This document shows positions 1 through 64,000 of a stretch of 64,000 nucleotides of DNA, piece after piece; the first letter of the stretch is position 1; each line of letters starts with the position of its first letter. The stretch comes from Candidatus Ruthturnera sp. Tsphm01. GTDB lineage: Bacteria > Pseudomonadota > Gammaproteobacteria > PS1 > Pseudothioglobaceae. The notes beneath the pieces were generated by a model. That model searched no databases. It saw nothing but the letters and a program-made list of their open reading frames with translations, and had not been told where the DNA came from. The position numbers and the translations under genes were made by a program. The stretch is from NCBI GenBank assembly GCA_030142985.1, contig CP125320.1, forward strand, positions 129,639-193,638, written 5' to 3'.

Positions 1-307
1 GATACTGATGGTAGTGCATAAACTTAGATAATGATTGGCAGGCTTCAATGGTGGTTTGACCATGTAAATCTAAGGTTGGTACATGGCCGATATTGCCTTG
101 TTTCATTTTTTTAATCATTTTTGGTGAAACACCATTTTGAGCATAATTAATTATATCTGAGCCAGATAAGTTACCGTAAGTAATGTGGGTATAAGCCTTA
201 AAGGCTTTTTTCTTTGTTGGGTCTTGAAGCGTGGCTTTGTCTTTATTAACAGGGGTACTGTTTTCAACGATACTTCTAAATAATGCTTTATCAGACTCAC
301 TTATCAT
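1..307 (-). CDS. Smr-domain protein (SmrA/SmrB-like), N-terminal part
   Basis: Partial gene running off the left edge; the ATG is at 307 on the minus strand and about 102 codons are visible. The N-terminus (ISESDKALFRSIVEN) and the later LDLHGQT motif match the start of the Smr domain in SmrA/SmrB-type proteins, a family of RNA- or DNA-acting nucleases; E. coli SmrB cleaves mRNA at collided ribosomes. The catalytic C-terminal part with the GxGxH region is outside the window, so integrity cannot be judged. Whether it is SmrA or SmrB is not resolved. Confidence 0.75.
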   Translation of the reverse strand, partial: MISESDKALFRSIVENSTPVNKDKATLQDPTKKKAFKAYTHITYGNLSGSDIINYAQNGVSPKMIKKMKQGNIGHVPTLDLHGQTTIEACQSLSKFMHYHQY

Positions 308-414
308 GCCACTATTTAAGAGAATTAATTATTATGAGATATAAGTATAACTAATTTGGTGAAAAATCACGCTCTTTTTATAAAAATCTTAAATTATTAC
401 AAAGGTATGAATGC

Positions 415-440
415 AAAAAACCCTCAAAAGAGGGTTTTTT
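415..440 (-). terminator. Intrinsic terminator after rpsT
   Basis: A perfect stem (CCCTC/GAGGG, loop AAAA) is flanked by six A on one side and six T on the other, so it can work in both directions. It lies 20 bp beyond the rpsT stop codon and also faces the promoter side of the Smr gene. Confidence 0.85.
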
Positions 441-460
441 AAATAATTTAAGGGTTGATT

Positions 461-721
461 CTATAACGCTTTAATTTGTGCATTTAAGCGTGATTTTTTT
501 CTAGCTGCTTGGCTTTTGTGTATTAAGCCTTTGTTAACTGCTTGGTCAATCATCTTTTGCATGATGGTAAAACCACCTTGCGCTTGTTCTTTGTTACCTA
601 CTTCCAAAGCATAAGTAACTTTTTTAATAAAGGTGCGAACTTTAGCGCGAATTTGTGAATTGTGCTTGTTGCGTTTAACTGCTTGTCTTGCGCGTTTTTT
701 AGAACTTGCTGAATTAGCCAT
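461..721 (-). CDS. rpsT: 30S ribosomal protein S20
   Basis: 86 residues, the usual length for S20. It begins MANSASSKKRARQA and is very rich in Lys, Arg and Ala, with the helical core (KRNKHNSQIRAKVRTF) and the C-terminal KSQAARKKSRLNAQI of the family. S20 binds 16S rRNA early in 30S assembly. It is monocistronic here, with its own promoter candidate upstream and a strong terminator downstream. No anomaly seen. Confidence 0.97.
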   Translation of the reverse strand: MANSASSKKRARQAVKRNKHNSQIRAKVRTFIKKVTYALEVGNKEQAQGGFTIMQKMIDQAVNKGLIHKSQAARKKSRLNAQIKAL

Positions 722-753
722 TATGAAAGAAATATAAAATAATTAAAGGCGTA

Positions 754-782
754 ATTATAAAGTCTTAAATGCCAAAAGTCTA
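754..782 (-). promoter_or_regulatory. Candidate rpsT promoter
   Basis: On the minus strand TAGACT (777-782) and a perfect TATAAT (754-759) are separated by 17 bp, about 33 bp upstream of the rpsT ATG. The -10 box is perfect and the -35 box matches 4 of 6 consensus bases. Prediction by eye only. Confidence 0.5.
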
Positions 783-795
783 TAGAGCATTAGGA

Positions 796-1410
796 TTATT
801 TATTCAATCCCTCTAACGAACCAATCAAATTAAGTATTTTTTTCTTATTAAACAGTAAATGCCAAGTTTTACCGCCTTGAGATTTCCATAAAGATACCGC
901 CCGAATACCTGCTAGTAGTAACGCTCTAATGTGGTTTGCAGTATGTTTATTAGACAAGTAGACTTGTTCGCCATTGATCATAATTCTAGGATTCAAACCG
1001 CCCAAGGTTGACTTATAAAGTTGAGCTAAACGTGCCACTGAATTTGCATGATAAATATCAAAGAATTTCTGATTTTTAATCAGATCAATTTCCAGAGTGA
1101 TTCGATCGAGTAGTGTTTGATTTTTCATCAATTTCTTTTCAAGATTGATTAAAGCTAATGTGTAAAGGATAATTTGTCGTATGTGCTTGGTCTTATTGCT
1201 TAATACAACTTTTAATGCAGCGATGCCTATCAATAAATCTTGCTCTGGATTGAATACTTCTTCAAGTTTGGTACTACTAGTGATGATACTTTTTAAGCTG
1301 GCTTGATTGCTATTTGCATCACAAGTACCCGTTGAGGCGAGTTGGTCAACCAGTGTCGTGGTTTGTAATATACTGGCAAGTGCCAAGGTTTGGTTGCGTA
1401 ATTTATTCAT
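796..1410 (-). CDS. hflD: HflD-like protein
   Basis: 204 residues when started at the ATG at 1410 (MNKLRNQTLALAS), which has GAGAGG upstream and aligns with the E. coli HflD start; an ATG at 1431 overlapping the mnmA stop would add seven residues but has no ribosome site. Family features seen: the TLALASILQ start, LVDQLASTG, LINLEKKLMKN, and near the end IRALLLAGIRAVSLWKSQGG. HflD is a peripheral membrane protein known to oppose lambda CII; its housekeeping role is unclear. It follows mnmA as in E. coli, where the pair is conserved. Confidence 0.9.
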   Translation of the reverse strand: MNKLRNQTLALASILQTTTLVDQLASTGTCDANSNQASLKSIITSSTKLEEVFNPEQDLLIGIAALKVVLSNKTKHIRQIILYTLALINLEKKLMKNQTLLDRITLEIDLIKNQKFFDIYHANSVARLAQLYKSTLGGLNPRIMINGEQVYLSNKHTANHIRALLLAGIRAVSLWKSQGGKTWHLLFNKKKILNLIGSLEGLNK

Positions 1411-1430
1411 AATTATGCAAAAGCCTCTCA

Positions 1431-2522
1431 TTATAATTTATATTCAATAATTGCACCACCAAGACACGTTTCATGATCATAAAAAACAATGGATTGGCCT
1501 GGGGTAATTGCACGTTGAGGCTGCTTAAAAACAACCTTTAATTGCTTGTTATCACTTTGACTAATCATACAAGATTGTGATTGCTGACGGTAGCGTATTT
1601 TGGCGTTACACGCCAGTGGTAATGTTGGTGGTGTGTTAATCCAATGAGGCTTGGAGGCATTTAAGGTTTGGTGGTATAGTAACGCATGGTCACCTTGCAC
1701 AACCATCAGTTCATTACGCTTAATACACTTATCTGCTACAAACCAAGGCTCACCTGACTTACCAAAGCCACCACCAATCTCTAAGCCTTTGCGCTGACCT
1801 ATGGTATAAAAAGCCAAGCCTTGATGATGTTTAATAAATTGACCTTGCTCATCTACAATATCACCTTGTTGTTTTGGTAGATAGGTTGCCAAAAACTCAG
1901 AAAAATTGCGCTCACCAATAAAACAAATACCTGTTGAATCTTTTTTGTTAGCAGTAATAAATCCATTTTCTGTGGCAATATTACGCACATCAATTTTATT
2001 AATCTCACCTAAGGGGAATAGGCTTTTTGAGAGTTGGTATTGACTTAAAAGATGCAAAAAATAACTTTGGTCTTTGTTATCATCTAAACCTGTTTTAAGT
2101 TGATAAGCGCCATTCTTTTTAACAATACGAGCATAATGTCCTGTGGCAATTTTATCTGCACCTAGTGATAGCGCATGTTCTAAAAACGCTTTAAATTTAA
2201 TTTTTTGATTGCATAAAACATCAGGATTAGGCGTACGACCTTTTTTATGCTCTTTAAGAAAATAGGCAAATACATCATCCCAATAGTCCGCTGAAAAATT
2301 AACAGTATGTAATTTTACATCAAGCTTATCGGCAACTTTTTGTGCATCAGATAAATCTTGCTCGACGTTACAATGCCCATCCTTGTCATCCTCTTCCCAA
2401 TTTTTCATAAACAATGCTTCAACTTGATAGCCTTGTTTGAGTAGTAATAGTGTAGCTACTGAGGAATCGACCCCACCTGATAGTCCAACTATGATTTTAG
2501 TATCTTTATTCAAATTTTTCAT
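1431..2522 (-). CDS. mnmA: tRNA-specific 2-thiouridylase MnmA
   Basis: 363 residues from the ATG at 2522 (MKNLNKD); a further in-frame ATG at 2534 would add four residues. It thiolates U34 of tRNA-Lys, -Glu and -Gln using sulfur relayed from IscS/Tus proteins. The PP-loop SGGVDSS lies near residue 16, and the two catalytic cysteines are seen in [12 protein letters not shown] (about C104) and [12 protein letters not shown] (about C200). The start overlaps the tail of the broken phoH upstream by 17 bp; hflD follows 20 bp after the stop. Confidence 0.96.
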
Positions 2523-2885
2523 ACGCCAAAACAATACGTTGTACTAACTTGTGCCTGACGACATCTTTTGATTCGAAATGACGAAATGAAATTTTATGCT
2601 CATTTTTTAGCACCTTTATTGCATGCAATAAGCCTGATTGATTGGGCTTATGTAAATCAATTTGAGTTATATCTCCAGTAATGACCATTTTTGAACAAAA
2701 CCTTAATCGAGTTAAAAACATTTTCATTTGCTTCACGGTGGTGTTTTGCGCCTCATCTAAAATAATAAACGATTCATTCAAAGTCCTGCCTCAAAACTTT
2801 TAGCAATGGTTTCTAAGTTTCTACCTAATGAGCCGCAAATATTAGCCAGTTGTTCTGCATCATCGATATCAAGTGTTAATTTCAT
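2506..2885 (-). pseudogene. phoH: phoH-like (ybeZ) ATPase gene with internal deletion
   Basis: Two pieces of one PhoH-family gene. From the ATG at 2885 a 35-residue frame (MKLTLDIDDAEQLANICGS) matches the PhoH N-terminus and stops at 2778. In another frame, GRTLNES followed by [18 protein letters not shown] and [11 protein letters not shown] (down to 2506) is the C-terminal third with the Walker B region. PhoH proteins are about 320-350 residues; the middle, including the Walker A loop, is missing and the junction near 2785 shifts frame. A TTG at 2781 could start the 91-residue tail, but without Walker A it should not be a working ATPase. Confidence 0.85.
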
Positions 2886-3000
2886 TAAGTTGTTTCATTA
2901 TAATAATAACCAATCAGACCGTGTTTGAGAATATCAAAAAATCTTCATTATGATACAATGGCGTGTTTAAATTTTACCGATATAACTTAAGAGAAAAACA

Positions 3001-3450
3001 ATGAATAAAATGATATCGAGCTTGGTGCTGATTTTGCTATCTTTGTTGGTTATCACTCAAACAGGTGCAACGAACCACGATATTGATGGCATTACTATTC
3101 ATAATCCATGGGTACGCTTGGCACCATCAAATGCACCTGTGTTAGGTGTATTTATGGAAATTCATAATAATTCTAATCATGATATTAGATTATTATCTGC
3201 CAATGCCAGTGGATACAAACGACTTGAGTTGCATAAAACTGAGTATAAAAATGGTATGATGAAAATGACTAAGCAGGGTTTTATGCCTATTCTAGCCCAT
3301 GATAAATTGATTTTAAAGCCAGGCAGCTGGCATATTATGATGATTAGTCCCGAGTCGGCGTCAAATGAAGGTGAATTTGTTATGGTAGAGTTAATATTTG
3401 ATAACGGCTCATCAAAAACATTACGCGTTAAAGTAAAAAAAGAAATATAA
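3001..3450 (+). CDS. PCu(A)C-type periplasmic copper chaperone
   Basis: 149 residues with a signal peptide (hydrophobic residues 5-20, cleavage near TGATN). The copper-ligand pattern of the family is present: a Met in GVFMEIHN, then LHKTEYKNGMMKM and GSWHIMMI. PCuAC delivers Cu(I) to the CuA site of cytochrome c oxidase, usually together with a SCO protein, and a SCO gene follows 23 bp downstream, so the pair is probably an operon. A TACAAT-like -10 lies about 45 bp upstream of the ATG. Confidence 0.9.
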   Translation: MNKMISSLVLILLSLLVITQTGATNHDIDGITIHNPWVRLAPSNAPVLGVFMEIHNNSNHDIRLLSANASGYKRLELHKTEYKNGMMKMTKQGFMPILAHDKLILKPGSWHIMMISPESASNEGEFVMVELIFDNGSSKTLRVKVKKEI

Positions 3451-3473
3451 CAATGAAACACCGCTAACCTTAA

Positions 3474-4148
3474 ATGTTTAAAAAAATATTTATTGTTGTT
3501 GTGATGGTAGTAATCGTATTGTCTTTGTATGTAAATTTTAATCATAATTACAAAGGTTTATCTAAGCAACTTAAAGCCTCTTTCATGCTTTACAATCCTG
3601 ATAAAGAATTATCATATTTTTCGTTGGTTGACCATAATAACAATAAATTTGATAACAAAAACTTTAAGGATAAGTGGACGTTGTTGTCTTTTATTTATAC
3701 GCATTGTCCAGATGTTTGTCCCACCGGGTTGATGGATATGTCAATACTCAAATCCATCTTGATTAAAAGAGGTGCAAGCATTGTGCCTAACATTGTAACC
3801 ATTACTTTTGACCCAATTAGAGATACGCCTGAAGTGTTAAAAACTTATGTAACCTATTTTGATAAGAGTTTTTTAGGCGTATCTGGAAATCAAAGTCAGA
3901 TTAACCAATTGGTACAAGATTTTGGTGCTTATTATGAACGGGTAGTTTATGCCAAAAATGGCAAATCAACTGTGTTTAAGAATGACAAACCATTACCAGA
4001 ATGGGCGTTGGTAGCTGGTTATTTAATTAATCATACTGCTTGGATTTATTTGGTTGGCCCAAATGGACAAATTTTTGCTGGCTTTCCATTGCCACACAAT
4101 CCACTTGAAATGGCAGATGATATCGAATTACTAACTGAAAATTATTAA
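3474..4148 (+). CDS. SCO1/SenC-family copper protein
   Basis: 224 residues with one N-terminal membrane anchor (residues 4-19) and a thioredoxin-like periplasmic domain. The copper/thiol motif CPDVC is seen in FIYTHCPDVCPTG (about residue 80), TFDPIRDTPEVL follows, and the conserved distal His is in NHTAWIYLVGPNG. SCO proteins act in CuA assembly of cytochrome oxidase. It is the second gene of the copper pair. Role assignment is by family; partner oxidase genes are not in the window. Confidence 0.92.
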   Translation: MFKKIFIVVVMVVIVLSLYVNFNHNYKGLSKQLKASFMLYNPDKELSYFSLVDHNNNKFDNKNFKDKWTLLSFIYTHCPDVCPTGLMDMSILKSILIKRGASIVPNIVTITFDPIRDTPEVLKTYVTYFDKSFLGVSGNQSQINQLVQDFGAYYERVVYAKNGKSTVFKNDKPLPEWALVAGYLINHTAWIYLVGPNGQIFAGFPLPHNPLEMADDIELLTENY

Positions 4149-4221
4149 AAAAATCTTTTGTTATTGTTAGTGACTTGTGAGAACTTGTTTTAAATTACCA
4201 CTTTGCCAAATCACAATATAT

Positions 4222-5544
4222 TTAGACCACTAAATCACCCACTAAAGAATTGCCACGACCTTGGGTGATTTTTACATTGACAATTTGACCAATCAGAGAC
4301 TTATCACCTTTGAAGTGCGTATTACGCATATTTTCTGTACGTCCAAATAGGTTGCCTCCTTTTTTTGCCATATTTTCTACCAATATTTTTTGAACACTAC
4401 CAACCATTGATTTGGAGATGGTTTCAGTATTTTTGCCTATTGCTTTTTGTATTAATGCTAAGCGCTGTTTTTTAACATTCATATCGAGATCATCAGGATA
4501 ACTTGAAGCAGGCGTCCCGGGGCGGGCAGAATAAATAAAGCTAAATGATTTATCAAAGCCAATTTCATCAATTAACGCCATGGTATCAAGAAAATCTTGT
4601 TTATTTTCACCTGGGAAGCCAATAATAAAATCACTTGATATAGAGATATTTGGGCGAATTTTGCGTAATTTTCTAATTTTTGATTTATATTCAATAACCA
4701 TGTGTCCGCGTTTCATTAATCTGAGAATTTTGTCAGAACCACTTTGAATGGGCAAGTGTAAGTGCGAAACCAATTCTGGCACTTCCATGTAAGTCTCAAT
4801 TAAACTGTCGCTAAATTGAGTTGGGTGTGAGGTGGTATAGCGAATGCGTTTAATACCATCAATTTGCGCTACAATGTTAATTAACAGTGCCAAATCGGCC
4901 ATCTCTCCATCGTCCATCAAACCCTGATAAGCATTGACATTTTGTCCAAGCAGGTTAACTTCTCTAACACCTTGACTAGCTAAAATTTTAACCTCATTGA
5001 TGACATCATCAAATGGGCGTGATACTTCTTCACCGCGTGTATAAGGCACAACACAAAATGTACAATATTTGCTACAACCTTCCATAATTGAGACAAAAGC
5101 GGTAACAGCGTTTATTTCTGGTTTTGGCAGGTGATCAAACTTTTCAATTTCTGGGAATGAAATATCAATACTGGTTTGTTTATTATTAAGTGCATCATTG
5201 AGCATTTTGGGCAATCTGTGCAAGGTTTGTGGACCAAAAATAATATCCACATAGGAAGCGCGTTTGAGAATTAACTCACCCTCTTGTGAGGCAACACAAC
5301 CACCTACGCCAATGATTAAATTAGGATTTTTGTCTTTTAATTTGCGCCAACGACCAAGTTGATGGAATAGTTTTTCTTGGGCTTTCTCACGAATTGAGCA
5401 AGTATTAAGCAGTAGCACATCAGCATTGGTTACATCATCAGTTAGTGTCAAACTATGGGAATATTTAAGCACATCAACCATTTTATTAGAGTCATATTCG
5501 TTCATTTGACACCCAAAAGTGCGAATATATAATTTATTTATCAA
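4222..5544 (-). CDS. miaB: tRNA-2-methylthio-N6-dimethylallyladenosine synthase MiaB
   Basis: 440 residues, full length. The N-terminal UPF0004 domain carries Cys at about 12, 49 and 83 ([32 protein letters not shown]), the radical-SAM cluster is CSKYCTFC (157/161/164), and a TRAM domain closes the protein ([23 protein letters not shown]). MiaB methylthiolates ms2i6A37 in tRNAs reading UNN codons. The mscS-like gene lies 3 bp upstream in the same direction, so it is probably co-transcribed. Confidence 0.96.
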
Positions 5545-5547
5545 TGG

Positions 5548-6600
5548 TTACTTTTGCACCTCAGGCAAAATTCCTTCTGAACTAAGGTGTAGCGTTTGTG
5601 TTGGATAGGCAATTTCAGCTTTGTGTTTGGCAATAATTTGTGCAATATCTAATAGAATCTTTTCTTTTATTTTTTGAAAAGTAGTTTTGTTAGTGGTTTT
5701 AGTAAAGGCATACACATTGAAATCAAGCGATGAGGCATTAAAACGATTAAAATAAACTCTCAGTGATTGAGAATTGTCAATGTTTGGGTTATTTTTTAGA
5801 ATTTGCTCTATTTCACTCACAATGGCAGGAAGTTGTTCAATATCGTTATAGCGAATGCCAATCACTTCTTTAATGCGACGATTAGTCATGCGTGATGGCG
5901 TCTCAATGGGAATGGTGGCAAAAATTGAATTGGGGATATAAACAGGGTTTTTGCTAAAAGTGCGGATGCGCGTCATACGCCAGCCAATTTTTTCAACAGT
6001 ACCTTCAAATTTAGCAGAGCGAATCCAGTCTCCTGTTGAAAATGGTTTATCCATTTGAATCATTAACCCGCCAAAAATATTTGATAACATATCTTTAGCG
6101 GCAAAACCCATCACAATACCACCAACACCACCAAGTGTAAGCAAACCAGAGATTGAAAAGCCTAAGTATTGTGCCACAATTAAAGCAATAGCAATACTAA
6201 TTAAAATTTTAGCCAATCTTGAAAATAGCCTAACTGAATCATTATCAATGTTAGTATCTTTTTCAATTAAGTAAGCCTCAACACCTGATATTATCCGAAC
6301 AATGCCCCAAGTCATGATAAAGATAGGCGTAATATCAATGTGGTCAACAACACTAACTAAGATTTTGACTTGGTCTTTAAATATATTAATTGATAAAAAT
6401 ATTAAACCAAACCAAATTAGCATTTTCAGTGGTGGTGATACTGCTTTGATTAAATGGTCATCTAGTTGGTTTTTCGTTTTTCTAGCATGTTTAGTAATGT
6501 TGTTTAAAATAAATCCAAGCATCATGTGCGCAATAAATGCAACAACTAATAAAGCGCCAATAACTTGGTAGGGTGTTATGTTTTGTAAAAAATCATTCAT
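5548..6600 (-). CDS. MscS-family mechanosensitive channel
   Basis: 350 residues with about four predicted membrane helices in the first 170 residues, the pore-lining Gly/Ala-rich TM3 (LTLGGVGGIVMGFAAKDML), then the beta domain (FSTGDWIRSAKFEGTVEKIGW) and a C-terminal alpha/beta part (IPNSIFATIPIETPSR). The family opens under membrane tension to release solutes on osmotic downshock. The length is closer to YnaI/YbdG-like members than to the 286-residue MscS. It belongs to the minus-strand run glyQ-yqaA-nlpD-mscS-miaB. Confidence 0.88.
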   Translation of the reverse strand: MNDFLQNITPYQVIGALLVVAFIAHMMLGFILNNITKHARKTKNQLDDHLIKAVSPPLKMLIWFGLIFLSINIFKDQVKILVSVVDHIDITPIFIMTWGIVRIISGVEAYLIEKDTNIDNDSVRLFSRLAKILISIAIALIVAQYLGFSISGLLTLGGVGGIVMGFAAKDMLSNIFGGLMIQMDKPFSTGDWIRSAKFEGTVEKIGWRMTRIRTFSKNPVYIPNSIFATIPIETPSRMTNRRIKEVIGIRYNDIEQLPAIVSEIEQILKNNPNIDNSQSLRVYFNRFNASSLDFNVYAFTKTTNKTTFQKIKEKILLDIAQIIAKHKAEIAYPTQTLHLSSEGILPEVQK

Positions 6601-6629
6601 GAGTTTTATTTTAACTAATTTTTGGTTTG

Positions 6630-7154
6630 TTATTTTAGATATTTAAGTGGGTCAATAGGTTGTTTAAACTTTTTCATTTCAAAGTAAAAAGGCACTTTGC
6701 TGGTAATAGCAATTATTTGCCCTTTGGTAACGGCATCATTGTTTTCCACCATTAGTGCTTTATTTTGTGTGTATGAACTGTAAAAACCAAATGGGTGGCG
6801 AATGATAATCATTTTACCATGGCTTTTCATTTTATTACCAACATACACCACTTTACCATCACGAATGGCGCGTACATTTTGTCCAGTTTTAGTATCAAAA
6901 GTTAAGCCTAAATGCTTGTTTCTTGTTGAGAAAGTTTTACTTATGTTGCCTTCAACTGGGATAGACCATCTGTTTGTCTTTTTAACAATTTTTTGTTTTG
7001 TTTTTCTAGTTTTGGTCGTATTGTTAGCAAATTTTTGTTGACTAATATTTTGTAAGTTAGTGGACTTTTCGACAATAATAATTTCTTGCTGGGAAGAAAA
7101 ACAACCTGTCGTTAACAGAAAGACAAGCCCAAGGGGTAAAAATTTAATTAGCAT
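6630..7154 (-). CDS. NlpD-like lipoprotein with degenerate M23 domain
   Basis: 174 residues. A lipoprotein signal is seen (LVFLLTTGC, Cys at about 18), then a linker and a LytM/M23 fold (GKVVYVGNKMKSHGKMIII, VTKGQIIAITS, IDPLKYLK). NlpD is usually over 250 residues with a LysM domain; no LysM is visible here. The metallopeptidase ligands look lost: HxxxD reads HLGLT, YAHN reads YTQN and HFE reads YFE. That fits a non-catalytic amidase activator such as NlpD/EnvC. It overlaps the end of yqaA by 11 bp, a neighbourhood typical of nlpD. Confidence 0.75.
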   Translation of the reverse strand: MLIKFLPLGLVFLLTTGCFSSQQEIIIVEKSTNLQNISQQKFANNTTKTRKTKQKIVKKTNRWSIPVEGNISKTFSTRNKHLGLTFDTKTGQNVRAIRDGKVVYVGNKMKSHGKMIIIRHPFGFYSSYTQNKALMVENNDAVTKGQIIAITSKVPFYFEMKKFKQPIDPLKYLK

Positions 7155-7716
7155 GCCAAATACCTAGTGCAATGACCACAATTAAAGTATAACCTAAACG
7201 ATCAATGTATTTTTGTAACCATTGATCACATTGTTGGCCATAAGCTTTGATCAACGAGACAACTAAATAATATCTAGCTGCACGTGCAATGAGTGACATA
7301 ATAATAAATGGCAACAATGCCATGGACATAGTGCCAGCAGTAATAGTAGCTAATTTGTATGGGATAGGGCTAAATGCTGCAATACCAACTACCCAGATAC
7401 CATAAGTATCAAAAAATGTTTTGATGTGTGCGACTGATTCTAGCTTGATGAGTTCAAAACCCAATAAAAATTGTAATAACACTTCGCCTAGAAAATATCC
7501 AGCCAAGCCACCAAGCACTGAAAAAATAGTACAAATAAAAGCAAAATAATAGGCTTTATCAGGGCGTTTGAGTGTCATGGGCGCTAATATTACATCAGGC
7601 GGAGGGTAGGGCAAAATGCTAGATTCTAAAAAACTAATCACTGATAAATAATAAATAGCATATCTGCTTTCAGTCCAGTTAAGAATTCTTAAATAAATTT
7701 TGGAAAATATATACAT
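7144..7716 (-). CDS. yqaA: YqaA-family (DedA superfamily) membrane protein
   Basis: 190 residues with about five membrane helices. Family marks are SFLESSILPYPPPDVILAPM near residues 28-47, GGLAGYFLGEVL and FSPIPYKLATITAG. YqaA proteins are DedA/SNARE-associated relatives thought to act in membrane lipid handling; the exact function is unproven. In gammaproteobacteria the gene commonly precedes nlpD, as here, and the two frames overlap. Confidence 0.88.
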   Translation of the reverse strand: MYIFSKIYLRILNWTESRYAIYYLSVISFLESSILPYPPPDVILAPMTLKRPDKAYYFAFICTIFSVLGGLAGYFLGEVLLQFLLGFELIKLESVAHIKTFFDTYGIWVVGIAAFSPIPYKLATITAGTMSMALLPFIIMSLIARAARYYLVVSLIKAYGQQCDQWLQKYIDRLGYTLIVVIALGIWHAN

Positions 7717-7740
7717 GTTATTTTTTACTCGCCTTAGTTT

Positions 7741-8637
7741 CTATGTCTTAAGCATTGGAAAACCTAAAACTTTACGTGAATCATAGTAAGTTTGTGCCAC
7801 CTTTTGGCTCATGGCACGCACTTTTCGAATAAATCGTGCGCGATCTGTTACACTAACGGCGTGGCGTGCATCAAGTAAATTAAATAAATGCGAGGCTTTT
7901 ATTACTTGTTCGTAGGCAGGGTAAGGCAAAGATGCCTCAATTAGTTTTTCATGCATGGCTTCTGCCTCATCAAATTGTTTGAATAGTATCTCGGTATTGG
8001 CAATTTCAAAGTTATATTTTGATTGCTCAACTTCGTTTTGATGGAACACATCAAAATAACTAACTCCCTCAACCCAAATTAAATCAAACACGCTATCAAC
8101 GCCTTGTAAGTACATGGCTAAACGCTCTAGTCCGTAAGTAAGTTCACCCGATATCGGTTTACAAGCCAAGCCACCAACTTGCTGAAAATAGGTAAATTGA
8201 GAAACTTCCATACCATTTAACCAAACTTCCCAGCCCAAACCCCAAGCTCCTAAAGTTGGCGATTCCCAGTTGTCTTCTACAAAGCGTACATCATGCTTGG
8301 TTAAGTCAATACCAATTTCAGTTAAAGATTCTAAATACAAATCTTGAATGTCAATAGGTGAAGGCTTTAACAATACTTGAAACTGGTAATAGTGTTGTAA
8401 ACGATTTGGATTTTCGCCATAGCGACCATCGGTGGGGCGACGAGAAGGTTGCACGTAAGCCGCCTTCCAAGGCTCAGGGCCAATGGCTCTTAGAAATGTA
8501 GCAGGGTGAAAGGTGCCAGCACCCATTTCCATATCAAAAGGTTGTAATAAAGCACATCCTTTTGAAGCCCAAAAAGTTTGTAGTTTTAAGATTAAATTTT
8601 GGAATGAAGCGCAAGCATTCAAGTCTGAAATTGACAT
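7741..8637 (-). CDS. glyQ: Glycyl-tRNA synthetase alpha subunit
   Basis: 298 residues, the standard length. Class II features typical of GlyQ are visible: [44 protein letters not shown] and [12 protein letters not shown]. The alpha2beta2 enzyme charges tRNA-Gly. The beta subunit gene glyS, normally adjacent, is about 20 kb away on the other strand (28203-30272), so the operon has been split. Confidence 0.97.
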
Positions 8638-8723
8638 ACTAATTCAACAGAAAAATAACAAAAATTTTACCGCAAATTGTTATAAAAAAGTCTTGTATCA
8701 AAGTGTTTTTTTGACATTATTAT

Positions 8724-10121
8724 CTAATACTTGTAGTTTTCAGGCTTGAATGGGCCATTTTTAGGGACATTAATGTAGTTAGCTTGAGTAGTTGTCATTA
8801 CCGTAAGTACACCACCAAAACCACTAACCATTCCTAAAGCTACTTCTTCGTCTAGTTTTTTAGGTAGTACTTCAACATAAATATCACCGCCTTTATCGGC
8901 AAATTTTGCATCAAATAAGTGTATTTGTGCTAAGACTTGGTTGGCAAATGAACCATCCATGATGCGGCTTGGATGTCCTGTTGCATTGCCTAAGTTGACT
9001 AGACGACCTTCGGATAATAAAATCAAATAGTCGTTTTTGTTATTCGTTCTAAAGATGCGATGAACTTGAGGTTTAATCTCGTCCCAATGCCAATTATCAC
9101 GCATATATTGCGTATCAATTTCATTGTCAAAATGCCCAATATTGCAAACCACTGAGCCTGATTTAAGAGTTTGTAGCATGGCATTGTCACAAACATTAAT
9201 ATTGCCAGTGGTAGTGACGATTAAATCAGTTGTACTTAGCAAGTCTTTATTGATACTATTAACTAAACCCGTATTAATACCGTTAATATAAGGAGAAACA
9301 ATCTCAAACCCATCCATGCAAGCTTGCATGGCACAAATTGGGTCAATTTCGCTGATTTTAACAATCATACCTTCTTGGCGTAATGATTGTGCAGAGCCTT
9401 TGCCAACGTCACCATAGCCAATCACCAGGGCTTTTTTACCCGACATAAGCATATCAGTGCCGCGCTTAATGGCGTCATTTAGCGAGTGGCGACAACCGTA
9501 TTTATTATCGTTTTTTGATTTGGTAACTGAGTCATTTACATTGATAGCAGGCACTTTAAGCGAGCCTTCTTCCATCATTTCTAATAAGCGATGAACGCCC
9601 GTCGTGGTTTCCTCAGAGATGCCGTGAATATTGACCAACATTTCTGGATATTTTTCGTGTAGCATTTGAGTTAAATCACCACCATCGTCAAGCACCATGT
9701 TGGCTGCCCAAGGCTTACCATTTTCTAAAATGGTTTGTTCAATGCACCATAAAAATTCCTCCTCAGTTTCACCTTTCCAGGCAAAAGTTGGAATATTAGC
9801 TGCTACCATAGCACTAGCGGCATGGTCTTGAGTTGAAAAAATGTTACAACTTGACCAGCGCACTTGCGCTCCTAAATCAACCAATGTTTCCATCAAAACA
9901 GCGGTTTGAATGGTCATGTGAATACAGCCAAGAATTTTGGCATCTTTTAAAGGTTGTGTGCTTTGATATTTTTTCCGAAGTGCCATCAGTGTCGGCATTT
10001 CTGTTTCTGCAAGTTCTATTTCTTTGCGACCATAATCGGCTAGTGCCATATCAGTAACTTTGTAATCTTGGTTGTTTAGGGTTGGGTTACCCGTCTGAAT
10101 TGTTGTGTGCTGCTTACTCAT
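8724..10121 (-). CDS. ahcY: Adenosylhomocysteinase
   Basis: 465 residues. It hydrolyses S-adenosylhomocysteine to adenosine and homocysteine, completing the activated-methyl cycle. Seen: [20 protein letters not shown] near the N-terminus, [14 protein letters not shown], the NAD-binding [22 protein letters not shown] and the C-terminal FKPENYKY with the Lys-Tyr end conserved in the family. AGGAG lies 7-11 bp upstream of the ATG. The leader carries an SAH riboswitch and its own promoter, although metK lies upstream on the same strand. Confidence 0.97.
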
Positions 10122-10152
10122 TTTTTGTTCTCCTAAAAGGGTTTAAAAAAAT

Positions 10153-10213
10153 GAGCGTCGTTTTGATTTTCCAAGCCTGATTAAAAATAATTTTTCAATG
10201 CAACGCTCCTTGG
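10153..10213 (-). promoter_or_regulatory. SAH riboswitch in the ahcY leader
   Basis: On the minus strand CCAAG (10209-10213) pairs with CTTGG (10171-10175), and GAGCGTTG immediately after the first strand pairs with CGACGCTC at the 3' end (10153-10160), giving the compact pseudoknot of SAH aptamers. The conserved GGAGCGTTGCA, CAGGCTTGG and AACGACGCTC segments are all present. Known SAH riboswitches sit before ahcY and raise expression when SAH accumulates. No terminator is seen between it and the ribosome site. Confidence 0.9.
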
Positions 10214-10223
10214 TATGTTGGTT

Positions 10224-10253
10224 ATTATACCAACAGTGGTTTATCTCAGTAAA
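10224..10253 (-). promoter_or_regulatory. Candidate ahcY promoter
   Basis: A perfect TATAAT (10224-10229) with TTTACT (10248-10253) 18 bp upstream on the minus strand, overlapping the 3' end of metK. Transcription would begin just before the SAH aptamer. The -10 is inside a 7-bp inverted repeat (TGTTGGT/ACCAACA, 10216-10235) which lacks a T-run and is therefore weak as a metK terminator. Confidence 0.5.
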
Positions 10254-11374
10254 TGAGTACAATCAGTTTTTTCCCAACTAATATCATCTTCTGTACGTCC
10301 AAAGTGGCCATAACTAGCGGTTTTTTGATAAATAGGGCGTTTAAGGTCAAGCATTGCAATTAAGCCTTTAGGGCGTAAGTCAAAGTGCTTATATATTAAA
10401 CGTTCAATTGCTTGGTTGCTGATTTTTCCTGTACCAAAGGTTTCCACATTAATTGAAGTGGGTTCTGCCACGCCAATGGCATAGGAAACCTGAATCTCGC
10501 ACCTGTCAGCCAAACCAGTAGCAACAATATTTTTAGCCACATAACGCGTTGCATATGCGGCAGAACGGTCAATTTTTGATGGATCTTTGCCAGAAAATGC
10601 ACCACCACCATGGCGAGCCATACCGCCATAAGTGTCGACAATAATTTTACGACCTGTAAGACCTGCGTCGCCTACTGGACCACCAATGACGAAACGACCT
10701 GTTGGGTTGATGTGATACTGGGTTTTATTACTTAGCCATTCGCTAGGTAGCACGGGCTTTATGACCTCCTCTAAGATAGCCTCTCGCAAATCTGTAAGAG
10801 AAACATTATCATTATGTTGGGTTGATAAAACAACAGTATCAATACCTTTAATTTTATGACCGTCATAAACCATGGACACCTGGGATTTTGCATCAGGGCG
10901 TAGCCAAGGCAATGTGCCATTTTTCATTAGTTTTGCCTGACGCGCAACTAAAAGATGTGCATATAAAATAGGTGCCGGCATTAATACGTCAGTAGCATTG
11001 CAAGCATAACCAAACATTAAACCTTGGTCACCTGCACCTTGTTCGTGATTAGATGATTCATCAACGCCTAAAGCGATATCTTGAGATTGTTCACCCAATA
11101 AATTAGTGATATCGCAAGTGTGACCATTAAAGCCATATTCATCACAATCGTAGCCAATATCAATAATAGTTTTACGCACAATTTGCTCAAAATTAATGTT
11201 GGCACCTGTGGTAATTTCACCTGCTAATACGACATGATTGTCTTTAACTAAAGCTTCAACAGCAACGCGTGAATTTTTATCTTGTGTCAATGCCGCATCT
11301 AAGATAGCATCAGAAATTTGGTCACAAACCTTATCGGGGTGACCAGCAGAGACAGATTCAGAAGTGAATATCAT
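10241..11374 (-). CDS. metK: S-adenosylmethionine synthase
   Basis: 377 residues, close to the usual 384. It makes SAM from methionine and ATP. Motifs: [17 protein letters not shown] at the N-terminus, [12 protein letters not shown], the phosphate-binding [15 protein letters not shown], and [18 protein letters not shown] near the end. CAAGGAG lies 6-12 bp upstream of the ATG. A riboswitch and a terminator-like hairpin precede it; ahcY with an SAH riboswitch follows in the same direction. Confidence 0.97.
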
Positions 11375-11396
11375 TTTTTATTCTCCTTGTAAAACA

Positions 11397-11418
11397 AAAA
11401 ACCCTTAAAGCGGGTTTT
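11397..11418 (-). terminator. Terminator-like hairpin in the metK leader
   Basis: Read on the minus strand, AAAACCC and GGGTTTT enclose a 7-nt loop and are followed by a T-run, about 25 bp before the metK ATG and 15 bp after the riboswitch core. Its position between aptamer and gene suggests transcriptional attenuation in response to SAM; it could alternatively be a simple leader hairpin. Confidence 0.6.
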
Positions 11419-11432
11419 CAATAAAGAAGAAC

Positions 11433-11499
11433 ACCTACTTTAGCTTGTTTTAACTACCTTTTGAGTAGCAACGCTAGCAATCGGGGCAAATCAGCGTGT
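11433..11499 (-). promoter_or_regulatory. SAM-II/SAM-V-type riboswitch before metK
   Basis: On the minus strand the first stem is ACGCT/AGCGT around GATTTGCCCCGATTGCT, closely resembling the SAM-II core CGCTGATTT...ATTGCAAGCG. A short hairpin (CTAC/GTAG) follows, and then the conserved AAGCTAAAG segment that in SAM-II/SAM-V enters the first stem as a pseudoknot and contacts SAM. Known members repress metK, metX or related genes when SAM is abundant. I cannot decide between SAM-II and SAM-V by eye. Confidence 0.8.
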
Positions 11500-11506
11500 G
11501 ATTGAA

Positions 11507-11535
11507 ATTATAGCACAAGCGATGGGTTATTCCAA
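11507..11535 (-). promoter_or_regulatory. Candidate metK promoter
   Basis: TATAAT (11507-11512) with TTGGAA (11530-11535) at a 17-bp spacing on the minus strand. It overlaps the stop codon region of ccmB and would start transcription just ahead of the SAM aptamer. Confidence 0.55.
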
Positions 11536-12192
11536 ACTTATCTTTAAAGCAATACTACTGACAAAAGGTGTAGTCATTAAACTTACCATGAGAATTGTAG
11601 CTAAAAAATACAATTGACCCGTAATTTCTAAGCCAAATTGTGCTTGAGATACCGCACTTGAAGCAAAAATAAGAATAGGAATATACAAAGGCAGTATCAG
11701 TAAAGATAACAACATGCCAGAATTTTTAATACCAACAATCAGCGAAGCGCCAATAGCACCAATAAGACTCAAGCTCGGTGTGGCAAGTAATAGCGTTATC
11801 ATTAGCATCCAAATACCATCGCCATCAAGAAATAACAACAACCCCAATAAAGGTGATAGTAGAATAATGGGAATACCAGTTAAAATCCAATGAGCAGTAA
11901 TTTTTGACAAAATAAGCAAAGGCAATGAGTGGTGAGAAATCACCATTTGCTCTAAAACGCCATTTTCGAAATCGTGATAAAATAAAGCGTTCAGTGAGAG
12001 TAGTACTGAAAGCATTGAAGCAACCCAAATAATACCCGCTGCAATTTGAGCAAGTGTAGTGGCTTCAGGACTGATGGCTAAGGGAAATAATGATACCGAT
12101 ATAATAAAAAATAACAACGGATTTAGTATGCTGGAAGAGTTACGAATAGCAATACGCAAGTCACGCTTTAAGGCTTTAAGATAAATATTCAT
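11527..12192 (-). CDS. ccmB: Heme exporter protein CcmB
   Basis: 221 residues with about six membrane helices and the family signatures LLFFIISVSLFPLA and GIIWVASMLSVLLSLNALF near residues 25-70. It is the permease of the CcmAB part of cytochrome c maturation system I, which drives release of heme-loaded CcmE. It overlaps ccmA by 4 bp in the same direction. ccmC-ccmH are not in the window, so the system is either split or continues elsewhere. Confidence 0.93.
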   Translation of the reverse strand: MNIYLKALKRDLRIAIRNSSSILNPLLFFIISVSLFPLAISPEATTLAQIAAGIIWVASMLSVLLSLNALFYHDFENGVLEQMVISHHSLPLLILSKITAHWILTGIPIILLSPLLGLLLFLDGDGIWMLMITLLLATPSLSLIGAIGASLIVGIKNSGMLLSLLILPLYIPILIFASSAVSQAQFGLEITGQLYFLATILMVSLMTTPFVSSIALKISLE

Positions 12193-12785
12193 AATGCTAA
12201 CACCTTTTGATTAGGCAAAGTTGAATTTTGATGCGTAGTAAACAGACACAAACCACCTTGTTTGCAGTGTTTGTTAATTCTATTCTCAATGATTGTTACA
12301 CCATTAGGGTCAAGTGCAGTAAAAGGCTCATCTAGTAGCCAAATTTTAGCATTGGAAACAAATAATCCTGCCAAGATAACACGACGCTTTTGTCCTGCTG
12401 ATAGTTTAGTGCAGCACTCATCTTCATAACCTTTTAAACCGATGTTACTTAATGCTTTAATTAATTGCACTTGGTTGGTAGATTTATTAAGCCCAGTTAA
12501 AAATTCAAGGTTTTCAAACGCACTTAATTCTCCACTAAGTGCTGATAAGTGGCCTAAATAAAAAATTTCTTCTTGGTAGGCTTTTGACTTGACCACATGA
12601 CCACCTAAAGAAACATTACCTTGTTCTTGCATGTCAAGACCTGCTAGAATTTTGAGCAATGAAGTTTTACCACTGCCATTAGTGCCAGTAATGCGTAAAA
12701 TATCACCAAAGTTGACCTCGAAAGAAAGATGGCTGAATAAAAGGTTGTAGCCTTTTTGACAACTAAGATTATCTATTTTTAACAT
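12189..12785 (-). CDS. ccmA: Heme exporter ATP-binding protein CcmA
   Basis: 198 residues. Walker A GTNGSGKTSLLK (about residue 34), signature LSAGQKRRV, Walker B IWLLDEPFTALD and the switch His in FTTHQ are all intact. It pairs with CcmB, whose start overlaps its end. It is divergent from sppA with only 15 bp between the start codons, so the two promoters must overlap the coding regions or each other. Confidence 0.93.
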   Translation of the reverse strand: MLKIDNLSCQKGYNLLFSHLSFEVNFGDILRITGTNGSGKTSLLKILAGLDMQEQGNVSLGGHVVKSKAYQEEIFYLGHLSALSGELSAFENLEFLTGLNKSTNQVQLIKALSNIGLKGYEDECCTKLSAGQKRRVILAGLFVSNAKIWLLDEPFTALDPNGVTIIENRINKHCKQGGLCLFTTHQNSTLPNQKVLAL

Positions 12786-12800
12786 AAACGAAGATTATAT

Positions 12801-13748
12801 ATGAAACGCACCACTGATGAACAACTAGCCGATATTGCACAAGAATTTGTACGCCAAAACAAATCCAAACGTCGTTGGCGTATTATATTTGGTCTATTGT
12901 TTGTTGGTTATTTTGCTTTTATATCTTATATTGGTGTGAGTGAAAGTGGCATACTAAAAAACACACTTAAAAAAGAGTCCCCTTTTGTTGCTGAAGTAGT
13001 ATTAAGTGGCACCATTCAAAGCACAGGTTCAATTGATGCTGATGAGGCTATTGAATTACTGCATAGTGCATTTGAGTCAGAAAATGCAAAAGCTGTTATC
13101 TTAAGAATTAATTCACCAGGTGGCTCACCCGTACAATCCAGTAGAATTTACAAAGCCATTGTGCGTTTTAAAAAGCAGTTTGACAAAAAAATCTATGTGG
13201 TAATTGAAGATGTTTGCGCTTCAGGTTGTTATTATATTGTTTCAGCTGCTGATGAAATATATGCTGATGAATCTTCAATTATTGGTAGTATTGGCGTGGT
13301 CATGTCCAGTTTTGGTGCGGTTGATGCTATTAAAAAATTAGGCATTCAAAGACGGCTCTATACCGCAGGAAAGTACAAGGGCTTGTTAGATTCTTTTTCT
13401 CCAGAAGATGAAAAAATATTAATGCATATTCAAACCAATATCTTAGATAAATCACATCAGAACTTTATTAATGCTGTTAAAGCAGGCAGAGGTGATAGAT
13501 TGTCAAAACATGAAGACTTATTTACAGGTTTAATCTGGCTTGGACAAGATGCCAATAATTTGGGATTAATAGATGGTATGGCAGATGCAAGTTATATTGC
13601 TAAGCATATTATTGGCGTTGACTCAAGAATTTTGTTTGAAAAAGAAAAGACTTTATTGGAGCAACTAACCGAAGCAAGTGCCAAAGGTATTGCACTGGTT
13701 ATTAATAATAAATTAATAACTCAAAATTTTATCGGCTCTTTGCAGTGA
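12801..13748 (+). CDS. sppA: S49-family signal peptide peptidase (SppA-like)
   Basis: 315 residues, the short single-domain form. One N-terminal membrane helix (about residues 27-47) anchors a periplasmic S49 domain with INSPGGSPVQSSRIYKAI, the catalytic-serine region DVCASGCYYIVSAAD and SIIGSIGVVMSSFG. The family degrades cleaved signal peptides in the membrane. It is the last core gene before the IS-rich region that begins 44 bp after its stop. Confidence 0.9.
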   Translation: MKRTTDEQLADIAQEFVRQNKSKRRWRIIFGLLFVGYFAFISYIGVSESGILKNTLKKESPFVAEVVLSGTIQSTGSIDADEAIELLHSAFESENAKAVILRINSPGGSPVQSSRIYKAIVRFKKQFDKKIYVVIEDVCASGCYYIVSAADEIYADESSIIGSIGVVMSSFGAVDAIKKLGIQRRLYTAGKYKGLLDSFSPEDEKILMHIQTNILDKSHQNFINAVKAGRGDRLSKHEDLFTGLIWLGQDANNLGLIDGMADASYIAKHIIGVDSRILFEKEKTLLEQLTEASAKGIALVINNKLITQNFIGSLQ

Positions 13749-13791
13749 ATCACTACCAAAACTTATATTAAGGTTTATTTTTCTTCTTCTA

Positions 13792-13832
13792 GAGACCTTT
13801 GCATAAATCAACTAAAAATCCAACAATCTAGT
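13792..13832 (+). mobile_element. Left-end fragment of the IS5-type element
   Basis: 41 bp matching the left terminus of the two fuller copies at 17201 and 48410 (GAGACCTTTGCATAAATC at the tip) with one mismatch seen, then the match stops. It is a stub with no transposase attached. Confidence 0.8.
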
Positions 13833-13835
13833 GAC

Positions 13836-13866
13836 GAGGGCTTTACACAATCTGGTTTACAGGGTC
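13836..13866 (+). repeat. IS256-type terminal repeat (outer right-end orientation)
   Basis: 31 bp ending CTGGTTTACAGGGTC, which is the inverted copy of the 30-bp repeat at 14843-14872 with a one-base insertion. It directly abuts the IS5-type stub. A partial extra copy, TTTACAGGGTC, follows immediately. It marks the end of an IS256-like element whose body is missing here. Confidence 0.75.
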
Positions 13867-13979
13867 TTTACAGGGTCTTGTTTTTTTTACTGCGTTAAAC
13901 ATTTTAGCCGACTACAGAATTATTTTTTATTGTGAGGCATTGTGTGTTTTAATATGTCGGTGCATAGTAAGGAGTTAAT

Positions 13980-14612
13980 GTGTCAGACTTAAGTTATTTA
14001 TTATTATTTTTATTCGCATCTTTTACTTGGAGTGTAATTCCTGGTCCTGATGTTTTATATATTTTAACTAAAACAATAGCAAACGGTAAAAAGGTTGGTA
14101 TTGCATCTGTTCTTGGTGTTTTTACAGGGTCTCTTCTTCATGTCTTTCTCGCTGTATTTGGTCTGTCAGCTACTATTGCTTCTTCAGTTATTGCTTTTAC
14201 TTTTATTAAAGTTGTTGGCGCGTGCTACCTTGTTTTTCTTGCCTATCAGGCATTTCGCTCTTCTGGAACTAGTCTAGATATGTCAAATACTACGCAGCCC
14301 AAAGAAACTCCTTTCTATTCTTTTAAGCAAGGTGTCCTTGTGGATATATTAAACCCAAAAGTTGCAGTATTTTTTGTGGCTTTTTTACCTCAATTTATAA
14401 GAAACGATCATGGTTCGACTTTATTTCAATTATTATATTTAGGTTTAATTTTTGTGTTCATTGCATTAATCGTTGAGGTTATTTATGTTTTAGTTGCTTC
14501 AAAATTAACAGAAAAAGTTAGAAGTAATAAAAAAATAAGTGTATGGCTTAATCGTATTGTTGCTACAGTTTTTCTGACTCTTGGAATCAATTTAGCTACA
14601 ACAAGCGTATAA
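13980..14612 (+). CDS. LysE/RhtB-family exporter
   Basis: 210 residues and about six membrane helices. The N-terminal family motif is seen in WSVIPGPDVLYILTKTIANG (residues 18-37), with GVFTGSLLHVFLAVFG and the central LNPKVAVFFVAFLPQF. Members export amino acids such as lysine, threonine or homoserine lactones; the substrate is unknown here. The start is GTG, chosen because AAGGAG lies 5 bp upstream and no in-frame ATG fits. It is enclosed by fragments of IS5- and IS256-type elements, suggesting it arrived as cargo or was trapped by rearrangement. Confidence 0.88.
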   Translation: MSDLSYLLLFLFASFTWSVIPGPDVLYILTKTIANGKKVGIASVLGVFTGSLLHVFLAVFGLSATIASSVIAFTFIKVVGACYLVFLAYQAFRSSGTSLDMSNTTQPKETPFYSFKQGVLVDILNPKVAVFFVAFLPQFIRNDHGSTLFQLLYLGLIFVFIALIVEVIYVLVASKLTEKVRSNKKISVWLNRIVATVFLTLGINLATTSV

Positions 14613-14613
14613 C

Positions 14614-14690
14614 AAGCCAATCAAACGGATTGAAAGTAAAAACACCTATACAGTGTCTGCTTTTCATGGAAACAAAATAGTTGGCTTGTC
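14614..14690 (+). pseudogene. Possible acetyltransferase fragment
   Basis: Just after lysE one frame reads KRIESKNTYTVSAFHGNKI followed by VGLS, resembling the first strands of a GNAT acetyltransferase. It has no start and is cut by the IS5-type fragment at 14693. The match is short, so this is a weak call. Confidence 0.3.
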
Positions 14691-14692
14691 TA

Positions 14693-14841
14693 CAATGAGT
14701 GGCAAAAGGGTAAAAATAGAGAAATGTGGCGATGAAAACTCAGATAAGCAAGATGTTTTTTAGGTTTTTATAGAAAAATAGGGAAAATTTTGAAAATATT
14801 TTTGAAAAATTGTAAAAGTTGAAATTAGGATGGGAAATTAT
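14693..14841 (+). mobile_element. Right-end fragment of the IS5-type element, cut by an IS256-type end
   Basis: 149 bp nearly identical to the region after the transposase stop in the copies at 17201-18466 and 48410-49627, starting CAATGAGTGGCAAAAGGG. It breaks off 25 bp before the expected terminus, where the IS256-type repeat begins. Confidence 0.85.
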
Positions 14842-15204
14842 CGACCCTGTAAACCAGATTGTGTAAACCCTCATATTTTATAATCTCTAAAAAGGAGAAA
14901 AAACATGAGTAACACAACACTAAGAAAAAACCAAAAGAATCAACTTAATAATACGGGTATCAATCAGCAAAAGCTTCGTGCTTTTGCTGGTGAACTTGCC
15001 AAAGACATCCACACCCAAGATGATTTAGCAGATTTGTCTGCTTCACTGGTAAAAATGACCATTGAAGCAGTATTAGGTGCTGAGATGGAGCATCATCTTG
15101 GCTACCCAAAGCATAGGCAAGATAATGGCTATTATCCAAAGATTGTTAAAGGCAATTGTAATCCTCCCGTTTTTAACCACTGCTAAAAATAGAATTTCCG
15201 TTGT

Positions 15205-16002
15205 TTAAATAGCCTCAAGTAGCTTTCTTGGTGGAATACCACCAATCGAACTATGAGGTCGTTCGTTATTATATACCCACATCCATTGTGTTGCTAACGA
15301 TTGAGCGTGCTCAATCGAATCAAAAATATGCATATTCAACCATTCGTTTCTTGCTGTTCTGTTAAATCTTTCTATATAGGCATTTTGGGTTGGTTTGCCT
15401 GGTTGTATATACATAAGCTCAATATCCATTGCTTGTGCCCATTCTCTGAGTATATGAGATATATATTCTGGACCATTATCACATCTGATGGCTTTGGGTT
15501 TGCTACGCCATTGAATAAGTTGCTCTAATGATTGAATCACTCGTTGTGCTGGTAATGAGTGGTCTATTTCAATGCTTAGACACTCTCTGTTGTAATCATC
15601 AATCACATTAAAGGTTCTAATTTTTCTACCTGTATTTAAAGAGTCTGACATAAAATCCATTGACCAAATTTGATTGATTGTCATTGGTACGCTTAAAGCT
15701 TGTGGCTTATCGCGTTTGATTCTTCTTCTAGGCTTAATCCTAAGATTGAGTTCTAGTTGCCTGTAAATACGATACACACGCTTGTGATTCCACCTAAAAC
15801 CTTTTATGTTACGTAAATACATAAAGCACAATCCAAATCCCCATTGCTTGTGTGTTGTGGTTAATCGCAATAACCAATCAGCAATTAGCTCATTCTCGGA
15901 TGATAACTTTGGCTCGTACCGATAACATGTCTCGCTGATCTTAAAAGCCTGGCAAGCTAATCGTGCTGTTACTCTGTGTTTATTGATACTCTGCTTGACC
16001 AT
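15205..16002 (-). CDS. IS3-family transposase OrfB (integrase core)
   Basis: 265 residues: an N-terminal HTH_21-like segment (WLLRLTTTHKQWGFG) and an rve integrase core with the DDE residues in WSMDFMSD, IRCDNGPEY and NAYIERFNRT, ending NNERPHSSIGG. In this family the active OrfAB is made by -1 frameshifting from orfA; orfB lies in another frame than orfA, as expected. The frame looks intact. Confidence 0.9.
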   Translation of the reverse strand: MVKQSINKHRVTARLACQAFKISETCYRYEPKLSSENELIADWLLRLTTTHKQWGFGLCFMYLRNIKGFRWNHKRVYRIYRQLELNLRIKPRRRIKRDKPQALSVPMTINQIWSMDFMSDSLNTGRKIRTFNVIDDYNRECLSIEIDHSLPAQRVIQSLEQLIQWRSKPKAIRCDNGPEYISHILREWAQAMDIELMYIQPGKPTQNAYIERFNRTARNEWLNMHIFDSIEHAQSLATQWMWVYNNERPHSSIGGIPPRKLLEAI

Positions 16003-16022
16003 CTTCTTACGTAAAGATGGTC

Positions 16023-16289
16023 TTAAAACTTTTTTGTTAATGCCTCTTGTACAATCATTGCCTTTAAGCGCTCATCGGCGTACATCTTCTTAAGCCTTGT
16101 ATTCTCTGCTTCAAGTTCTTTAAGTCTAGTTATCATTGATGTATCCATGCCGCCATATTTAGCACGCCATTTATAAAAAGTGGCACTGCTCATACTGTGC
16201 TCTCTGCATAGTTCAGATACTGGCGTACCTGCTTGTGCTTGATTAAGAATTTGCATGATTTGTGAATCTGATTTACGTGTTGTTTTCAT
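16023..16289 (-). CDS. IS3-family transposase OrfA
   Basis: 88 residues: a helix-turn-helix (SQIMQILNQAQAG, SMSSATFYKWRAKYGG) followed by a leucine-zipper-like coil (ITRLKELEAENTRLKKMYAD). It resembles OrfA of the IS407 subgroup. GGAG lies upstream of the ATG. It provides DNA binding to the OrfAB transposase. Confidence 0.9.
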   Translation of the reverse strand: MKTTRKSDSQIMQILNQAQAGTPVSELCREHSMSSATFYKWRAKYGGMDTSMITRLKELEAENTRLKKMYADERLKAMIVQEALTKKF

Positions 16290-16519
16290 TTGAATCTCCT
16301 TATGTTTTGATTATAAGAAAATTCTACTTTTATTGGGTGTTAATTTTTGGGAGGATTACAATCCAAGCGATTGAATGGCGTAATCGTCCACTAGATGAGG
16401 TTTACCCCATTGTTTATCTGGACGGCATTGTTATCAAGGTTAGACAAGACAAACAAATCATCAAGAAGACCATGTATATCGCCCTAGGGGTTAATCTTGA
16501 TAGTAAGAAAGAATGTTTA

Positions 16520-16714
16520 GGTTATAGAAAGATATCTCAAAAGTTGAACTCATGGGGTATTAAAACTCAAAGAGGAAAACTGTAGTTTAACACTTCGGTT
16601 TCATCGATATTGAAGAAAAAACGTTTACGTGATGATCGAGTTAAAGATGTTAGAAATCAAGTATTTGAACCTGTGATATCTAAAATGGAAGTTATTTACT
16701 ATACGTTTGATTAA
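16520..16714 (+). pseudogene. Recombinase C-terminal fossil fused to the IS256 remnant
   Basis: Immediately after the IS256-like LDSKKECLG the reading continues YRKISQKLNSWGIKTQRGK, then a stop at 16583 and, one frame over, NTSVSSILKKKRLRDD down to 16714. The pattern (helix, GIKTQRGK, then a Ser-Ile-Leu segment) is typical of the Recombinase domain of serine recombinases. It has neither catalytic domain nor start and carries a frameshift, so it is a relic joined by illegitimate recombination. Confidence 0.5.
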
Positions 16715-16754
16715 AATCAAAAAAAAATAATCCACACACTATATACTATCAAAT

Positions 16755-17201
16755 ATGTATATCACACCACCATTCAACGATATAAACAATCAAGAAATTA
16801 ATATTTTTTTGAAATCATGTCCATTTATAACTATAGTATCTTCAGATGATGATGGAAAGATGATTGCTAGTCACTTATCAATTGATATTATTGATGACAA
16901 CTCTGTACACGGTAAGATGATTGGATATTTAGCAAGTGACAATCCACATTCCGAGTTATTATCGAAAAATAAAGAAACTTTAGTTATCTTTCAAAGTGAC
17001 TCTTCATACATCTCACCTTCTTGGACTGAAAAAAGAAAATCCGTTCCAACCCAATCTTTCATTGATGTTCATGTGTACGGAATACCTACAATAATAAAAG
17101 ACAAGAAGAGACTACATGAAATTTTAGATATACAGGTGGGTTCACGTGAATCTAAACAGGAGAAACCTTGGTCTAGTAACGAACTACCCAGTAATTCTTA
17201 G
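16755..17201 (+). pseudogene. PaiB-like FMN-binding protein, 3' end cut by IS5-type element
   Basis: 148 residues beginning MYITPPFNDINNQEIN. It contains the PaiB-type split-barrel marks MIASHLSID, SYISPSWTEKRKSVPT and VHVYGIPTII. PaiB proteins are about 200 residues; this one ends where the IS5-type element starts, and the stop codon uses the first base of the IS (17201). PaiB is a flavin-fold regulator or oxidase-like protein affecting sporulation and protease genes in Bacillus. Loss of the tail probably inactivates it. Confidence 0.75.
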
Positions 17202-18466
17202 AGACCTTTGCATAAATCAACTAAAAACCCAACAATCTAGTAAAATAACACCCATCTAAAAACAACTTTAAAAATATCAAAAATGTCTTGGAAAAACACC
17301 CAACAAAACTCATTTGCAGATTCTCTTGTTGTAGATCACAAATCCCTATCAGAACTTGATGATGTACACAACATCATCAACTGGAACGAGATAAAACAAA
17401 CACTTTCGAACTTGTATTCTTCTATTAGGGGTGCACCCAGTTATCCGCCACTGATAATGTTTAAAATCCTAATCCTTCAAGCTTGGTACGGTCTAAGTGA
17501 TGAGGCGCTAGAAAAGCAAATTGCCAGAGATTTAATGTTCAGACGTTTTATTGATTTGTCTTTGTCTGAAAATGTGCCTGATCATTCTAGCATTTGGCGT
17601 TTCAGGCAACTACTCAGCACCGAGAAATTACTAGCGCCTCTACTAGAGCAAATCAATACCCATCTTGAACAAAATTCAATCATTGTTTCCTTGGGTTCAA
17701 TCAACATCATTGATGCCACCGTTATAGAAGCCAAACAATCACGCAAGCGTAAAGGCAAGGATGGCAACAACACTCAAGATAAAGAGGCAAAATACAATGT
17801 CAAAATAGCAGCCGATGGCAAACGTAAAACCACCTATGGTTTTAAGATGCACGCCAATACCGATGAAGATGGTTTTGTTAAGAAAATGACTTACACTCCA
17901 GGTAATGTACACGACTCACAAGAGTTTGATAAATTATTAGAGGTAGAACGCACTAACAGTAAAATAAAAACATGTGGACAAGTCTATGCTGATAGCGCTT
18001 ATGCCAATAAAAACAATGATGAAAAACTAGGCAAAGAAAATAATAAAATATTGCACCGTGCCTACAGAAACAAGCCTTTAACCAAGCAACAGAAACAAGA
18101 GAATAAACAACGCTCATCCATTCGCTATATTGTTGAGCACACTTTTGGACTACTTAAGCTTCATCACGGATTAGCCAAGGCAAGATACCTTGGACTAGAA
18201 AGAAACAAAACCAGAGCGCAACTAATTGCCATGAGTCACAACCTTAAAACTGGAATGAACATTTTTAAACAGATGCGAGACTTGCAGGATTGTTGCGTCC
18301 AATGAGTGGCAAAAGGGTAAAAATAGAAAAATGTGGCGATGAAAACTCGGATAAGCAAGATGTTTTTTAGGTTTTTATAGAAAAATAGGGAAAATTTTGA
18401 AAATATTTTTGAAAAATTGTAAAAGTTGAAATTAGGATGGGAAATTATGAATTATTCAAAGGTCTC
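17201..18466 (+). mobile_element. IS5-family insertion sequence, full-length copy
   Basis: 1266 bp with imperfect terminal inverted repeats (GAGACCTTTGCATAA left, GAGACCTTTGAATAA on the right read inward) and one complete transposase. The left neighbour is a truncated paiB and the right neighbour is the bamE 3' end, which takes its stop codon from the IS. No matching target duplication is visible (CTTA left, CTAA right). Confidence 0.9.
17283..18305 (+). CDS. IS5-family transposase
   Basis: 340 residues, intact. N-terminal IS5-type domain (PSYPPLIMFKILILQAWYG, then VPDHSSIWRFRQLL), followed by a DDE domain with IIDATVIEAKQ, QVYADSAYANK and RSSIRYIVEHTFGLLK. The ATG at 17283 gives the expected family start. 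The second copy at 48573 differs by only a few residues (for example VEH here, VER there), so this copy may have altered activity at the position next to the catalytic Glu. Confidence 0.93.
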   Translation: MSWKNTQQNSFADSLVVDHKSLSELDDVHNIINWNEIKQTLSNLYSSIRGAPSYPPLIMFKILILQAWYGLSDEALEKQIARDLMFRRFIDLSLSENVPDHSSIWRFRQLLSTEKLLAPLLEQINTHLEQNSIIVSLGSINIIDATVIEAKQSRKRKGKDGNNTQDKEAKYNVKIAADGKRKTTYGFKMHANTDEDGFVKKMTYTPGNVHDSQEFDKLLEVERTNSKIKTCGQVYADSAYANKNNDEKLGKENNKILHRAYRNKPLTKQQKQENKQRSSIRYIVEHTFGLLKLHHGLAKARYLGLERNKTRAQLIAMSHNLKTGMNIFKQMRDLQDCCVQ

Positions 18467-18959
18467 CTAATAGTTGAGTTTTTTCTTGAGCAATACGTTT
18501 AGCTTTTATTTTAGCTTTTTCTTGGGCAAGTTTTATTGCTGCTAATCTAGTTCTTTCTGCCGCCTTTTCGTCACTGATACGTTTATTTTCTACTGCTTTT
18601 TCTCTATCATTAAGTTGTGACAATGAGCCAATACCAACTGTGTTGATGTGTGCTAATACATCATCATTAAATTTTAATACTAAGCGATAGTGAATATCAT
18701 TCTTTTTATGCAAAGTAGAGTGGTTAATGTAATCCCACTGGTTGTTGTGAAAGGGGTCGATGATACTTGGTGAGCCAATTAAATTTTGCACTTGTGTTTT
18801 AGACATGCCTAATTTCAATTGATTGATTTTAAATCTTTGCAGTATCGAACCTTGCCAAATGTCGTCTTTATACAGCATTGGTAATGACATATTTGGTATT
18901 TTAGACAAACATGCAGATAAGAATGGTAATAAGAATACAATTAAAGTTAATTTGTTCAT
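18456..18959 (-). CDS. bamE: Outer membrane assembly lipoprotein BamE, IS-altered end
   Basis: 167 residues. Lipoprotein signal LPFLSAC (Cys at 17), then the SmpA/OmlA fold with LKLGMSKTQVQNLIGSP and DPFHNNQWDYI, the classic BamE stretch. After about residue 115 comes a Lys/Glu/Ala-rich coiled-coil extension. The final residues and stop come from the IS5-type end (18456-18466), so the native tail is lost, but the BamE core is complete. It is divergent from fur, the omlA-fur arrangement known in other gammaproteobacteria. Confidence 0.88.
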   Translation of the reverse strand: MNKLTLIVFLLPFLSACLSKIPNMSLPMLYKDDIWQGSILQRFKINQLKLGMSKTQVQNLIGSPSIIDPFHNNQWDYINHSTLHKKNDIHYRLVLKFNDDVLAHINTVGIGSLSQLNDREKAVENKRISDEKAAERTRLAAIKLAQEKAKIKAKRIAQEKTQLLGDL

Positions 18960-19024
18960 TTACTAGTTTTTGATTTAAAATGATTAAAAAATTATTGATT
19001 AATTTTACATTAAGGATATTAGAT

Positions 19025-19432
19025 ATGGACGCTCAAGATTTAAAAAGTGTAGGGCTTAAAGTTACACTACCAAGGTTAAAGATTTTGGAAATTTTAGAAA
19101 CCAGTGAAAATCATCACATGAGCGTTGAAGATATCTATAGGACTTTGATCATGCAAGGTGAAGAAGTGGGCGTGGCAACGATTTATCGAGTCCTCACTCA
19201 ATTTGAAGAGGTAGGCATAGTCAATAAACTTAATTTTGACAATGGCCAAAGTGTGTTTGAGTTATCAAATACGGATCATCATGATCATTTAGTATGCGTC
19301 AAATGTGGCAAAATTGATGAATTTGTTGATGAAATCATTGAGAAGCACCAACATGATATCGTTAAAAAATATGGTTATCAACTCACTGGGCATTGCTTAT
19401 ATTTGTACGGGTTTTGTAAGAACTGTCACTAA
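19025..19432 (+). CDS. fur: Ferric uptake regulator Fur
   Basis: 135 residues from the ATG at 19025, which has AAGGA upstream and gives the normal Fur start (MDAQDLKSVGLKVTLPRLKI); an upstream in-frame ATG at 18980 would add 15 unusual residues. DNA-binding helix VGVATIYRVLTQFEEVGIV, metal-site HHDHLVCVKCG and the C-terminal CKNC zinc site are present. Fur with Fe(II) represses iron uptake genes and is the likely regulator of the 34.7-45.4 kb iron island. znuB follows 6 bp downstream. Confidence 0.92.
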   Translation: MDAQDLKSVGLKVTLPRLKILEILETSENHHMSVEDIYRTLIMQGEEVGVATIYRVLTQFEEVGIVNKLNFDNGQSVFELSNTDHHDHLVCVKCGKIDEFVDEIIEKHQHDIVKKYGYQLTGHCLYLYGFCKNCH

Positions 19433-19438
19433 CCCATT

Positions 19439-20227
19439 ATGGAAGATTTTATTTTTAGAGCTGTTCTAGCAGCTATTGGTATTTCAATTATTTCAGGTTC
19501 ATTGGGCTGTTTTGTTATTTGGAAGCGCATGGGTTATTTTTCAGAATCCATTTCACATTCGTCACTTCTGGGCGTGTCTTTAGGGCTTGCTAGTGGACTA
19601 GGCATTCATTTTGGTTTGGTAATAGTGGGTGCGATATTTGCAATACTTATTGTTATCTTGCAACGAAGGCAGTTTTTGTCTAATGACGCTATTTTGGGTA
19701 TTTTTTCACACATTGCCTTATCGTTAGGTATTGTCGTTTTAAGTTTTATTGGCGGTGCTAATACAGATTATTTTGTACTCTTATTTGGTGATATTTTGTC
19801 TATTACTAATGCTGATATTGTTTGGGTGTATGTAATTTTAATGGTACTTAGTTCGCTGCTTATTATTTTTTGGCAACGTTTATTATTATTAACCTTAAAT
19901 GAAGAATTGGCAGTTGCACAAGGAATTAATCGGGATTTTTATCAGTTACTGCTTATGTTAATGATTGCGTTAGCTGTGTCTGTTTCAGTGCAAATTGTGG
20001 GCGTGCTTTTAATTACTTCCTTACTGATTATCCCGCCAGCTATTGCTAGGGTATTTTCTAATACACCTAGCGGCATGGTGTATCAATCGGTTATTGTTTC
20101 TATGGTTGCAGTTGGTATTGGTCTTAGCGCTTCAATGGTCTATGATTTAGCTACAGGACCAGCAATTGTAATTGCTTTGGGTGGATTGTTTGTATTGTCG
20201 CAATTCATGTATAAGAGATTAGCTTAG
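19439..20227 (+). CDS. znuB: Zinc ABC transporter permease ZnuB-like
   Basis: 262 residues with about eight membrane helices. It matches the ABC-3 metal permease family: [22 protein letters not shown] near residues 21-42 and [15 protein letters not shown] near 190. It sits 6 bp after fur, but no ATPase (znuC) or binding protein (znuA) is adjacent, which is unusual. Manganese or iron cannot be excluded as substrate. Its last 9 bp overlap the convergent prfA. Confidence 0.85.
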
Positions 20228-21310
20228 AGCGTCATTCAATTCTGTTAATTGATTGGTTTGTTGCTCAACGATTAATGGCTCAATAATTGCACTTAAATCG
20301 CCTTCCATGATTTCTGCCAACTTATACAAGGTCAGGTTGATGCGATGGTCGGTAATACGCCCTTGTGGGTAATTATAGGTGCGAATGCGCTGTGAACGGT
20401 CGCCACTACCTATCAATTCTTTACGAGTTGATGCTTGTTGCTTTTGTTGCTTTTGTTGTTGTGCATTAAGAATACGTGATGCCAATACTGATAAGGCCTG
20501 GGCTTTATTTTTATGTTGCGATCGACCATCTTGGCACTCAACCACAGTGCCAGTTGGGAGGTGTGTTACGCGCACAGCAGAATCGGTTTTATTGACATGT
20601 TGGCCACCTGCGCCACTAGCTCTGAAGGTATCAAGACGAACATCATTCATATTAATGTTGACTTCTTCAATATTTTCAACCTCAGGCATGATGGCAACTG
20701 TACATGCTGAAGTATGTACTCGCCCTTGGCTTTCAGTTTCTGGTACACGTTGTACACGGTGTGCACCAGATTCGAATTTTAATTTTGAGTAAACATTTAC
20801 CCCGCCAATGCGGGCAATAATTTCTTTAAAACCACCATGCTCTCCAAGACTAGAGCTTATAATTTCTATTTCCCATTTTTGTTTTTCGCTGTAGCGACTG
20901 TACATTTTGAACAAATCGCCTGAAAAAATACTAGCTTCATCACCACCTGTACCTGCTCTAATTTCAATGATAATATTTCGAGAATCGTTAGGATCTTTTG
21001 GTAAGAGAGATTTTTTAAGCTCTAAATCAAGACGGTCTAAATTTTCTTTAGCATCAAGCATTTCCTCTTTAGCCATGGCTTTTATATCTATGTCGTCTTC
21101 AAGTAGCATCAATCGTGCATCTTCTAGATTTTTCTGATGTGATAAATAGGCCTGAAATTGTTGGTTGACTGGGGTTAATTGAGCATACTCAATAGACAGT
21201 TTTGTGAATTTTTTAACATCACTGGCGACTTCTGGGTCAGACAACATGACACCCACCTCTTCAAGGCGCATTGATAGTTGCTCTAATTTAGCAAGGATAG
21301 ATATATTCAT
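20219..21310 (-). CDS. prfA: Peptide chain release factor 1
   Basis: 363 residues, normal length. It recognises UAA/UAG through the PxT motif (RVPETES, about residues 188-194) and hydrolyses peptidyl-tRNA with the GGQ loop ([20 protein letters not shown] at about 235-237). The start directly abuts the hemA stop, the usual hemA-prfA operon; prmC does not follow here because znuB converges from the other side. Confidence 0.97.
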
Positions 21311-22560
21311 TATTTTTTAATATGGGGTATGCAGCCTTCACATTGGGATAAATTTTCAATGGAAGTTTGTTTGATGTTTTTAAAGGGTAAGTGTAATAGT
21401 TTATTGGCTAATTGATCAGCAAGTTTTTGAATAATATCTTCAGAATTAGCGCCATTTTTTAGTTGCTTGATGGCTTTTTTTAGGAGTTCGTCTTTAATTA
21501 AGTTAGCACCAGAACGATAAGATTGCACCATTTGTTCATTGGGAAAAATTTCTAGCCATTGATTAAATACTTGGTTTTGTTTGATGATAATTTCTTGCGC
21601 TAAACTTTTTTCTTTTTCTCTATTGCCAATGTTATCGTCTACCACTTGTTTTAAATCATCGATGGTGTATAAGTAAACATCATCCAATTGACCTACTTCA
21701 GGCTCAATATCTCTAGGAATGGCAATATCAAGCATAAAAATTGGCTTGTGTTTGCGTTTCTTTAAAGCGCTTTCAATTAAGCCTTTGCCAATAATGGGCA
21801 CTGAGGCTGCCGTTGAGGAAATGATAATATCTGCTTTGTACACAATAGATGAAAATTGTTTTAAACTAACAGATTGTGCCTGATATAAGTGGGCAATTTT
21901 TTGTGCATTTTCAATGGTTCTATTGGCAACAATCATCTTATTAACCCCTTTCTGGTTAAGATATTGAGCGCACAGTTCAATCATCTCTCCTGCGCCGATG
22001 AGTAAAACTGTTTGTTCGGATAATTGCTCAAAAATTTTTTCACTAAGTTTAACTGCACAATAGGCAATTGAGACGGGTGAAGCACCAATTTTAGTATCGG
22101 TGCGTACTTTTTTAGCAGTTGAGAATGCGTGTTGGAATAGTTTTTCTAATAGCTTATTTAAGGTTTTGACTTCTTTTGCTATATGGTAGGCATCTTTTAA
22201 TTGACCTAGAATTTGTGGCTCGCCTAATACTAATGAATCAAGACCTGTGGCGACACTGCATAAGTGTGTAAGCGCTTCACTATCTTCAAAATAATTTAGG
22301 TAAGAATCGATTGTGCCACGTTTAATATTGTGTGTTTTGGCAAGATAATCACTCAATAGTTCTTTAGGGTTTTTATGATTAGAAGCGACGTAAATTTCTA
22401 TGCGGTTACAAGTAGAAAGAATAATACAAGCATCAATGCCATCAATATGATGAAGATTATTTAGTGCTTGAGTTAATTTATCCGGTGCAAAAGCAACTTT
22501 TTCTCGCACTTCAACAGGCGCGAGCTGGTGATTAACACTTAAAATTGCAATTCGAGACAT
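21310..22560 (-). CDS. hemA: Glutamyl-tRNA reductase
   Basis: 416 residues. First step of C5 tetrapyrrole synthesis. The catalytic Cys is in STCNRIEIY (about 50), with [15 protein letters not shown] and the NADPH-binding [12 protein letters not shown]. Intact length and motifs. It is divergent from lolB with 77 bp between them and is followed by prfA with a 1-bp overlap. Confidence 0.97.
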
Positions 22561-22637
22561 TGATTCAGAAAAGATAACTCAAACAAACGCTTGATTATAC
22601 CCAAAGGACAAGTTTCACGCTACAATGAGCGACTTAT

Positions 22638-23150
22638 ATGAAACGAATAATAATTGCGTGTTTTGCTTTGTTTTTATCAAGTTGCTCAATACTTAATATC
22701 CAGTCTGTAAAGTTAGTACATCAACAAACTTTACCGAGCGTTTGGGAGGTGTATGGCAGGTTGGGTGTAAGCGTTAATAATGACACAAAAACATCAGGTT
22801 TTGAGGTGAGTTTTGACCACCATGACTATAAACTTGTACTAAGCACAGCTCTTGGTTTTGGTCAAATTTCGATTGAGTCTAATCAGCAAAGGTTGTTGGT
22901 TAATGATAAACCAATCAATCTAACTTTTAATCAATGGATGATAAGTGAGATGGGGTGGTACTTGCCTATTGATACATTGGCAAAGATACTGTTTAAAAAT
23001 GAGATAAATAGCACTCGTCATTGGCAGATTAAAATTAGTAGTTATCAGTTGATTAATGGCATTCAATATCCAAAAGTGATTCGTTTTAATCATCTAACTA
23101 AACCCATCAAAATCAAACTGCTGATTAATGAAGTTAATCAGTTAAAATAG
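22638..23150 (+). CDS. lolB: Outer membrane lipoprotein receptor LolB
   Basis: 170 residues, a little short for LolB (about 200). Lipobox LFLSSC (Cys at about 16), then WEVYGRLGVSVNNDTKTSGFE, LSTALGFGQISIE and LPIDTLAKIL. LolB accepts lipoproteins from LolA and inserts them in the outer membrane. Position divergent from hemA is the conserved gammaproteobacterial arrangement; ispE, which often follows, is replaced by ruvB. Confidence 0.88.
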   Translation: MKRIIIACFALFLSSCSILNIQSVKLVHQQTLPSVWEVYGRLGVSVNNDTKTSGFEVSFDHHDYKLVLSTALGFGQISIESNQQRLLVNDKPINLTFNQWMISEMGWYLPIDTLAKILFKNEINSTRHWQIKISSYQLINGIQYPKVIRFNHLTKPIKIKLLINEVNQLK

Positions 23151-23172
23151 TATAAAAATTAAGTAATTTAGC

Positions 23173-24201
23173 ATGATAGAAGAAGATTCTTTAGTAGGTG
23201 GACAAGATCAAGGTAATGAAGACTTGGTGATGACTTCAGTGCGTCCGGATTCTTTAGAAAGTTATATCGGGCAAGACGATGTTAAGTCGCAAATGGCGTT
23301 GTTTATTAAAGCGGCAAAAAAACGCAAGGATGCACTGGATCACTGTTTAATTTATGGACCTCCTGGTTTGGGTAAAACCACATTGGCAAATGTGATTGCC
23401 AATCAAATGTCCACAGGTATTAAACAAACTTCTGGTCCAGTATTAGAGCGCTCAGGAGATTTGGCAGCAATTTTGACCAAACTTGAGCCGTATGATGTTT
23501 TATTTATTGATGAAATTCATCGCCTTAACCCTGTGGTTGAGGAAATCCTCTATCCTGCTTTAGAAGATTTTAAACTAGATATTCTGGTGGGCGAGGGCGT
23601 GTCTGCACATTCCGTGCAGCTTGAATTACCACCTTTTACCTTAATTGGCGCCACTACACGTGCTGGTATGTTAACCTCGCCTCTTAGAGACCGTTTTGGC
23701 ATTGTCCAACGCTTGCAGTTTTACAATGTTAAAGATTTAAAAACGATTGTTGAGCGTTCAGCAGGTATTTTAGGTATTCAAATTGAATCAAAAGGTGCAT
23801 TAGAAATTGCTAAGCGATCTCGTGGAACCCCTAGAATTGCCAATCGTTTATTACGCCGTGTGCGTGATTTTGCTGATATAAAAACCAATAGTGTGATTCA
23901 TCAAGCCATTGCCAAAGAAGCGCTAACAACACTTAAAGTAGATGAAGCAGGGCTTGAGCAATTAGACCGTGATTATCTTGCTATTATGATGAATAAATTT
24001 TCTGGTGGTCCTGTAGGTTTAGACACATTAGCAACTGCTATTAGTGAGGAACGTGGCACCTTAGAAGACATGGTAGAGCCGTATTTGATTCAACAAGGTT
24101 TTATTATGCGTACGCCACGTGGGCGTAGCGCTACAGACTTGGCTTATGCACATTTGGGCTTGACTAATGACTCAAAATCGGATGATTTATTTACCCAATG
24201 A
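23173..24201 (+). CDS. ruvB: Holliday junction DNA helicase RuvB
   Basis: 342 residues. AAA+ motor for branch migration with RuvA. Walker [12 protein letters not shown] (about 59-69), Walker [11 protein letters not shown], sensor [13 protein letters not shown], and the C-terminal winged helix FIMRTPRGR. Full length. ruvC is about 9 kb away (32539) and ruvA is not in the window, so the usual ruvCAB order is broken. Confidence 0.96.
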
Positions 24202-24310
24202 GTAAATTAAATATTTGTGTTTATTTGGTGGTAAACAAATATTGTTAAGTGTTTGTGATGGTTATTTCATGAAACATCCAACAAAAGATTATTTAAGTAT
24301 AATTTAATCT

Positions 24311-24700
24311 ATGACAAAACTATTTACAATTTTATTATTATCAATCATGTTTAGCACAATATCATGCTCAATTTCAACAGTACCGCCATCCTTTATTGCT
24401 AAAGAAGTTACTGAAGTTTGGTACTGCGAAGATTGGCTTGGTGGGCGTAATACAAGTCATAAAGTTCTAGTTACGGCAAAAATTACATCCCCCAATTCAG
24501 GTGAGATTGATGTTGCTGGTATCACATATACAGCCCTATATAGAGTTCAAGGTTTTAAAAGGAGATGGGGTTTTAGAGATGAGTCAGAAGATGATTATAG
24601 TTTCGTAATTTACCCAAGCGGTATGGGTTATTACTATGAGTTTAAAGATGATAAACAAGCTGTTGAAGCAAGTTTGATACTAAAGTGTGTGCAAAAATAA
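24311..24700 (+). CDS. Hypothetical lipoprotein
   Basis: 129 residues, not recognised. A signal peptide ends at a plausible lipobox (STISC, Cys at about 19). The mature part begins VPPSFIAKEVTEVWYCEDW and contains two Cys and many aromatic residues (RRWGFRDESEDDYSFVIYP, GMGYYYEF), suggesting a small periplasmic beta-rich domain. It stands alone between ruvB and tolQ with about 100 bp upstream. I assign no function. Confidence 0.6.
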   Translation: MTKLFTILLLSIMFSTISCSISTVPPSFIAKEVTEVWYCEDWLGGRNTSHKVLVTAKITSPNSGEIDVAGITYTALYRVQGFKRRWGFRDESEDDYSFVIYPSGMGYYYEFKDDKQAVEASLILKCVQK

Positions 24701-25025
24701 AGGATTGCTTTAACCAAATAAATTAACCCAACAATGATTATTACCATCGTTGTTTTCACGTTTTAATTCTTCTAAATTTATCTTAAGTTATTTTTTACTG
24801 TCAAATCACTTAGTGCTGAGTATTTTCTTCCAACCAAATTTAATGCTTTACTAACCGTTCACACTGAAATATAAAAATCACGACGTGCTAGTCTAGCTTT
24901 TTCGCAAAAAATAATGGTTCTAGAGCAAAATAAGGTATTATTTGAAGTGCAAATAATTGTGGTTTGCTTGAATGCAATTAGTTTTAAACCTTGTGCTATT
25001 CCCAGTGCAATTTTGGAGAAAATAA
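24701..25025 (+). other. Intergenic stretch before tolQ
   Basis: 325 bp without a convincing gene. A hairpin at 24730-24754 (AACAATGAT/ATCGTTGTT) after the lipoprotein gene may act as a weak terminator, but it lacks a clean T-run. The last 20 bp hold GGAG, the tolQ ribosome site. A 61-codon minus-strand frame here has no ribosome site or family resemblance and is not called. Confidence 0.5.
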
Positions 25026-25706
25026 ATGGATAATAGTTTGTCAATTTTTAGTTTAATTCTTAGTGCTGGCTTTGTGGTGCAAGTGGTGATGTTTATTTTG
25101 GTATTGATGAGTATTTATTCTTGGACGCTTATCTTGTCAAAAAATAAAACCTTGATGAATGTCAACAAGGGTATTAATATTTTTCATAAAAATTTTTCAG
25201 CCAATGTTGATTTAGAAAAATTAGCATACCAGGTGCCTAAAAAAATCACTAATCAAAGTTCAATGGAGCGTATTTTTAGCATGGGCTATCAGGAATTTAC
25301 TCACAATGCCTTAGATTCTAATCAAACATTAATAGTAGATGCTGAGCGTGCTTACCGTATTATGAATACCACAGCTAATAACGAAGTTGACCACCTAGAT
25401 AATGGTTTGAGTATTTTAGCAATGATTGCTTCATCAAGTCCGTATATTGGTTTATTTGGCACAGTTTGGGGAATTATGCATTCATTTATTGGTCTGGCAT
25501 CAGTTAAACAAGCAACCATTGCCATTGTTGCGCCTGGCATTGCTGAGGCACTTATTGCAACAGCATTTGGCTTATTTGCTGCTATTCCTGCCACCATTGC
25601 TTACAATCGTTTAATTTCTCAAGTAGGGGCGATTAATAATAAATACACAGCTTTCATTGAACAATTATTTGTCATGTTCCAAAGGCAAAAAATAAGCCAA
25701 AAATAG
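25026..25706 (+). CDS. tolQ: Tol-Pal system proton channel subunit TolQ
   Basis: 226 residues with three membrane helices: residues 14-34, and the pair in SSPYIGLFGTVWGIMHSFIGL and GIAEALIATAFGLFAAIPA. MotA/ExbB family. With TolR it forms the motor that energises TolA for outer-membrane constriction at division. GGAG is 10 bp upstream of the ATG; tolR follows 3 bp after the stop. Confidence 0.94.
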   Translation: MDNSLSIFSLILSAGFVVQVVMFILVLMSIYSWTLILSKNKTLMNVNKGINIFHKNFSANVDLEKLAYQVPKKITNQSSMERIFSMGYQEFTHNALDSNQTLIVDAERAYRIMNTTANNEVDHLDNGLSILAMIASSSPYIGLFGTVWGIMHSFIGLASVKQATIAIVAPGIAEALIATAFGLFAAIPATIAYNRLISQVGAINNKYTAFIEQLFVMFQRQKISQK

Positions 25707-25709
25707 ACA

Positions 25710-26162
25710 ATGATTGAATTGCCAAAACGCCACAGACCTGTCATAGATGCACAAATTAATATTGTGCCGTATATTGATGTGATGTTAGTGTTGTTGGTAA
25801 TTTTTATGATGACCACACCTATTATTGAGCAAGGTATTGAAGTTGATTTACCTTTCGCTGAGACGAAAATGGTGGATTTTACGCAGCAACAACCTACGAT
25901 TATTACTATTGACAAACAAGGTAAATATTTCATTAATTCACTTAATGAGGATGATTCTGATGTTGCTAAAGGTGAAAAATTGCCATTAAGCATTATTGCA
26001 GGTCGTGTTAGTGCTCGACTTGAGATTTATCCACAAATGAAAGTGTTTGTTCGTGGTGATAGGCAAGTAGCTTATGGTTCTGTTGTATCGCTGATGTCTT
26101 TTTTACAAAAAAATGGGGTTGATAAAATTGGCATTGTGACCGAATCCCCAGATGCAAAATAA
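25710..26162 (+). CDS. tolR: Tol-Pal system protein TolR
   Basis: 150 residues. ExbD/TolR family with one membrane helix containing the conserved Asp (NIVPYIDVMLVLLVIFMMTTP, about residues 20-40) and a periplasmic domain (FVRGDRQVAYGSVVSLMSFL). The stop overlaps the tolA start (TAATG), showing tight coupling in the tolQRA operon. Confidence 0.94.
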   Translation: MIELPKRHRPVIDAQINIVPYIDVMLVLLVIFMMTTPIIEQGIEVDLPFAETKMVDFTQQQPTIITIDKQGKYFINSLNEDDSDVAKGEKLPLSIIAGRVSARLEIYPQMKVFVRGDRQVAYGSVVSLMSFLQKNGVDKIGIVTESPDAK

Positions 26163-27085
26163 TGAACATTAATCTTCTTAAAAAAATTAAATTACCTAAA
26201 ATTGCTGTGCAACATCCCTTTGCTTTTTGGGTCGCAATTGTGCTTCATGTTGGGTTGGTTATTGGCTTGCTATTTTCAAATGTTCAGCGTTGGGAAATTC
26301 CAAAACAGACCGCCAAATCAAGCGTGACACCCAAAGCAGTGACGATTGATTTAACTGAGATTAAAAAAGAAAAACAACGATTAATTAACATTAAGAAAAA
26401 TCGAGAAAAACGCCTTGAAATGCTACAACGCGCAGAAAAAAAAGTTGAGAATGAACGTTATAAAGAGCAACAGCGTTTGAAAAAACTTAAACTTAAAGTT
26501 AAACAAGAGAAAAAAGCCAAAACCACCGCTGAAATAAAAAGAAAAGAGGCCGAGAGTAAAAGCAAGCAAGCCTTAAAGAAAAAAAAATCGTATGAGAAAA
26601 AAGCCCTTGATGCTGAAAAGCGTAAGAAACTAGCTGAAAAGAGAACTGTTGAAGCGGAGAAGGAAAAACAAGCCATTGAAAAATTACGCCAATTTGAAGC
26701 CAAAAAATTTAAAAAAGAACAAGATAGACGATCATTGAAAAAAGAAATTCAAGCTGAAAAAGATCAAGACAGGGAACTTGCTCAAGAAGATATTCTAAAT
26801 GAGTTAAAGCTCAGTTATATCAATCAAATTGCCTCAAGGATAAAAGAAAAGTGGCGTTATCAGGGCGCTAAAGATGGCTGGGGTTGTGATGTTGAAATTT
26901 TACAAGGTTTGAATGGACAAGTAAAAAGTGTCAACCTTAAATCTTGTAATGTTGATAACAGCGCTAAAGCACAATCATTCAAAGCCTCAATTGAGCGCGC
27001 TGTTTATAAAGCTTCACCATTGCCACATGCACCTGATAAAAGTGTATTCGATGCACAAGTTTTGTTTCACTTTAAGGTTAATTAA
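26162..27085 (+). CDS. tolA: Tol-Pal system protein TolA
   Basis: 307 residues. One N-terminal membrane helix (FAFWVAIVLHVGLVIGLLF), a long Lys/Glu/Ala helical domain (about residues 65-215) and a small C-terminal domain starting ELKLSYINQIASRIKEKW with the paired Cys of TolA-III (GWGCDVEIL and LKSCNVD). It links the TolQR motor to Pal. tolB and pal, which normally follow, are absent; a DUF2384-like gene overlaps its stop instead. Confidence 0.92.
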   Translation: MNINLLKKIKLPKIAVQHPFAFWVAIVLHVGLVIGLLFSNVQRWEIPKQTAKSSVTPKAVTIDLTEIKKEKQRLINIKKNREKRLEMLQRAEKKVENERYKEQQRLKKLKLKVKQEKKAKTTAEIKRKEAESKSKQALKKKKSYEKKALDAEKRKKLAEKRTVEAEKEKQAIEKLRQFEAKKFKKEQDRRSLKKEIQAEKDQDRELAQEDILNELKLSYINQIASRIKEKWRYQGAKDGWGCDVEILQGLNGQVKSVNLKSCNVDNSAKAQSFKASIERAVYKASPLPHAPDKSVFDAQVLFHFKVN

Positions 27086-27477
27086 TGAATATTTATAAGT
27101 TAGACGACAAGACTCAGTCAAAGCTTACTTTTCAACTGTCTCAAATTTTGGAAAATTGGCACCTGGAAGATATTGAGCAGCTTAAATTATTAGGCTTAAA
27201 TGGGGTTATCAAGCCTAGACATTTGTACCTATATAGGCGTTTAGATAAGTCATTTGATTTTGATGAGCAATTGGCAAAACGCACTGAAATAATTTTAGGG
27301 ATTAGCGAGTCTTTGGGCACAACTTTTCCAACCAATAAAGAATACGGGGCAATTTGGCTTAAACGCTCGGTTAAAAAATTTAAGCATAAAACACCACTGG
27401 AACTTATGCTAAGTGGCGATACTGGTATGATGCGCGTTTGGCATTTTTTGGATTGCACACAAGGGTGGAAAAATTGA
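27085..27477 (+). CDS. DUF2384 (antitoxin Xre/MbcA/ParS-like) domain protein
   Basis: 130 residues. The C-terminal half fits the MbcA/ParS toxin-binding domain: YGAIWLKRSVKKFKHKTPLE followed by LMLSGDTGMMRVWHFLD. The N-terminal part (LDDKTQSKLTFQLSQILENW, then IEQLKLLGLN) looks like the helical Xre-type partner region. Such proteins are usually antitoxins of RES-domain toxins, but no RES gene is adjacent. The start overlaps the tolA stop (TAATG) and minC overlaps its end, so it is embedded in a core operon. Confidence 0.65.
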   Translation: MNIYKLDDKTQSKLTFQLSQILENWHLEDIEQLKLLGLNGVIKPRHLYLYRRLDKSFDFDEQLAKRTEIILGISESLGTTFPTNKEYGAIWLKRSVKKFKHKTPLELMLSGDTGMMRVWHFLDCTQGWKN

Positions 27478-28175
27478 ATAAAATTGAGATTAAAACTCAA
27501 ACTGAGACACTTTATACGCTAAAAGTTCATATCAATGATACTGATGTATTGGCACAAGAGATTAGCACACTGAGTTGTGACAATAGGCAAAAGTTCCAAT
27601 ATGCACCTGTTATTCTTCAAATTGAGGATAAAAATTTATCTGCAAATGAATTGGCAGTGTTGGTTGAAATTTTGACGCAAAATGATATGGTAGCAGTGGG
27701 GATTCGATCAGACAAACAAGAGCTGATTGATTTTGCTAAGTTTTCTGGTATGGCTGTATTTGGCAAGCCATTCAAGCTCAAAAAAACCAAGTCAAGCCGA
27801 AAAAAAGAAACCAAAACAACAACAAATTCAAGCCAGAATAAAGCTTATCAAGCGCCTAAAGTTGTGGCTAATGAAGTGAATTCATTTGAACAAGTTATTG
27901 CAAAAGATAGTGACTTGGTTCTTTTGAATGAAGTTAGATCAGGTGCTGAAATTATGTCGTTTGGACATATTTCAGCTTACAAAGAAGTGCAAGGATCTTT
28001 ATTTGCTGGTATTAATGGCAATGAGAAAGCCACTATTTTTGTTCAGTCATTTAATGCGCAATTAATCTCTATTGCTGGTATTTATAGGCGATTTGATACT
28101 GTGCCAAGCAAATTATATGCACGTCGAGTGATGATTGATTTATTGGACGGCAAGTTAAGATTCCAAGTTATCTAA
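27474..28175 (+). CDS. minC: Septum site-determining protein MinC
   Basis: 233 residues from a TTG at 27474 that overlaps the previous stop (TTGA) and has AAGGG upstream; other starts are GTG 27465 or TTG 27438. The N-terminal half fits the MinC-N FtsZ-inhibiting domain, a Lys/Thr-rich linker follows (KKTKSSRKKETKTTT), and the C-terminal beta-helix carries VRSGAEIMSFGHISAYKEV, AGINGNEKATIFV and FNAQLISIAGIYR. MinC blocks Z-rings together with MinD; minD and minE are not adjacent. Confidence 0.88.
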   Translation: MNKIEIKTQTETLYTLKVHINDTDVLAQEISTLSCDNRQKFQYAPVILQIEDKNLSANELAVLVEILTQNDMVAVGIRSDKQELIDFAKFSGMAVFGKPFKLKKTKSSRKKETKTTTNSSQNKAYQAPKVVANEVNSFEQVIAKDSDLVLLNEVRSGAEIMSFGHISAYKEVQGSLFAGINGNEKATIFVQSFNAQLISIAGIYRRFDTVPSKLYARRVMIDLLDGKLRFQVI

Positions 28176-28202
28176 GTAAAACACACACATATATAAACCT
28201 TT

Positions 28203-30272
28203 ATGAATACACAAGATTTTTTATTAGAACTCGGGTGTGAAGAACTTCCACCAAAACGCTTACAACAACTATCTAATGCATTAATGCATAATTTAACTGT
28301 TGAACTTGATGAACTTAAACTGTCTTATTCAGGCGTTGAGTCTTTTGCTACGCCTCGTCGTTTAGCAGTGCTGGCTAGTAATCTTCAATTGCAACAAAAT
28401 GACCAAACCATTGAGCGTAAAGGCCCATCAATTAGTGCACCTGATCAAGCCATTGAAGGTTTTTCTAAATCTTGTGGTGTAGACAGGAATGCGTTGGTGC
28501 AAAAAGCATTTGGCAAGACACAATATTATTTTTTTAGCAAGCAACAAAAAGGCTTAAAAACGATAGACTTACTTGAATCTGTTGTTGATATTGCCATTCA
28601 AAATATCCCTATTGCCAAACCCATGCGCTGGAGTGATTTGGATACGTATTTTGTACGTCCAACGCATTGGCTAATTATGATGCTAGGCTCTGACATTGTA
28701 CCAGCTTCAATTATGGGTTTGACCTCTGGTAATACAACCAGAGGTTTGCGTTTTACAGGTGAGCGTACATTTAATATTACTTATGCCAAGGATTATCAAA
28801 AAATCCTTCTTGAAAAAGTACAAATTGAGGTTGATTTTAATACACGCAAAGAAATGATTCGAAAGCAAGTGATTCAGGTGGCGAAAAATAACAATGCCAC
28901 GGCGGTTATTGATGAATCCTTACTTGATGAAGTTTGTGCATTGGTTGAATATCCACGTGCATTTTCGGGTAGTTTTTCAGATAAATTCTTAGATGTGCCG
29001 GAAGAAGCGCTTATTTCTGCAATGAAGTCGCATCAAAAGTATTTTCATATGTTAGATATGGATGGCAACTTGATACCAGCATTTATTTCAGTTGCCAATA
29101 TTGAGTCTAGCGATTTATCAGTTATTATTAATGGTAATGAGCGTGTAATTCGTCCACGTTTAGCTGATTCAGAGTTTTTTTGGGAGCAAGATAAATCAAC
29201 TACTTTAGAATCTAGAATTCCAAAATTAGACAGTGTATTATTCATGGATGGACTTGGTTCAATGGGTGAGAAAGCCAGACGTATTGAAACATTATCTGGT
29301 TATATTACTGAGAAAATTTTTGAAAATTATACTGATTCATCGGGAAAAGAAGAATCAATTATGAATAGTAAGCGTGCTGGCTTGTTGGCAAAAGCAGATT
29401 TAGTTACGAATATGGTGAATGAATTCCCTGATTTGCAAGGAGTAATGGGTTGTTATTATGCAAAAAATGATGGTGAAAAGGAAGAGGTTTGTACGGCAAT
29501 TTATGAACATTATAGACCTCGTTTTTCAGGTGATAAGTTGCCCGCTTGTAATGCGGGTTTAGCAGTTTCGATTGCAGATAAAATAGACACTATTACAGGC
29601 ATTTATGGTATTGGTCAAATTCCTACTGGCTCAAAAGACCCTTACGCCCTAAGAAGAATGGCGCTAGGTTTATTAAGAATTATAATTGAAGCAAATCTTG
29701 AAAAACTTAATCTTAAAATTTTAATTAAAGAATCGATTGAATTACATTGTTCAGAAGTTAATATCTCTAGTGCAAATGCTATTTATAAATTTATGATGGA
29801 TCGCCTACGTGTTTATTACAAAGAAAAAGGAACAAGTGCAGAGGCATTTGAAGCTGTACTTGCTGTTCGTCCAGAAAATCCTTGTGATTTTGAATTAAGA
29901 ATAAAGTCGCTTGAAAATTTTATAGCAAATGGCTCTTCGCAAGAATTGATTAAGGCTAATAAACGTATTGTAAATATACTCAAAGAACATGATAACTTAT
30001 CAATAGAAGTAAATTCTTCGGTATTAATAGAAGAGGCAGAAAAACAATTATTTTATGAAGTAAAAAACATTGCTACATGCCTTTCAAAGCCAGGTGACTA
30101 CGATTTTGTCATAATAAAACTTATTACTCTTAGAGGTGCGATTGATGAGTTTTTTAAGGAAGTCATGGTTAATACGGATGATGTTGAATTAAAACAAGCA
30201 CGCTTAAATTTAATTAATTGGGTTAGGTCTTTATTTTTGTCAGTTGCTGATATTTCACGCCTTAGCTCATAA
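28203..30272 (+). CDS. glyS: Glycyl-tRNA synthetase beta subunit
   Basis: 689 residues, full length. It starts [18 protein letters not shown], typical of GlyS, and contains [27 protein letters not shown] and the HD-like stretch before [11 protein letters not shown]; the C-terminal anticodon-binding region is present (residues 570-689). It partners with GlyQ, encoded about 20 kb away on the opposite strand. dtd follows 8 bp after the stop. Confidence 0.96.
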
Positions 30273-30280
30273 TTTTATTT

Positions 30281-30718
30281 ATGAAAGCTTTAATTCAACG
30301 CGTCACGAATGCTAAAGTTGAAGTAAATGGTAAAATTACAGGTCAAATCAACCAAGGGTTGTTAGTTTTTATTGGTATTGAGAAGTGCGATGAACAGGTG
30401 CAAGCAGATAAAATGGTTAAGCGTTTGTTGTCATATCGAGTATTTTATGATGCAAATCAAAAGATGAATTTATCAATTAAAGAAGTATCAGGTGGCATAT
30501 TGGTTGTTTCTCAATTTACTTTGGCGGCTGATACCAATTCAGGCACAAGAGCTGGCTTTTCTACTGCCAAACCACCAGAACAAGCCAAAGTGTTATTTGA
30601 TTATTTTTTGACCCAAATGAAGGCTGGTTATCATGAGGTTGCCAGTGGTGTTTTTGGTGCTGATATGCAAGTATCTTTAACCAATGACGGACCTGTGACA
30701 TTTTTATTATCATGTTAG
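30281..30718 (+). CDS. dtd: D-aminoacyl-tRNA deacylase
   Basis: 145 residues, standard length. It removes D-amino acids (and glycine from tRNA-Ala). Signatures MKALIQRVTNAKVEVNG, the SQFTLAADT motif (about residues 78-86) and the cross-subunit NDGPVTF near the C-terminus are all present. It lies between glyS and a membrane protein whose start overlaps its end by 7 bp. Confidence 0.95.
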   Translation: MKALIQRVTNAKVEVNGKITGQINQGLLVFIGIEKCDEQVQADKMVKRLLSYRVFYDANQKMNLSIKEVSGGILVVSQFTLAADTNSGTRAGFSTAKPPEQAKVLFDYFLTQMKAGYHEVASGVFGADMQVSLTNDGPVTFLLSC

Positions 30719-31122
30719 ATGGCATTATGGCGCTCTTAAGTCAATTTGAAGACGTACTAACGATGATTGGTATTATTTCTGGCGTGGTTTTTATCATTAG
30801 TTTATTATTAATATCTTATTTATTAGGATTAATTCCATTAAATTATTTTCTAAAAAATCCAGAAAAGAAATTAAAAATAAACAAGCCTTTTGACCTAATC
30901 AAATTGATACTTAAAACACTGATTGGTTTTATATTACTGATTGCTGGTATTATTATGTTGGTAACACCAGGTCAAGGATTGATATCAATTTTACTGGGCT
31001 TATTTTTAATGGAATTTCCAGGCAAGCGACAATTAGAGCTTAAATTAATCAATCACAACCCAACTTTTAAAACACTCAACTGGCTACGCTCTAAAGCTAA
31101 CAAGCCTCCATTTAAGCGATAA
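30712..31122 (+). CDS. PGPGW-family small membrane protein
   Basis: 136 residues with an N-terminal helix (residues 15-38), a second hydrophobic stretch (LIGFILLIAGIIMLV) and then TPGQGLISILLGLFLMEFPG, which fits the putative transmembrane PGPGW family. Function unknown in the family. It overlaps dtd by 7 bp and is followed after 3 bp by another anchored protein, so translation is likely coupled. Confidence 0.65.
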   Translation: MLDGIMALLSQFEDVLTMIGIISGVVFIISLLLISYLLGLIPLNYFLKNPEKKLKINKPFDLIKLILKTLIGFILLIAGIIMLVTPGQGLISILLGLFLMEFPGKRQLELKLINHNPTFKTLNWLRSKANKPPFKR

Positions 31123-31125
31123 TTC

Positions 31126-31758
31126 ATGAAAGAAAGCAAAATAATATCAATAGTGTTACTGGCGGCAGTGGCAATATTTATGCTGTTTTACCTGCTAACT
31201 CGTGACATGCAAATACCACAAAACCAATCTATGCCATGGCAAAGTTTTATCAACAATCAAGGCGATACGGTTGTGTTTAATTTGACCATGGGCAGTAGTA
31301 ATCTTACCGATGCAATGCATTTATTCGGCTCTGAGGTTAAGGCTTCTTTGTTTGAAAGTGAGGATAAAGAACCAGAATTAGAAGCGTTTTTTTCCAGTAC
31401 CAAGGTAGGCGGTATTAGCGCTAATATTATTTTAAACTTAATGCTTGATCAAAAACACATTGAACGTTTGAACAACAATATTAAAGAATCAATGGTTATG
31501 CCTTCAGGTGTTAGAAAAACAACGTTTAATTTAATTGCTGAAGCATCAATGTTTGATTTAAAAATCAAGTCATTAACTTTCATACCTAAAGCAGATTTAT
31601 CAAAGAAGGTGATTATTAATCTATTTGGTGAGCCTAGTAGGGTGGAGTTGTCTGTTCAAAGTGTGTCGTATTGGTATTATCCAACCAAGGGTTTGCGTAT
31701 TATTGTTGATGATGAAAATAAAGAAATTTTAGAGTTTTATAACAAGGCAATTCAATGA
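31126..31758 (+). CDS. Hypothetical membrane-anchored protein
   Basis: 210 residues, not recognised. One N-terminal membrane helix (IISIVLLAAVAIFMLFYLL) anchors a soluble, probably periplasmic domain. Visible features: NLTMGSSNLTDAMHLFGSE, a middle DUF-like part, then INLFGEPSRVEL and SYWYYPTKGLRIIVDDE, which resembles repeats of a small alpha/beta domain in which a GEP(S) loop is followed by aromatic strands, as in BamE/SmpA-like folds. It overlaps the yffB-like start by 4 bp. No function assigned. Confidence 0.6.
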   Translation: MKESKIISIVLLAAVAIFMLFYLLTRDMQIPQNQSMPWQSFINNQGDTVVFNLTMGSSNLTDAMHLFGSEVKASLFESEDKEPELEAFFSSTKVGGISANIILNLMLDQKHIERLNNNIKESMVMPSGVRKTTFNLIAEASMFDLKIKSLTFIPKADLSKKVIINLFGEPSRVELSVQSVSYWYYPTKGLRIIVDDENKEILEFYNKAIQ

Positions 31759-32084
31759 TTAAAATGTACGGCATTAAGAACTGCGACACCATTAAAAAAG
31801 CACAAAAATTCTTGATTAATCATAAAATTGATTTTGAATTTATTGATTTTCGTGATAATCCGATTGATAAAACTAAGTTACAAACATTTGTAGATAAACT
31901 CACTTGGGGAAAATTAATTAACAAGCGCTCTACTACTTATCGAAACTTAAATGATAAAGAAAAAAACAATATTACCTTAGAATTGGTATTAAGAAATCCA
32001 ACTCTTATCAAGCGCCCAGTACTGGTAACGAATAATATTATTATGGTTGGATTTAATGAAAAAGCTTATTTAAAGTTACGCTAA
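31755..32084 (+). CDS. ArsC/Spx-family protein, YffB type
   Basis: 109 residues. Thioredoxin-fold ArsC superfamily: MYGIKNCDTIKKAQKFL at the N-terminus with a single Cys at about 10, FIDFRDNP, LINKRSTTYRNL and LIKRPVLV near the end. The pattern is that of YffB, a glutathione-linked reductase-like protein of unclear substrate, rather than true arsenate reductase (no ars context). It overlaps the upstream gene by 4 bp. Confidence 0.85.
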   Translation: MIKMYGIKNCDTIKKAQKFLINHKIDFEFIDFRDNPIDKTKLQTFVDKLTWGKLINKRSTTYRNLNDKEKNNITLELVLRNPTLIKRPVLVTNNIIMVGFNEKAYLKLR

Positions 32085-32087
32085 CTA

Positions 32088-32447
32088 TTATTTTTTCTCT
32101 TTAATTTCTTCACGCACTTTATTCATATCAAGTGCTTTGGCTTTATCAATAACAGCTTCTAAATCGGTACCAGACATTGCGCCTGGTTGAGAGAATATTG
32201 CAATTGTCTCTCTAAAAATCATTAAAGTAGGAATGGATCGGATTTGAAAATTACCTGCTAATTCTTGCTCATCTTCAGTGTTTACTTTGGCAAAAATAAC
32301 ATCATCCACCTTGTCAGATATTTCATCATAAGTAGGTGAAAATTGCTTGCAAGGGCCACACCATGGCGCCCAAAAATCTAGTACAACAATATCATTATTT
32401 TGAATGGTCTCGTCAAAATTACTTTGGTTCAATTCTAATACTGCCAT
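32088..32447 (-). CDS. Thioredoxin
   Basis: 119 residues. The active site WCGPC lies in VLDFWAPWCGPCKQF (about residue 31) and the cis-Pro in IRSIPTLMIFR. The C-terminus is about ten residues longer than E. coli TrxA and highly charged (MNKVREEIKEKK). General protein disulfide reductant in the cytoplasm; no signal peptide. It converges with the yffB-like gene, 3 bp apart, without a visible terminator. Confidence 0.9.
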   Translation of the reverse strand: MAVLELNQSNFDETIQNNDIVVLDFWAPWCGPCKQFSPTYDEISDKVDDVIFAKVNTEDEQELAGNFQIRSIPTLMIFRETIAIFSQPGAMSGTDLEAVIDKAKALDMNKVREEIKEKK

Positions 32448-32538
32448 TTTCTCAACCCTTAAAACTTAGAAAATAAAAGTATATCATAAGGGTGTAATAC
32501 ATGTTGAGTAAAGCCCAAGCTTTTGATAAAATATTTTT

Positions 32539-33009
32539 ATGAAAATTTTAGGGATTGACCCCGGATCAAGAATAACAGGCTTTGGCTTAATTGAAGCCAA
32601 TAAACTTAAGTTTAATTATCTATCTAGTGGCTGCATCCGCACTCAAGGTACGCTACCTGAGCGTATTACGACTATTTTTGTAGAAATCGAGCAAATTATT
32701 CAAAAATATCAGCCTGATGTTGTGGTGATTGAGCGTGTTTTTATGCGCCCTGACCGCCCAAATCCTGATGCGGCAATCAAGCTTGGTCATGCGCGAGGTG
32801 CCATTATTTCAGCAGCAGGTTCAAACCATAGGATGATGGTTGAGTATAGTCCTAATCAAATCAAAAAAACTATTGTTGGAAAAGGACACGCCACTAAAGA
32901 ACAGGTATCGTTTATGGTACAAGAGTTGTTAAAACTTAACAAAGCACCTCAAACAGATGCAGCAGATGCGCTGGCAGGTGCTATTTGCCATGCTTATCAT
33001 TGTCTTTAA
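32539..33009 (+). CDS. ruvC: Holliday junction resolvase RuvC
   Basis: 156 residues. Catalytic acidic residues are seen in MKILGIDPGSRITGFG (Asp7), VVVIERVFM (Glu) and DAADALAGAICHA (Asp pair). Slightly short at the C-terminus but complete. It cuts junctions with RuvAB. ruvA is not adjacent, and the convergent cation transporter overlaps its end by 4 bp. Confidence 0.95.
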   Translation: MKILGIDPGSRITGFGLIEANKLKFNYLSSGCIRTQGTLPERITTIFVEIEQIIQKYQPDVVVIERVFMRPDRPNPDAAIKLGHARGAIISAAGSNHRMMVEYSPNQIKKTIVGKGHATKEQVSFMVQELLKLNKAPQTDAADALAGAICHAYHCL

Positions 33010-34160
33010 TCTTGGCTAAAATAAATCTTAGTTTTGCCAAAACTCTCAAGTTTGCTAACAGTTTTTTGTAGTTCAGCTAGTATTTTATCGGCACTATTAT
33101 CAGGCTTAAGACATTTAAGTAGCAGGTAAAAATCCACATGAATTTTACCCTCTAAATAGTGTAGTTGAATGCGGTTAATTTCACCATCGTACTCGTTATT
33201 AAACAAGGCTTTGGTCAAAATCCCCAATGCTTGAGAGCGTTCTGGCAAAGTCTCATAAGGCGCATTAATTTCATCATCCTCTACGTCAATATGCACCGTT
33301 ACATCGCTTAAATCTTTTAAGCATTTTTGGGCTACACGCTCAACGCTAACACTAATAATATGCCCTTCGCTAACACTTAAAAATGGATCAACCTGTACAT
33401 GTACATCACAAGAAATGGTATGCCCAATTTTGCGAGTGCGTAAAGAATGGACACTATTAACGCCACTAATTTGCCCTAGTGCGTGTTTTAATTGTGCCAC
33501 TTGTTGTGCGTCAATGGAGGTGTCTACTAGTTCTTTGGTTGCACCCAAGCCTAATTTCCAAGCAATGTAAACAACCATCAAACCTACAATGATAGCTGCA
33601 ATGCTATCTAAATATGGATAGCCATTTAAACTGCCGAAAATACCAACAAGCACTACAATTGAAGACAATGAATCTGAACGATGATGCCAAGCATTAGCCT
33701 TTAATAAGTCAGATTTATAAGTATTAGCCACCTTTAGGGTATACCAATATAAAGCTTCTTTAGAAAAAATTGATAAGGCGGTAATACTTAAAAGCAACGC
33801 ACTATGTGAAAGCGAGGCAGGATTAGCCAATCTAGTTATAGCATCAAAGATAACACCCAAGCCAACAATAGCCAAAATAATTGCAAGACCTAGCGTGGCA
33901 ACTGTTTCAAACCGCTTATGCCCATAAGGATGCTCTTCATCAGCATCAAGGAATGAGTGTTTGGTGGCGTATAAAACCAAGCCATCGGACAATAAATCGG
34001 AAAACGAGTGAATACCATCTGCAATTAAAGCGCCAGAATTACCGACAAAGCCTGCAATAATTTTAAATACCGCCAATAAAAAATCAACAACAGCGCCAAC
34101 AAGAGTGACTTTTTGACTAGTTTGTGTGCGTTTAATTAAATCCAAAGCGGTAAAAATCAT
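33006..34160 (-). CDS. Cation diffusion facilitator transporter
   Basis: 384 residues with about six membrane helices (residues 15-205) and a C-terminal cytoplasmic domain. CDF marks: GALIADGIHSFSDLLSDG (helix 2 metal site) and NAWHHRSDSLSS (helix 5), then VHVDVE-like VTVHIDVEDDE in the regulatory domain. It is a proton-coupled exporter of Zn(II), Fe(II) or Mn(II). The C-terminal extension of about 80 residues beyond FieF length is unusual. Its start faces the gap before the iron island. Confidence 0.88.
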   Translation of the reverse strand: MIFTALDLIKRTQTSQKVTLVGAVVDFLLAVFKIIAGFVGNSGALIADGIHSFSDLLSDGLVLYATKHSFLDADEEHPYGHKRFETVATLGLAIILAIVGLGVIFDAITRLANPASLSHSALLLSITALSIFSKEALYWYTLKVANTYKSDLLKANAWHHRSDSLSSIVVLVGIFGSLNGYPYLDSIAAIIVGLMVVYIAWKLGLGATKELVDTSIDAQQVAQLKHALGQISGVNSVHSLRTRKIGHTISCDVHVQVDPFLSVSEGHIISVSVERVAQKCLKDLSDVTVHIDVEDDEINAPYETLPERSQALGILTKALFNNEYDGEINRIQLHYLEGKIHVDFYLLLKCLKPDNSADKILAELQKTVSKLESFGKTKIYFSQD

Positions 34161-34694
34161 GAATGACGATTGTCTTATTTTATGTTATCTTTCTCTATAT
34201 ATGCAATTATTAAGCCACATCTAGTGGCGATAATAACTTGTTAGAGTTTCTCTTTGAGTAACATATGTAGTGATCTAATTTATTTAAACACATTTCAAGC
34301 CAATTCTTCCAATTCAACCATCTTTTGCACTCCACAAGGGGGTATAAAAGCAGGTGTTAAATACCCAATTGCCGAATGAATCCTTTTATAGTTATAAAAC
34401 TCTCTACATTTTATGCGACGCAGGGCTAAGGGTGTTTTTAGAAAGTTTCCAAGTTGGTGTTTTGCTGATTATTTATATTTATGCAAAGGTTTCAAATTGT
34501 TTGCTTTAATTACTAAGAAAACAATATTTTGCATAAATCTTATAATTATATTGTAAATACAAATAAGAACTGATATCATTTACTAACTGAAAAAAAATCA
34601 ACCCTCTAAAAATAATAAAGGTGAATGAATAGCGATGCATATAAGCATCAAACATGTAGGAGTAGTTCTACGACATTTTTAATTGATAAACATA
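34161..34694 (+). other. Gap with IS3 fossil and structured leader before the iron island
   Basis: 534 bp. It contains an IS3-type transposase tail (34295-34416, minus strand), AT-rich sequence, and two hairpins just before the porin gene: GATGC/GCATC (34634-34649) and GTAGGA/TTCTAC (34656-34671), the second followed by five T at 34676-34680. No complete gene seen. Confidence 0.6.
34295..34416 (-). pseudogene. IS3-family transposase C-terminal fossil
   Basis: On the minus strand one frame reads REFYNYKRIHSAIGYLTPA, the conserved end of the rve integrase domain in IS3-family OrfB, and stops at 34295. Nothing of the DDE core remains upstream. It is a different subgroup from the IS3 element at 15155, whose corresponding end reads YNNERPHSSIGG. 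Confidence 0.75.
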
Positions 34695-35573
34695 ATGAAA
34701 AGAAGTAAGGTTATTGCATTAAGCGTGTTAATTGTCAGCACAACTGTACTTGCAGGTACAGAAATAGACAACTATAAAGACCAAATTACTGCCTTAGAGG
34801 CGACACAATCAGTGCTAAGCGTTAGTGGCTTGGTAACAGTACACAGTTCAAGTAATGACAAGGTTGAGTTTGGCGATTTAGAACTCACTGTTTCACACGC
34901 AATCAATGAGCAGTTTAATGGCGCAATCAAAGTTAAAAGAAGAGGGGAGAGTGACGCCAATAAAGAAGACGATATTATTTTAAATGAGGCAATGATTAAT
35001 TATCACAATGATGACTTTACAATTAGTGTAGGTCGTATTAGTGTGCCATTTGGTGCTTATGAGACTGGCATGATAACAGACCCACTTACTAAGGGCATAA
35101 CAAGTGCTGATAAGGATAGCAAAGATATGCTAATATTAAGTGCTGATTTTGGTAGTGTTCAGGCTTCTATTTACAGTTATAAAGACACTGGTGTTAGCAT
35201 TAACTATGGTAAGGGTATTTTTAGTGCTGGTGTGGATTACTTTAAAGATGGCACAACGGGTTACGGCAGTTCTAATGCTTATCATCTAGGGCTTAGTTTG
35301 GACAATGGCCTAGGCTTTTATTATGAAGCTGTGAAAACTAACCAAGGCATTCAAAGTAGCATAAAAGCAAAACATACTGAGTTGAGTTATGTTCACCAAT
35401 TAAAAGGCATGGGCGCTAGCCTTAACTTGGCTTATAGTAAGATTGATAGTGGCGATAAGCAAAAAGGTTTGACTTATAGTCTTTCACTAGTAGAAGGTGT
35501 TACTGCCCTTTTTGAGAATAATAAAGTGGACAAAAAATCAGTTAATGGCTTAAAAGTTGTTTATGAATTCTAA
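34695..35573 (+). CDS. LbtU-like outer membrane porin
   Basis: 292 residues from the ATG at 34695; a TTG at 34683 is the alternative. Signal peptide KVIALSVLIVSTTVLAG, a short helical segment (YKDQITALEATQ), then beta strands with ISVGRISVPFGAYETGMITD and LTKGITSADKDSKD, matching the LbtU siderophore-porin family of Legionella. It ends in the barrel-type Phe (VVYEF). LbtU imports legiobactin without TonB. As first gene of the iron island, its likely role is iron complex entry; substrate unknown. Confidence 0.75.
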   Translation: MKRSKVIALSVLIVSTTVLAGTEIDNYKDQITALEATQSVLSVSGLVTVHSSSNDKVEFGDLELTVSHAINEQFNGAIKVKRRGESDANKEDDIILNEAMINYHNDDFTISVGRISVPFGAYETGMITDPLTKGITSADKDSKDMLILSADFGSVQASIYSYKDTGVSINYGKGIFSAGVDYFKDGTTGYGSSNAYHLGLSLDNGLGFYYEAVKTNQGIQSSIKAKHTELSYVHQLKGMGASLNLAYSKIDSGDKQKGLTYSLSLVEGVTALFENNKVDKKSVNGLKVVYEF

Positions 35574-35622
35574 TGAAAGCAAATATTTTGAGTTTAATTT
35601 TTAAACTTAAGGAGAAACGCAC

Positions 35623-36924
35623 ATGAAAGTACAAAAAATAATAATTTCATCTTTCTTGGCAGTGGTAGTGGTAATCTCTACTGTAAGCACATTTTGGGGT
35701 GATGAGGCTAATCCATTGTTGATCGCTTATGCAAACATTGCAACAGCAAACTACACAGATGCTTTAAATGATGCCAAAACACTAAAGGAAAAACTAAAAG
35801 ATTTTACTAATAGTCCTACAATGGTTTTGATGGAAAATGCTAAAGCGGCATGGTTAAATGCGCGTGAATCTTATGGTCAAACGGAAGCATTCAGATTGTC
35901 TAATGGACCTATTGATGCAGAGGAAGGTTGGCACACGTCTTATGGCGTACCAGAAGGGCGATTAAACGCCTGGCCGTTAGATGAAAATATGATTGATTAT
36001 ACAATCAATGCTAAGGGTAAAAAAACAACGGGTAATATTATTGACACTAAAGGTATATTTAATCCAGGTGGTGAAAGTCCTTTAGCGATTGATGTGACTA
36101 CAATCACCCCTAGTGTATTAGTAGCTCTTAATGAAAATGGTGGTGAAGCTAATGTTGCAACAGGTTATCATGCGATTGAATTTTTATTATGGGGTCAAGA
36201 CCAAGATTATGCTAATTTTATGAAAGATAGCGTAACCCATGGTGCATTGGTAGCAGGTCAAAGGACACTTGCTGATTATACGACCGATGCAAATGCTGAT
36301 CGTCGTAAGCAATATTTAAATGCAGTAGCAAGTTTGGTTGTTTCTGACTTGGAGTCAATGGTTTCAGCTTGGGCAGATGGCGATAGCGCTAATTACAAGG
36401 CGGCATTATTGGGTAAGAATTCTGATACAATTAAGAATATTGACACGAAAGTAGCACTAAGACAAATCTTTTCTGGTTTGGGTGTTTTTATTAAGTCTGA
36501 ACTTGCCAATGAACGTATTGCAGTAGCAGTACTCACACCTTCTGAAGAGGATGAGCATAGTTGTTTTTCTGATAACACACATCGTGATATTACGCAAAAT
36601 TTCCAAGGCTTTAAGAATTTATTGTTTGGCACTTACAATAGCGTTGACTATGGCGTAGCGCTTATTGACGCTATGAAAGATAAAACTAAGTTGATGAATT
36701 TGATTGTATCAGTTAATACCAAAATTAATCAAATGAATACATTGGCACAAGTGAGTCGTCATTTTGATTATCAAATTCGCCCGAATGATACTCAAGCTAG
36801 ACAAATCAAAAAGCTTAAAAATGAGTTAAGAGCCATTGGTGATCAAATGATTTATGTAGCAAAATCAAACGGCATTGATTTGACTGTTGGATATATTACA
36901 GATGCGCAGAAAACTAAACTATAA
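35623..36924 (+). CDS. Imelysin-family (M75) iron-regulated protein
   Basis: 433 residues with a signal peptide (residues 5-23). The imelysin motif GxHxxE is intact in GYHAIEFLLWGQDQD (about residues 181-195), and the N-terminal half carries RESYGQTEAFRLSNGPID. Related proteins (IrpA, IcmP, Ftp) are periplasmic or surface metal-binding proteins; peptidase activity is disputed. GGAG precedes the ATG. The downstream oxidoreductase gene overlaps its end by about 23 bp. Confidence 0.88.
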   Translation: MKVQKIIISSFLAVVVVISTVSTFWGDEANPLLIAYANIATANYTDALNDAKTLKEKLKDFTNSPTMVLMENAKAAWLNARESYGQTEAFRLSNGPIDAEEGWHTSYGVPEGRLNAWPLDENMIDYTINAKGKKTTGNIIDTKGIFNPGGESPLAIDVTTITPSVLVALNENGGEANVATGYHAIEFLLWGQDQDYANFMKDSVTHGALVAGQRTLADYTTDANADRRKQYLNAVASLVVSDLESMVSAWADGDSANYKAALLGKNSDTIKNIDTKVALRQIFSGLGVFIKSELANERIAVAVLTPSEEDEHSCFSDNTHRDITQNFQGFKNLLFGTYNSVDYGVALIDAMKDKTKLMNLIVSVNTKINQMNTLAQVSRHFDYQIRPNDTQARQIKKLKNELRAIGDQMIYVAKSNGIDLTVGYITDAQKTKL

Positions 36925-38269
36925 GCGTTTAGTGGCTCTAAGTATATCAACCCTTGCTATTATTCTAATGGCAAGGGTTTTTGCTAATAGTTTGGAAAGT
37001 TTATCAATCCATGCATTAAACCAATCTTTTACACAAGCTAAATCTGGTTTAAGTAACGATGAGATGGATGAGTTTATTTTGGGCAAGAGTTTTTTTCGCA
37101 TTCCTTGGGTTCAAGCGCCTTCTGCAACAACGGCACGCGATGGATTGGGACCGCTATTTAGTGCTAATACTTGTGTTAATTGTCATACAAAAAATGGTCG
37201 TGGAAAAGTGTTTAAAGCAAAAAACATAGTTGATAGGTCGCACGTAATACGCTTATCTGTACCGTCAAACGGTACTGATGAACATCAACGAATGATAGCT
37301 AAAATTGGATTTATTCCTGAGCCAAATTATGGCGCTCAAATTAGTATTAATGGCGTGCTAGGAGTGCCTTTTGAAGCCAAACCTTCAGTGTATTATTCAA
37401 CTAAAGATGTTCATTATCCTGATGGTTTTATTGTTACTTTACAGCAACCAATAATTAAGTTAAAAAATTTGGGTTATGGCGATTTATACCCTAATACAAT
37501 TGTCAGTGCTAGGATTGCACCAGCACTTGTGGGATTGGGCTTGTTAGAGCAAATTACTGATGCCCAAATTCTGGCCAATGAGGATATTAATGATATCAAT
37601 CATGATGGTATTTCTGGCAAAGCCAACAGGGTTTGGTCAAATCAAACCAAGCAAATGGAGGTTGGTCGCTATACTTGGAAAGCTTCTACGCCAACGGTAA
37701 AGCATCAATCAGCTAATGCCGCTATTAATGATATAGGTTTAACCAATCCCATTCATGAGCATCAGTCGTGCACGCCAATACAAGTTGAATGTATTAACGT
37801 CTCAGAAGGCTTCGATAAACATGAACTAACAGCACAAAGATTAAATGCCATGAATTATTATTTGACACATTTAAAGTTGCCAAAATCTATTATTACAGAG
37901 CATCAAGGGAAAAGATTATTCTCTGAAATTGGTTGCTCACAATGCCACGTTCCAAGTTACTCACTACCTGGCACTACTATATATCCATATAGTGATTTTC
38001 TATTACATGATATGGGAGGGGATTTGGCAGATGGTCGTTCAGAGTTTGATGCTTTGGGCAATGAATGGCGTACACCGCCATTATGGAGATTAGGCAGGGC
38101 TGCTTTAATACTAAAAGATAATAAGAATTTTTTGCATGATGGTCGTGCACGCAACCTTGAACAAGCAATTCTTTGGCATGGTGGTGAGGCTGATAAATCT
38201 AAAACTTTGTTTATGAATCTACCTATTAGTAGTAGGGGTAAAATATTGCAATTTTTGAATGAAATATAG
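36902..38269 (+). CDS. Di-heme c-type oxidoreductase, DUF1111 (thiol oxidoreductase-like)
   Basis: 455 residues from the ATG at 36902. Signal anchor (LVALSISTLAIILMARVFA). Two CxxCH heme sites: CVNCHTKNGRG (about residue 89) and CSQCHVPSY (about 343); also WVQAPSATTARDGLGPLF and GRARNLEQAILWHGGEA, typical of the DHOR/COG3488 family. These proteins are usually encoded between imelysin genes, as here. Probable periplasmic electron-transfer role in iron handling; the substrate is unknown. Confidence 0.87.
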   Translation: MRRKLNYKRLVALSISTLAIILMARVFANSLESLSIHALNQSFTQAKSGLSNDEMDEFILGKSFFRIPWVQAPSATTARDGLGPLFSANTCVNCHTKNGRGKVFKAKNIVDRSHVIRLSVPSNGTDEHQRMIAKIGFIPEPNYGAQISINGVLGVPFEAKPSVYYSTKDVHYPDGFIVTLQQPIIKLKNLGYGDLYPNTIVSARIAPALVGLGLLEQITDAQILANEDINDINHDGISGKANRVWSNQTKQMEVGRYTWKASTPTVKHQSANAAINDIGLTNPIHEHQSCTPIQVECINVSEGFDKHELTAQRLNAMNYYLTHLKLPKSIITEHQGKRLFSEIGCSQCHVPSYSLPGTTIYPYSDFLLHDMGGDLADGRSEFDALGNEWRTPPLWRLGRAALILKDNKNFLHDGRARNLEQAILWHGGEADKSKTLFMNLPISSRGKILQFLNEI

Positions 38270-38278
38270 GGAAAATTA

Positions 38279-39244
38279 ATGAGATACTTGATGGCGATTG
38301 TTTTTTTGGTTGTATCGATTGGTGTAAATGCAGTCGGCGAAAAGTTCTTTAACCAAGTTATTATTGCCAATGTCGTATCAGCTATTACAAATACTGAGTT
38401 ATTGATTGATAGCATTAATCAAGCTAATTCTACAAGTGCCAAAATGCAATTTGGCAACTTAGTTTCAAGTTGGAAAAAAGTTGAAACCACTTATTTACTG
38501 GGTGATTTAAATGAGGATTATTTAGACACACCAAGATATATTGATATATTTCATAATAATAATGAAGATATTAAATCTCAATTAGATTTAATTATTAATA
38601 GTGACGATGCATTGTCTAGTGCCATGTATAAGCATTCACACAAAACCATTAATGCCTTGGAATATATACTTTTTACAAAAAATTTACCCCATCAAAGAGT
38701 AAAAAATATGGCGTTAATGATTACCAAGTCAATCAAAAGTTATTTGTCTGAAATCTTAAATGGTTATAAGGCGCATCAGTCAAAATTTTTTGAAAGCGAG
38801 CAATATGCCAGTGCAATCTTACTAAACACTTTGGTTGGTGGTACTTATAAACTTAAAGAGTGGCGTGTTGGCGATGTGGCTGGCTTGAGTAAGAAATTTA
38901 AAAATAGACCAAATAATCATAGGGCAGAATACGCAATTAGTGGCAATAGCATGAATGCTATTAAAGCCATTCTTGCAACGCAAGCCCAGGTTATTAATTC
39001 ACCAGATTATCAAGATTTTGGCGATATTGCACGCCAATTTAAAGCAAGCAAAGAGATTAATCAGGCTATTAGTGCATTAAATGATTCTATTGTTAATGCG
39101 AGCAGTATGTCCGAGTTTGATTTTATTAATAACAAGGGTAAGCGCTTATATCAATCAACCAATAGGCTTATGAAATCTTATTACATTTCTTTAATGGACA
39201 GACTAGGATTTGTCTCCAAGGTGTTGGATGCTGATGGAGATTAA
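38279..39244 (+). CDS. Second imelysin-family protein
   Basis: 321 residues with a signal peptide (residues 1-19). Imelysin-like helical protein with WKKVETTYLLGD near residue 64 and HKTINALEYILF (about residues 120-131) at the place of the GxHxxE motif, where the His is replaced by a non-ligand. It matches the smaller COG3489-type partner found next to DHOR genes. Ten bp separate it from the DHOR gene; the hydroxylase gene overlaps its end. Confidence 0.8.
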   Translation: MRYLMAIVFLVVSIGVNAVGEKFFNQVIIANVVSAITNTELLIDSINQANSTSAKMQFGNLVSSWKKVETTYLLGDLNEDYLDTPRYIDIFHNNNEDIKSQLDLIINSDDALSSAMYKHSHKTINALEYILFTKNLPHQRVKNMALMITKSIKSYLSEILNGYKAHQSKFFESEQYASAILLNTLVGGTYKLKEWRVGDVAGLSKKFKNRPNNHRAEYAISGNSMNAIKAILATQAQVINSPDYQDFGDIARQFKASKEINQAISALNDSIVNASSMSEFDFINNKGKRLYQSTNRLMKSYYISLMDRLGFVSKVLDADGD

Positions 39245-40199
39245 TCCATTTGAGTACTTAATGAATCCCCACAAGCGAATTTATTGGATATTTTTGTTAA
39301 GTTCGCTGGTGGTTGCTTTTGTTTTTTTAAAGTGTCATCCAAAACAAAAACGTATTATCTTGTCAAAAAAATTGTGGCTACACCCCTCTAATTTATTGGA
39401 TTATGGTTATTTTATTTTTTTTATATTCTTTAAAGTAATGGTTATTTTGCCAATACTAATGAGTGCTAAAGAAGTGGCATTGTTTGTTAATATTACCTTG
39501 TTAGATCAATATGGTTTTGTGCGAATAGAGAGTTTTTCTTATATACAAATAATGGCATTATTTACACTTAGTGTGTTTATTTTAAGCGATTTTACTCGCT
39601 ACTGGTTGCATCGCTTATTGCACTTTGTGCCATGGTTGTGGGAATTTCATAAAGTACACCACAGTGCCAAAGTTTTAAATCCGTTGACGTTTTATCGAGT
39701 ACATCCTGTTGAATCTTTATTGTTTGGTTTGCGCTATTCTTTAAGTATTGGCTTGGTGGCAGGTGTTTTTATATTTTTATTTGGCAGTTTGGTGGGTATT
39801 TATGATATTTTAGGGGTTAATTTATTTGCTTTTATGTTTTCATTGTTAGGGTCTAATCTTAGGCATTCTCATATTAAGTTAGGTTTTGGCAATATAGTTG
39901 AGCGATTTTTAATTTCTCCGCTACAACATCAAATTCATCACTCCAAGAATCATGTTAATACCAATTTCGGTGGTTTTTTATCAACTTGGGATTATTTATT
40001 TGGCACATTAACCCTTTCAAAAAATACAACTAATATTAAATTTGGCTTAGAAAAGATGCAGATGAAAAACTTCCAAAACTTGTATGGTTTGTTATTTTCC
40101 CCTTTTATTGCTATTTATAACCAAATAAAAGACAAGAATTTTATGCTTTATTTTGTAACAATGTGTAAACTTCAAAGACTAAAAAGAGAACAACAATGA
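39228..40199 (+). CDS. Sterol desaturase/fatty acid hydroxylase superfamily protein
   Basis: 323 residues from the ATG at 39228 (AAGG 6 bp upstream); ATG 39234 is possible. About five membrane helices and the histidine clusters of the di-iron family: RYWLHRLLH, HKVHHS (both near residues 130-150) and HQIHHSKNHVNTNFG (about 240). Members hydroxylate or desaturate lipids. Its place between imelysin and multicopper oxidase genes, overlapping both, is unexpected and suggests a role tied to iron or to the membrane in which the system works. Confidence 0.85.
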   Translation: MLMEINPFEYLMNPHKRIYWIFLLSSLVVAFVFLKCHPKQKRIILSKKLWLHPSNLLDYGYFIFFIFFKVMVILPILMSAKEVALFVNITLLDQYGFVRIESFSYIQIMALFTLSVFILSDFTRYWLHRLLHFVPWLWEFHKVHHSAKVLNPLTFYRVHPVESLLFGLRYSLSIGLVAGVFIFLFGSLVGIYDILGVNLFAFMFSLLGSNLRHSHIKLGFGNIVERFLISPLQHQIHHSKNHVNTNFGGFLSTWDYLFGTLTLSKNTTNIKFGLEKMQMKNFQNLYGLLFSPFIAIYNQIKDKNFMLYFVTMCKLQRLKREQQ

Positions 40200-41893
40200 A
40201 ACGTAGAGATTTTATTAAAACCTCTGTATTAGCTAGCAGTGCTTTGGCGATAGGCTGTGGTGACAAAAAGACCAACAAATTAACCCTATCTAGCTATGCA
40301 GATAGAACTTTTGTTGTGCCACCACTCATTGAGCCTGAAATTATTAATGGTAAAAAAATCTTTAAATTTTCAATCAATCACAACACAACAGAAATTTTTA
40401 AAGGCAAATTAACGCGCGTATTAGGCTATGGCGATAGCCTTCTAGGTCCAACTATTCGGGTGGATAACACAGATGATGTGGGTTTTGAAATAACCAATCA
40501 TTTGTCAGTCAACACCACCACACATTTTCATGGATTGCATTTGCCAGCCAAAGAAGATGGTGGTCCGTATCAAATTATTCCACCTAATAAAACATGGAAA
40601 CCTAGTTGGCGTATTAATCAGTTAGCCTCAACCCAATGGTATCACCCACATCTTGAAGGTTATACGGGCGAGCAAGTGTATAAAGGCATGGCAGGTTTTT
40701 TCCTAATTAATGATGAAATTTCTAAATCATTAGACATTCCTAAAACCTATGGTGTTGATGATCTACCCATGGTGATTCAAGATAGGCGGTTTGATGAAAA
40801 TGCCCAATTTCTTTATTTAAATAAGGGAGATTTTGATAAATCTGGCGGCATGAAGGGCTATACAATCTTGGTGAATGGTAGACCTATACCTATTTTAAAT
40901 GCACCTGCTCAAGTTATTAGATTGAGAATACTCAATGGCTCTAACGCAAGAATTTATAATTTAGGTTTTGAAGGCGACATTCAGTTTTATCAAATTGCCA
41001 GTGATGGTGGTTTTTTAGAAAAACCAGTGCCACTAACTAGAGTGTTATTAGGCCCTGCAGAACGTGCGGAAATTTTGCTTGATTTGGGTAAAAGTAAAGG
41101 AAAAACCTTACTACTAAAAAGTTTTAGTGCTGAATATTATGATAAACAAAAGCTTAATGGACACCAGTTTGGTGGGCCGTTTAAAGTGGGTGGCACAGGT
41201 CGCCTGTCGCATTCAGTAGATGCATTAGACAAAGTCAATTTTGATATTATGAGTATTCATATTAGTCAACTAACTAGCACCAATGCCGTTAAAAAAATTC
41301 CTAGTAAACTCACCAAAATAATCCGATTAAAAACATCAGATGCCGTTAAAACTAGGCATTTTGGACTAACAGTCATGAGTGGTTTTAGAATCAACAGGCG
41401 AGTGTTTACTTCCATGTTTAAAACCATTAACGGTATTGCACTTGAAGGCGAACATATGTTGCATTTAATTAACGGTATGCAAATGGACATGAGTGTGATT
41501 AATGAAGTGGTTAAAAAAGGTGATGTTGAAATTTGGCGAATTACCAATGGTGCGCATACCACACATCCTTTTCATATTCATGATATTCAGTTTCAAATTC
41601 TTGATAGAGAACAAGGCGATGGCTCGGACCCAACACCACCTAATGAAAATGAACGTGGCTGGAAAGACACTGTACTACTCATGCCAGAAGAAACCGTGCG
41701 AGTGATTGCTAAATTTGACCACTACGCCGATACTCAATATCCTTATATGTACCATTGCCACATATTAGAACATGAGGATGCGGGCATGATGGGGCAATTT
41801 TTGGTAGTAGAGCCAGAGGATTTTGACACGGTCATGGTTGATATTGATAACAATAAAAGAATACCGTTAAAGTCTTTTTGCAAGGTTGGTTAA
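40196..41893 (+). CDS. Tat-secreted multicopper oxidase (ferroxidase-like)
   Basis: 565 residues. Twin-arginine signal MKRRDFIKTSVLASSALAIG with a Cys right after, so possibly a lipoprotein. All four copper motifs are present: HFHGLHLP (about 109), QWYHPHLEGYTGEQVYKG (about 146), HPFHIHDIQF (about 456) and YHCHILEHEDAGMM (about 518). Related to CueO/SufI-like laccases and ferroxidases. Directly before a ferric ABC transporter, ferroxidase activity is the best guess; copper detoxification is the alternative. Overlaps the hydroxylase gene by 4 bp. Confidence 0.88.
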   Translation: MKRRDFIKTSVLASSALAIGCGDKKTNKLTLSSYADRTFVVPPLIEPEIINGKKIFKFSINHNTTEIFKGKLTRVLGYGDSLLGPTIRVDNTDDVGFEITNHLSVNTTTHFHGLHLPAKEDGGPYQIIPPNKTWKPSWRINQLASTQWYHPHLEGYTGEQVYKGMAGFFLINDEISKSLDIPKTYGVDDLPMVIQDRRFDENAQFLYLNKGDFDKSGGMKGYTILVNGRPIPILNAPAQVIRLRILNGSNARIYNLGFEGDIQFYQIASDGGFLEKPVPLTRVLLGPAERAEILLDLGKSKGKTLLLKSFSAEYYDKQKLNGHQFGGPFKVGGTGRLSHSVDALDKVNFDIMSIHISQLTSTNAVKKIPSKLTKIIRLKTSDAVKTRHFGLTVMSGFRINRRVFTSMFKTINGIALEGEHMLHLINGMQMDMSVINEVVKKGDVEIWRITNGAHTTHPFHIHDIQFQILDREQGDGSDPTPPNENERGWKDTVLLMPEETVRVIAKFDHYADTQYPYMYHCHILEHEDAGMMGQFLVVEPEDFDTVMVDIDNNKRIPLKSFCKVG

Positions 41894-41919
41894 TCATGGC
41901 ATTCTTTTTAGTTATCTTA

Positions 41920-41938
41920 TATAATGATGCGAATCATT
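41920..41938 (+). promoter_or_regulatory. Candidate promoter with Fur-type operator before fbpC
   Basis: A perfect TATAAT (41920-41925) overlaps an inverted repeat AATGAT-GCGA-ATCATT (41923-41938), which resembles the two halves of the Fur box (AATGAT/ATCATT) but with a longer centre. A clear -35 is not seen. fbpC begins 18 bp later. Iron repression by Fur is inferred. Confidence 0.5.
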
Positions 41939-41955
41939 CTTATTTTTATTATTAA

Positions 41956-42606
41956 ATGCTATCAGTTAACGATTTATCAATTGCTTATCAAGCCAATAAA
42001 GTTTTAAATGAATTTGATTTAAGCCTTACTACAGGTGATATTTTTGCATTAACAGGTGATAGTGGTAGTGGAAAAAGTTCAGCACTTAGATTTATCGCTG
42101 GTCTTGATGAAGTGCAAAATGGGCAAGTGGTTTTAGATGGCAAGCAATTATCCAGCAATGGCGTACATAATGTAGCACCAGAATTAAGAGAAATAGGCAT
42201 GGTGTTTCAAGATTATGCGCTATTCCCGCATATGAATGTTAAAAAAAACATTGCTTTTGGTATTCACCATTTATCAAACAGTGAACAAAAAGTAAGGGTT
42301 GAAGAATTGCTTTTGATGATTGGCTTAGAGGGTATCGAGAAAAAATATCCACACCAACTTTCAGGTGGCGAGCAACAGCGTGTTGCCTTGGTTCGTGCAT
42401 TAGCGCCCTCACCAAAATTATTATTACTGGATGAGCCGTTTTCTAGTTTAGATAAGAACCATCAAGAGCAGCTAGTATTGCAGGTTAGAGGTATTTTAAA
42501 AAAAACCAACGTCACTTCAATTTTAGTAACACATGACAAACATGAGGCGACTATTTTTGCTGACAAAGTAGGGGTGATTGAGAATAAGCAGTTGACTATT
42601 AATTAA
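41956..42606 (+). CDS. fbpC: Ferric iron ABC transporter ATP-binding protein (FbpC-like)
   Basis: 216 residues. Walker A GDSGSGKSSALR (about 35-46), Q-loop VFQDYALFPHM, signature LSGGEQQRVALVRAL, Walker B LLLLDEPFSSLD and switch His VTHDKHEA. FbpC proteins are usually about 350 residues with a C-terminal regulatory domain; this one stops after the nucleotide-binding domain. It lies with FbpA and FbpB, which supports ferric uptake. Confidence 0.87.
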   Translation: MLSVNDLSIAYQANKVLNEFDLSLTTGDIFALTGDSGSGKSSALRFIAGLDEVQNGQVVLDGKQLSSNGVHNVAPELREIGMVFQDYALFPHMNVKKNIAFGIHHLSNSEQKVRVEELLLMIGLEGIEKKYPHQLSGGEQQRVALVRALAPSPKLLLLDEPFSSLDKNHQEQLVLQVRGILKKTNVTSILVTHDKHEATIFADKVGVIENKQLTIN

Positions 42607-42661
42607 TAATAGGCATTAATTATATAACTTGGCAAGTTTTTCATAAGGAGAAAAATAAAAA

Positions 42662-43681
42662 ATGAATATAAAAACATGGGTGTCATCAACATTGGTAATT
42701 TTGGCACTGTTAGTAACTAGTGTTGATATGGCTCAAGCAAAAAGTGAAGACTTAGTCACTGTATACAGCTCTAGAAAAGAGCACTTAATTAAGCCATTAT
42801 TTGAGTCTTTTACAAAAGACACGGGTATTAAAGTTATGTATTTAACAGGCAAAGGCGGTGCATTGATTGAGCGTTTGAAATTGGAAGGTGAAAACACTAA
42901 AGCTGATATGTTTATGACTGTAGATGCGGGCAATCTTTGGTATGCAGCCACGCAAGACTTGTTTCAAGCAGTACAAACTCAAACATTAAAAAGCAATATT
43001 CCAAGCTATCTGAGAGACCCTAAAGGCTTATGGACAGGTTTATCAGTGCGTGCAAGAACTATTGTTTATAGTACCGAACGTGTTAATCTAGCTGACTTAT
43101 CTACTTATGAGAATTTAGCAGATGCTAAATGGTCAGGTAAGTTGTGCTTAAGAACCAGCAAAAAGATTTATACCAAATCATTGGTGGCATCGATGATTTA
43201 TCATCAAGGCAAAAATAAAGTGGGTGATATTATTAGCGGTTGGGTGAATAATTTGGCAGCCACGCCCAACGCCAAAGATTCTCATATTATGAATGCAATT
43301 GTTTCAGGTCAATGTGATGTTGGACTGATAAATACTTATTATTTTGCTCGTTTAATCGCTAAAAATCCTAATGTGCCATTGAAGTTATTTTGGGCAAATC
43401 AGGATACCACGGGTGTACATGTGAATGTATCAGGTGCTGGTGTGACGAAATATGCCGACAATGCCAAGGGTGCTATTAAGTTATTAGAATGGCTGTCAAG
43501 CGCTAAAGCGCAAGCCATTTACGCATCGCTTAATAAAGAATATCCAGCCAATCAAAATGTTGCTCCGGATAAGATTGTATCAAGTTGGGGTTCGTTCAAG
43601 CAAGATAAGATGAATTTAGCGCAAACAGGTGTATTGCAAGCCGATGCAGTGAAGCTTATGCAAACAAAGGGCTACCGCTAA
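42662..43681 (+). CDS. fbpA: Periplasmic ferric-binding protein (FbpA-like)
   Basis: 339 residues with a signal peptide cleaved near AQAKSED. Mature start VTVYSSRKEHLIKPLFESF is typical of FbpA/FutA, as are LTGKGGALIERLKLEG, LSVRARTIVYS, and INTYYFARLIAKNP with the paired Tyr that bind Fe(III). AAGGAG lies upstream of the ATG. A stem-loop after the stop separates it from the permease gene and may stabilise its message. Confidence 0.92.
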   Translation: MNIKTWVSSTLVILALLVTSVDMAQAKSEDLVTVYSSRKEHLIKPLFESFTKDTGIKVMYLTGKGGALIERLKLEGENTKADMFMTVDAGNLWYAATQDLFQAVQTQTLKSNIPSYLRDPKGLWTGLSVRARTIVYSTERVNLADLSTYENLADAKWSGKLCLRTSKKIYTKSLVASMIYHQGKNKVGDIISGWVNNLAATPNAKDSHIMNAIVSGQCDVGLINTYYFARLIAKNPNVPLKLFWANQDTTGVHVNVSGAGVTKYADNAKGAIKLLEWLSSAKAQAIYASLNKEYPANQNVAPDKIVSSWGSFKQDKMNLAQTGVLQADAVKLMQTKGYR

Positions 43682-43700
43682 GTTTTTATTTTGGTAGCAA

Positions 43701-43731
43701 AAAACCCAAAGCTTGAAAAGTCTTGGGTTTT
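43701..43731 (+). terminator. Stem-loop between fbpA and fbpB
   Basis: AAAACCCAA (43701-43709) pairs with TTGGGTTTT (43723-43731). It has the form of an intrinsic terminator with a short T-run, lying 20 bp after fbpA. In transporter operons such hairpins commonly cause partial termination or protect the binding-protein mRNA. Confidence 0.75.
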
Positions 43732-43775
43732 CTGTTTTGAAATAGCATTAGTAGAAATTAAAAAAAAGAAGTATT

Positions 43776-45383
43776 TTGGAAAAAAATTGTCTTAAATCAA
43801 AAATTTTGATTAGCATGTTGGCGTTGTTGGTTGCCATGCCAATTTTTGTTGTGGCTTTATCGTGGTTGTTTCCAGAACGTGAATTGTGGGCGCATTTTTC
43901 CACTGTTCTATTGCCAAATTTAATCAGTGCTACTGTGGTTTTACTCATTGGTGTAGGGTTAGGTGTTACGCTTCTGGGTACAGTTTTGGCATATTTAGTG
44001 GTGATGGTGGAATTTCCTGGTAGACGATGGCTAGAGTGGGCGTTGTTTTTGCCTTTTGCCATTCCTGCGTACGTACTGGCTTTTGTATATTTAGGTGTGT
44101 TTGATTATTCTGGCTATGCGCAAGTGTGGATGCGTGAAGTGTTGGGCTTGCCAGGATTTGATATCCGCACTGGGTCGTGGGCGATTATTATTACTTTTGT
44201 ATTGGTATTTTACCCTTATGTATACATGATGGCACGTGCCTCATTTAAGCGCCAAAAAATTAATATAATTGAAGCTAGTCAATTGTTAGGCGCTAGTCCT
44301 TTACGTGTGTTTTTTAAAATATCTCTACCCATGGCGCGACCAGCTGTTGCTGCTGGGTTGTTAGTAACGCTAATGGAAACATTGGCTGATTTTGGCGTGG
44401 TTAGTTTGTTTAATTTTGATACTTTTACCACGGCAATTTATTCGGCTTGGGGTGATTTTCGCTCCATTGAAGTGGCAGCACAATTGGCGTCATTATTAGT
44501 ATTAGTGGCATTTTTCTTGATTTATTTTGAAAAAAAAGCGCGCGGTCAAGCAAAATATTATTCAAATGACGTGACCAATAAAAAACCTTATCGCGCTTTA
44601 GGTGTTGTTGGCTGGCTGGTTAGTTTGTTTGTATTTGGTGTATTTATGCTTTCTTTTGCTATGCCCATGTTGCAATTAATCATTTGGGGTTGGGCATCTG
44701 CAAGTAAGGAGTGGAGTGTCAAGTATGTTGATTTGATTATTTCAACTTCAGTTCTAACTATATCAGCGGCTTTAATAACAGTTAGTATTGCTACTGTATT
44801 GGCATTACCCAGTCGTTGTAAAAAGAATAGCCCTTGGTTTAAAGGTGTAATTAACATAGCAACGCTAGGTTATGCATTGCCAGGCTCAATTATGGCTGTT
44901 GGGCTATTATATGGCATTAATCAAGTGTCAAAAATCAGTGTATATTTTGGCGGTCAAAACATTAATCATATTATTTTTGGCTCCATTGCTTTATTGTTAT
45001 TTGCTTATGTATCTCGTTTTATGGCGATTGGCTATAGTTCAATTAAAGCTAGCGCTGAGCAAATCAAACCCATGTTTACCCAAAGCGCACGTCTGCTTGG
45101 CGCATCACGCTTACGGCTTATTCGGCAAATATATTTACCTATGATGACTCCAGGTATTTTGGCAGGTGGTTTGTTGGTTGCTGTTGATGTGATGAAAGAA
45201 TTACCAGCCACCTATTTATTACGCCCGTTTGGCTGGGACACATTGGCAGTTCAGGTGTATGAACTAAGTGCTGAAGGTTTATTTGAACGTGCCGCTATAC
45301 CAGCACTTATAATGGTATTATTTGGTGCGGTATTAATGTTTATATTTCAGTTGTTGGATAAGACATCTTCAAAAAACCTTTAA
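43776..45383 (+). CDS. fbpB: Ferric iron ABC transporter permease (FbpB-like)
   Basis: 535 residues, about twelve membrane helices, two fused permease halves. EAA-loop sequences: EASQLLGASPLRVFFKISLPMA (trimmed core ASQLLGASP) near residue 170 and SARLLGASRLRLIRQIYLP near 440. Start TTG at 43776 (MEKNCLKSK); the next ATG, 43815, would begin inside the first helix. The fused form is typical of FbpB/FutB-type iron importers. Confidence 0.88.
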   Translation: MEKNCLKSKILISMLALLVAMPIFVVALSWLFPERELWAHFSTVLLPNLISATVVLLIGVGLGVTLLGTVLAYLVVMVEFPGRRWLEWALFLPFAIPAYVLAFVYLGVFDYSGYAQVWMREVLGLPGFDIRTGSWAIIITFVLVFYPYVYMMARASFKRQKINIIEASQLLGASPLRVFFKISLPMARPAVAAGLLVTLMETLADFGVVSLFNFDTFTTAIYSAWGDFRSIEVAAQLASLLVLVAFFLIYFEKKARGQAKYYSNDVTNKKPYRALGVVGWLVSLFVFGVFMLSFAMPMLQLIIWGWASASKEWSVKYVDLIISTSVLTISAALITVSIATVLALPSRCKKNSPWFKGVINIATLGYALPGSIMAVGLLYGINQVSKISVYFGGQNINHIIFGSIALLLFAYVSRFMAIGYSSIKASAEQIKPMFTQSARLLGASRLRLIRQIYLPMMTPGILAGGLLVAVDVMKELPATYLLRPFGWDTLAVQVYELSAEGLFERAAIPALIMVLFGAVLMFIFQLLDKTSSKNL

Positions 45384-45480
45384 AACAAAGTTATAAATAA
45401 TAATTCATGATGCTATTTGCCTATACATTTATAATAGCATTCAAAAAACAAGTCTTAATTGGATAAAATTTCTATACGAC

Positions 45481-46710
45481 ATGAGTGATTTATTAAACAT
45501 TAACGGTGTTACTTGTGCAGCAATCAATGCTGGTATTAAACGTGCACAAAATTCATCAGCAAACTCAAGCACTAAGGATATTGAAAAACTAGATTTGTCT
45601 ATTGTTAGTTTGGAAAAAGGCACACAAACTGCAGCTGTTTTTACGCAAAATGTATTTTGCGCTGCGCCTGTATTGGTGGCAAAAAATCATCTTAATCATA
45701 CTATTAAAGCATTGGTCATTAATAGTGGTAATGCTAATGCAGGTACGGGCTTGGGTAGTGGTAGCATAGGGCTTAAAAATGCTTATAAAGTTTGTGAATT
45801 GGTGGCAAAAGAGTTGGACGTCAAGGCTGAAGAAGTGTTACCATTTTCAACGGGCGTGATTGGGCAAGTGTTGCCTATGGCTTGTTTTGAAGATAATATA
45901 TCTACATTGGCTTTTAGTTTGGCAATAGGCAACTTACCTCAAGTGGCGCAAGCTATTATGACGACTGATTTAGTTGATAAAGTTCATTCCGAACAATTTG
46001 AGATAGATGGTGATTTAATTACCATTACTGGTATTGCTAAAGGTTCAGGTATGATTCGTCCTGATATGGCAACCATGCTTAGTTTTATTTTTACTGATAT
46101 TAAAGCCACTCAGTCTGAATTGCAAAATTGTTTAACTCAAGCAGTTAATCAATCTTTTAATCGCATTACTGTAGATGGCGACACCTCTACTAATGACGCT
46201 TGCACGTTAAGTGCGACTGGTACATCTAGTGTTAAAATTAATGATTGTATGGATGAGTTTCAACAATCACTAAATATTGTAACCAAAACGTTAGCACATA
46301 AAATTATTAAAGATGGTGAAGGTGCAACTAAGTTTGTCGAAGTGTGCGTTAAGGGTGGAATAAGCGCCAAAGATTGTCTTGAAGTAGCCTATACAGTTGC
46401 GCATTCACCTTTGGTTAAAACCGCTTTATTTGCTTCTGATGCAAATTGGGGGAGAATTTTAGCAGCAGTAGGGCGTGCCAATATTCAGTATCTGAAAGTT
46501 GAAGATGTAAGTATTTATTTAGGCGACGTATGTTTGATTAGAGCAGGGGAGTTGAATACTCATTACACTGAAACGCAAGGTGAGGTGCAAATGGCAAAAT
46601 CTGAAATTGTTATCACCATTGAAATTGGCAAAGGAACCTCAAAAGAAAGCGTATGGACAACCGACCTTTCTTATGATTATATAAAAATTAATGCAGAATA
46701 TAGGACCTAG
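45481..46710 (+). CDS. argJ: Glutamate N-acetyltransferase / N-acetylglutamate synthase ArgJ
   Basis: 409 residues. Ornithine acetyltransferase of the cyclic arginine pathway; the proenzyme self-cleaves before the nucleophile Thr in KGSGMIRPDMATMLSF (about residues 183-198). Other marks are NSGNANAGTG, FNRITVDGDTSTND and FASDANWGRILAAVGRA. Intact. It is preceded by a 45410-45440 inverted repeat (ATGCTAT/ATAGCAT) of uncertain role and followed by purU after 5 bp. Confidence 0.95.
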   Translation: MSDLLNINGVTCAAINAGIKRAQNSSANSSTKDIEKLDLSIVSLEKGTQTAAVFTQNVFCAAPVLVAKNHLNHTIKALVINSGNANAGTGLGSGSIGLKNAYKVCELVAKELDVKAEEVLPFSTGVIGQVLPMACFEDNISTLAFSLAIGNLPQVAQAIMTTDLVDKVHSEQFEIDGDLITITGIAKGSGMIRPDMATMLSFIFTDIKATQSELQNCLTQAVNQSFNRITVDGDTSTNDACTLSATGTSSVKINDCMDEFQQSLNIVTKTLAHKIIKDGEGATKFVEVCVKGGISAKDCLEVAYTVAHSPLVKTALFASDANWGRILAAVGRANIQYLKVEDVSIYLGDVCLIRAGELNTHYTETQGEVQMAKSEIVITIEIGKGTSKESVWTTDLSYDYIKINAEYRT

Positions 46711-46715
46711 CTATC

Positions 46716-47567
46716 ATGAGTGTTTATAGACTTTTAATTTCATGTCTAGATGCGCATGGTTTAGTGGCTGTGGTCAGTCAATTTATTTTTAAGCATCAGG
46801 GTAATATTAAGGAGGCTCACCATCACCTTGATGAACAAAACCAACATTTTTTTATGCGCATTGAAATTGAATCAAGTTCTTTATCTTGTTCATTAAGTGA
46901 ATTTAAAGATGCCTTTAGCTTAGTTGCTAATCAATACAATATGGTTTGGCGATTAAGTGATGCAGCGCAGTTAAAAAGAGTATTAGTTATGGGCTCTAAT
47001 TCCTCTCACTGTGTGGCAGATTTATTACACCGATGGCATGAGTCTGAGTTAGAAGGTGAAGTTATTGGTGTTCTTTCAAATCATAGCAAGCTTTCCAAAT
47101 TGACCAGTTGGTATGGTGTGCCATTTAAGCAAGTGAGCATTCATCAAGCAACTAAAAATGATGATATTGCCAAAATGAGTAAAGTGGTAAATACATTCAA
47201 CCCTGATGTGATTGTTTTGGCACGCTATATGCAAATTATCCCTAAAGACCTGTGCAGTCAATACAAAAATAAAATTATTAATATTCATCATAGCTTCTTG
47301 CCATCATTTGCAGGTGCAGATCCATACTCGCGTGCTGCGCAGCGTGGTGTTAAATTAATTGGCGCAACTTGTCATTATGTTACTGACGTATTAGATGAAG
47401 GCCCGATTATTGAACAAGATGTCACCAGGGTGAATCATGGTGATAGTGTTAATGATATGAAGAAAATGGGGCAAGATATTGAGAAAATTACATTAGCAAA
47501 AGGTTTGCAATATCATTTAGAAGACCGAGTATTAACTTGCCATAATAAAACCATTGTGTTTTCTTAA
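46716..47567 (+). CDS. purU: Formyltetrahydrofolate deformylase
   Basis: 283 residues. N-terminal ACT domain (LISCLDAHGLVAVVSQFIF) and C-terminal formyl-transferase fold with NIHHSFLPSFAGADPYSRA and IGATCHYVTDVLDEGPIIEQD; catalytic Asn/His/Asp positions appear present. It releases formate from 10-formyl-THF, balancing one-carbon units. Probably co-transcribed with argJ. Confidence 0.95.
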   Translation: MSVYRLLISCLDAHGLVAVVSQFIFKHQGNIKEAHHHLDEQNQHFFMRIEIESSSLSCSLSEFKDAFSLVANQYNMVWRLSDAAQLKRVLVMGSNSSHCVADLLHRWHESELEGEVIGVLSNHSKLSKLTSWYGVPFKQVSIHQATKNDDIAKMSKVVNTFNPDVIVLARYMQIIPKDLCSQYKNKIINIHHSFLPSFAGADPYSRAAQRGVKLIGATCHYVTDVLDEGPIIEQDVTRVNHGDSVNDMKKMGQDIEKITLAKGLQYHLEDRVLTCHNKTIVFS

Positions 47568-47618
47568 CAGTTGGTTAAAATTGATAACGGTTGGTATTAT
47601 TTCGTAAAATAGTCACTA

Positions 47619-48377
47619 ATGGAATTAGCCCCTTATTTTGAGTTTGTTTTACCGCTGATATTTTTTGTGGTGGCATTTGTGTATTCGTCTATTGGTCTTG
47701 GCGGTGGCTCGTCTTATACAGCACTGATGGTGATTGTTGGCATGAGTGCATTGGTTGTTCCTATGATGTCTTTGTCGCTTAATTTGTTTGTCAGCACTTT
47801 AGGTAGTTATAATTTTTTGCGTAATAAACACGGCAAGTTGTCTATTGTTTTGCCATTTTTGATATCTGCTATACCTTCTGCCTATCTAGGCGGTGCACTG
47901 CACTTATCTAAAACTGTATTTTTATGGGTATTATTAATGTCACTTATTGTGGTGACTGTGCGTATTTATTTTTGGAAAGATGCTAGTTTCAAAGTAGAAC
48001 TAAACCATCAGAAAATCATCATCATCTCTTTAGTTTCTGGTTTGATACTTGGTTTGGTTGCAGGTATTGTTGGTATAGGTGGCGGGATATATTTAATTCC
48101 TATTATTATTATATTTAGAATTGGCTCCCCAAAAGAGGCAGCAGCAACAGCCGCAATCTTTGTTTGGAGTGTGTCATTTTTTGGACTTGTTTCACGCTTG
48201 CAATACAATTCGATTGATTTAACACAGTATATACCACTTATTACAGCAGTTATTATTGGCGGCTTTTTAGGTTCTTATATGGGCTCATTTAGATTTAGCC
48301 CAAAAGCCATGGAAAAAATTCTAGGCCTTATTATTTTGGTAGCGATTGTATTTTTATTTAAGAGGTTATTGTTTTAA
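47619..48377 (+). CDS. TauE/SafE-family sulfite/sulfonate exporter
   Basis: 252 residues, about eight membrane helices. Two related halves each carry the glycine motif of the family: SSIGLGGGSSYTALM (about residues 22-36) and GIVGIGGGIYLIPII (about 152-166). Members move sulfite, sulfoacetate or other small organic anions. In a sulfur-oxidising relative sulfite export is plausible but not shown by context. An IS5-type element lies 32 bp after its stop. Confidence 0.87.
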   Translation: MELAPYFEFVLPLIFFVVAFVYSSIGLGGGSSYTALMVIVGMSALVVPMMSLSLNLFVSTLGSYNFLRNKHGKLSIVLPFLISAIPSAYLGGALHLSKTVFLWVLLMSLIVVTVRIYFWKDASFKVELNHQKIIIISLVSGLILGLVAGIVGIGGGIYLIPIIIIFRIGSPKEAAATAAIFVWSVSFFGLVSRLQYNSIDLTQYIPLITAVIIGGFLGSYMGSFRFSPKAMEKILGLIILVAIVFLFKRLLF

Positions 48378-48409
48378 CTACTTTTAGTATTGTAAATAAA
48401 ATATTATGT

Positions 48410-49627
48410 GAGACCTTTGCATAAATCAACTAAAAACCCAACAATCTAGTAAAATAACACCCAACAAAACTCATTTGCAGATTCTCTTGTTGTAGATCAC
48501 AAATCCCTATCAGAACTTGATGATGTACATAACATCATCAACTGGAACGAGATAGAACAAACACTTTCGAACTTGTATTCTTCTATTAGGGGTGCACCCA
48601 GTTATCCGCCACTGATAATGTTTAAAATCCTAATCCTTCAAGCTTGGTACGGTCTAAGTGATGAGGCGCTAGAAAAGCAAATTGCCAGAGATTTAATGTT
48701 CAGACGTTTTATTGATTTGTCTTTGTCTGAAAATGTGCCTGATCATTCTAGCATTTGGCGTTTCAGGCAACTACTCAGCACCGAGAAATTACTAGCGCCT
48801 CTACTAGAGCAAATCAATACCCATCTTGAACAAAATTCAATCATTGTTTCCTTGGGTTCAATCAACATCATTGATGCCACCGTTATAGAAGCCAAACAAT
48901 CACGCAAGCGTAAAGGCAAGGATGGCAACAACACTCAAGACAAAGAGGCAAAATACAATGTCAAAATAGCAGCCGATGGCAAACGTAAAACCACCTATGG
49001 TTTTAAGATGCACGCCAATACCGATGAAGATGGTTTTGTTAAGAAAATGACTTACACTCCAGGTAATGTACACGACTCACAAGAGTTTGATAAATTATTA
49101 GAGGTAGAACGCACTAACAGTAAAATAAAAACATGTGGACAAGTCTATGCTGATAGCGCTTATGCCAATAAAAACAATGATGAAAAACTAGGCAAAGAAA
49201 ATAATAAAATATTGCACCGTGCCTACAGAAACAAGCCTTTAACCAAGCAACAGAAACAAGAGAATAAACAACGCTCATCCATTCGCTATATTGTTGAGCG
49301 CACTTTTGGACTACTTAAGCTTCATCACGGATTAGCCAAGGCAAGATACCTTGGACTAGAAAGAAACAAAACCAGAGCGCAACTAATTGCCATGAGTCAC
49401 AACCTTAAAACTGGAATGAGCATTTTTAAACAGATGCGAGACTTACAGGATTGTTGCGTCCAATGAGTGGCAAAAGGGTAAAAATAGAAAAATGTGGCGA
49501 TGAAAACTCAGATAAGCAAGATGTTTTTTAGGTTTTTATAGAAAAATAGGGAAAATTTTGAAAATATTTTTGAAAAATTGTAAAAGTTGAAATTAGGATG
49601 GGGAATTATGAATTACGCAAAGGTCTC
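48410..49627 (+). mobile_element. IS5-family insertion sequence, deletion copy
   Basis: 1218 bp, nearly identical to the copy at 17201-18466 but lacking 48 bp. The loss lies between two AACACCCA repeats (17247-17254 and 17295-17302 in the full copy), leaving one. Both terminal repeats (GAGACCTTTGC tips) are present, so it could still be moved in trans. Flanks (ATGT left, ACAA right) show no clear target duplication. Confidence 0.9.
48462..49466 (+). pseudogene. IS5-family transposase lacking its start
   Basis: The frame matches the intact transposase from its eighth codon on, but the ATG and the ribosome-site region were removed by the 48-bp deletion, and an in-frame TAA lies just upstream. 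The first remaining start-like codon is TTG at 48573, giving 297 residues without the N-terminal 43. The rest, with VYADSAYANK and IVERTFGLLK, is intact. Probably little or no product. Confidence 0.8.
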
Positions 49628-49660
49628 ACAAAAAGAAAGGTTATATAGTATTGCTTTTTG

Positions 49661-49731
49661 TAAATATATTGTTTACAATCAACACACTCAATCATAAATG
49701 AATTGTTTACAATTAACTACTAAATTATAAA
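49661..49731 (+). promoter_or_regulatory. Upstream region of the adhesin gene with twin 12-bp boxes
   Basis: ATTGTTTACAAT occurs twice, at 49668-49679 and 49702-49713, 34 bp apart. The first is also the right half of an inverted repeat TGTAAA/TTTACA (49660-49677). TTGTTT (49703-49708) and TATAAA (49726-49731) with a 17-bp gap form a possible promoter over the second box. The arrangement suggests a regulator-controlled promoter. Confidence 0.45.
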
Positions 49732-49747
49732 ATAAATTGGAAAAAAC

Positions 49748-52700
49748 ATGAAAGCCAATAACGCACAAACACCTACACAATTAAAAGCATTACAAGCCAA
49801 GGCGCAAGTTCTTTCTCAAACTTTAAACAAAGAAGTTATTGTTGTCACTAAAGGTGAACAACACGTTAAAGTTAAGCCAGGTTATGCCTACGAACTAAGC
49901 ATCAAAGATGGTGAAATTTTAATTAAAGATTTTGATTTAATTGCTAAAAAAGTAGGTGAAGATTTAGAAGTGTTACTACCTAATGACACTAGTGTTGTGT
50001 TTGATGGATATTTTGAAGTGTGTGCAAGTGATTTATCTTGTTTAGTGTCTTTACCAAGTGAAGGTGGTATGTATCATGTGCTAGAAGGTAACTTTGTAGT
50101 TCTGGCTGACGGTTCGGAAATCGTTCATTTTTATGGCGATGAAACTGCACTATTAGCTATCTCTAACAATCAACCTATGCTTTTTTCTGAAAGTTTTAGC
50201 GAGGTTTATCTCTCTGGAGGTTTTTCACCATTGACATTAATAAGCGGTTTGTCAATAGCAGAGTTGACAGGTTCAGGAGGTTCTGCTACAACCATATATT
50301 TAAGCATTGATAGTTTAATAACTAATGACCTAACCCCAATTATAACAGGCACAGCCATACTCGCTAATGGTGAAACCTTAAGCGTAAGTGTTAATGGGGC
50401 AACCTATAACATTGTTAATGGGGCAACCTATAACAATGTGCAGGTGATAGACAATGTTTGGTCAATTGACACGAAAACAGCAATACCTTCATCAGGAACA
50501 TTAGGAACTTTTGTAGATGGACAAAGTTATGAAGTTGTTGCAACCGTAACAGACGCGGCTGGCAATATCATAAGAAGCGATAACTCAAACAATGAGTTGA
50601 CTATTGATACTACAGCCCCAGGCGCTCCAACCATCAACACAGTATCAAATGATAACCTTATCAATGCAGCTGAGAACGCAGCAGGTTTTGATCTAACTGG
50701 TACAGGTGAAGCTGGCAGTACTATTATTGTTTCAGGATTTGAAACTGGTGTGGCTGACAAATGGACACTCGTTGCTGCAGATGGCACTTGGTCAATTGCA
50801 ATTGTTGATACAGATTTAGCTGATAATGGCTCAAATACTTTAACAGCAACACAAACAGACTCAGTAGGCAACACAAGCCCTGCTGCAACTATAACAATCA
50901 CCACAGATTTAATTGCACCAACAACCCCAAGCGTTGATAGTCTAACAACTAATGATTTAACCCCAACTATAACAGGTACAGCCACACTAACTAATGGTGA
51001 AACCTTAAGCGTAAGTGTTAATGGTGCAATCTATGACAATGTAGAGGTGATAGGCAATGCTTGGTCAATTGACACAGAAACAAAAACACCTTCATCAGGA
51101 GTATTGGGAGCATTTGTAGATGGACAAAGCTATGATATTGTTGCAACCGTAACAGACGTAGCTGGCAATAGTGCAAGCGATAACTCAATCAATGAGTTGA
51201 CTATTGATAATACAGCCTCAAACGCTCCAACCATTGACTCAGTCTCAAATGATGACCTTATCAATGCAGCTGAGAACGCAGCAGGTTTTAATCTAACTGG
51301 TACAGGTGAAGTTGGTAGTACTATTATTGTTTCAGGATTTGAAACTGGTGTGGCTGACAAAACAACAAGCGTTGCTGAAGATGGCACTTGGTCAATTGCA
51401 ATTGTTGATGCAGATTTGGCTGATAATGGCTCAAATACTTTAACAGCAACACAAACAGACTCAGTAGGCAACACAAGCCCTGCTGCAACTAGAACAATCA
51501 CCATAGATTTAATTGCACCAACAACCCCAAGCGTTGATAGTCTAACAACTAATGATTTAACCCCAACTATAACAGGTACAGCCACACTAACTAATGGTGA
51601 AACCTTAAGCGTAAGTGTTAATGGTGCAATCTATGACAATGTAGAGGTGATAGGCAATGCTTGGTCAATTGACACAGAAACAAAAACACCTTCATCAGGA
51701 GTATTGGGAGCATTTGTAGATGGACAAAGCTATGATATTGTTGCAACCGTAACAGACGTAGCTGGCAATAGTGCAAGCGATAACTCAATCAATGAGTTGA
51801 CTATTGATAATACAGCCTCAAACGCTCCAACCATTGACTCAGTCTCAAATGATGACCTTATCAATGCAGCTGAGAACGCAGCAGGTTTTAATCTAACTGG
51901 TACAGGTGAAGTTGGTAGTACTATTATTGTTTCAGGATTTGAAACTGGTGTGGCTGACAAAACAACAAGCGTTGCTGTAGATGGCACTTGGTCAATTGCA
52001 ATTGTTGATGCAGATTTGGCTGATAATGGCTCAAATACTTTAACAGCAACACAAACAGACTCAGTAGGCAACACAAGCCCTGCTGCAACTAGAACAATCA
52101 CCATAGATTTAATTGCACCAACAACCCCAAGCGTTGATAGTCTAACAACTAATGATTTAACCCCAACTATAACAGGTACAGCCACACTAACTAATGGTGA
52201 AACCTTAAGCGTAAGTGTTAATGGTGCAATCTATGACAATGTAGAGGTGATAGGCAATGCTTGGTCAATTGACACAGAAACAAAAACACCTTCATCAGGA
52301 GTATTGGGAGCATTTGTAGATGGACAAAGCTATGATATTGTTGCAACCGTAACAGACGTAGCTGGCAATAGTGCAAGCGATAACTCAATCAATGAGTTGA
52401 CTATTGATAATACAGCCTCAAACGCTCCAACCATTGACTCAGTCTCAAATGATGACCTTATCAATGCAGCTGAGAACGCAGCAGGTTTTAATCTAACTGG
52501 TACAGGTGAAGTTGGTAGTACTATTATTGTTTCAGGATTTGAAACTGGTGTGGCTGACAAAACAACAAGCGTTGCTGTAGATGGCACTTGGTCAATTGCA
52601 ATTGTTGATGCAGATTTGGCTGATAATGGCTCAAATACTTTAACAGCAACACAAACAGACTCAGTAGGCAACACAAGCCCTGCTGCAACTAGAACAATCA

Positions 52701-55700
52701 CCATAGATTTAATTGCACCAACAACCCCAAGCGTTGATAGTCTAACAACTAATGATTTAACCCCAACTATAACAGGTACAGCCACACTAACTAATGGTGA
52801 AACCTTAAGCGTAAGTGTTAATGGTGCAATCTATGACAATGTAGAGGTGATAGGCAATGCTTGGTCAATTGACACAGAAACAAAAACACCTTCATCAGGA
52901 GTATTGGGAGCATTTGTAGATGGACAAAGCTATGATATTGTTGCAACCGTAACAGACGTAGCTGGCAATAGTGCAAGCGATAACTCAATCAATGAGTTGA
53001 CTATTGATAATACAGCCTCAAACGCTCCAACCATTGACTCAGTCTCAAATGATGACCTTATCAATGCAGCTGAGAACGCAGCAGGTTTTAATCTAACTGG
53101 TACAGGTGAAGTTGGTGATTTTATTACTGTTTCAGGATTTGAAGCTGGTGTGGCTGACAAAACAACAAGCGTTGCTGAAGATGGCACTTGGTCAATTGCA
53201 ATTGTTGATACAGATTTAGCTGATAATGGCTCAAATACTTTAACAGCAACACAAACAGACTCAGTAGGCAACACAAGCCCTGCTGCAACTAGAACAATCA
53301 CCACAGATTTAATTGCACCAACAACCCCAAGCGTTGATAGTCTAACAACTAATGATTTAACCCCAACTATAACAGGTACAGCCACACTAACTAATGGTGA
53401 AACCTTAAGCGTAAGTGTTAATGGTGCAATCTATGACAATGTAGAGGTGATAGGCAATGCTTGGTCAATTGACACAGAAACAAAAACACCTTCATCAGGA
53501 GTATTGGGAGCATTTGTAGATGGACAAAGCTATGATATTGTTGCAACCGTAACAGACGTAGCTGGCAATAGTGCAAGCGATAACTCAATCAATGAGTTGA
53601 CTATTGATAATACAGCCTCAAACGCTCCAACCATTGACTCAGTCTCAAATGATGACCTTATCAATGCAGCTGAGAACGCAGCAGGTTTTAATCTAACTGG
53701 TACAGGTGAAGTTGGTGATTTTATTACTGTTTCAGGATTTGAAGCTGGTGTGGCTGACAAAACAACAAGCGTTGCTGAAGATGGCACTTGGTCAATTGCA
53801 ATTGTTGATACAGATTTAGCTGATAATGGCTCAAATACTTTAACAGCAACACAAACAGACTCAGTAGGCAACACAAGCCCTGCTGCAACTAGAACAATCA
53901 CCACAGATTTAATTGCACCAACAACCCCAAGCGTTGATAGTCTAACAACTAATGATTTAACCCCAACTATAACAGGTACAGCCACACTAACTAATGGTGA
54001 AACCTTAAGCGTAAGTGTTAATGGTGCAATCTATGACAATGTAGAAGTGACAGGCAATGCTTGGTCAATTGACACAGAAACAAAAACACCTTCATCAGGA
54101 GTATTGGGAGCATTTGTAGATGGACAAAGCTATGATATTGTTGCAACCGTAACAGACGTAGCTGGCAATAGTGCAAGCGATAACTCAATCAATGAGTTGA
54201 CTATTGATAATACAGCCTCAAACGCTCCAACCATTGACTCAGTCTCAAATGATGACCTTATCAATGCAGCTGAGAACGCAGCAGGTTTTAATCTAACTGG
54301 TACAGGTGAAGTTGGTGATTTTATTACTGTTTCAGGATTTGAAGCTGGTGTGGCTGACAAAACAACAAGCGTTGCTGAAGATGGCACTTGGTCAATTGCA
54401 ATTGTTGATACAGATTTAGCTGATAATGGCTCAAATACTTTAACAGCAACACAAACAGACTCAGTAGGCAACACAAGCCCTGCTGCAACTAGAACAATCA
54501 CCACAGATTTAATTGCACCAACAACCCCAAGCGTTGATAGTCTAACAACTAATGATTTAACCCCAACTATAACAGGTACAGCCACACTAACTAATGGTGA
54601 AACCTTAAGCGTAAGTGTTAATGGTGCAATCTATGACAATGTAGAGGTGATAGGCAATGCTTGGTCAATTGACACAGAAACAAAAACACCTTCATCAGGA
54701 GTATTGGGAGCATTTGTAGATGGACAAAGCTATGATATTGTTGCAACCGTAACAGACGTAGCTGGCAATAGTGCAAGCGATAACTCAATCAATGAGTTGA
54801 CTATTGATAATACAGCCTCAAACGCTCCAACCATTGACTCAGTCTCAAATGATGACCTTATCAATGCAGCTGAGAACGCAGCAGGTTTTAATCTAACTGG
54901 TACAGGTGAAGTTGGTGATTTTATTACTGTTTCAGGATTTGAAGCTGGTGTGGCTGACAAAACAACAAGCGTTGCTGAAGATGGCACTTGGTCAATTGCA
55001 ATTGTTGATACAGATTTAGCTGATAATGGCTCAAATACTTTAACAGCAACACAAACAGACTCAGTAGGCAACACAAGCCCTGCTGCAACTAGAACAATCA
55101 CCACAGATTTAATTGCACCAACAACCCCAAGCGTTGATAGTCTAACAACTAATGATTTAACCCCAACTATAACAGGTACAGCCACACTAACTAATGGTGA
55201 AACCTTAAGCGTAAGTGTTAATGGTGCAATCTATGACAATGTAGAGGTGATAGGCAATGCTTGGTCAATTGACACAGAAACAAAAACACCTTCATCAGGA
55301 GTATTGGGAGCATTTGTAGATGGACAAAGCTATGATATTGTTGCAACCGTAACAGACGTAGCTGGCAATAGTGCAAGCGATAACTCAATCAATGAGTTGA
55401 CTATTGATAATACAGCCTCAAACGCTCCAACCATTGACTCAGTCTCAAATGATGACCTTATCAATGCAGCTGAGAACGCAGCAGGTTTTAATCTAACTGG
55501 TACAGGTGAAGTTGGTGATTTTATTACTGTTTCAGGATTTGAAGCTGGTGTGGCTGACAAAACAACAAGCGTTGCTGAAGATGGCACTTGGTCAATTGCA
55601 ATTGTTGATACAGATTTAGCTGATAATGGCTCAAATACTTTAACAGCAACACAAACAGACTCAGTAGGCAACACAAGCCCTGCTGCAACTAGAACAATCA

Positions 55701-58700
55701 CCACAGATTTAATTGCACCAACAACCCCAAGCGTTGATAGTCTAACAACTAATGATTTAACCCCAACTATAACAGGTACAGCCACACTAACTAATGGTGA
55801 AACCTTAAGCGTAAGTGTTAATGGTGCAATCTATGACAATGTAGAGGTGATAGGCAATGCTTGGTCAATTGACACAGAAACAAAAACACCTTCATCAGGA
55901 GTATTGGGAGCATTTGTAGATGGACAAAGCTATGATATTGTTGCAACCGTAACAGACGTAGCTGGCAATAGTGCAAGCGATAACTCAATCAATGAGTTGA
56001 CTATTGATAATACAGCCTCAAACGCTCCAACCATTGACTCAGTCTCAAATGATGACCTTATCAATGCAGCTGAGAACGCAGCAGGTTTTAATCTAACTGG
56101 TACAGGTGAAGTTGGTGATTTTATTACTGTTTCAGGATTTGAAGCTGGTGTGGCTGACAAAACAACAAGCGTTGCTGAAGATGGCACTTGGTCAATTGCA
56201 ATTGTTGATACAGATTTAGCTGATAATGGCTCAAATACTTTAACAGCAACACAAACAGACTCAGTAGGCAACACAAGCCCTGCTGCAACTAGAACAATCA
56301 CCACAGATTTAATTGCACCAACAACCCCAAGCGTTGATAGTCTAACAACTAATGATTTAACCCCAACTATAACAGGTACAGCCACACTAACTAATGGTGA
56401 AACCTTAAGCGTAAGTGTTAATGGTGCAATCTATGACAATGTAGAGGTGATAGGCAATGCTTGGTCAATTGACACAGAAACAAAAACACCTTCATCAGGA
56501 GTATTGGGAGCATTTGTAGATGGACAAAGCTATGATATTGTTGCAACCGTAACAGACGTAGCTGGCAATAGTGCAAGCGATAACTCAATCAATGAGTTGA
56601 CTATTGATAATACAGCCTCAAACGCTCCAACCATTGACTCAGTCTCAAATGATGACCTTATCAATGCAGCTGAGAACGCAGCAGGTTTTAATCTAACTGG
56701 TACAGGTGAAGTTGGTGATTTTATTACTGTTTCAGGATTTGAAGCTGGTGTGGCTGACAAAACAACAAGCGTTGCTGAAGATGGCACTTGGTCAATTGCA
56801 ATTGTTGATACAGATTTAGCTGATAATGGCTCAAATACTTTAACAGCAACACAAACAGACTCAGTAGGCAACACAAGCCCTGCTGCAACTAGAACAATCA
56901 CCACAGATTTAATTGCACCAACAACCCCAAGCGTTGATAGTCTAACAACTAATGATTTAACCCCAACTATAACAGGTACAGCCACACTAACTAATGGTGA
57001 AACCTTAAGCGTAAGTGTTAATGGTGCAATCTATGACAATGTAGAGGTGATAGGCAATGCTTGGTCAATTGACACAGAAACAAAAACACCTTCATCAGGA
57101 GTATTGGGAGCATTTGTAGATGGACAAAGCTATGATATTGTTGCAACCGTAACAGACGTAGCTGGCAATAGTGCAAGCGATAACTCAATCAATGAGTTGA
57201 CTATTGATAATACAGCCTCAAACGCTCCAACCATTGACTCAGTCTCAAATGATGACCTTATCAATGCAGCTGAGAACGCAGCAGGTTTTAATCTAACTGG
57301 TACAGGTGAAGTTGGTGATTTTATTACTGTTTCAGGATTTGAAGCTGGTGTGGCTGACAAAACAACAAGCGTTGCTGAAGATGGCACTTGGTCAATTGCA
57401 ATTGTTGATACAGATTTAGCTGATAATGGCTCAAATACTTTAACAGCAACACAAACAGACTCAGTAGGCAACACAAGCCCTGCTGCAACTAGAACAATCA
57501 CCACAGATTTAATTGCACCAACAACCCCAAGCGTTGATAGTCTAACAACTAATGATTTAACCCCAACTATAACAGGTACAGCCACACTAACTAATGGTGA
57601 AACCTTAAGCGTAAGTGTTAATGGTGCAATCTATGACAATGTAGAGGTGATAGGCAATGCTTGGTCAATTGACACAGAAACAAAAACACCTTCATCAGGA
57701 GTATTGGGAGCATTTGTAGATGGACAAAGCTATGATATTGTTGCAACCGTAACAGACGTAGCTGGCAATAGTGCAAGCGATAACTCAATCAATGAGTTGA
57801 CTATTGATAATACAGCCTCAAACGCTCCAACCATTGACTCAGTCTCAAATGATGACCTTATCAATGCAGCTGAGAACGCAGCAGGTTTTAATCTAACTGG
57901 TACAGGTGAAGTTGGTGATTTTATTACTGTTTCAGGATTTGAAGCTGGTGTGGCTGACAAAACAACAAGCGTTGCTGAAGATGGCACTTGGTCAATTGCA
58001 ATTGTTGATACAGATTTAGCTGATAATGGCTCAAATACTTTAACAGCAACACAAACAGACTCAGTAGGCAACACAAGCCCTGCTGCAACTAGAACAATCA
58101 CCACAGATTTAATTGCACCAACAACCCCAAGCGTTGATAGTCTAACAACTAATGATTTAACCCCAACTATAACAGGTACAGCCACACTAACTAATGGTGA
58201 AACCTTAAGCGTAAGTGTTAATGGTGCAATCTATGACAATGTAGAGGTGATAGGCAATGCTTGGTCAATTGACACAGAAACAAAAACACCTTCATCAGGA
58301 GTATTGGGAGCATTTGTAGATGGACAAAGCTATGATATTGTTGCAACCGTAACAGACGTAGCTGGCAATAGTGCAAGCGATAACTCAATCAATGAGTTGA
58401 CTATTGATAATACAGCCTCAAACGCTCCAACCATTGACTCAGTCTCAAATGATGACCTTATCAATGCAGCTGAGAACGCAGCAGGTTTTAATCTAACTGG
58501 TACAGGTGAAGTTGGTGATTTTATTACTGTTTCAGGATTTGAAACTGGTGTGGCTGACAAAACAACAAGCGTTGCTGTAGATGGCACTTGGTCAATTGCA
58601 ATTGTTGATGCAGATTTGGCTGATAATGGCTCAAATACTTTAACAGCAACACAAACAGACTCAGTAGGCAACACAAGCCCTGCTGCAACTAGAACAATCA

Positions 58701-61700
58701 CCATAGATTTAATTGCACCAACAACCCCAAGCGTTGATAGTCTAACAACTAATGATTTAACCCCAACTATAACAGGTACAGCCACACTAACTAATGGTGA
58801 AACCTTAAGCGTAAGTGTTAATGGTGCAATCTATGACAATGTAGAAGTGACAGGCAATGCTTGGTCAATTGACACAGAAACAAAAACACCTTCATCAGGA
58901 GTATTGGGAGCATTTGTAGATGGACAAAGCTATGATATTGTTGCAACCGTAACAGACGTAGCTGGCAATAGTGCAAGCGATAACTCAATCAATGAGTTGA
59001 CTATTGATAATACAGCCTCAAACGCTCCAACCATTGACTCAGTCTCAAATGATGACCTTATCAATGCAGCTGAGAACGCAGCAGGTTTTAATCTAACTGG
59101 TACAGGTGAAGTTGGTGATTTTATTACTGTTTCAGGATTTGAAGCTGGTGTGGCTGACAAAACAACAAGCGTTGCTGAAGATGGCACTTGGTCAATTGCA
59201 ATTGTTGATACAGATTTAGCTGATAATGGCTCAAATACTTTAACAGCAACACAAACAGACTCAGTAGGCAACACAAGCCCTGCTGCAACTAGAACAATCA
59301 CCACAGATTTAATTGCACCAACAACCCCAAGCGTTGATAGTCTAACAACTAATGATTTAACCCCAACTATAACAGGTACAGCCACACTAACTAATGGTGA
59401 AACCTTAAGCGTAAGTGTTAATGGTGCAATCTATGACAATGTAGAGGTGATAGGCAATGCTTGGTCAATTGACACAGAAACAAAAACACCTTCATCAGGA
59501 GTATTGGGAGCATTTGTAGATGGACAAAGCTATGATATTGTTGCAACCGTAACAGACGTAGCTGGCAATAGTGCAAGCGATAACTCAATCAATGAGTTGA
59601 CTATTGATAATACAGCCTCAAACGCTCCAACCATTGACTCAGTCTCAAATGATGACCTTATCAATGCAGCTGAGAACGCAGCAGGTTTTAATCTAACTGG
59701 TACAGGTGAAGTTGGTGATTTTATTACTGTTTCAGGATTTGAAGCTGGTGTGGCTGACAAAACAACAAGCGTTGCTGAAGATGGCACTTGGTCAATTGCA
59801 ATTGTTGATACAGATTTAGCTGATAATGGCTCAAATACTTTAACAGCAACACAAACAGACTCAGTAGGCAACACAAGCCCTGCTGCAACTAGAACAATCA
59901 CCACAGATTTAATTGCACCAACAACCCCAAGCGTTGATAGTCTAACAACTAATGATTTAACCCCAACTATAACAGGTACAGCCACACTAACTAATGGTGA
60001 AACCTTAAGCGTAAGTGTTAATGGTGCAATCTATGACAATGTAGAGGTGATAGGCAATGCTTGGTCAATTGACACAGAAACAAAAACACCTTCATCAGGA
60101 GTATTGGGAGCATTTGTAGATGGACAAAGCTATGATATTGTTGCAACCGTAACAGACGTAGCTGGCAATAGTGCAAGCGATAACTCAATCAATGAGTTGA
60201 CTATTGATAATACAGCCTCAAACGCTCCAACCATTGACTCAGTCTCAAATGATGACCTTATCAATGCAGCTGAGAACGCAGCAGGTTTTAATCTAACTGG
60301 TACAGGTGAAGTTGGTGATTTTATTACTGTTTCAGGATTTGAAGCTGGTGTGGCTGACAAAACAACAAGCGTTGCTGAAGATGGCACTTGGTCAATTGCA
60401 ATTGTTGATACAGATTTAGCTGATAATGGCTCAAATACTTTAACAGCAACACAAACAGACTCAGTAGGCAACACAAGCCCTGCTGCAACTAGAACAATCA
60501 CCACAGATTTAATTGCACCAACAACCCCAAGCGTTGATAGTCTAACAACTAATGATTTAACCCCAACTATAACAGGTACAGCCACACTAACTAATGGTGA
60601 AACCTTAAGCGTAAGTGTTAATGGTGCAATCTATGACAATGTAGAGGTGATAGGCAATGCTTGGTCAATTGACACAGAAACAAAAACACCTTCATCAGGA
60701 GTATTGGGAGCATTTGTAGATGGACAAAGCTATGATATTGTTGCAACCGTAACAGACGTAGCTGGCAATAGTGCAAGCGATAACTCAATCAATGAGTTGA
60801 CTATTGATAATACAGCCTCAAACGCTCCAACCATTGACTCAGTCTCAAATGATGACCTTATCAATGCAGCTGAGAACGCAGCAGGTTTTAATCTAACTGG
60901 TACAGGTGAAGTTGGTGATTTTATTACTGTTTCAGGATTTGAAGCTGGTGTGGCTGACAAAACAACAAGCGTTGCTGAAGATGGCACTTGGTCAATTGCA
61001 ATTGTTGATACAGATTTAGCTGATAATGGCTCAAATACTTTAACAGCAACACAAACAGACTCAGTAGGCAACACAAGCCCTGCTGCAACTAGAACAATCA
61101 CCACAGATTTAATTGCACCAACAACCCCAAGCGTTGATAGTCTAACAACTAATGATTTAACCCCAACTATAACAGGTACAGCCACACTAACTAATGGTGA
61201 AACCTTAAGCGTAAGTGTTAATGGTGCAATCTATGACAATGTAGAGGTGATAGGCAATGCTTGGTCAATTGACACAGAAACAAAAACACCTTCATCAGGA
61301 GTATTGGGAGCATTTGTAGATGGACAAAGCTATGATATTGTTGCAACCGTAACAGACGTAGCTGGCAATAGTGCAAGCGATAACTCAATCAATGAGTTGA
61401 CTATTGATAATACAGCCTCAAACGCTCCAACCATTGACTCAGTCTCAAATGATGACCTTATCAATGCAGCTGAGAACGCAGCAGGTTTTAATCTAACTGG
61501 TACAGGTGAAGTTGGTGATTTTATTACTGTTTCAGGATTTGAAGCTGGTGTGGCTGACAAAACAACAAGCGTTGCTGAAGATGGCACTTGGTCAATTGCA
61601 ATTGTTGATACAGATTTAGCTGATAATGGCTCAAATACTTTAACAGCAACACAAACAGACTCAGTAGGCAACACAAGCCCTGCTGCAACTAGAACAATCA

Positions 61701-64000
61701 CCACAGATTTAATTGCACCAACAACCCCAAGCGTTGATAGTCTAACAACTAATGATTTAACCCCAACTATAACAGGTACAGCCACACTAACTAATGGTGA
61801 AACCTTAAGCGTAAGTGTTAATGGTGCAATCTATGACAATGTAGAGGTGATAGGCAATGCTTGGTCAATTGACACAGAAACAAAAACACCTTCATCAGGA
61901 GTATTGGGAGCATTTGTAGATGGACAAAGCTATGATATTGTTGCAACCGTAACAGACGTAGCTGGCAATAGTGCAAGCGATAACTCAATCAATGAGTTGA
62001 CTATTGATAATACAGCCTCAAACGCTCCAACCATTGACTCAGTCTCAAATGATGACCTTATCAATGCAGCTGAGAACGCAGCAGGTTTTAATCTAACTGG
62101 TACAGGTGAAGTTGGTGATTTTATTACTGTTTCAGGATTTGAAGCTGGTGTGGCTGACAAAACAACAAGCGTTGCTGAAGATGGCACTTGGTCAATTGCA
62201 ATTGTTGATACAGATTTAGCTGATAATGGCTCAAATACTTTAACAGCAACACAAACAGACTCAGTAGGCAACACAAGCCCTGCTGCAACTAGAACAATCA
62301 CCACAGATTTAATTGCACCAACAACCCCAAGCGTTGATAGTCTAACAACTAATGATTTAACCCCAACTATAACAGGTACAGCCACACTAACTAATGGTGA
62401 AACCTTAAGCGTAAGTGTTAATGGTGCAATCTATGACAATGTAGAGGTGATAGGCAATGCTTGGTCAATTGACACAGAAACAAAAACACCTTCATCAGGA
62501 GTATTGGGAGCATTTGTAGATGGACAAAGCTATGATATTGTTGCAACCGTAACAGACGTAGCTGGCAATAGTGCAAGCGATAACTCAATCAATGAGTTGA
62601 CTATTGATAATACAGCCTCAAACGCTCCAACCATTGACTCAGTCTCAAATGATGACCTTATCAATGCAGCTGAGAACGCAGCAGGTTTTAATCTAACTGG
62701 TACAGGTGAAGTTGGTGATTTTATTACTGTTTCAGGATTTGAAGCTGGTGTGGCTGACAAAACAACAAGCGTTGCTGAAGATGGCACTTGGTCAATTGCA
62801 ATTGTTGATACAGATTTAGCTGATAATGGCTCAAATACTTTAACAGCAACACAAACAGACTCAGTAGGCAACACAAGCCCTGCTGCAACTAGAACAATCA
62901 CCACAGATTTAATTGCACCAACAACCCCAAGCGTTGATAGTCTAACAACTAATGATTTAACCCCAACTATAACAGGTACAGCCACACTAACTAATGGTGA
63001 AACCTTAAGCGTAAGTGTTAATGGTGCAATCTATGACAATGTAGAGGTGATAGGCAATGCTTGGTCAATTGACACAGAAACAAAAACACCTTCATCAGGA
63101 GTATTGGGAGCATTTGTAGATGGACAAAGCTATGATATTGTTGCAACCGTAACAGACGTAGCTGGCAATAGTGCAAGCGATAACTCAATCAATGAGTTGA
63201 CTATTGATAATACAGCCTCAAACGCTCCAACCATTGACTCAGTCTCAAATGATGACCTTATCAATGCAGCTGAGAACGCAGCAGGTTTTAATCTAACTGG
63301 TACAGGTGAAGTTGGTGATTTTATTACTGTTTCAGGATTTGAAGCTGGTGTGGCTGACAAAACAACAAGCGTTGCTGAAGATGGCACTTGGTCAATTGCA
63401 ATTGTTGATACAGATTTAGCTGATAATGGCTCAAATACTTTAACAGCAACACAAACAGACTCAGTAGGCAACACAAGCCCTGCTGCAACTAGAACAATCA
63501 CCACAGATTTAATTGCACCAACAACCCCAAGCGTTGATAGTCTAACAACTAATGATTTAACCCCAACTATAACAGGTACAGCCACACTAACTAATGGTGA
63601 AACCTTAAGCGTAAGTGTTAATGGTGCAATCTATGACAATGTAGAGGTGATAGGCAATGCTTGGTCAATTGACACAGAAACAAAAACACCTTCATCAGGA
63701 GTATTGGGAGCATTTGTAGATGGACAAAGCTATGATATTGTTGCAACCGTAACAGACGTAGCTGGCAATAGTGCAAGCGATAACTCAATCAATGAGTTGA
63801 CTATTGATAATACAGCCTCAAACGCTCCAACCATTGACTCAGTCTCAAATGATGACCTTATCAATGCAGCTGAGAACGCAGCAGGTTTTAATCTAACTGG
63901 TACAGGTGAAGTTGGTGATTTTATTACTGTTTCAGGATTTGAAACTGGTGTGGCTGACAAAACAACAAGCGTTGCTGTAGATGGCACTTGGTCAATTGCA
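49748..64000 (+). CDS. Giant Ig-like repeat surface adhesin (type I secretion type), 3' end outside window
   Basis: Open from the ATG at 49748 to the edge: 4751 codons without a stop. Residues 1-185 form a non-repeated N-terminus without a Sec signal (VLSQTLNKEVIVVTKGEQ, then KPGYAYELSIKDGEILIKDF), like the BapA/LapA-type prefix of type-I-secreted adhesins. Then come 200-residue units, each with two Ig-like domains: one around TGTATLTNGETLSVSVNGA to VATVTDVAGN, one around NLTGTGEVGS to LTATQTDSVGNTSPAA. The repeats seen contain no Cys and are rich in Asp, Asn and Thr. The secretion signal, expected C-terminally, is not visible. Likely attachment to host or surfaces. Confidence 0.88.
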   Translation, partial: MKANNAQTPTQLKALQAKAQVLSQTLNKEVIVVTKGEQHVKVKPGYAYELSIKDGEILIKDFDLIAKKVGEDLEVLLPNDTSVVFDGYFEVCASDLSCLVSLPSEGGMYHVLEGNFVVLADGSEIVHFYGDETALLAISNNQPMLFSESFSEVYLSGGFSPLTLISGLSIAELTGSGGSATTIYLSIDSLITNDLTPIITGTAILANGETLSVSVNGATYNIVNGATYNNVQVIDNVWSIDTKTAIPSSGTLGTFVDGQSYEVVATVTDAAGNIIRSDNSNNELTIDTTAPGAPTINTVSNDNLINAAENAAGFDLTGTGEAGSTIIVSGFETGVADKWTLVAADGTWSIAIVDTDLADNGSNTLTATQTDSVGNTSPAATITITTDLIAPTTPSVDSLTTNDLTPTITGTATLTNGETLSVSVNGAIYDNVEVIGNAWSIDTETKTPSSGVLGAFVDGQSYDIVATVTDVAGNSASDNSINELTIDNTASNAPTIDSVSNDDLINAAENAAGFNLTGTGEVGSTIIVSGFETGVADKTTSVAEDGTWSIAIVDADLADNGSNTLTATQTDSVGNTSPAATRTITIDLIAPTTPSVDSLTTNDLTPTITGTATLTNGETLSVSVNGAIYDNVEVIGNAWSIDTETKTPSSGVLGAFVDGQSYDIVATVTDVAGNSASDNSINELTIDNTASNAPTIDSVSNDDLINAAENAAGFNLTGTGEVGSTIIVSGFETGVADKTTSVAVDGTWSIAIVDADLADNGSNTLTATQTDSVGNTSPAATRTITIDLIAPTTPSVDSLTTNDLTPTITGTATLTNGETLSVSVNGAIYDNVEVIGNAWSIDTETKTPSSGVLGAFVDGQSYDIVATVTDVAGNSASDNSINELTIDNTASNAPTIDSVSNDDLINAAENAAGFNLTGTGEVGSTIIVSGFETGVADKTTSVAVDGTWSIAIVDADLADNGSNTLTATQTDSVGNTSPAATRTITIDLIAPTTPSVDSLTTNDLTPTITGTATLTNGETLSVSVNGAIYDNVEVIGNAWSIDTETKTPSSGVLGAFVDGQSYDIVATVTDVAGNSASDNSINELTIDNTASNAPTIDSVSNDDLINAAENAAGFNLTGTGEVGDFITVSGFEAGVADKTTSVAEDGTWSIAIVDTDLADNGSNTLTATQTDSVGNTSPAATRTITTDLIAPTTPSVDSLTTNDLTPTITGTATLTNGETLSVSVNGAIYDNVEVIGNAWSIDTETKTPSSGVLGAFVDGQSYDIVATVTDVAGNSASDNSINELTIDNTASNAPTIDSVSNDDLINAAENAAGFNLTGTGEVGDFITVSGFEAGVADKTTSVAEDGTWSIAIVDTDLADNGSNTLTATQTDSVGNTSPAATRTITTDLIAPTTPSVDSLTTNDLTPTITGTATLTNGETLSVSVNGAIYDNVEVTGNAWSIDTETKTPSSGVLGAFVDGQSYDIVATVTDVAGNSASDNSINELTIDNTASNAPTIDSVSNDDLINAAENAAGFNLTGTGEVGDFITVSGFEAGVADKTTSVAEDGTWSIAIVDTDLADNGSNTLTATQTDSVGNTSPAATRTITTDLIAPTTPSVDSLTTNDLTPTITGTATLTNGETLSVSVNGAIYDNVEVIGNAWSIDTETKTPSSGVLGAFVDGQSYDIVATVTDVAGNSASDNSINELTIDNTASNAPTIDSVSNDDLINAAENAAGFNLTGTGEVGDFITVSGFEAGVADKTTSVAEDGTWSIAIVDTDLADNGSNTLTATQTDSVGNTSPAATRTITTDLIAPTTPSVDSLTTNDLTPTITGTATLTNGETLSVSVNGAIYDNVEVIGNAWSIDTETKTPSSGVLGAFVDGQSYDIVATVTDVAGNSASDNSINELTIDNTASNAPTIDSVSNDDLINAAENAAGFNLTGTGEVGDFITVSGFEAGVADKTTSVAEDGTWSIAIVDTDLADNGSNTLTATQTDSVGNTSPAATRTITTDLIAPTTPSVDSLTTNDLTPTITGTATLTNGETLSVSVNGAIYDNVEVIGNAWSIDTETKTPSSGVLGAFVDGQSYDIVATVTDVAGNSASDNSINELTIDNTASNAPTIDSVSNDDLINAAENAAGFNLTGTGEVGDFITVSGFEAGVADKTTSVAEDGTWSIAIVDTDLADNGSNTLTATQTDSVGNTSPAATRTITTDLIAPTTPSVDSLTTNDLTPTITGTATLTNGETLSVSVNGAIYDNVEVIGNAWSIDTETKTPSSGVLGAFVDGQSYDIVATVTDVAGNSASDNSINELTIDNTASNAPTIDSVSNDDLINAAENAAGFNLTGTGEVGDFITVSGFEAGVADKTTSVAEDGTWSIAIVDTDLADNGSNTLTATQTDSVGNTSPAATRTITTDLIAPTTPSVDSLTTNDLTPTITGTATLTNGETLSVSVNGAIYDNVEVIGNAWSIDTETKTPSSGVLGAFVDGQSYDIVATVTDVAGNSASDNSINELTIDNTASNAPTIDSVSNDDLINAAENAAGFNLTGTGEVGDFITVSGFEAGVADKTTSVAEDGTWSIAIVDTDLADNGSNTLTATQTDSVGNTSPAATRTITTDLIAPTTPSVDSLTTNDLTPTITGTATLTNGETLSVSVNGAIYDNVEVIGNAWSIDTETKTPSSGVLGAFVDGQSYDIVATVTDVAGNSASDNSINELTIDNTASNAPTIDSVSNDDLINAAENAAGFNLTGTGEVGDFITVSGFEAGVADKTTSVAEDGTWSIAIVDTDLADNGSNTLTATQTDSVGNTSPAATRTITTDLIAPTTPSVDSLTTNDLTPTITGTATLTNGETLSVSVNGAIYDNVEVIGNAWSIDTETKTPSSGVLGAFVDGQSYDIVATVTDVAGNSASDNSINELTIDNTASNAPTIDSVSNDDLINAAENAAGFNLTGTGEVGDFITVSGFETGVADKTTSVAVDGTWSIAIVDADLADNGSNTLTATQTDSVGNTSPAATRTITIDLIAPTTPSVDSLTTNDLTPTITGTATLTNGETLSVSVNGAIYDNVEVTGNAWSIDTETKTPSSGVLGAFVDGQSYDIVATVTDVAGNSASDNSINELTIDNTASNAPTIDSVSNDDLINAAENAAGFNLTGTGEVGDFITVSGFEAGVADKTTSVAEDGTWSIAIVDTDLADNGSNTLTATQTDSVGNTSPAATRTITTDLIAPTTPSVDSLTTNDLTPTITGTATLTNGETLSVSVNGAIYDNVEVIGNAWSIDTETKTPSSGVLGAFVDGQSYDIVATVTDVAGNSASDNSINELTIDNTASNAPTIDSVSNDDLINAAENAAGFNLTGTGEVGDFITVSGFEAGVADKTTSVAEDGTWSIAIVDTDLADNGSNTLTATQTDSVGNTSPAATRTITTDLIAPTTPSVDSLTTNDLTPTITGTATLTNGETLSVSVNGAIYDNVEVIGNAWSIDTETKTPSSGVLGAFVDGQSYDIVATVTDVAGNSASDNSINELTIDNTASNAPTIDSVSNDDLINAAENAAGFNLTGTGEVGDFITVSGFEAGVADKTTSVAEDGTWSIAIVDTDLADNGSNTLTATQTDSVGNTSPAATRTITTDLIAPTTPSVDSLTTNDLTPTITGTATLTNGETLSVSVNGAIYDNVEVIGNAWSIDTETKTPSSGVLGAFVDGQSYDIVATVTDVAGNSASDNSINELTIDNTASNAPTIDSVSNDDLINAAENAAGFNLTGTGEVGDFITVSGFEAGVADKTTSVAEDGTWSIAIVDTDLADNGSNTLTATQTDSVGNTSPAATRTITTDLIAPTTPSVDSLTTNDLTPTITGTATLTNGETLSVSVNGAIYDNVEVIGNAWSIDTETKTPSSGVLGAFVDGQSYDIVATVTDVAGNSASDNSINELTIDNTASNAPTIDSVSNDDLINAAENAAGFNLTGTGEVGDFITVSGFEAGVADKTTSVAEDGTWSIAIVDTDLADNGSNTLTATQTDSVGNTSPAATRTITTDLIAPTTPSVDSLTTNDLTPTITGTATLTNGETLSVSVNGAIYDNVEVIGNAWSIDTETKTPSSGVLGAFVDGQSYDIVATVTDVAGNSASDNSINELTIDNTASNAPTIDSVSNDDLINAAENAAGFNLTGTGEVGDFITVSGFEAGVADKTTSVAEDGTWSIAIVDTDLADNGSNTLTATQTDSVGNTSPAATRTITTDLIAPTTPSVDSLTTNDLTPTITGTATLTNGETLSVSVNGAIYDNVEVIGNAWSIDTETKTPSSGVLGAFVDGQSYDIVATVTDVAGNSASDNSINELTIDNTASNAPTIDSVSNDDLINAAENAAGFNLTGTGEVGDFITVSGFEAGVADKTTSVAEDGTWSIAIVDTDLADNGSNTLTATQTDSVGNTSPAATRTITTDLIAPTTPSVDSLTTNDLTPTITGTATLTNGETLSVSVNGAIYDNVEVIGNAWSIDTETKTPSSGVLGAFVDGQSYDIVATVTDVAGNSASDNSINELTIDNTASNAPTIDSVSNDDLINAAENAAGFNLTGTGEVGDFITVSGFEAGVADKTTSVAEDGTWSIAIVDTDLADNGSNTLTATQTDSVGNTSPAATRTITTDLIAPTTPSVDSLTTNDLTPTITGTATLTNGETLSVSVNGAIYDNVEVIGNAWSIDTETKTPSSGVLGAFVDGQSYDIVATVTDVAGNSASDNSINELTIDNTASNAPTIDSVSNDDLINAAENAAGFNLTGTGEVGDFITVSGFETGVADKTTSVAVDGTWSIA
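50303..50929 (+). repeat. First, divergent unit of the adhesin repeat
   Basis: 627 bp corresponding to one 600-bp unit plus a 24-bp internal tandem duplication (encoding VNGATYN twice) and one extra codon. It differs from the later units at many bases, as expected for an edge unit that escapes homogenisation. Confidence 0.85.
50930..64000 (+). repeat. 600-bp tandem repeat array inside the adhesin gene
   Basis: 21 complete units of exactly 600 bp (starts 50930, 51530 and so on to 62930) and a partial unit from 63530 to the edge, with no indels between units. Two main versions exist: type A (units at 50930, 51530, 52130; codons for GSTIIVSGFETG) and type B (most others; GDFITVSGFEAG). Units at 58130 and 63530 are B/A mosaics. 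Most B units look identical over their full length. Confidence 0.95.

Follow-up and report, generated by a model that had tools for sequence, protein, structure and literature searches.

A candidate giant type I-secreted adhesin with a near-identical 600-bp repeat array in a small symbiont genome

A symbiont genome whose closest named relative is Ca. Ruthia encodes a protein of 13,434 amino acids (gene A; 1.37 MDa, pI 4.05, 14 cysteines), which we regard, with a probability of about 0.8, as a type I-secreted, surface-held giant adhesin whose arm was recently lengthened by a 600-bp unit. The genome is closed (one contig of 1,523,273 bp), and the stretch of DNA analysed here, termed the window, comprises 64,000 nucleotides (C1:129639-193638) and contains the 5' third of the gene only, the complete gene A being located at C1:179386-219690. 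The symbiont nature of the genome and the giant adhesin architecture had both been proposed in an initial annotation made from the letters of the window; the former is supported by the kinship with Ca. Ruthia and the latter by an Ig-like extender combined with a C-terminal type I secretion signal.

The gene A array and its double-domain unit

Gene A and its upstream region comprise the following features (coordinates of the window):

48573 to 49466, plus strand: IS5-family transposase of 297 amino acids, just 5' of gene A (NF033581, 233 bits; cut-off 140)
49661 to 49739, plus strand: tandem repeat of period 34 (TRF), 5' of gene A, with two copies of ATTGTTTACAATNAAC at 49668-49683 and 49702-49717
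49748 to 64000, plus strand: 5' part of giant gene A, which runs on to C1:219690 of the genome
49748 to 50257, plus strand: N-terminal domain (~150-170 aa), a putative, clade-specific module for surface retention or anchoring
50321 to 50947, plus strand: first Ig-like pair, divergent (residues 192-400)
50948 to 63547, plus strand: 21 full 600-bp (200-aa) double-domain units, 15 of them DNA-identical (Ca_tandemer NF033510, Big_13, Big_6, PDB 4p99)
63548 to 64000, plus strand: 22nd unit, partial, cut at the window edge

The single uninterrupted frame of at least 4,751 codons described initially is indeed open from position 49748 to the edge of the window. A stop shortly beyond this edge, without any secretion signal, would have spoken against a giant secreted protein; gene A instead ends at C1:219690 with a TIGR03661 domain. 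Beyond the window follow at least 17 more full units and a divergent higher-order array. A profile built from the gene's own units detects approximately 118 Ig-like domains between residue 192 and about residue 12,701, and the C-terminal ~1.3 kaa form a distal module, which includes a conserved tip of ~390 aa.

Exactly 21 full units are present in the window, as had been counted, together with one partial unit. The accompanying statement that units within type B appear identical holds for the majority type (15 of the 21), but not for the remaining six, which represent four interspersed variants. In the protein encoded by the frame within the window, self-identity reaches maxima only when the sequence is displaced by 200 or 400 aa (0.936 and 0.931, respectively). 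At the DNA level, an exact self-match with an offset of 600 bp extends over 8,212 bp, which is far beyond chance. Moreover, a higher-order block of 5.8 kb is repeated exactly within the gene.

The unit matches Ca_tandemer (NF033510), Big_13 and Big_6, and the solved structure closest to the unit by sequence is the RII tetra-tandemer of the ice adhesin MpAFP (4p99, E 5.9e-15). An AlphaFold2 model of the unit consists of two beta-sandwiches (pLDDT 81.7), and its top Foldseek matches are the extenders of MpAFP, Bap and SiiE (E 2e-9 to 4e-6). The second sandwich aligns with MpAFP RII (4kdv) at Z 12.0 over 93 residues and 1.9 A; since many eukaryotic Ig proteins come next in this structure comparison at Z 9-10, structural similarity taken by itself is generic, and more weight falls on the similarity in sequence. 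The Asp residues closing the two sandwiches are conserved in 103/104 and 104/104 units. For MpAFP, linker Ca2+ is bound by the terminal Asp of every repeat (PMC4083281), and linker Ca2+ is commonly found in solved RTX extenders (PMC7493085). The unit is predicted to comprise a pair of beta-sandwiches, and it is homologous to the MpAFP extender, which Ca2+ stiffens.

MpAFP (or MpIBP), the 1.5-MDa RTX ice adhesin of Marinomonas primoryensis (PDB 4p99, 5irb, 4kdv), resembles the gene A product in its ~120 tandem BIg domains identical at the DNA level (~118 domains in A), in type I secretion, predicted for A, and in a distal binding module, putative in A (PMC4083281). The linkers of MpAFP hold Ca2+, and the A unit is a homolog in sequence and modelled fold. 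The two proteins differ in that each MpAFP unit is one sandwich of 104 aa, whereas the A unit comprises two alternating sandwiches in 200 aa. In addition, the N-terminal domain of A is different, its family's tips lack a PDB sequence match, and three paralogous giants occur in one small symbiont genome.

Export and surface retention

The type I secretion signal that had been anticipated at the distal end is found at the extreme C-terminus of the gene A product, where TIGR03661 (T1SS_VCA0849) scores 41.8 bits; the same domain terminates the paralogs B (29.8), C (41.9) and D (30.0) introduced below, each above the cut-off of 17.6. The RTX nonapeptide (PF00353) is above its cut-off in B, below it in C and without a match in A. 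As to the HlyB/HlyD/TolC-type genes suspected in the neighbourhood, such genes are indeed encoded in the genome (one HlyD/ABC/TolC set, C1:547,984-553,566), but they are unlinked to gene A, though linked in three relatives. HlyD scores above its cut-off, and the LssB-like ABC protein (582 vs 693 bits) and the TolC-like protein (125 vs 225) fall below their curated cut-offs, both matching over most of the length of their models. Adjoining the exporter genes is a paralog of 1,313 aa (L030 13575-17516, minus strand), the N-terminal domain of which is 49% identical, and whose TIGR03661 match outscores all others of the genome. This paralog is intact here and shortened or degraded in three other genomes (G039, G040 and G042).

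Orthologs of A are considerably smaller in the three relatives G036 (2,664 aa), G037 (2,819 aa) and G042 (2,548 aa), and each of them lies 5' of tolC-ABC-hlyD in the same orientation. In G042 (Ca. Ruthia sp. Cpac_8_S14), the A ortholog and tolC are separated by a fragment of the 1,313-aa paralog. The ortholog of G037 (Ca. Ruthia magnifica; L087 2494-17870) is 60% identical to A in the N-terminal domain, 59% in the tip and 67% in the target domain. The ABC gene and a full N-terminal domain match occur in the same 7/12 genomes of the genus and are both missing in the same five, a pattern with a chance of 1/792 if the genomes were independent, a figure that common ancestry weakens. In G040 (L091 3979-14900), the ortholog is distributed over two frames (1,454 and 2,186 aa) that overlap; a frameshift, a sequencing error or a phase switch may underlie this.

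For R. magnifica, Newton et al. (2008, PMC2642828) reported the locus to encode a putative transporter of hemolysin, along with a calcium-binding hemolysin. It resembles A in N-terminal domain, tip and target domain, but differs in that its protein comprises 2.8 kaa, is encoded by a single copy and lacks the amplified 200-aa array. By its architecture, the “putative hemolysin” locus is predicted to encode an adhesin and its exporter.

The N-terminal domain (~150 aa) is found in 17/83 genomes of the family, distributed over three genera, one of which is represented by a single weak match, and in 4/369 genomes sampled across the class, all four of them in the same family. Pfam yielded no match to this domain, a PDB search gave chance-level matches only, and an AlphaFold2 model built from two sequences reached a pLDDT of 29.7, so that no fold is claimed. 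The BapA_N model (NF033677) weakly matches 3/17 relatives (best E 0.031), and does not match the gene A product. From its position in the protein, we infer that the domain retains the adhesin on the cell.

With SiiE-, BapA- and LapA-type adhesins secreted by type I systems, A shares an N-terminal region (with a putative retention function), a BIg extender and a C-terminal secretion signal. Unlike in the Lap system, the genome lacks a LapG-type protease (PF06035; the control was positive in Caulobacter), and a LapG-type di-alanine site ([TAP]AA[GVA]) is absent from the first 420 aa of A and from the N-terminal domains of the 17 relatives; nor is the domain recognised as BapA_N. A model of LapG-dependent release was rejected on these grounds, and retention would thus be permanent or differently regulated. 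Judged by homology of the unit, the exporter and the signal, A is assigned to the giant BIg adhesins of type I secretion systems. It is set apart by its clade-specific anchor, the missing Lap switch, the two-sandwich unit and the co-occurrence of three giants, the tips of which differ, in one small genome of a symbiont.

Taken together, the following mechanism is proposed. The TIGR03661 domain would lead export through the single LssB-type ABC/HlyD/TolC machinery, as suggested by the signal, by co-occurrence and by the linkage in relatives. Outside the cell, the ~118 beta-sandwiches may fold with Ca2+ in their linkers and form a stiff arm of ~0.5 micrometre, a length estimated from the number of domains. 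The N-terminal domain would probably remain lodged in the outer membrane or the TolC channel and thereby hold the protein on the cell. The distal 1.3 kaa with the ~390-aa tip would be exposed at the outer end of the arm and bind a ligand, which most likely resides either on tissue of the host or on further symbiont cells. A role of A in host attachment or host specificity may be envisaged accordingly with the initial annotation.

Paralogous giants and the origin of the arrays

Gene A is not alone in the genome, as the same N-terminus begins three further genes and is also found as a remnant:

C1:401621-441289: paralog B, 13,222 aa
C1:2957-30520: paralog C, 9,187 aa
C1:943257-939484: mini-paralog D, 1,257 aa
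C1:448,329: N-terminus remnant, 49 residues

The giants A, B and C account for 7.06% of the chromosome, and their open frames total 107 kb. Over the first 600 bp, A is 99.5% identical to B, 98.7% to D and 95.8% to C. The 5' flanks of A and C match in inverted orientation (98.6% over 1,178 bp), a related copy of the insertion sequence 5' of A is also located 5' of C, and the sequences 3' of B, C and D agree with one another at 98-99.5%. These near-identical 5' ends and flanks imply that the genes of the family arose by segmental copying; elements of the IS5 type occur in the vicinity of A, C and D. A protein of 133 aa is encoded 3' of both B and C (L014 11886-12287; L016 11117-11518) inside the duplicated flank, which is 99.5% identical over 1.5 kb. 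The window harbours additional IS3 and IS5 transposases at 15205-16002 and 17283-18305.

The period-34 repeat upstream of A sits within a 5' leader common to gene A and the paralogs B and D. Across the 1.52-Mb genome, the motif ATTGTTTACAATNAAC is present in five copies, two in the window and the others at C1:401574, 448282 and 943293, and each copy lies 30-80 bp 5' of a start or a remnant of the adhesin family. It may represent either a common regulatory site or merely a duplicated leader. A regulatory function of the period-34 leader region of gene A is possible; the promoter-like site at 49706-49733 is a consensus match only.

The distal parts differ among A, B and C. The distal module of A (1,324 aa) is 63% identical to that of the Ca. 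Ruthia Cpac ortholog. B and C carry ~58-aa repeats in sets of exactly eight, with one set in B (L014 7066-8463) and three in C (residues 6,866-9,060). No Pfam family matched these sets, which, judged by their repeat counts only, look like closed 8-bladed propellers. B and C also have a region of ~170 aa in common, the Pfam and PDB matches of which are at chance level, and the same applies to the Pfam and PDB sequence searches with the tip domains. Motifs had raised the suspicion that A bears an arabinofuranosidase/ConA-like tip and that B and C contain a domain resembling discoidin; the searches supported neither.

The notion of recent amplification and/or gene conversion, put forward from the window, is strengthened by the 29 DNA-identical units found across gene A and by exact blocks common to loci that are more than 140 kb apart (1,612 bp between A and B, 1,652 bp between A and C and 2,459 bp between B and C). 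No other genome of the family contains the 200-aa unit at more than 50% identity, and hence the amplification is particular to this lineage. At the junction just before the conserved distal module, Cpac has a single Ig region, ~33-35% identical to the unit, which likely represents the seed of the array. The recA gene is intact here, absent in four genomes of 1.0 Mb and present as a broken remnant in G037. Given the observed identities, unequal recombination would recently have extended the array by its 600-bp unit, and the three giant loci may exchange sequence by duplication or gene conversion; such a combination is the simple reading of the sequence data.

The genome of the relative G052 (2.83 Mb) yields 41 matches to the N-terminal domain, a large family, one of which belongs to a protein of 11,580 aa with a repeat period of its own of 551 aa (C1:488409-523151; L089, L090), and therefore giant forms evolved independently on no fewer than two occasions. 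With respect to genome share, the closest parallel is offered by the unrelated surface proteins Giant1-5 of the bee symbiont Apilactobacillus kunkeei, which occupy ~6% of a 1.5-Mb genome in one 90-kb cluster (PMC12863079). The A. kunkeei giants differ from the A family by their Gram-positive producer, a Sec signal, other folds and imperfect repeats.

Alternative readings and significance

Other accounts of the giant genes were weighed. A secreted RTX/MARTX-type toxin or “hemolysin” would use the same transporter and a Ca2+-binding C-terminus, and the R. magnifica locus was annotated in this sense in 2008 (PMC2642828). This is very improbable, however, given that no toxin, protease or MARTX-type domain is found in the N-terminal 600 aa or the distal 1.4 kaa of A, nor in the distal portions of the paralogs B and C, and that residues 192-12,001 of A constitute an Ig-like extender, which is the architecture of an adhesin. 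Pfam searches of these regions for MARTX effector, CPD and pore-forming domains were negative, and only Ig-like, RTX and Calx-beta-like domains scored above chance. More credible, although still clearly the lesser option, is a scaffold of the matrix or biofilm in the manner of Bap or LapA, which would connect symbiont cells or the surfaces of the bacteriocyte vacuole rather than recognise the host. The relatives Bap, BapA and MpAFP, with the same architecture, do serve in biofilm formation or substrate attachment, but the restriction of the N-terminal domain family to genera containing host-associated symbionts favours a host-related role without proving it.

The copy number itself might be an artefact of assembly, the true arrays being much shorter or longer, as one exact 600-bp tandem run corresponds to 8.2 kb plus one unit and exceeds many reads. 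Yet the reading frame is maintained all along, the variant units are scattered at irregular intervals, and A, B and C differ in their flanks, unit sets and C-termini; the interspersed variants and the locus differences imply that the genes are not one mis-assembly, and an artefact thus appears unlikely. Just as improbable as a toxin is the view that the arrays are decaying or selfish repeats, free of selection in a genome undergoing reduction. This view would account for a pN/pS of ~1.2 among the units (95% interval 0.78-2.04), a value near 1, on the basis of which diversifying selection on the units is not claimed either, and for the family remnants in relatives with smaller genomes. Against it, the 148 mutations in 46 near-identical unit variants (32 of them synonymous, 39 expected) include no nonsense change, where 3.7 are expected (P 0.024); moreover, the three giant frames are open over their entire 107 kb, and the distal module is conserved across species over 1.3 kaa. 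The frame is guarded, and the unit sequence is without visible constraint, with no sign of strong purifying selection on the extender.

Along with the preferred reading of a type I-secreted, surface-held adhesin with a recently lengthened arm, a more specific scenario may be tentatively considered, to which we give clearly less than even odds. An ancestral T1SS-linked adhesin of 2.5 kaa would have been copied to several loci and expanded to three megadalton arms with different tips, which RecA-dependent conversion would keep similar and a clade-specific anchor would hold, and this in a single species of a shrinking intracellular lineage that is otherwise losing the system. If true, this scenario would point to strong selection at present, acting on the reach of the arms or on the diversity of their ligands, be it for recognition of hosts or eggs or for the lateral transfer of symbionts.

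Reduced symbionts are expected to shed costly surface structures. To our knowledge, little has been learned about the adhesins of sulfur-oxidising symbionts of bivalves and about the factors by which they recognise their hosts. Here, three putative adhesins of ~1-1.4 MDa with common anchors and different tips fill 7% of the 1.5-Mb genome of a clam- or mussel-type sulfur symbiont. The near-identical arrays may constitute a natural, length-variable strain marker, and the R. magnifica locus, re-read as a short, ancestor-type form of the giants, becomes a testable candidate for symbiont-host binding.
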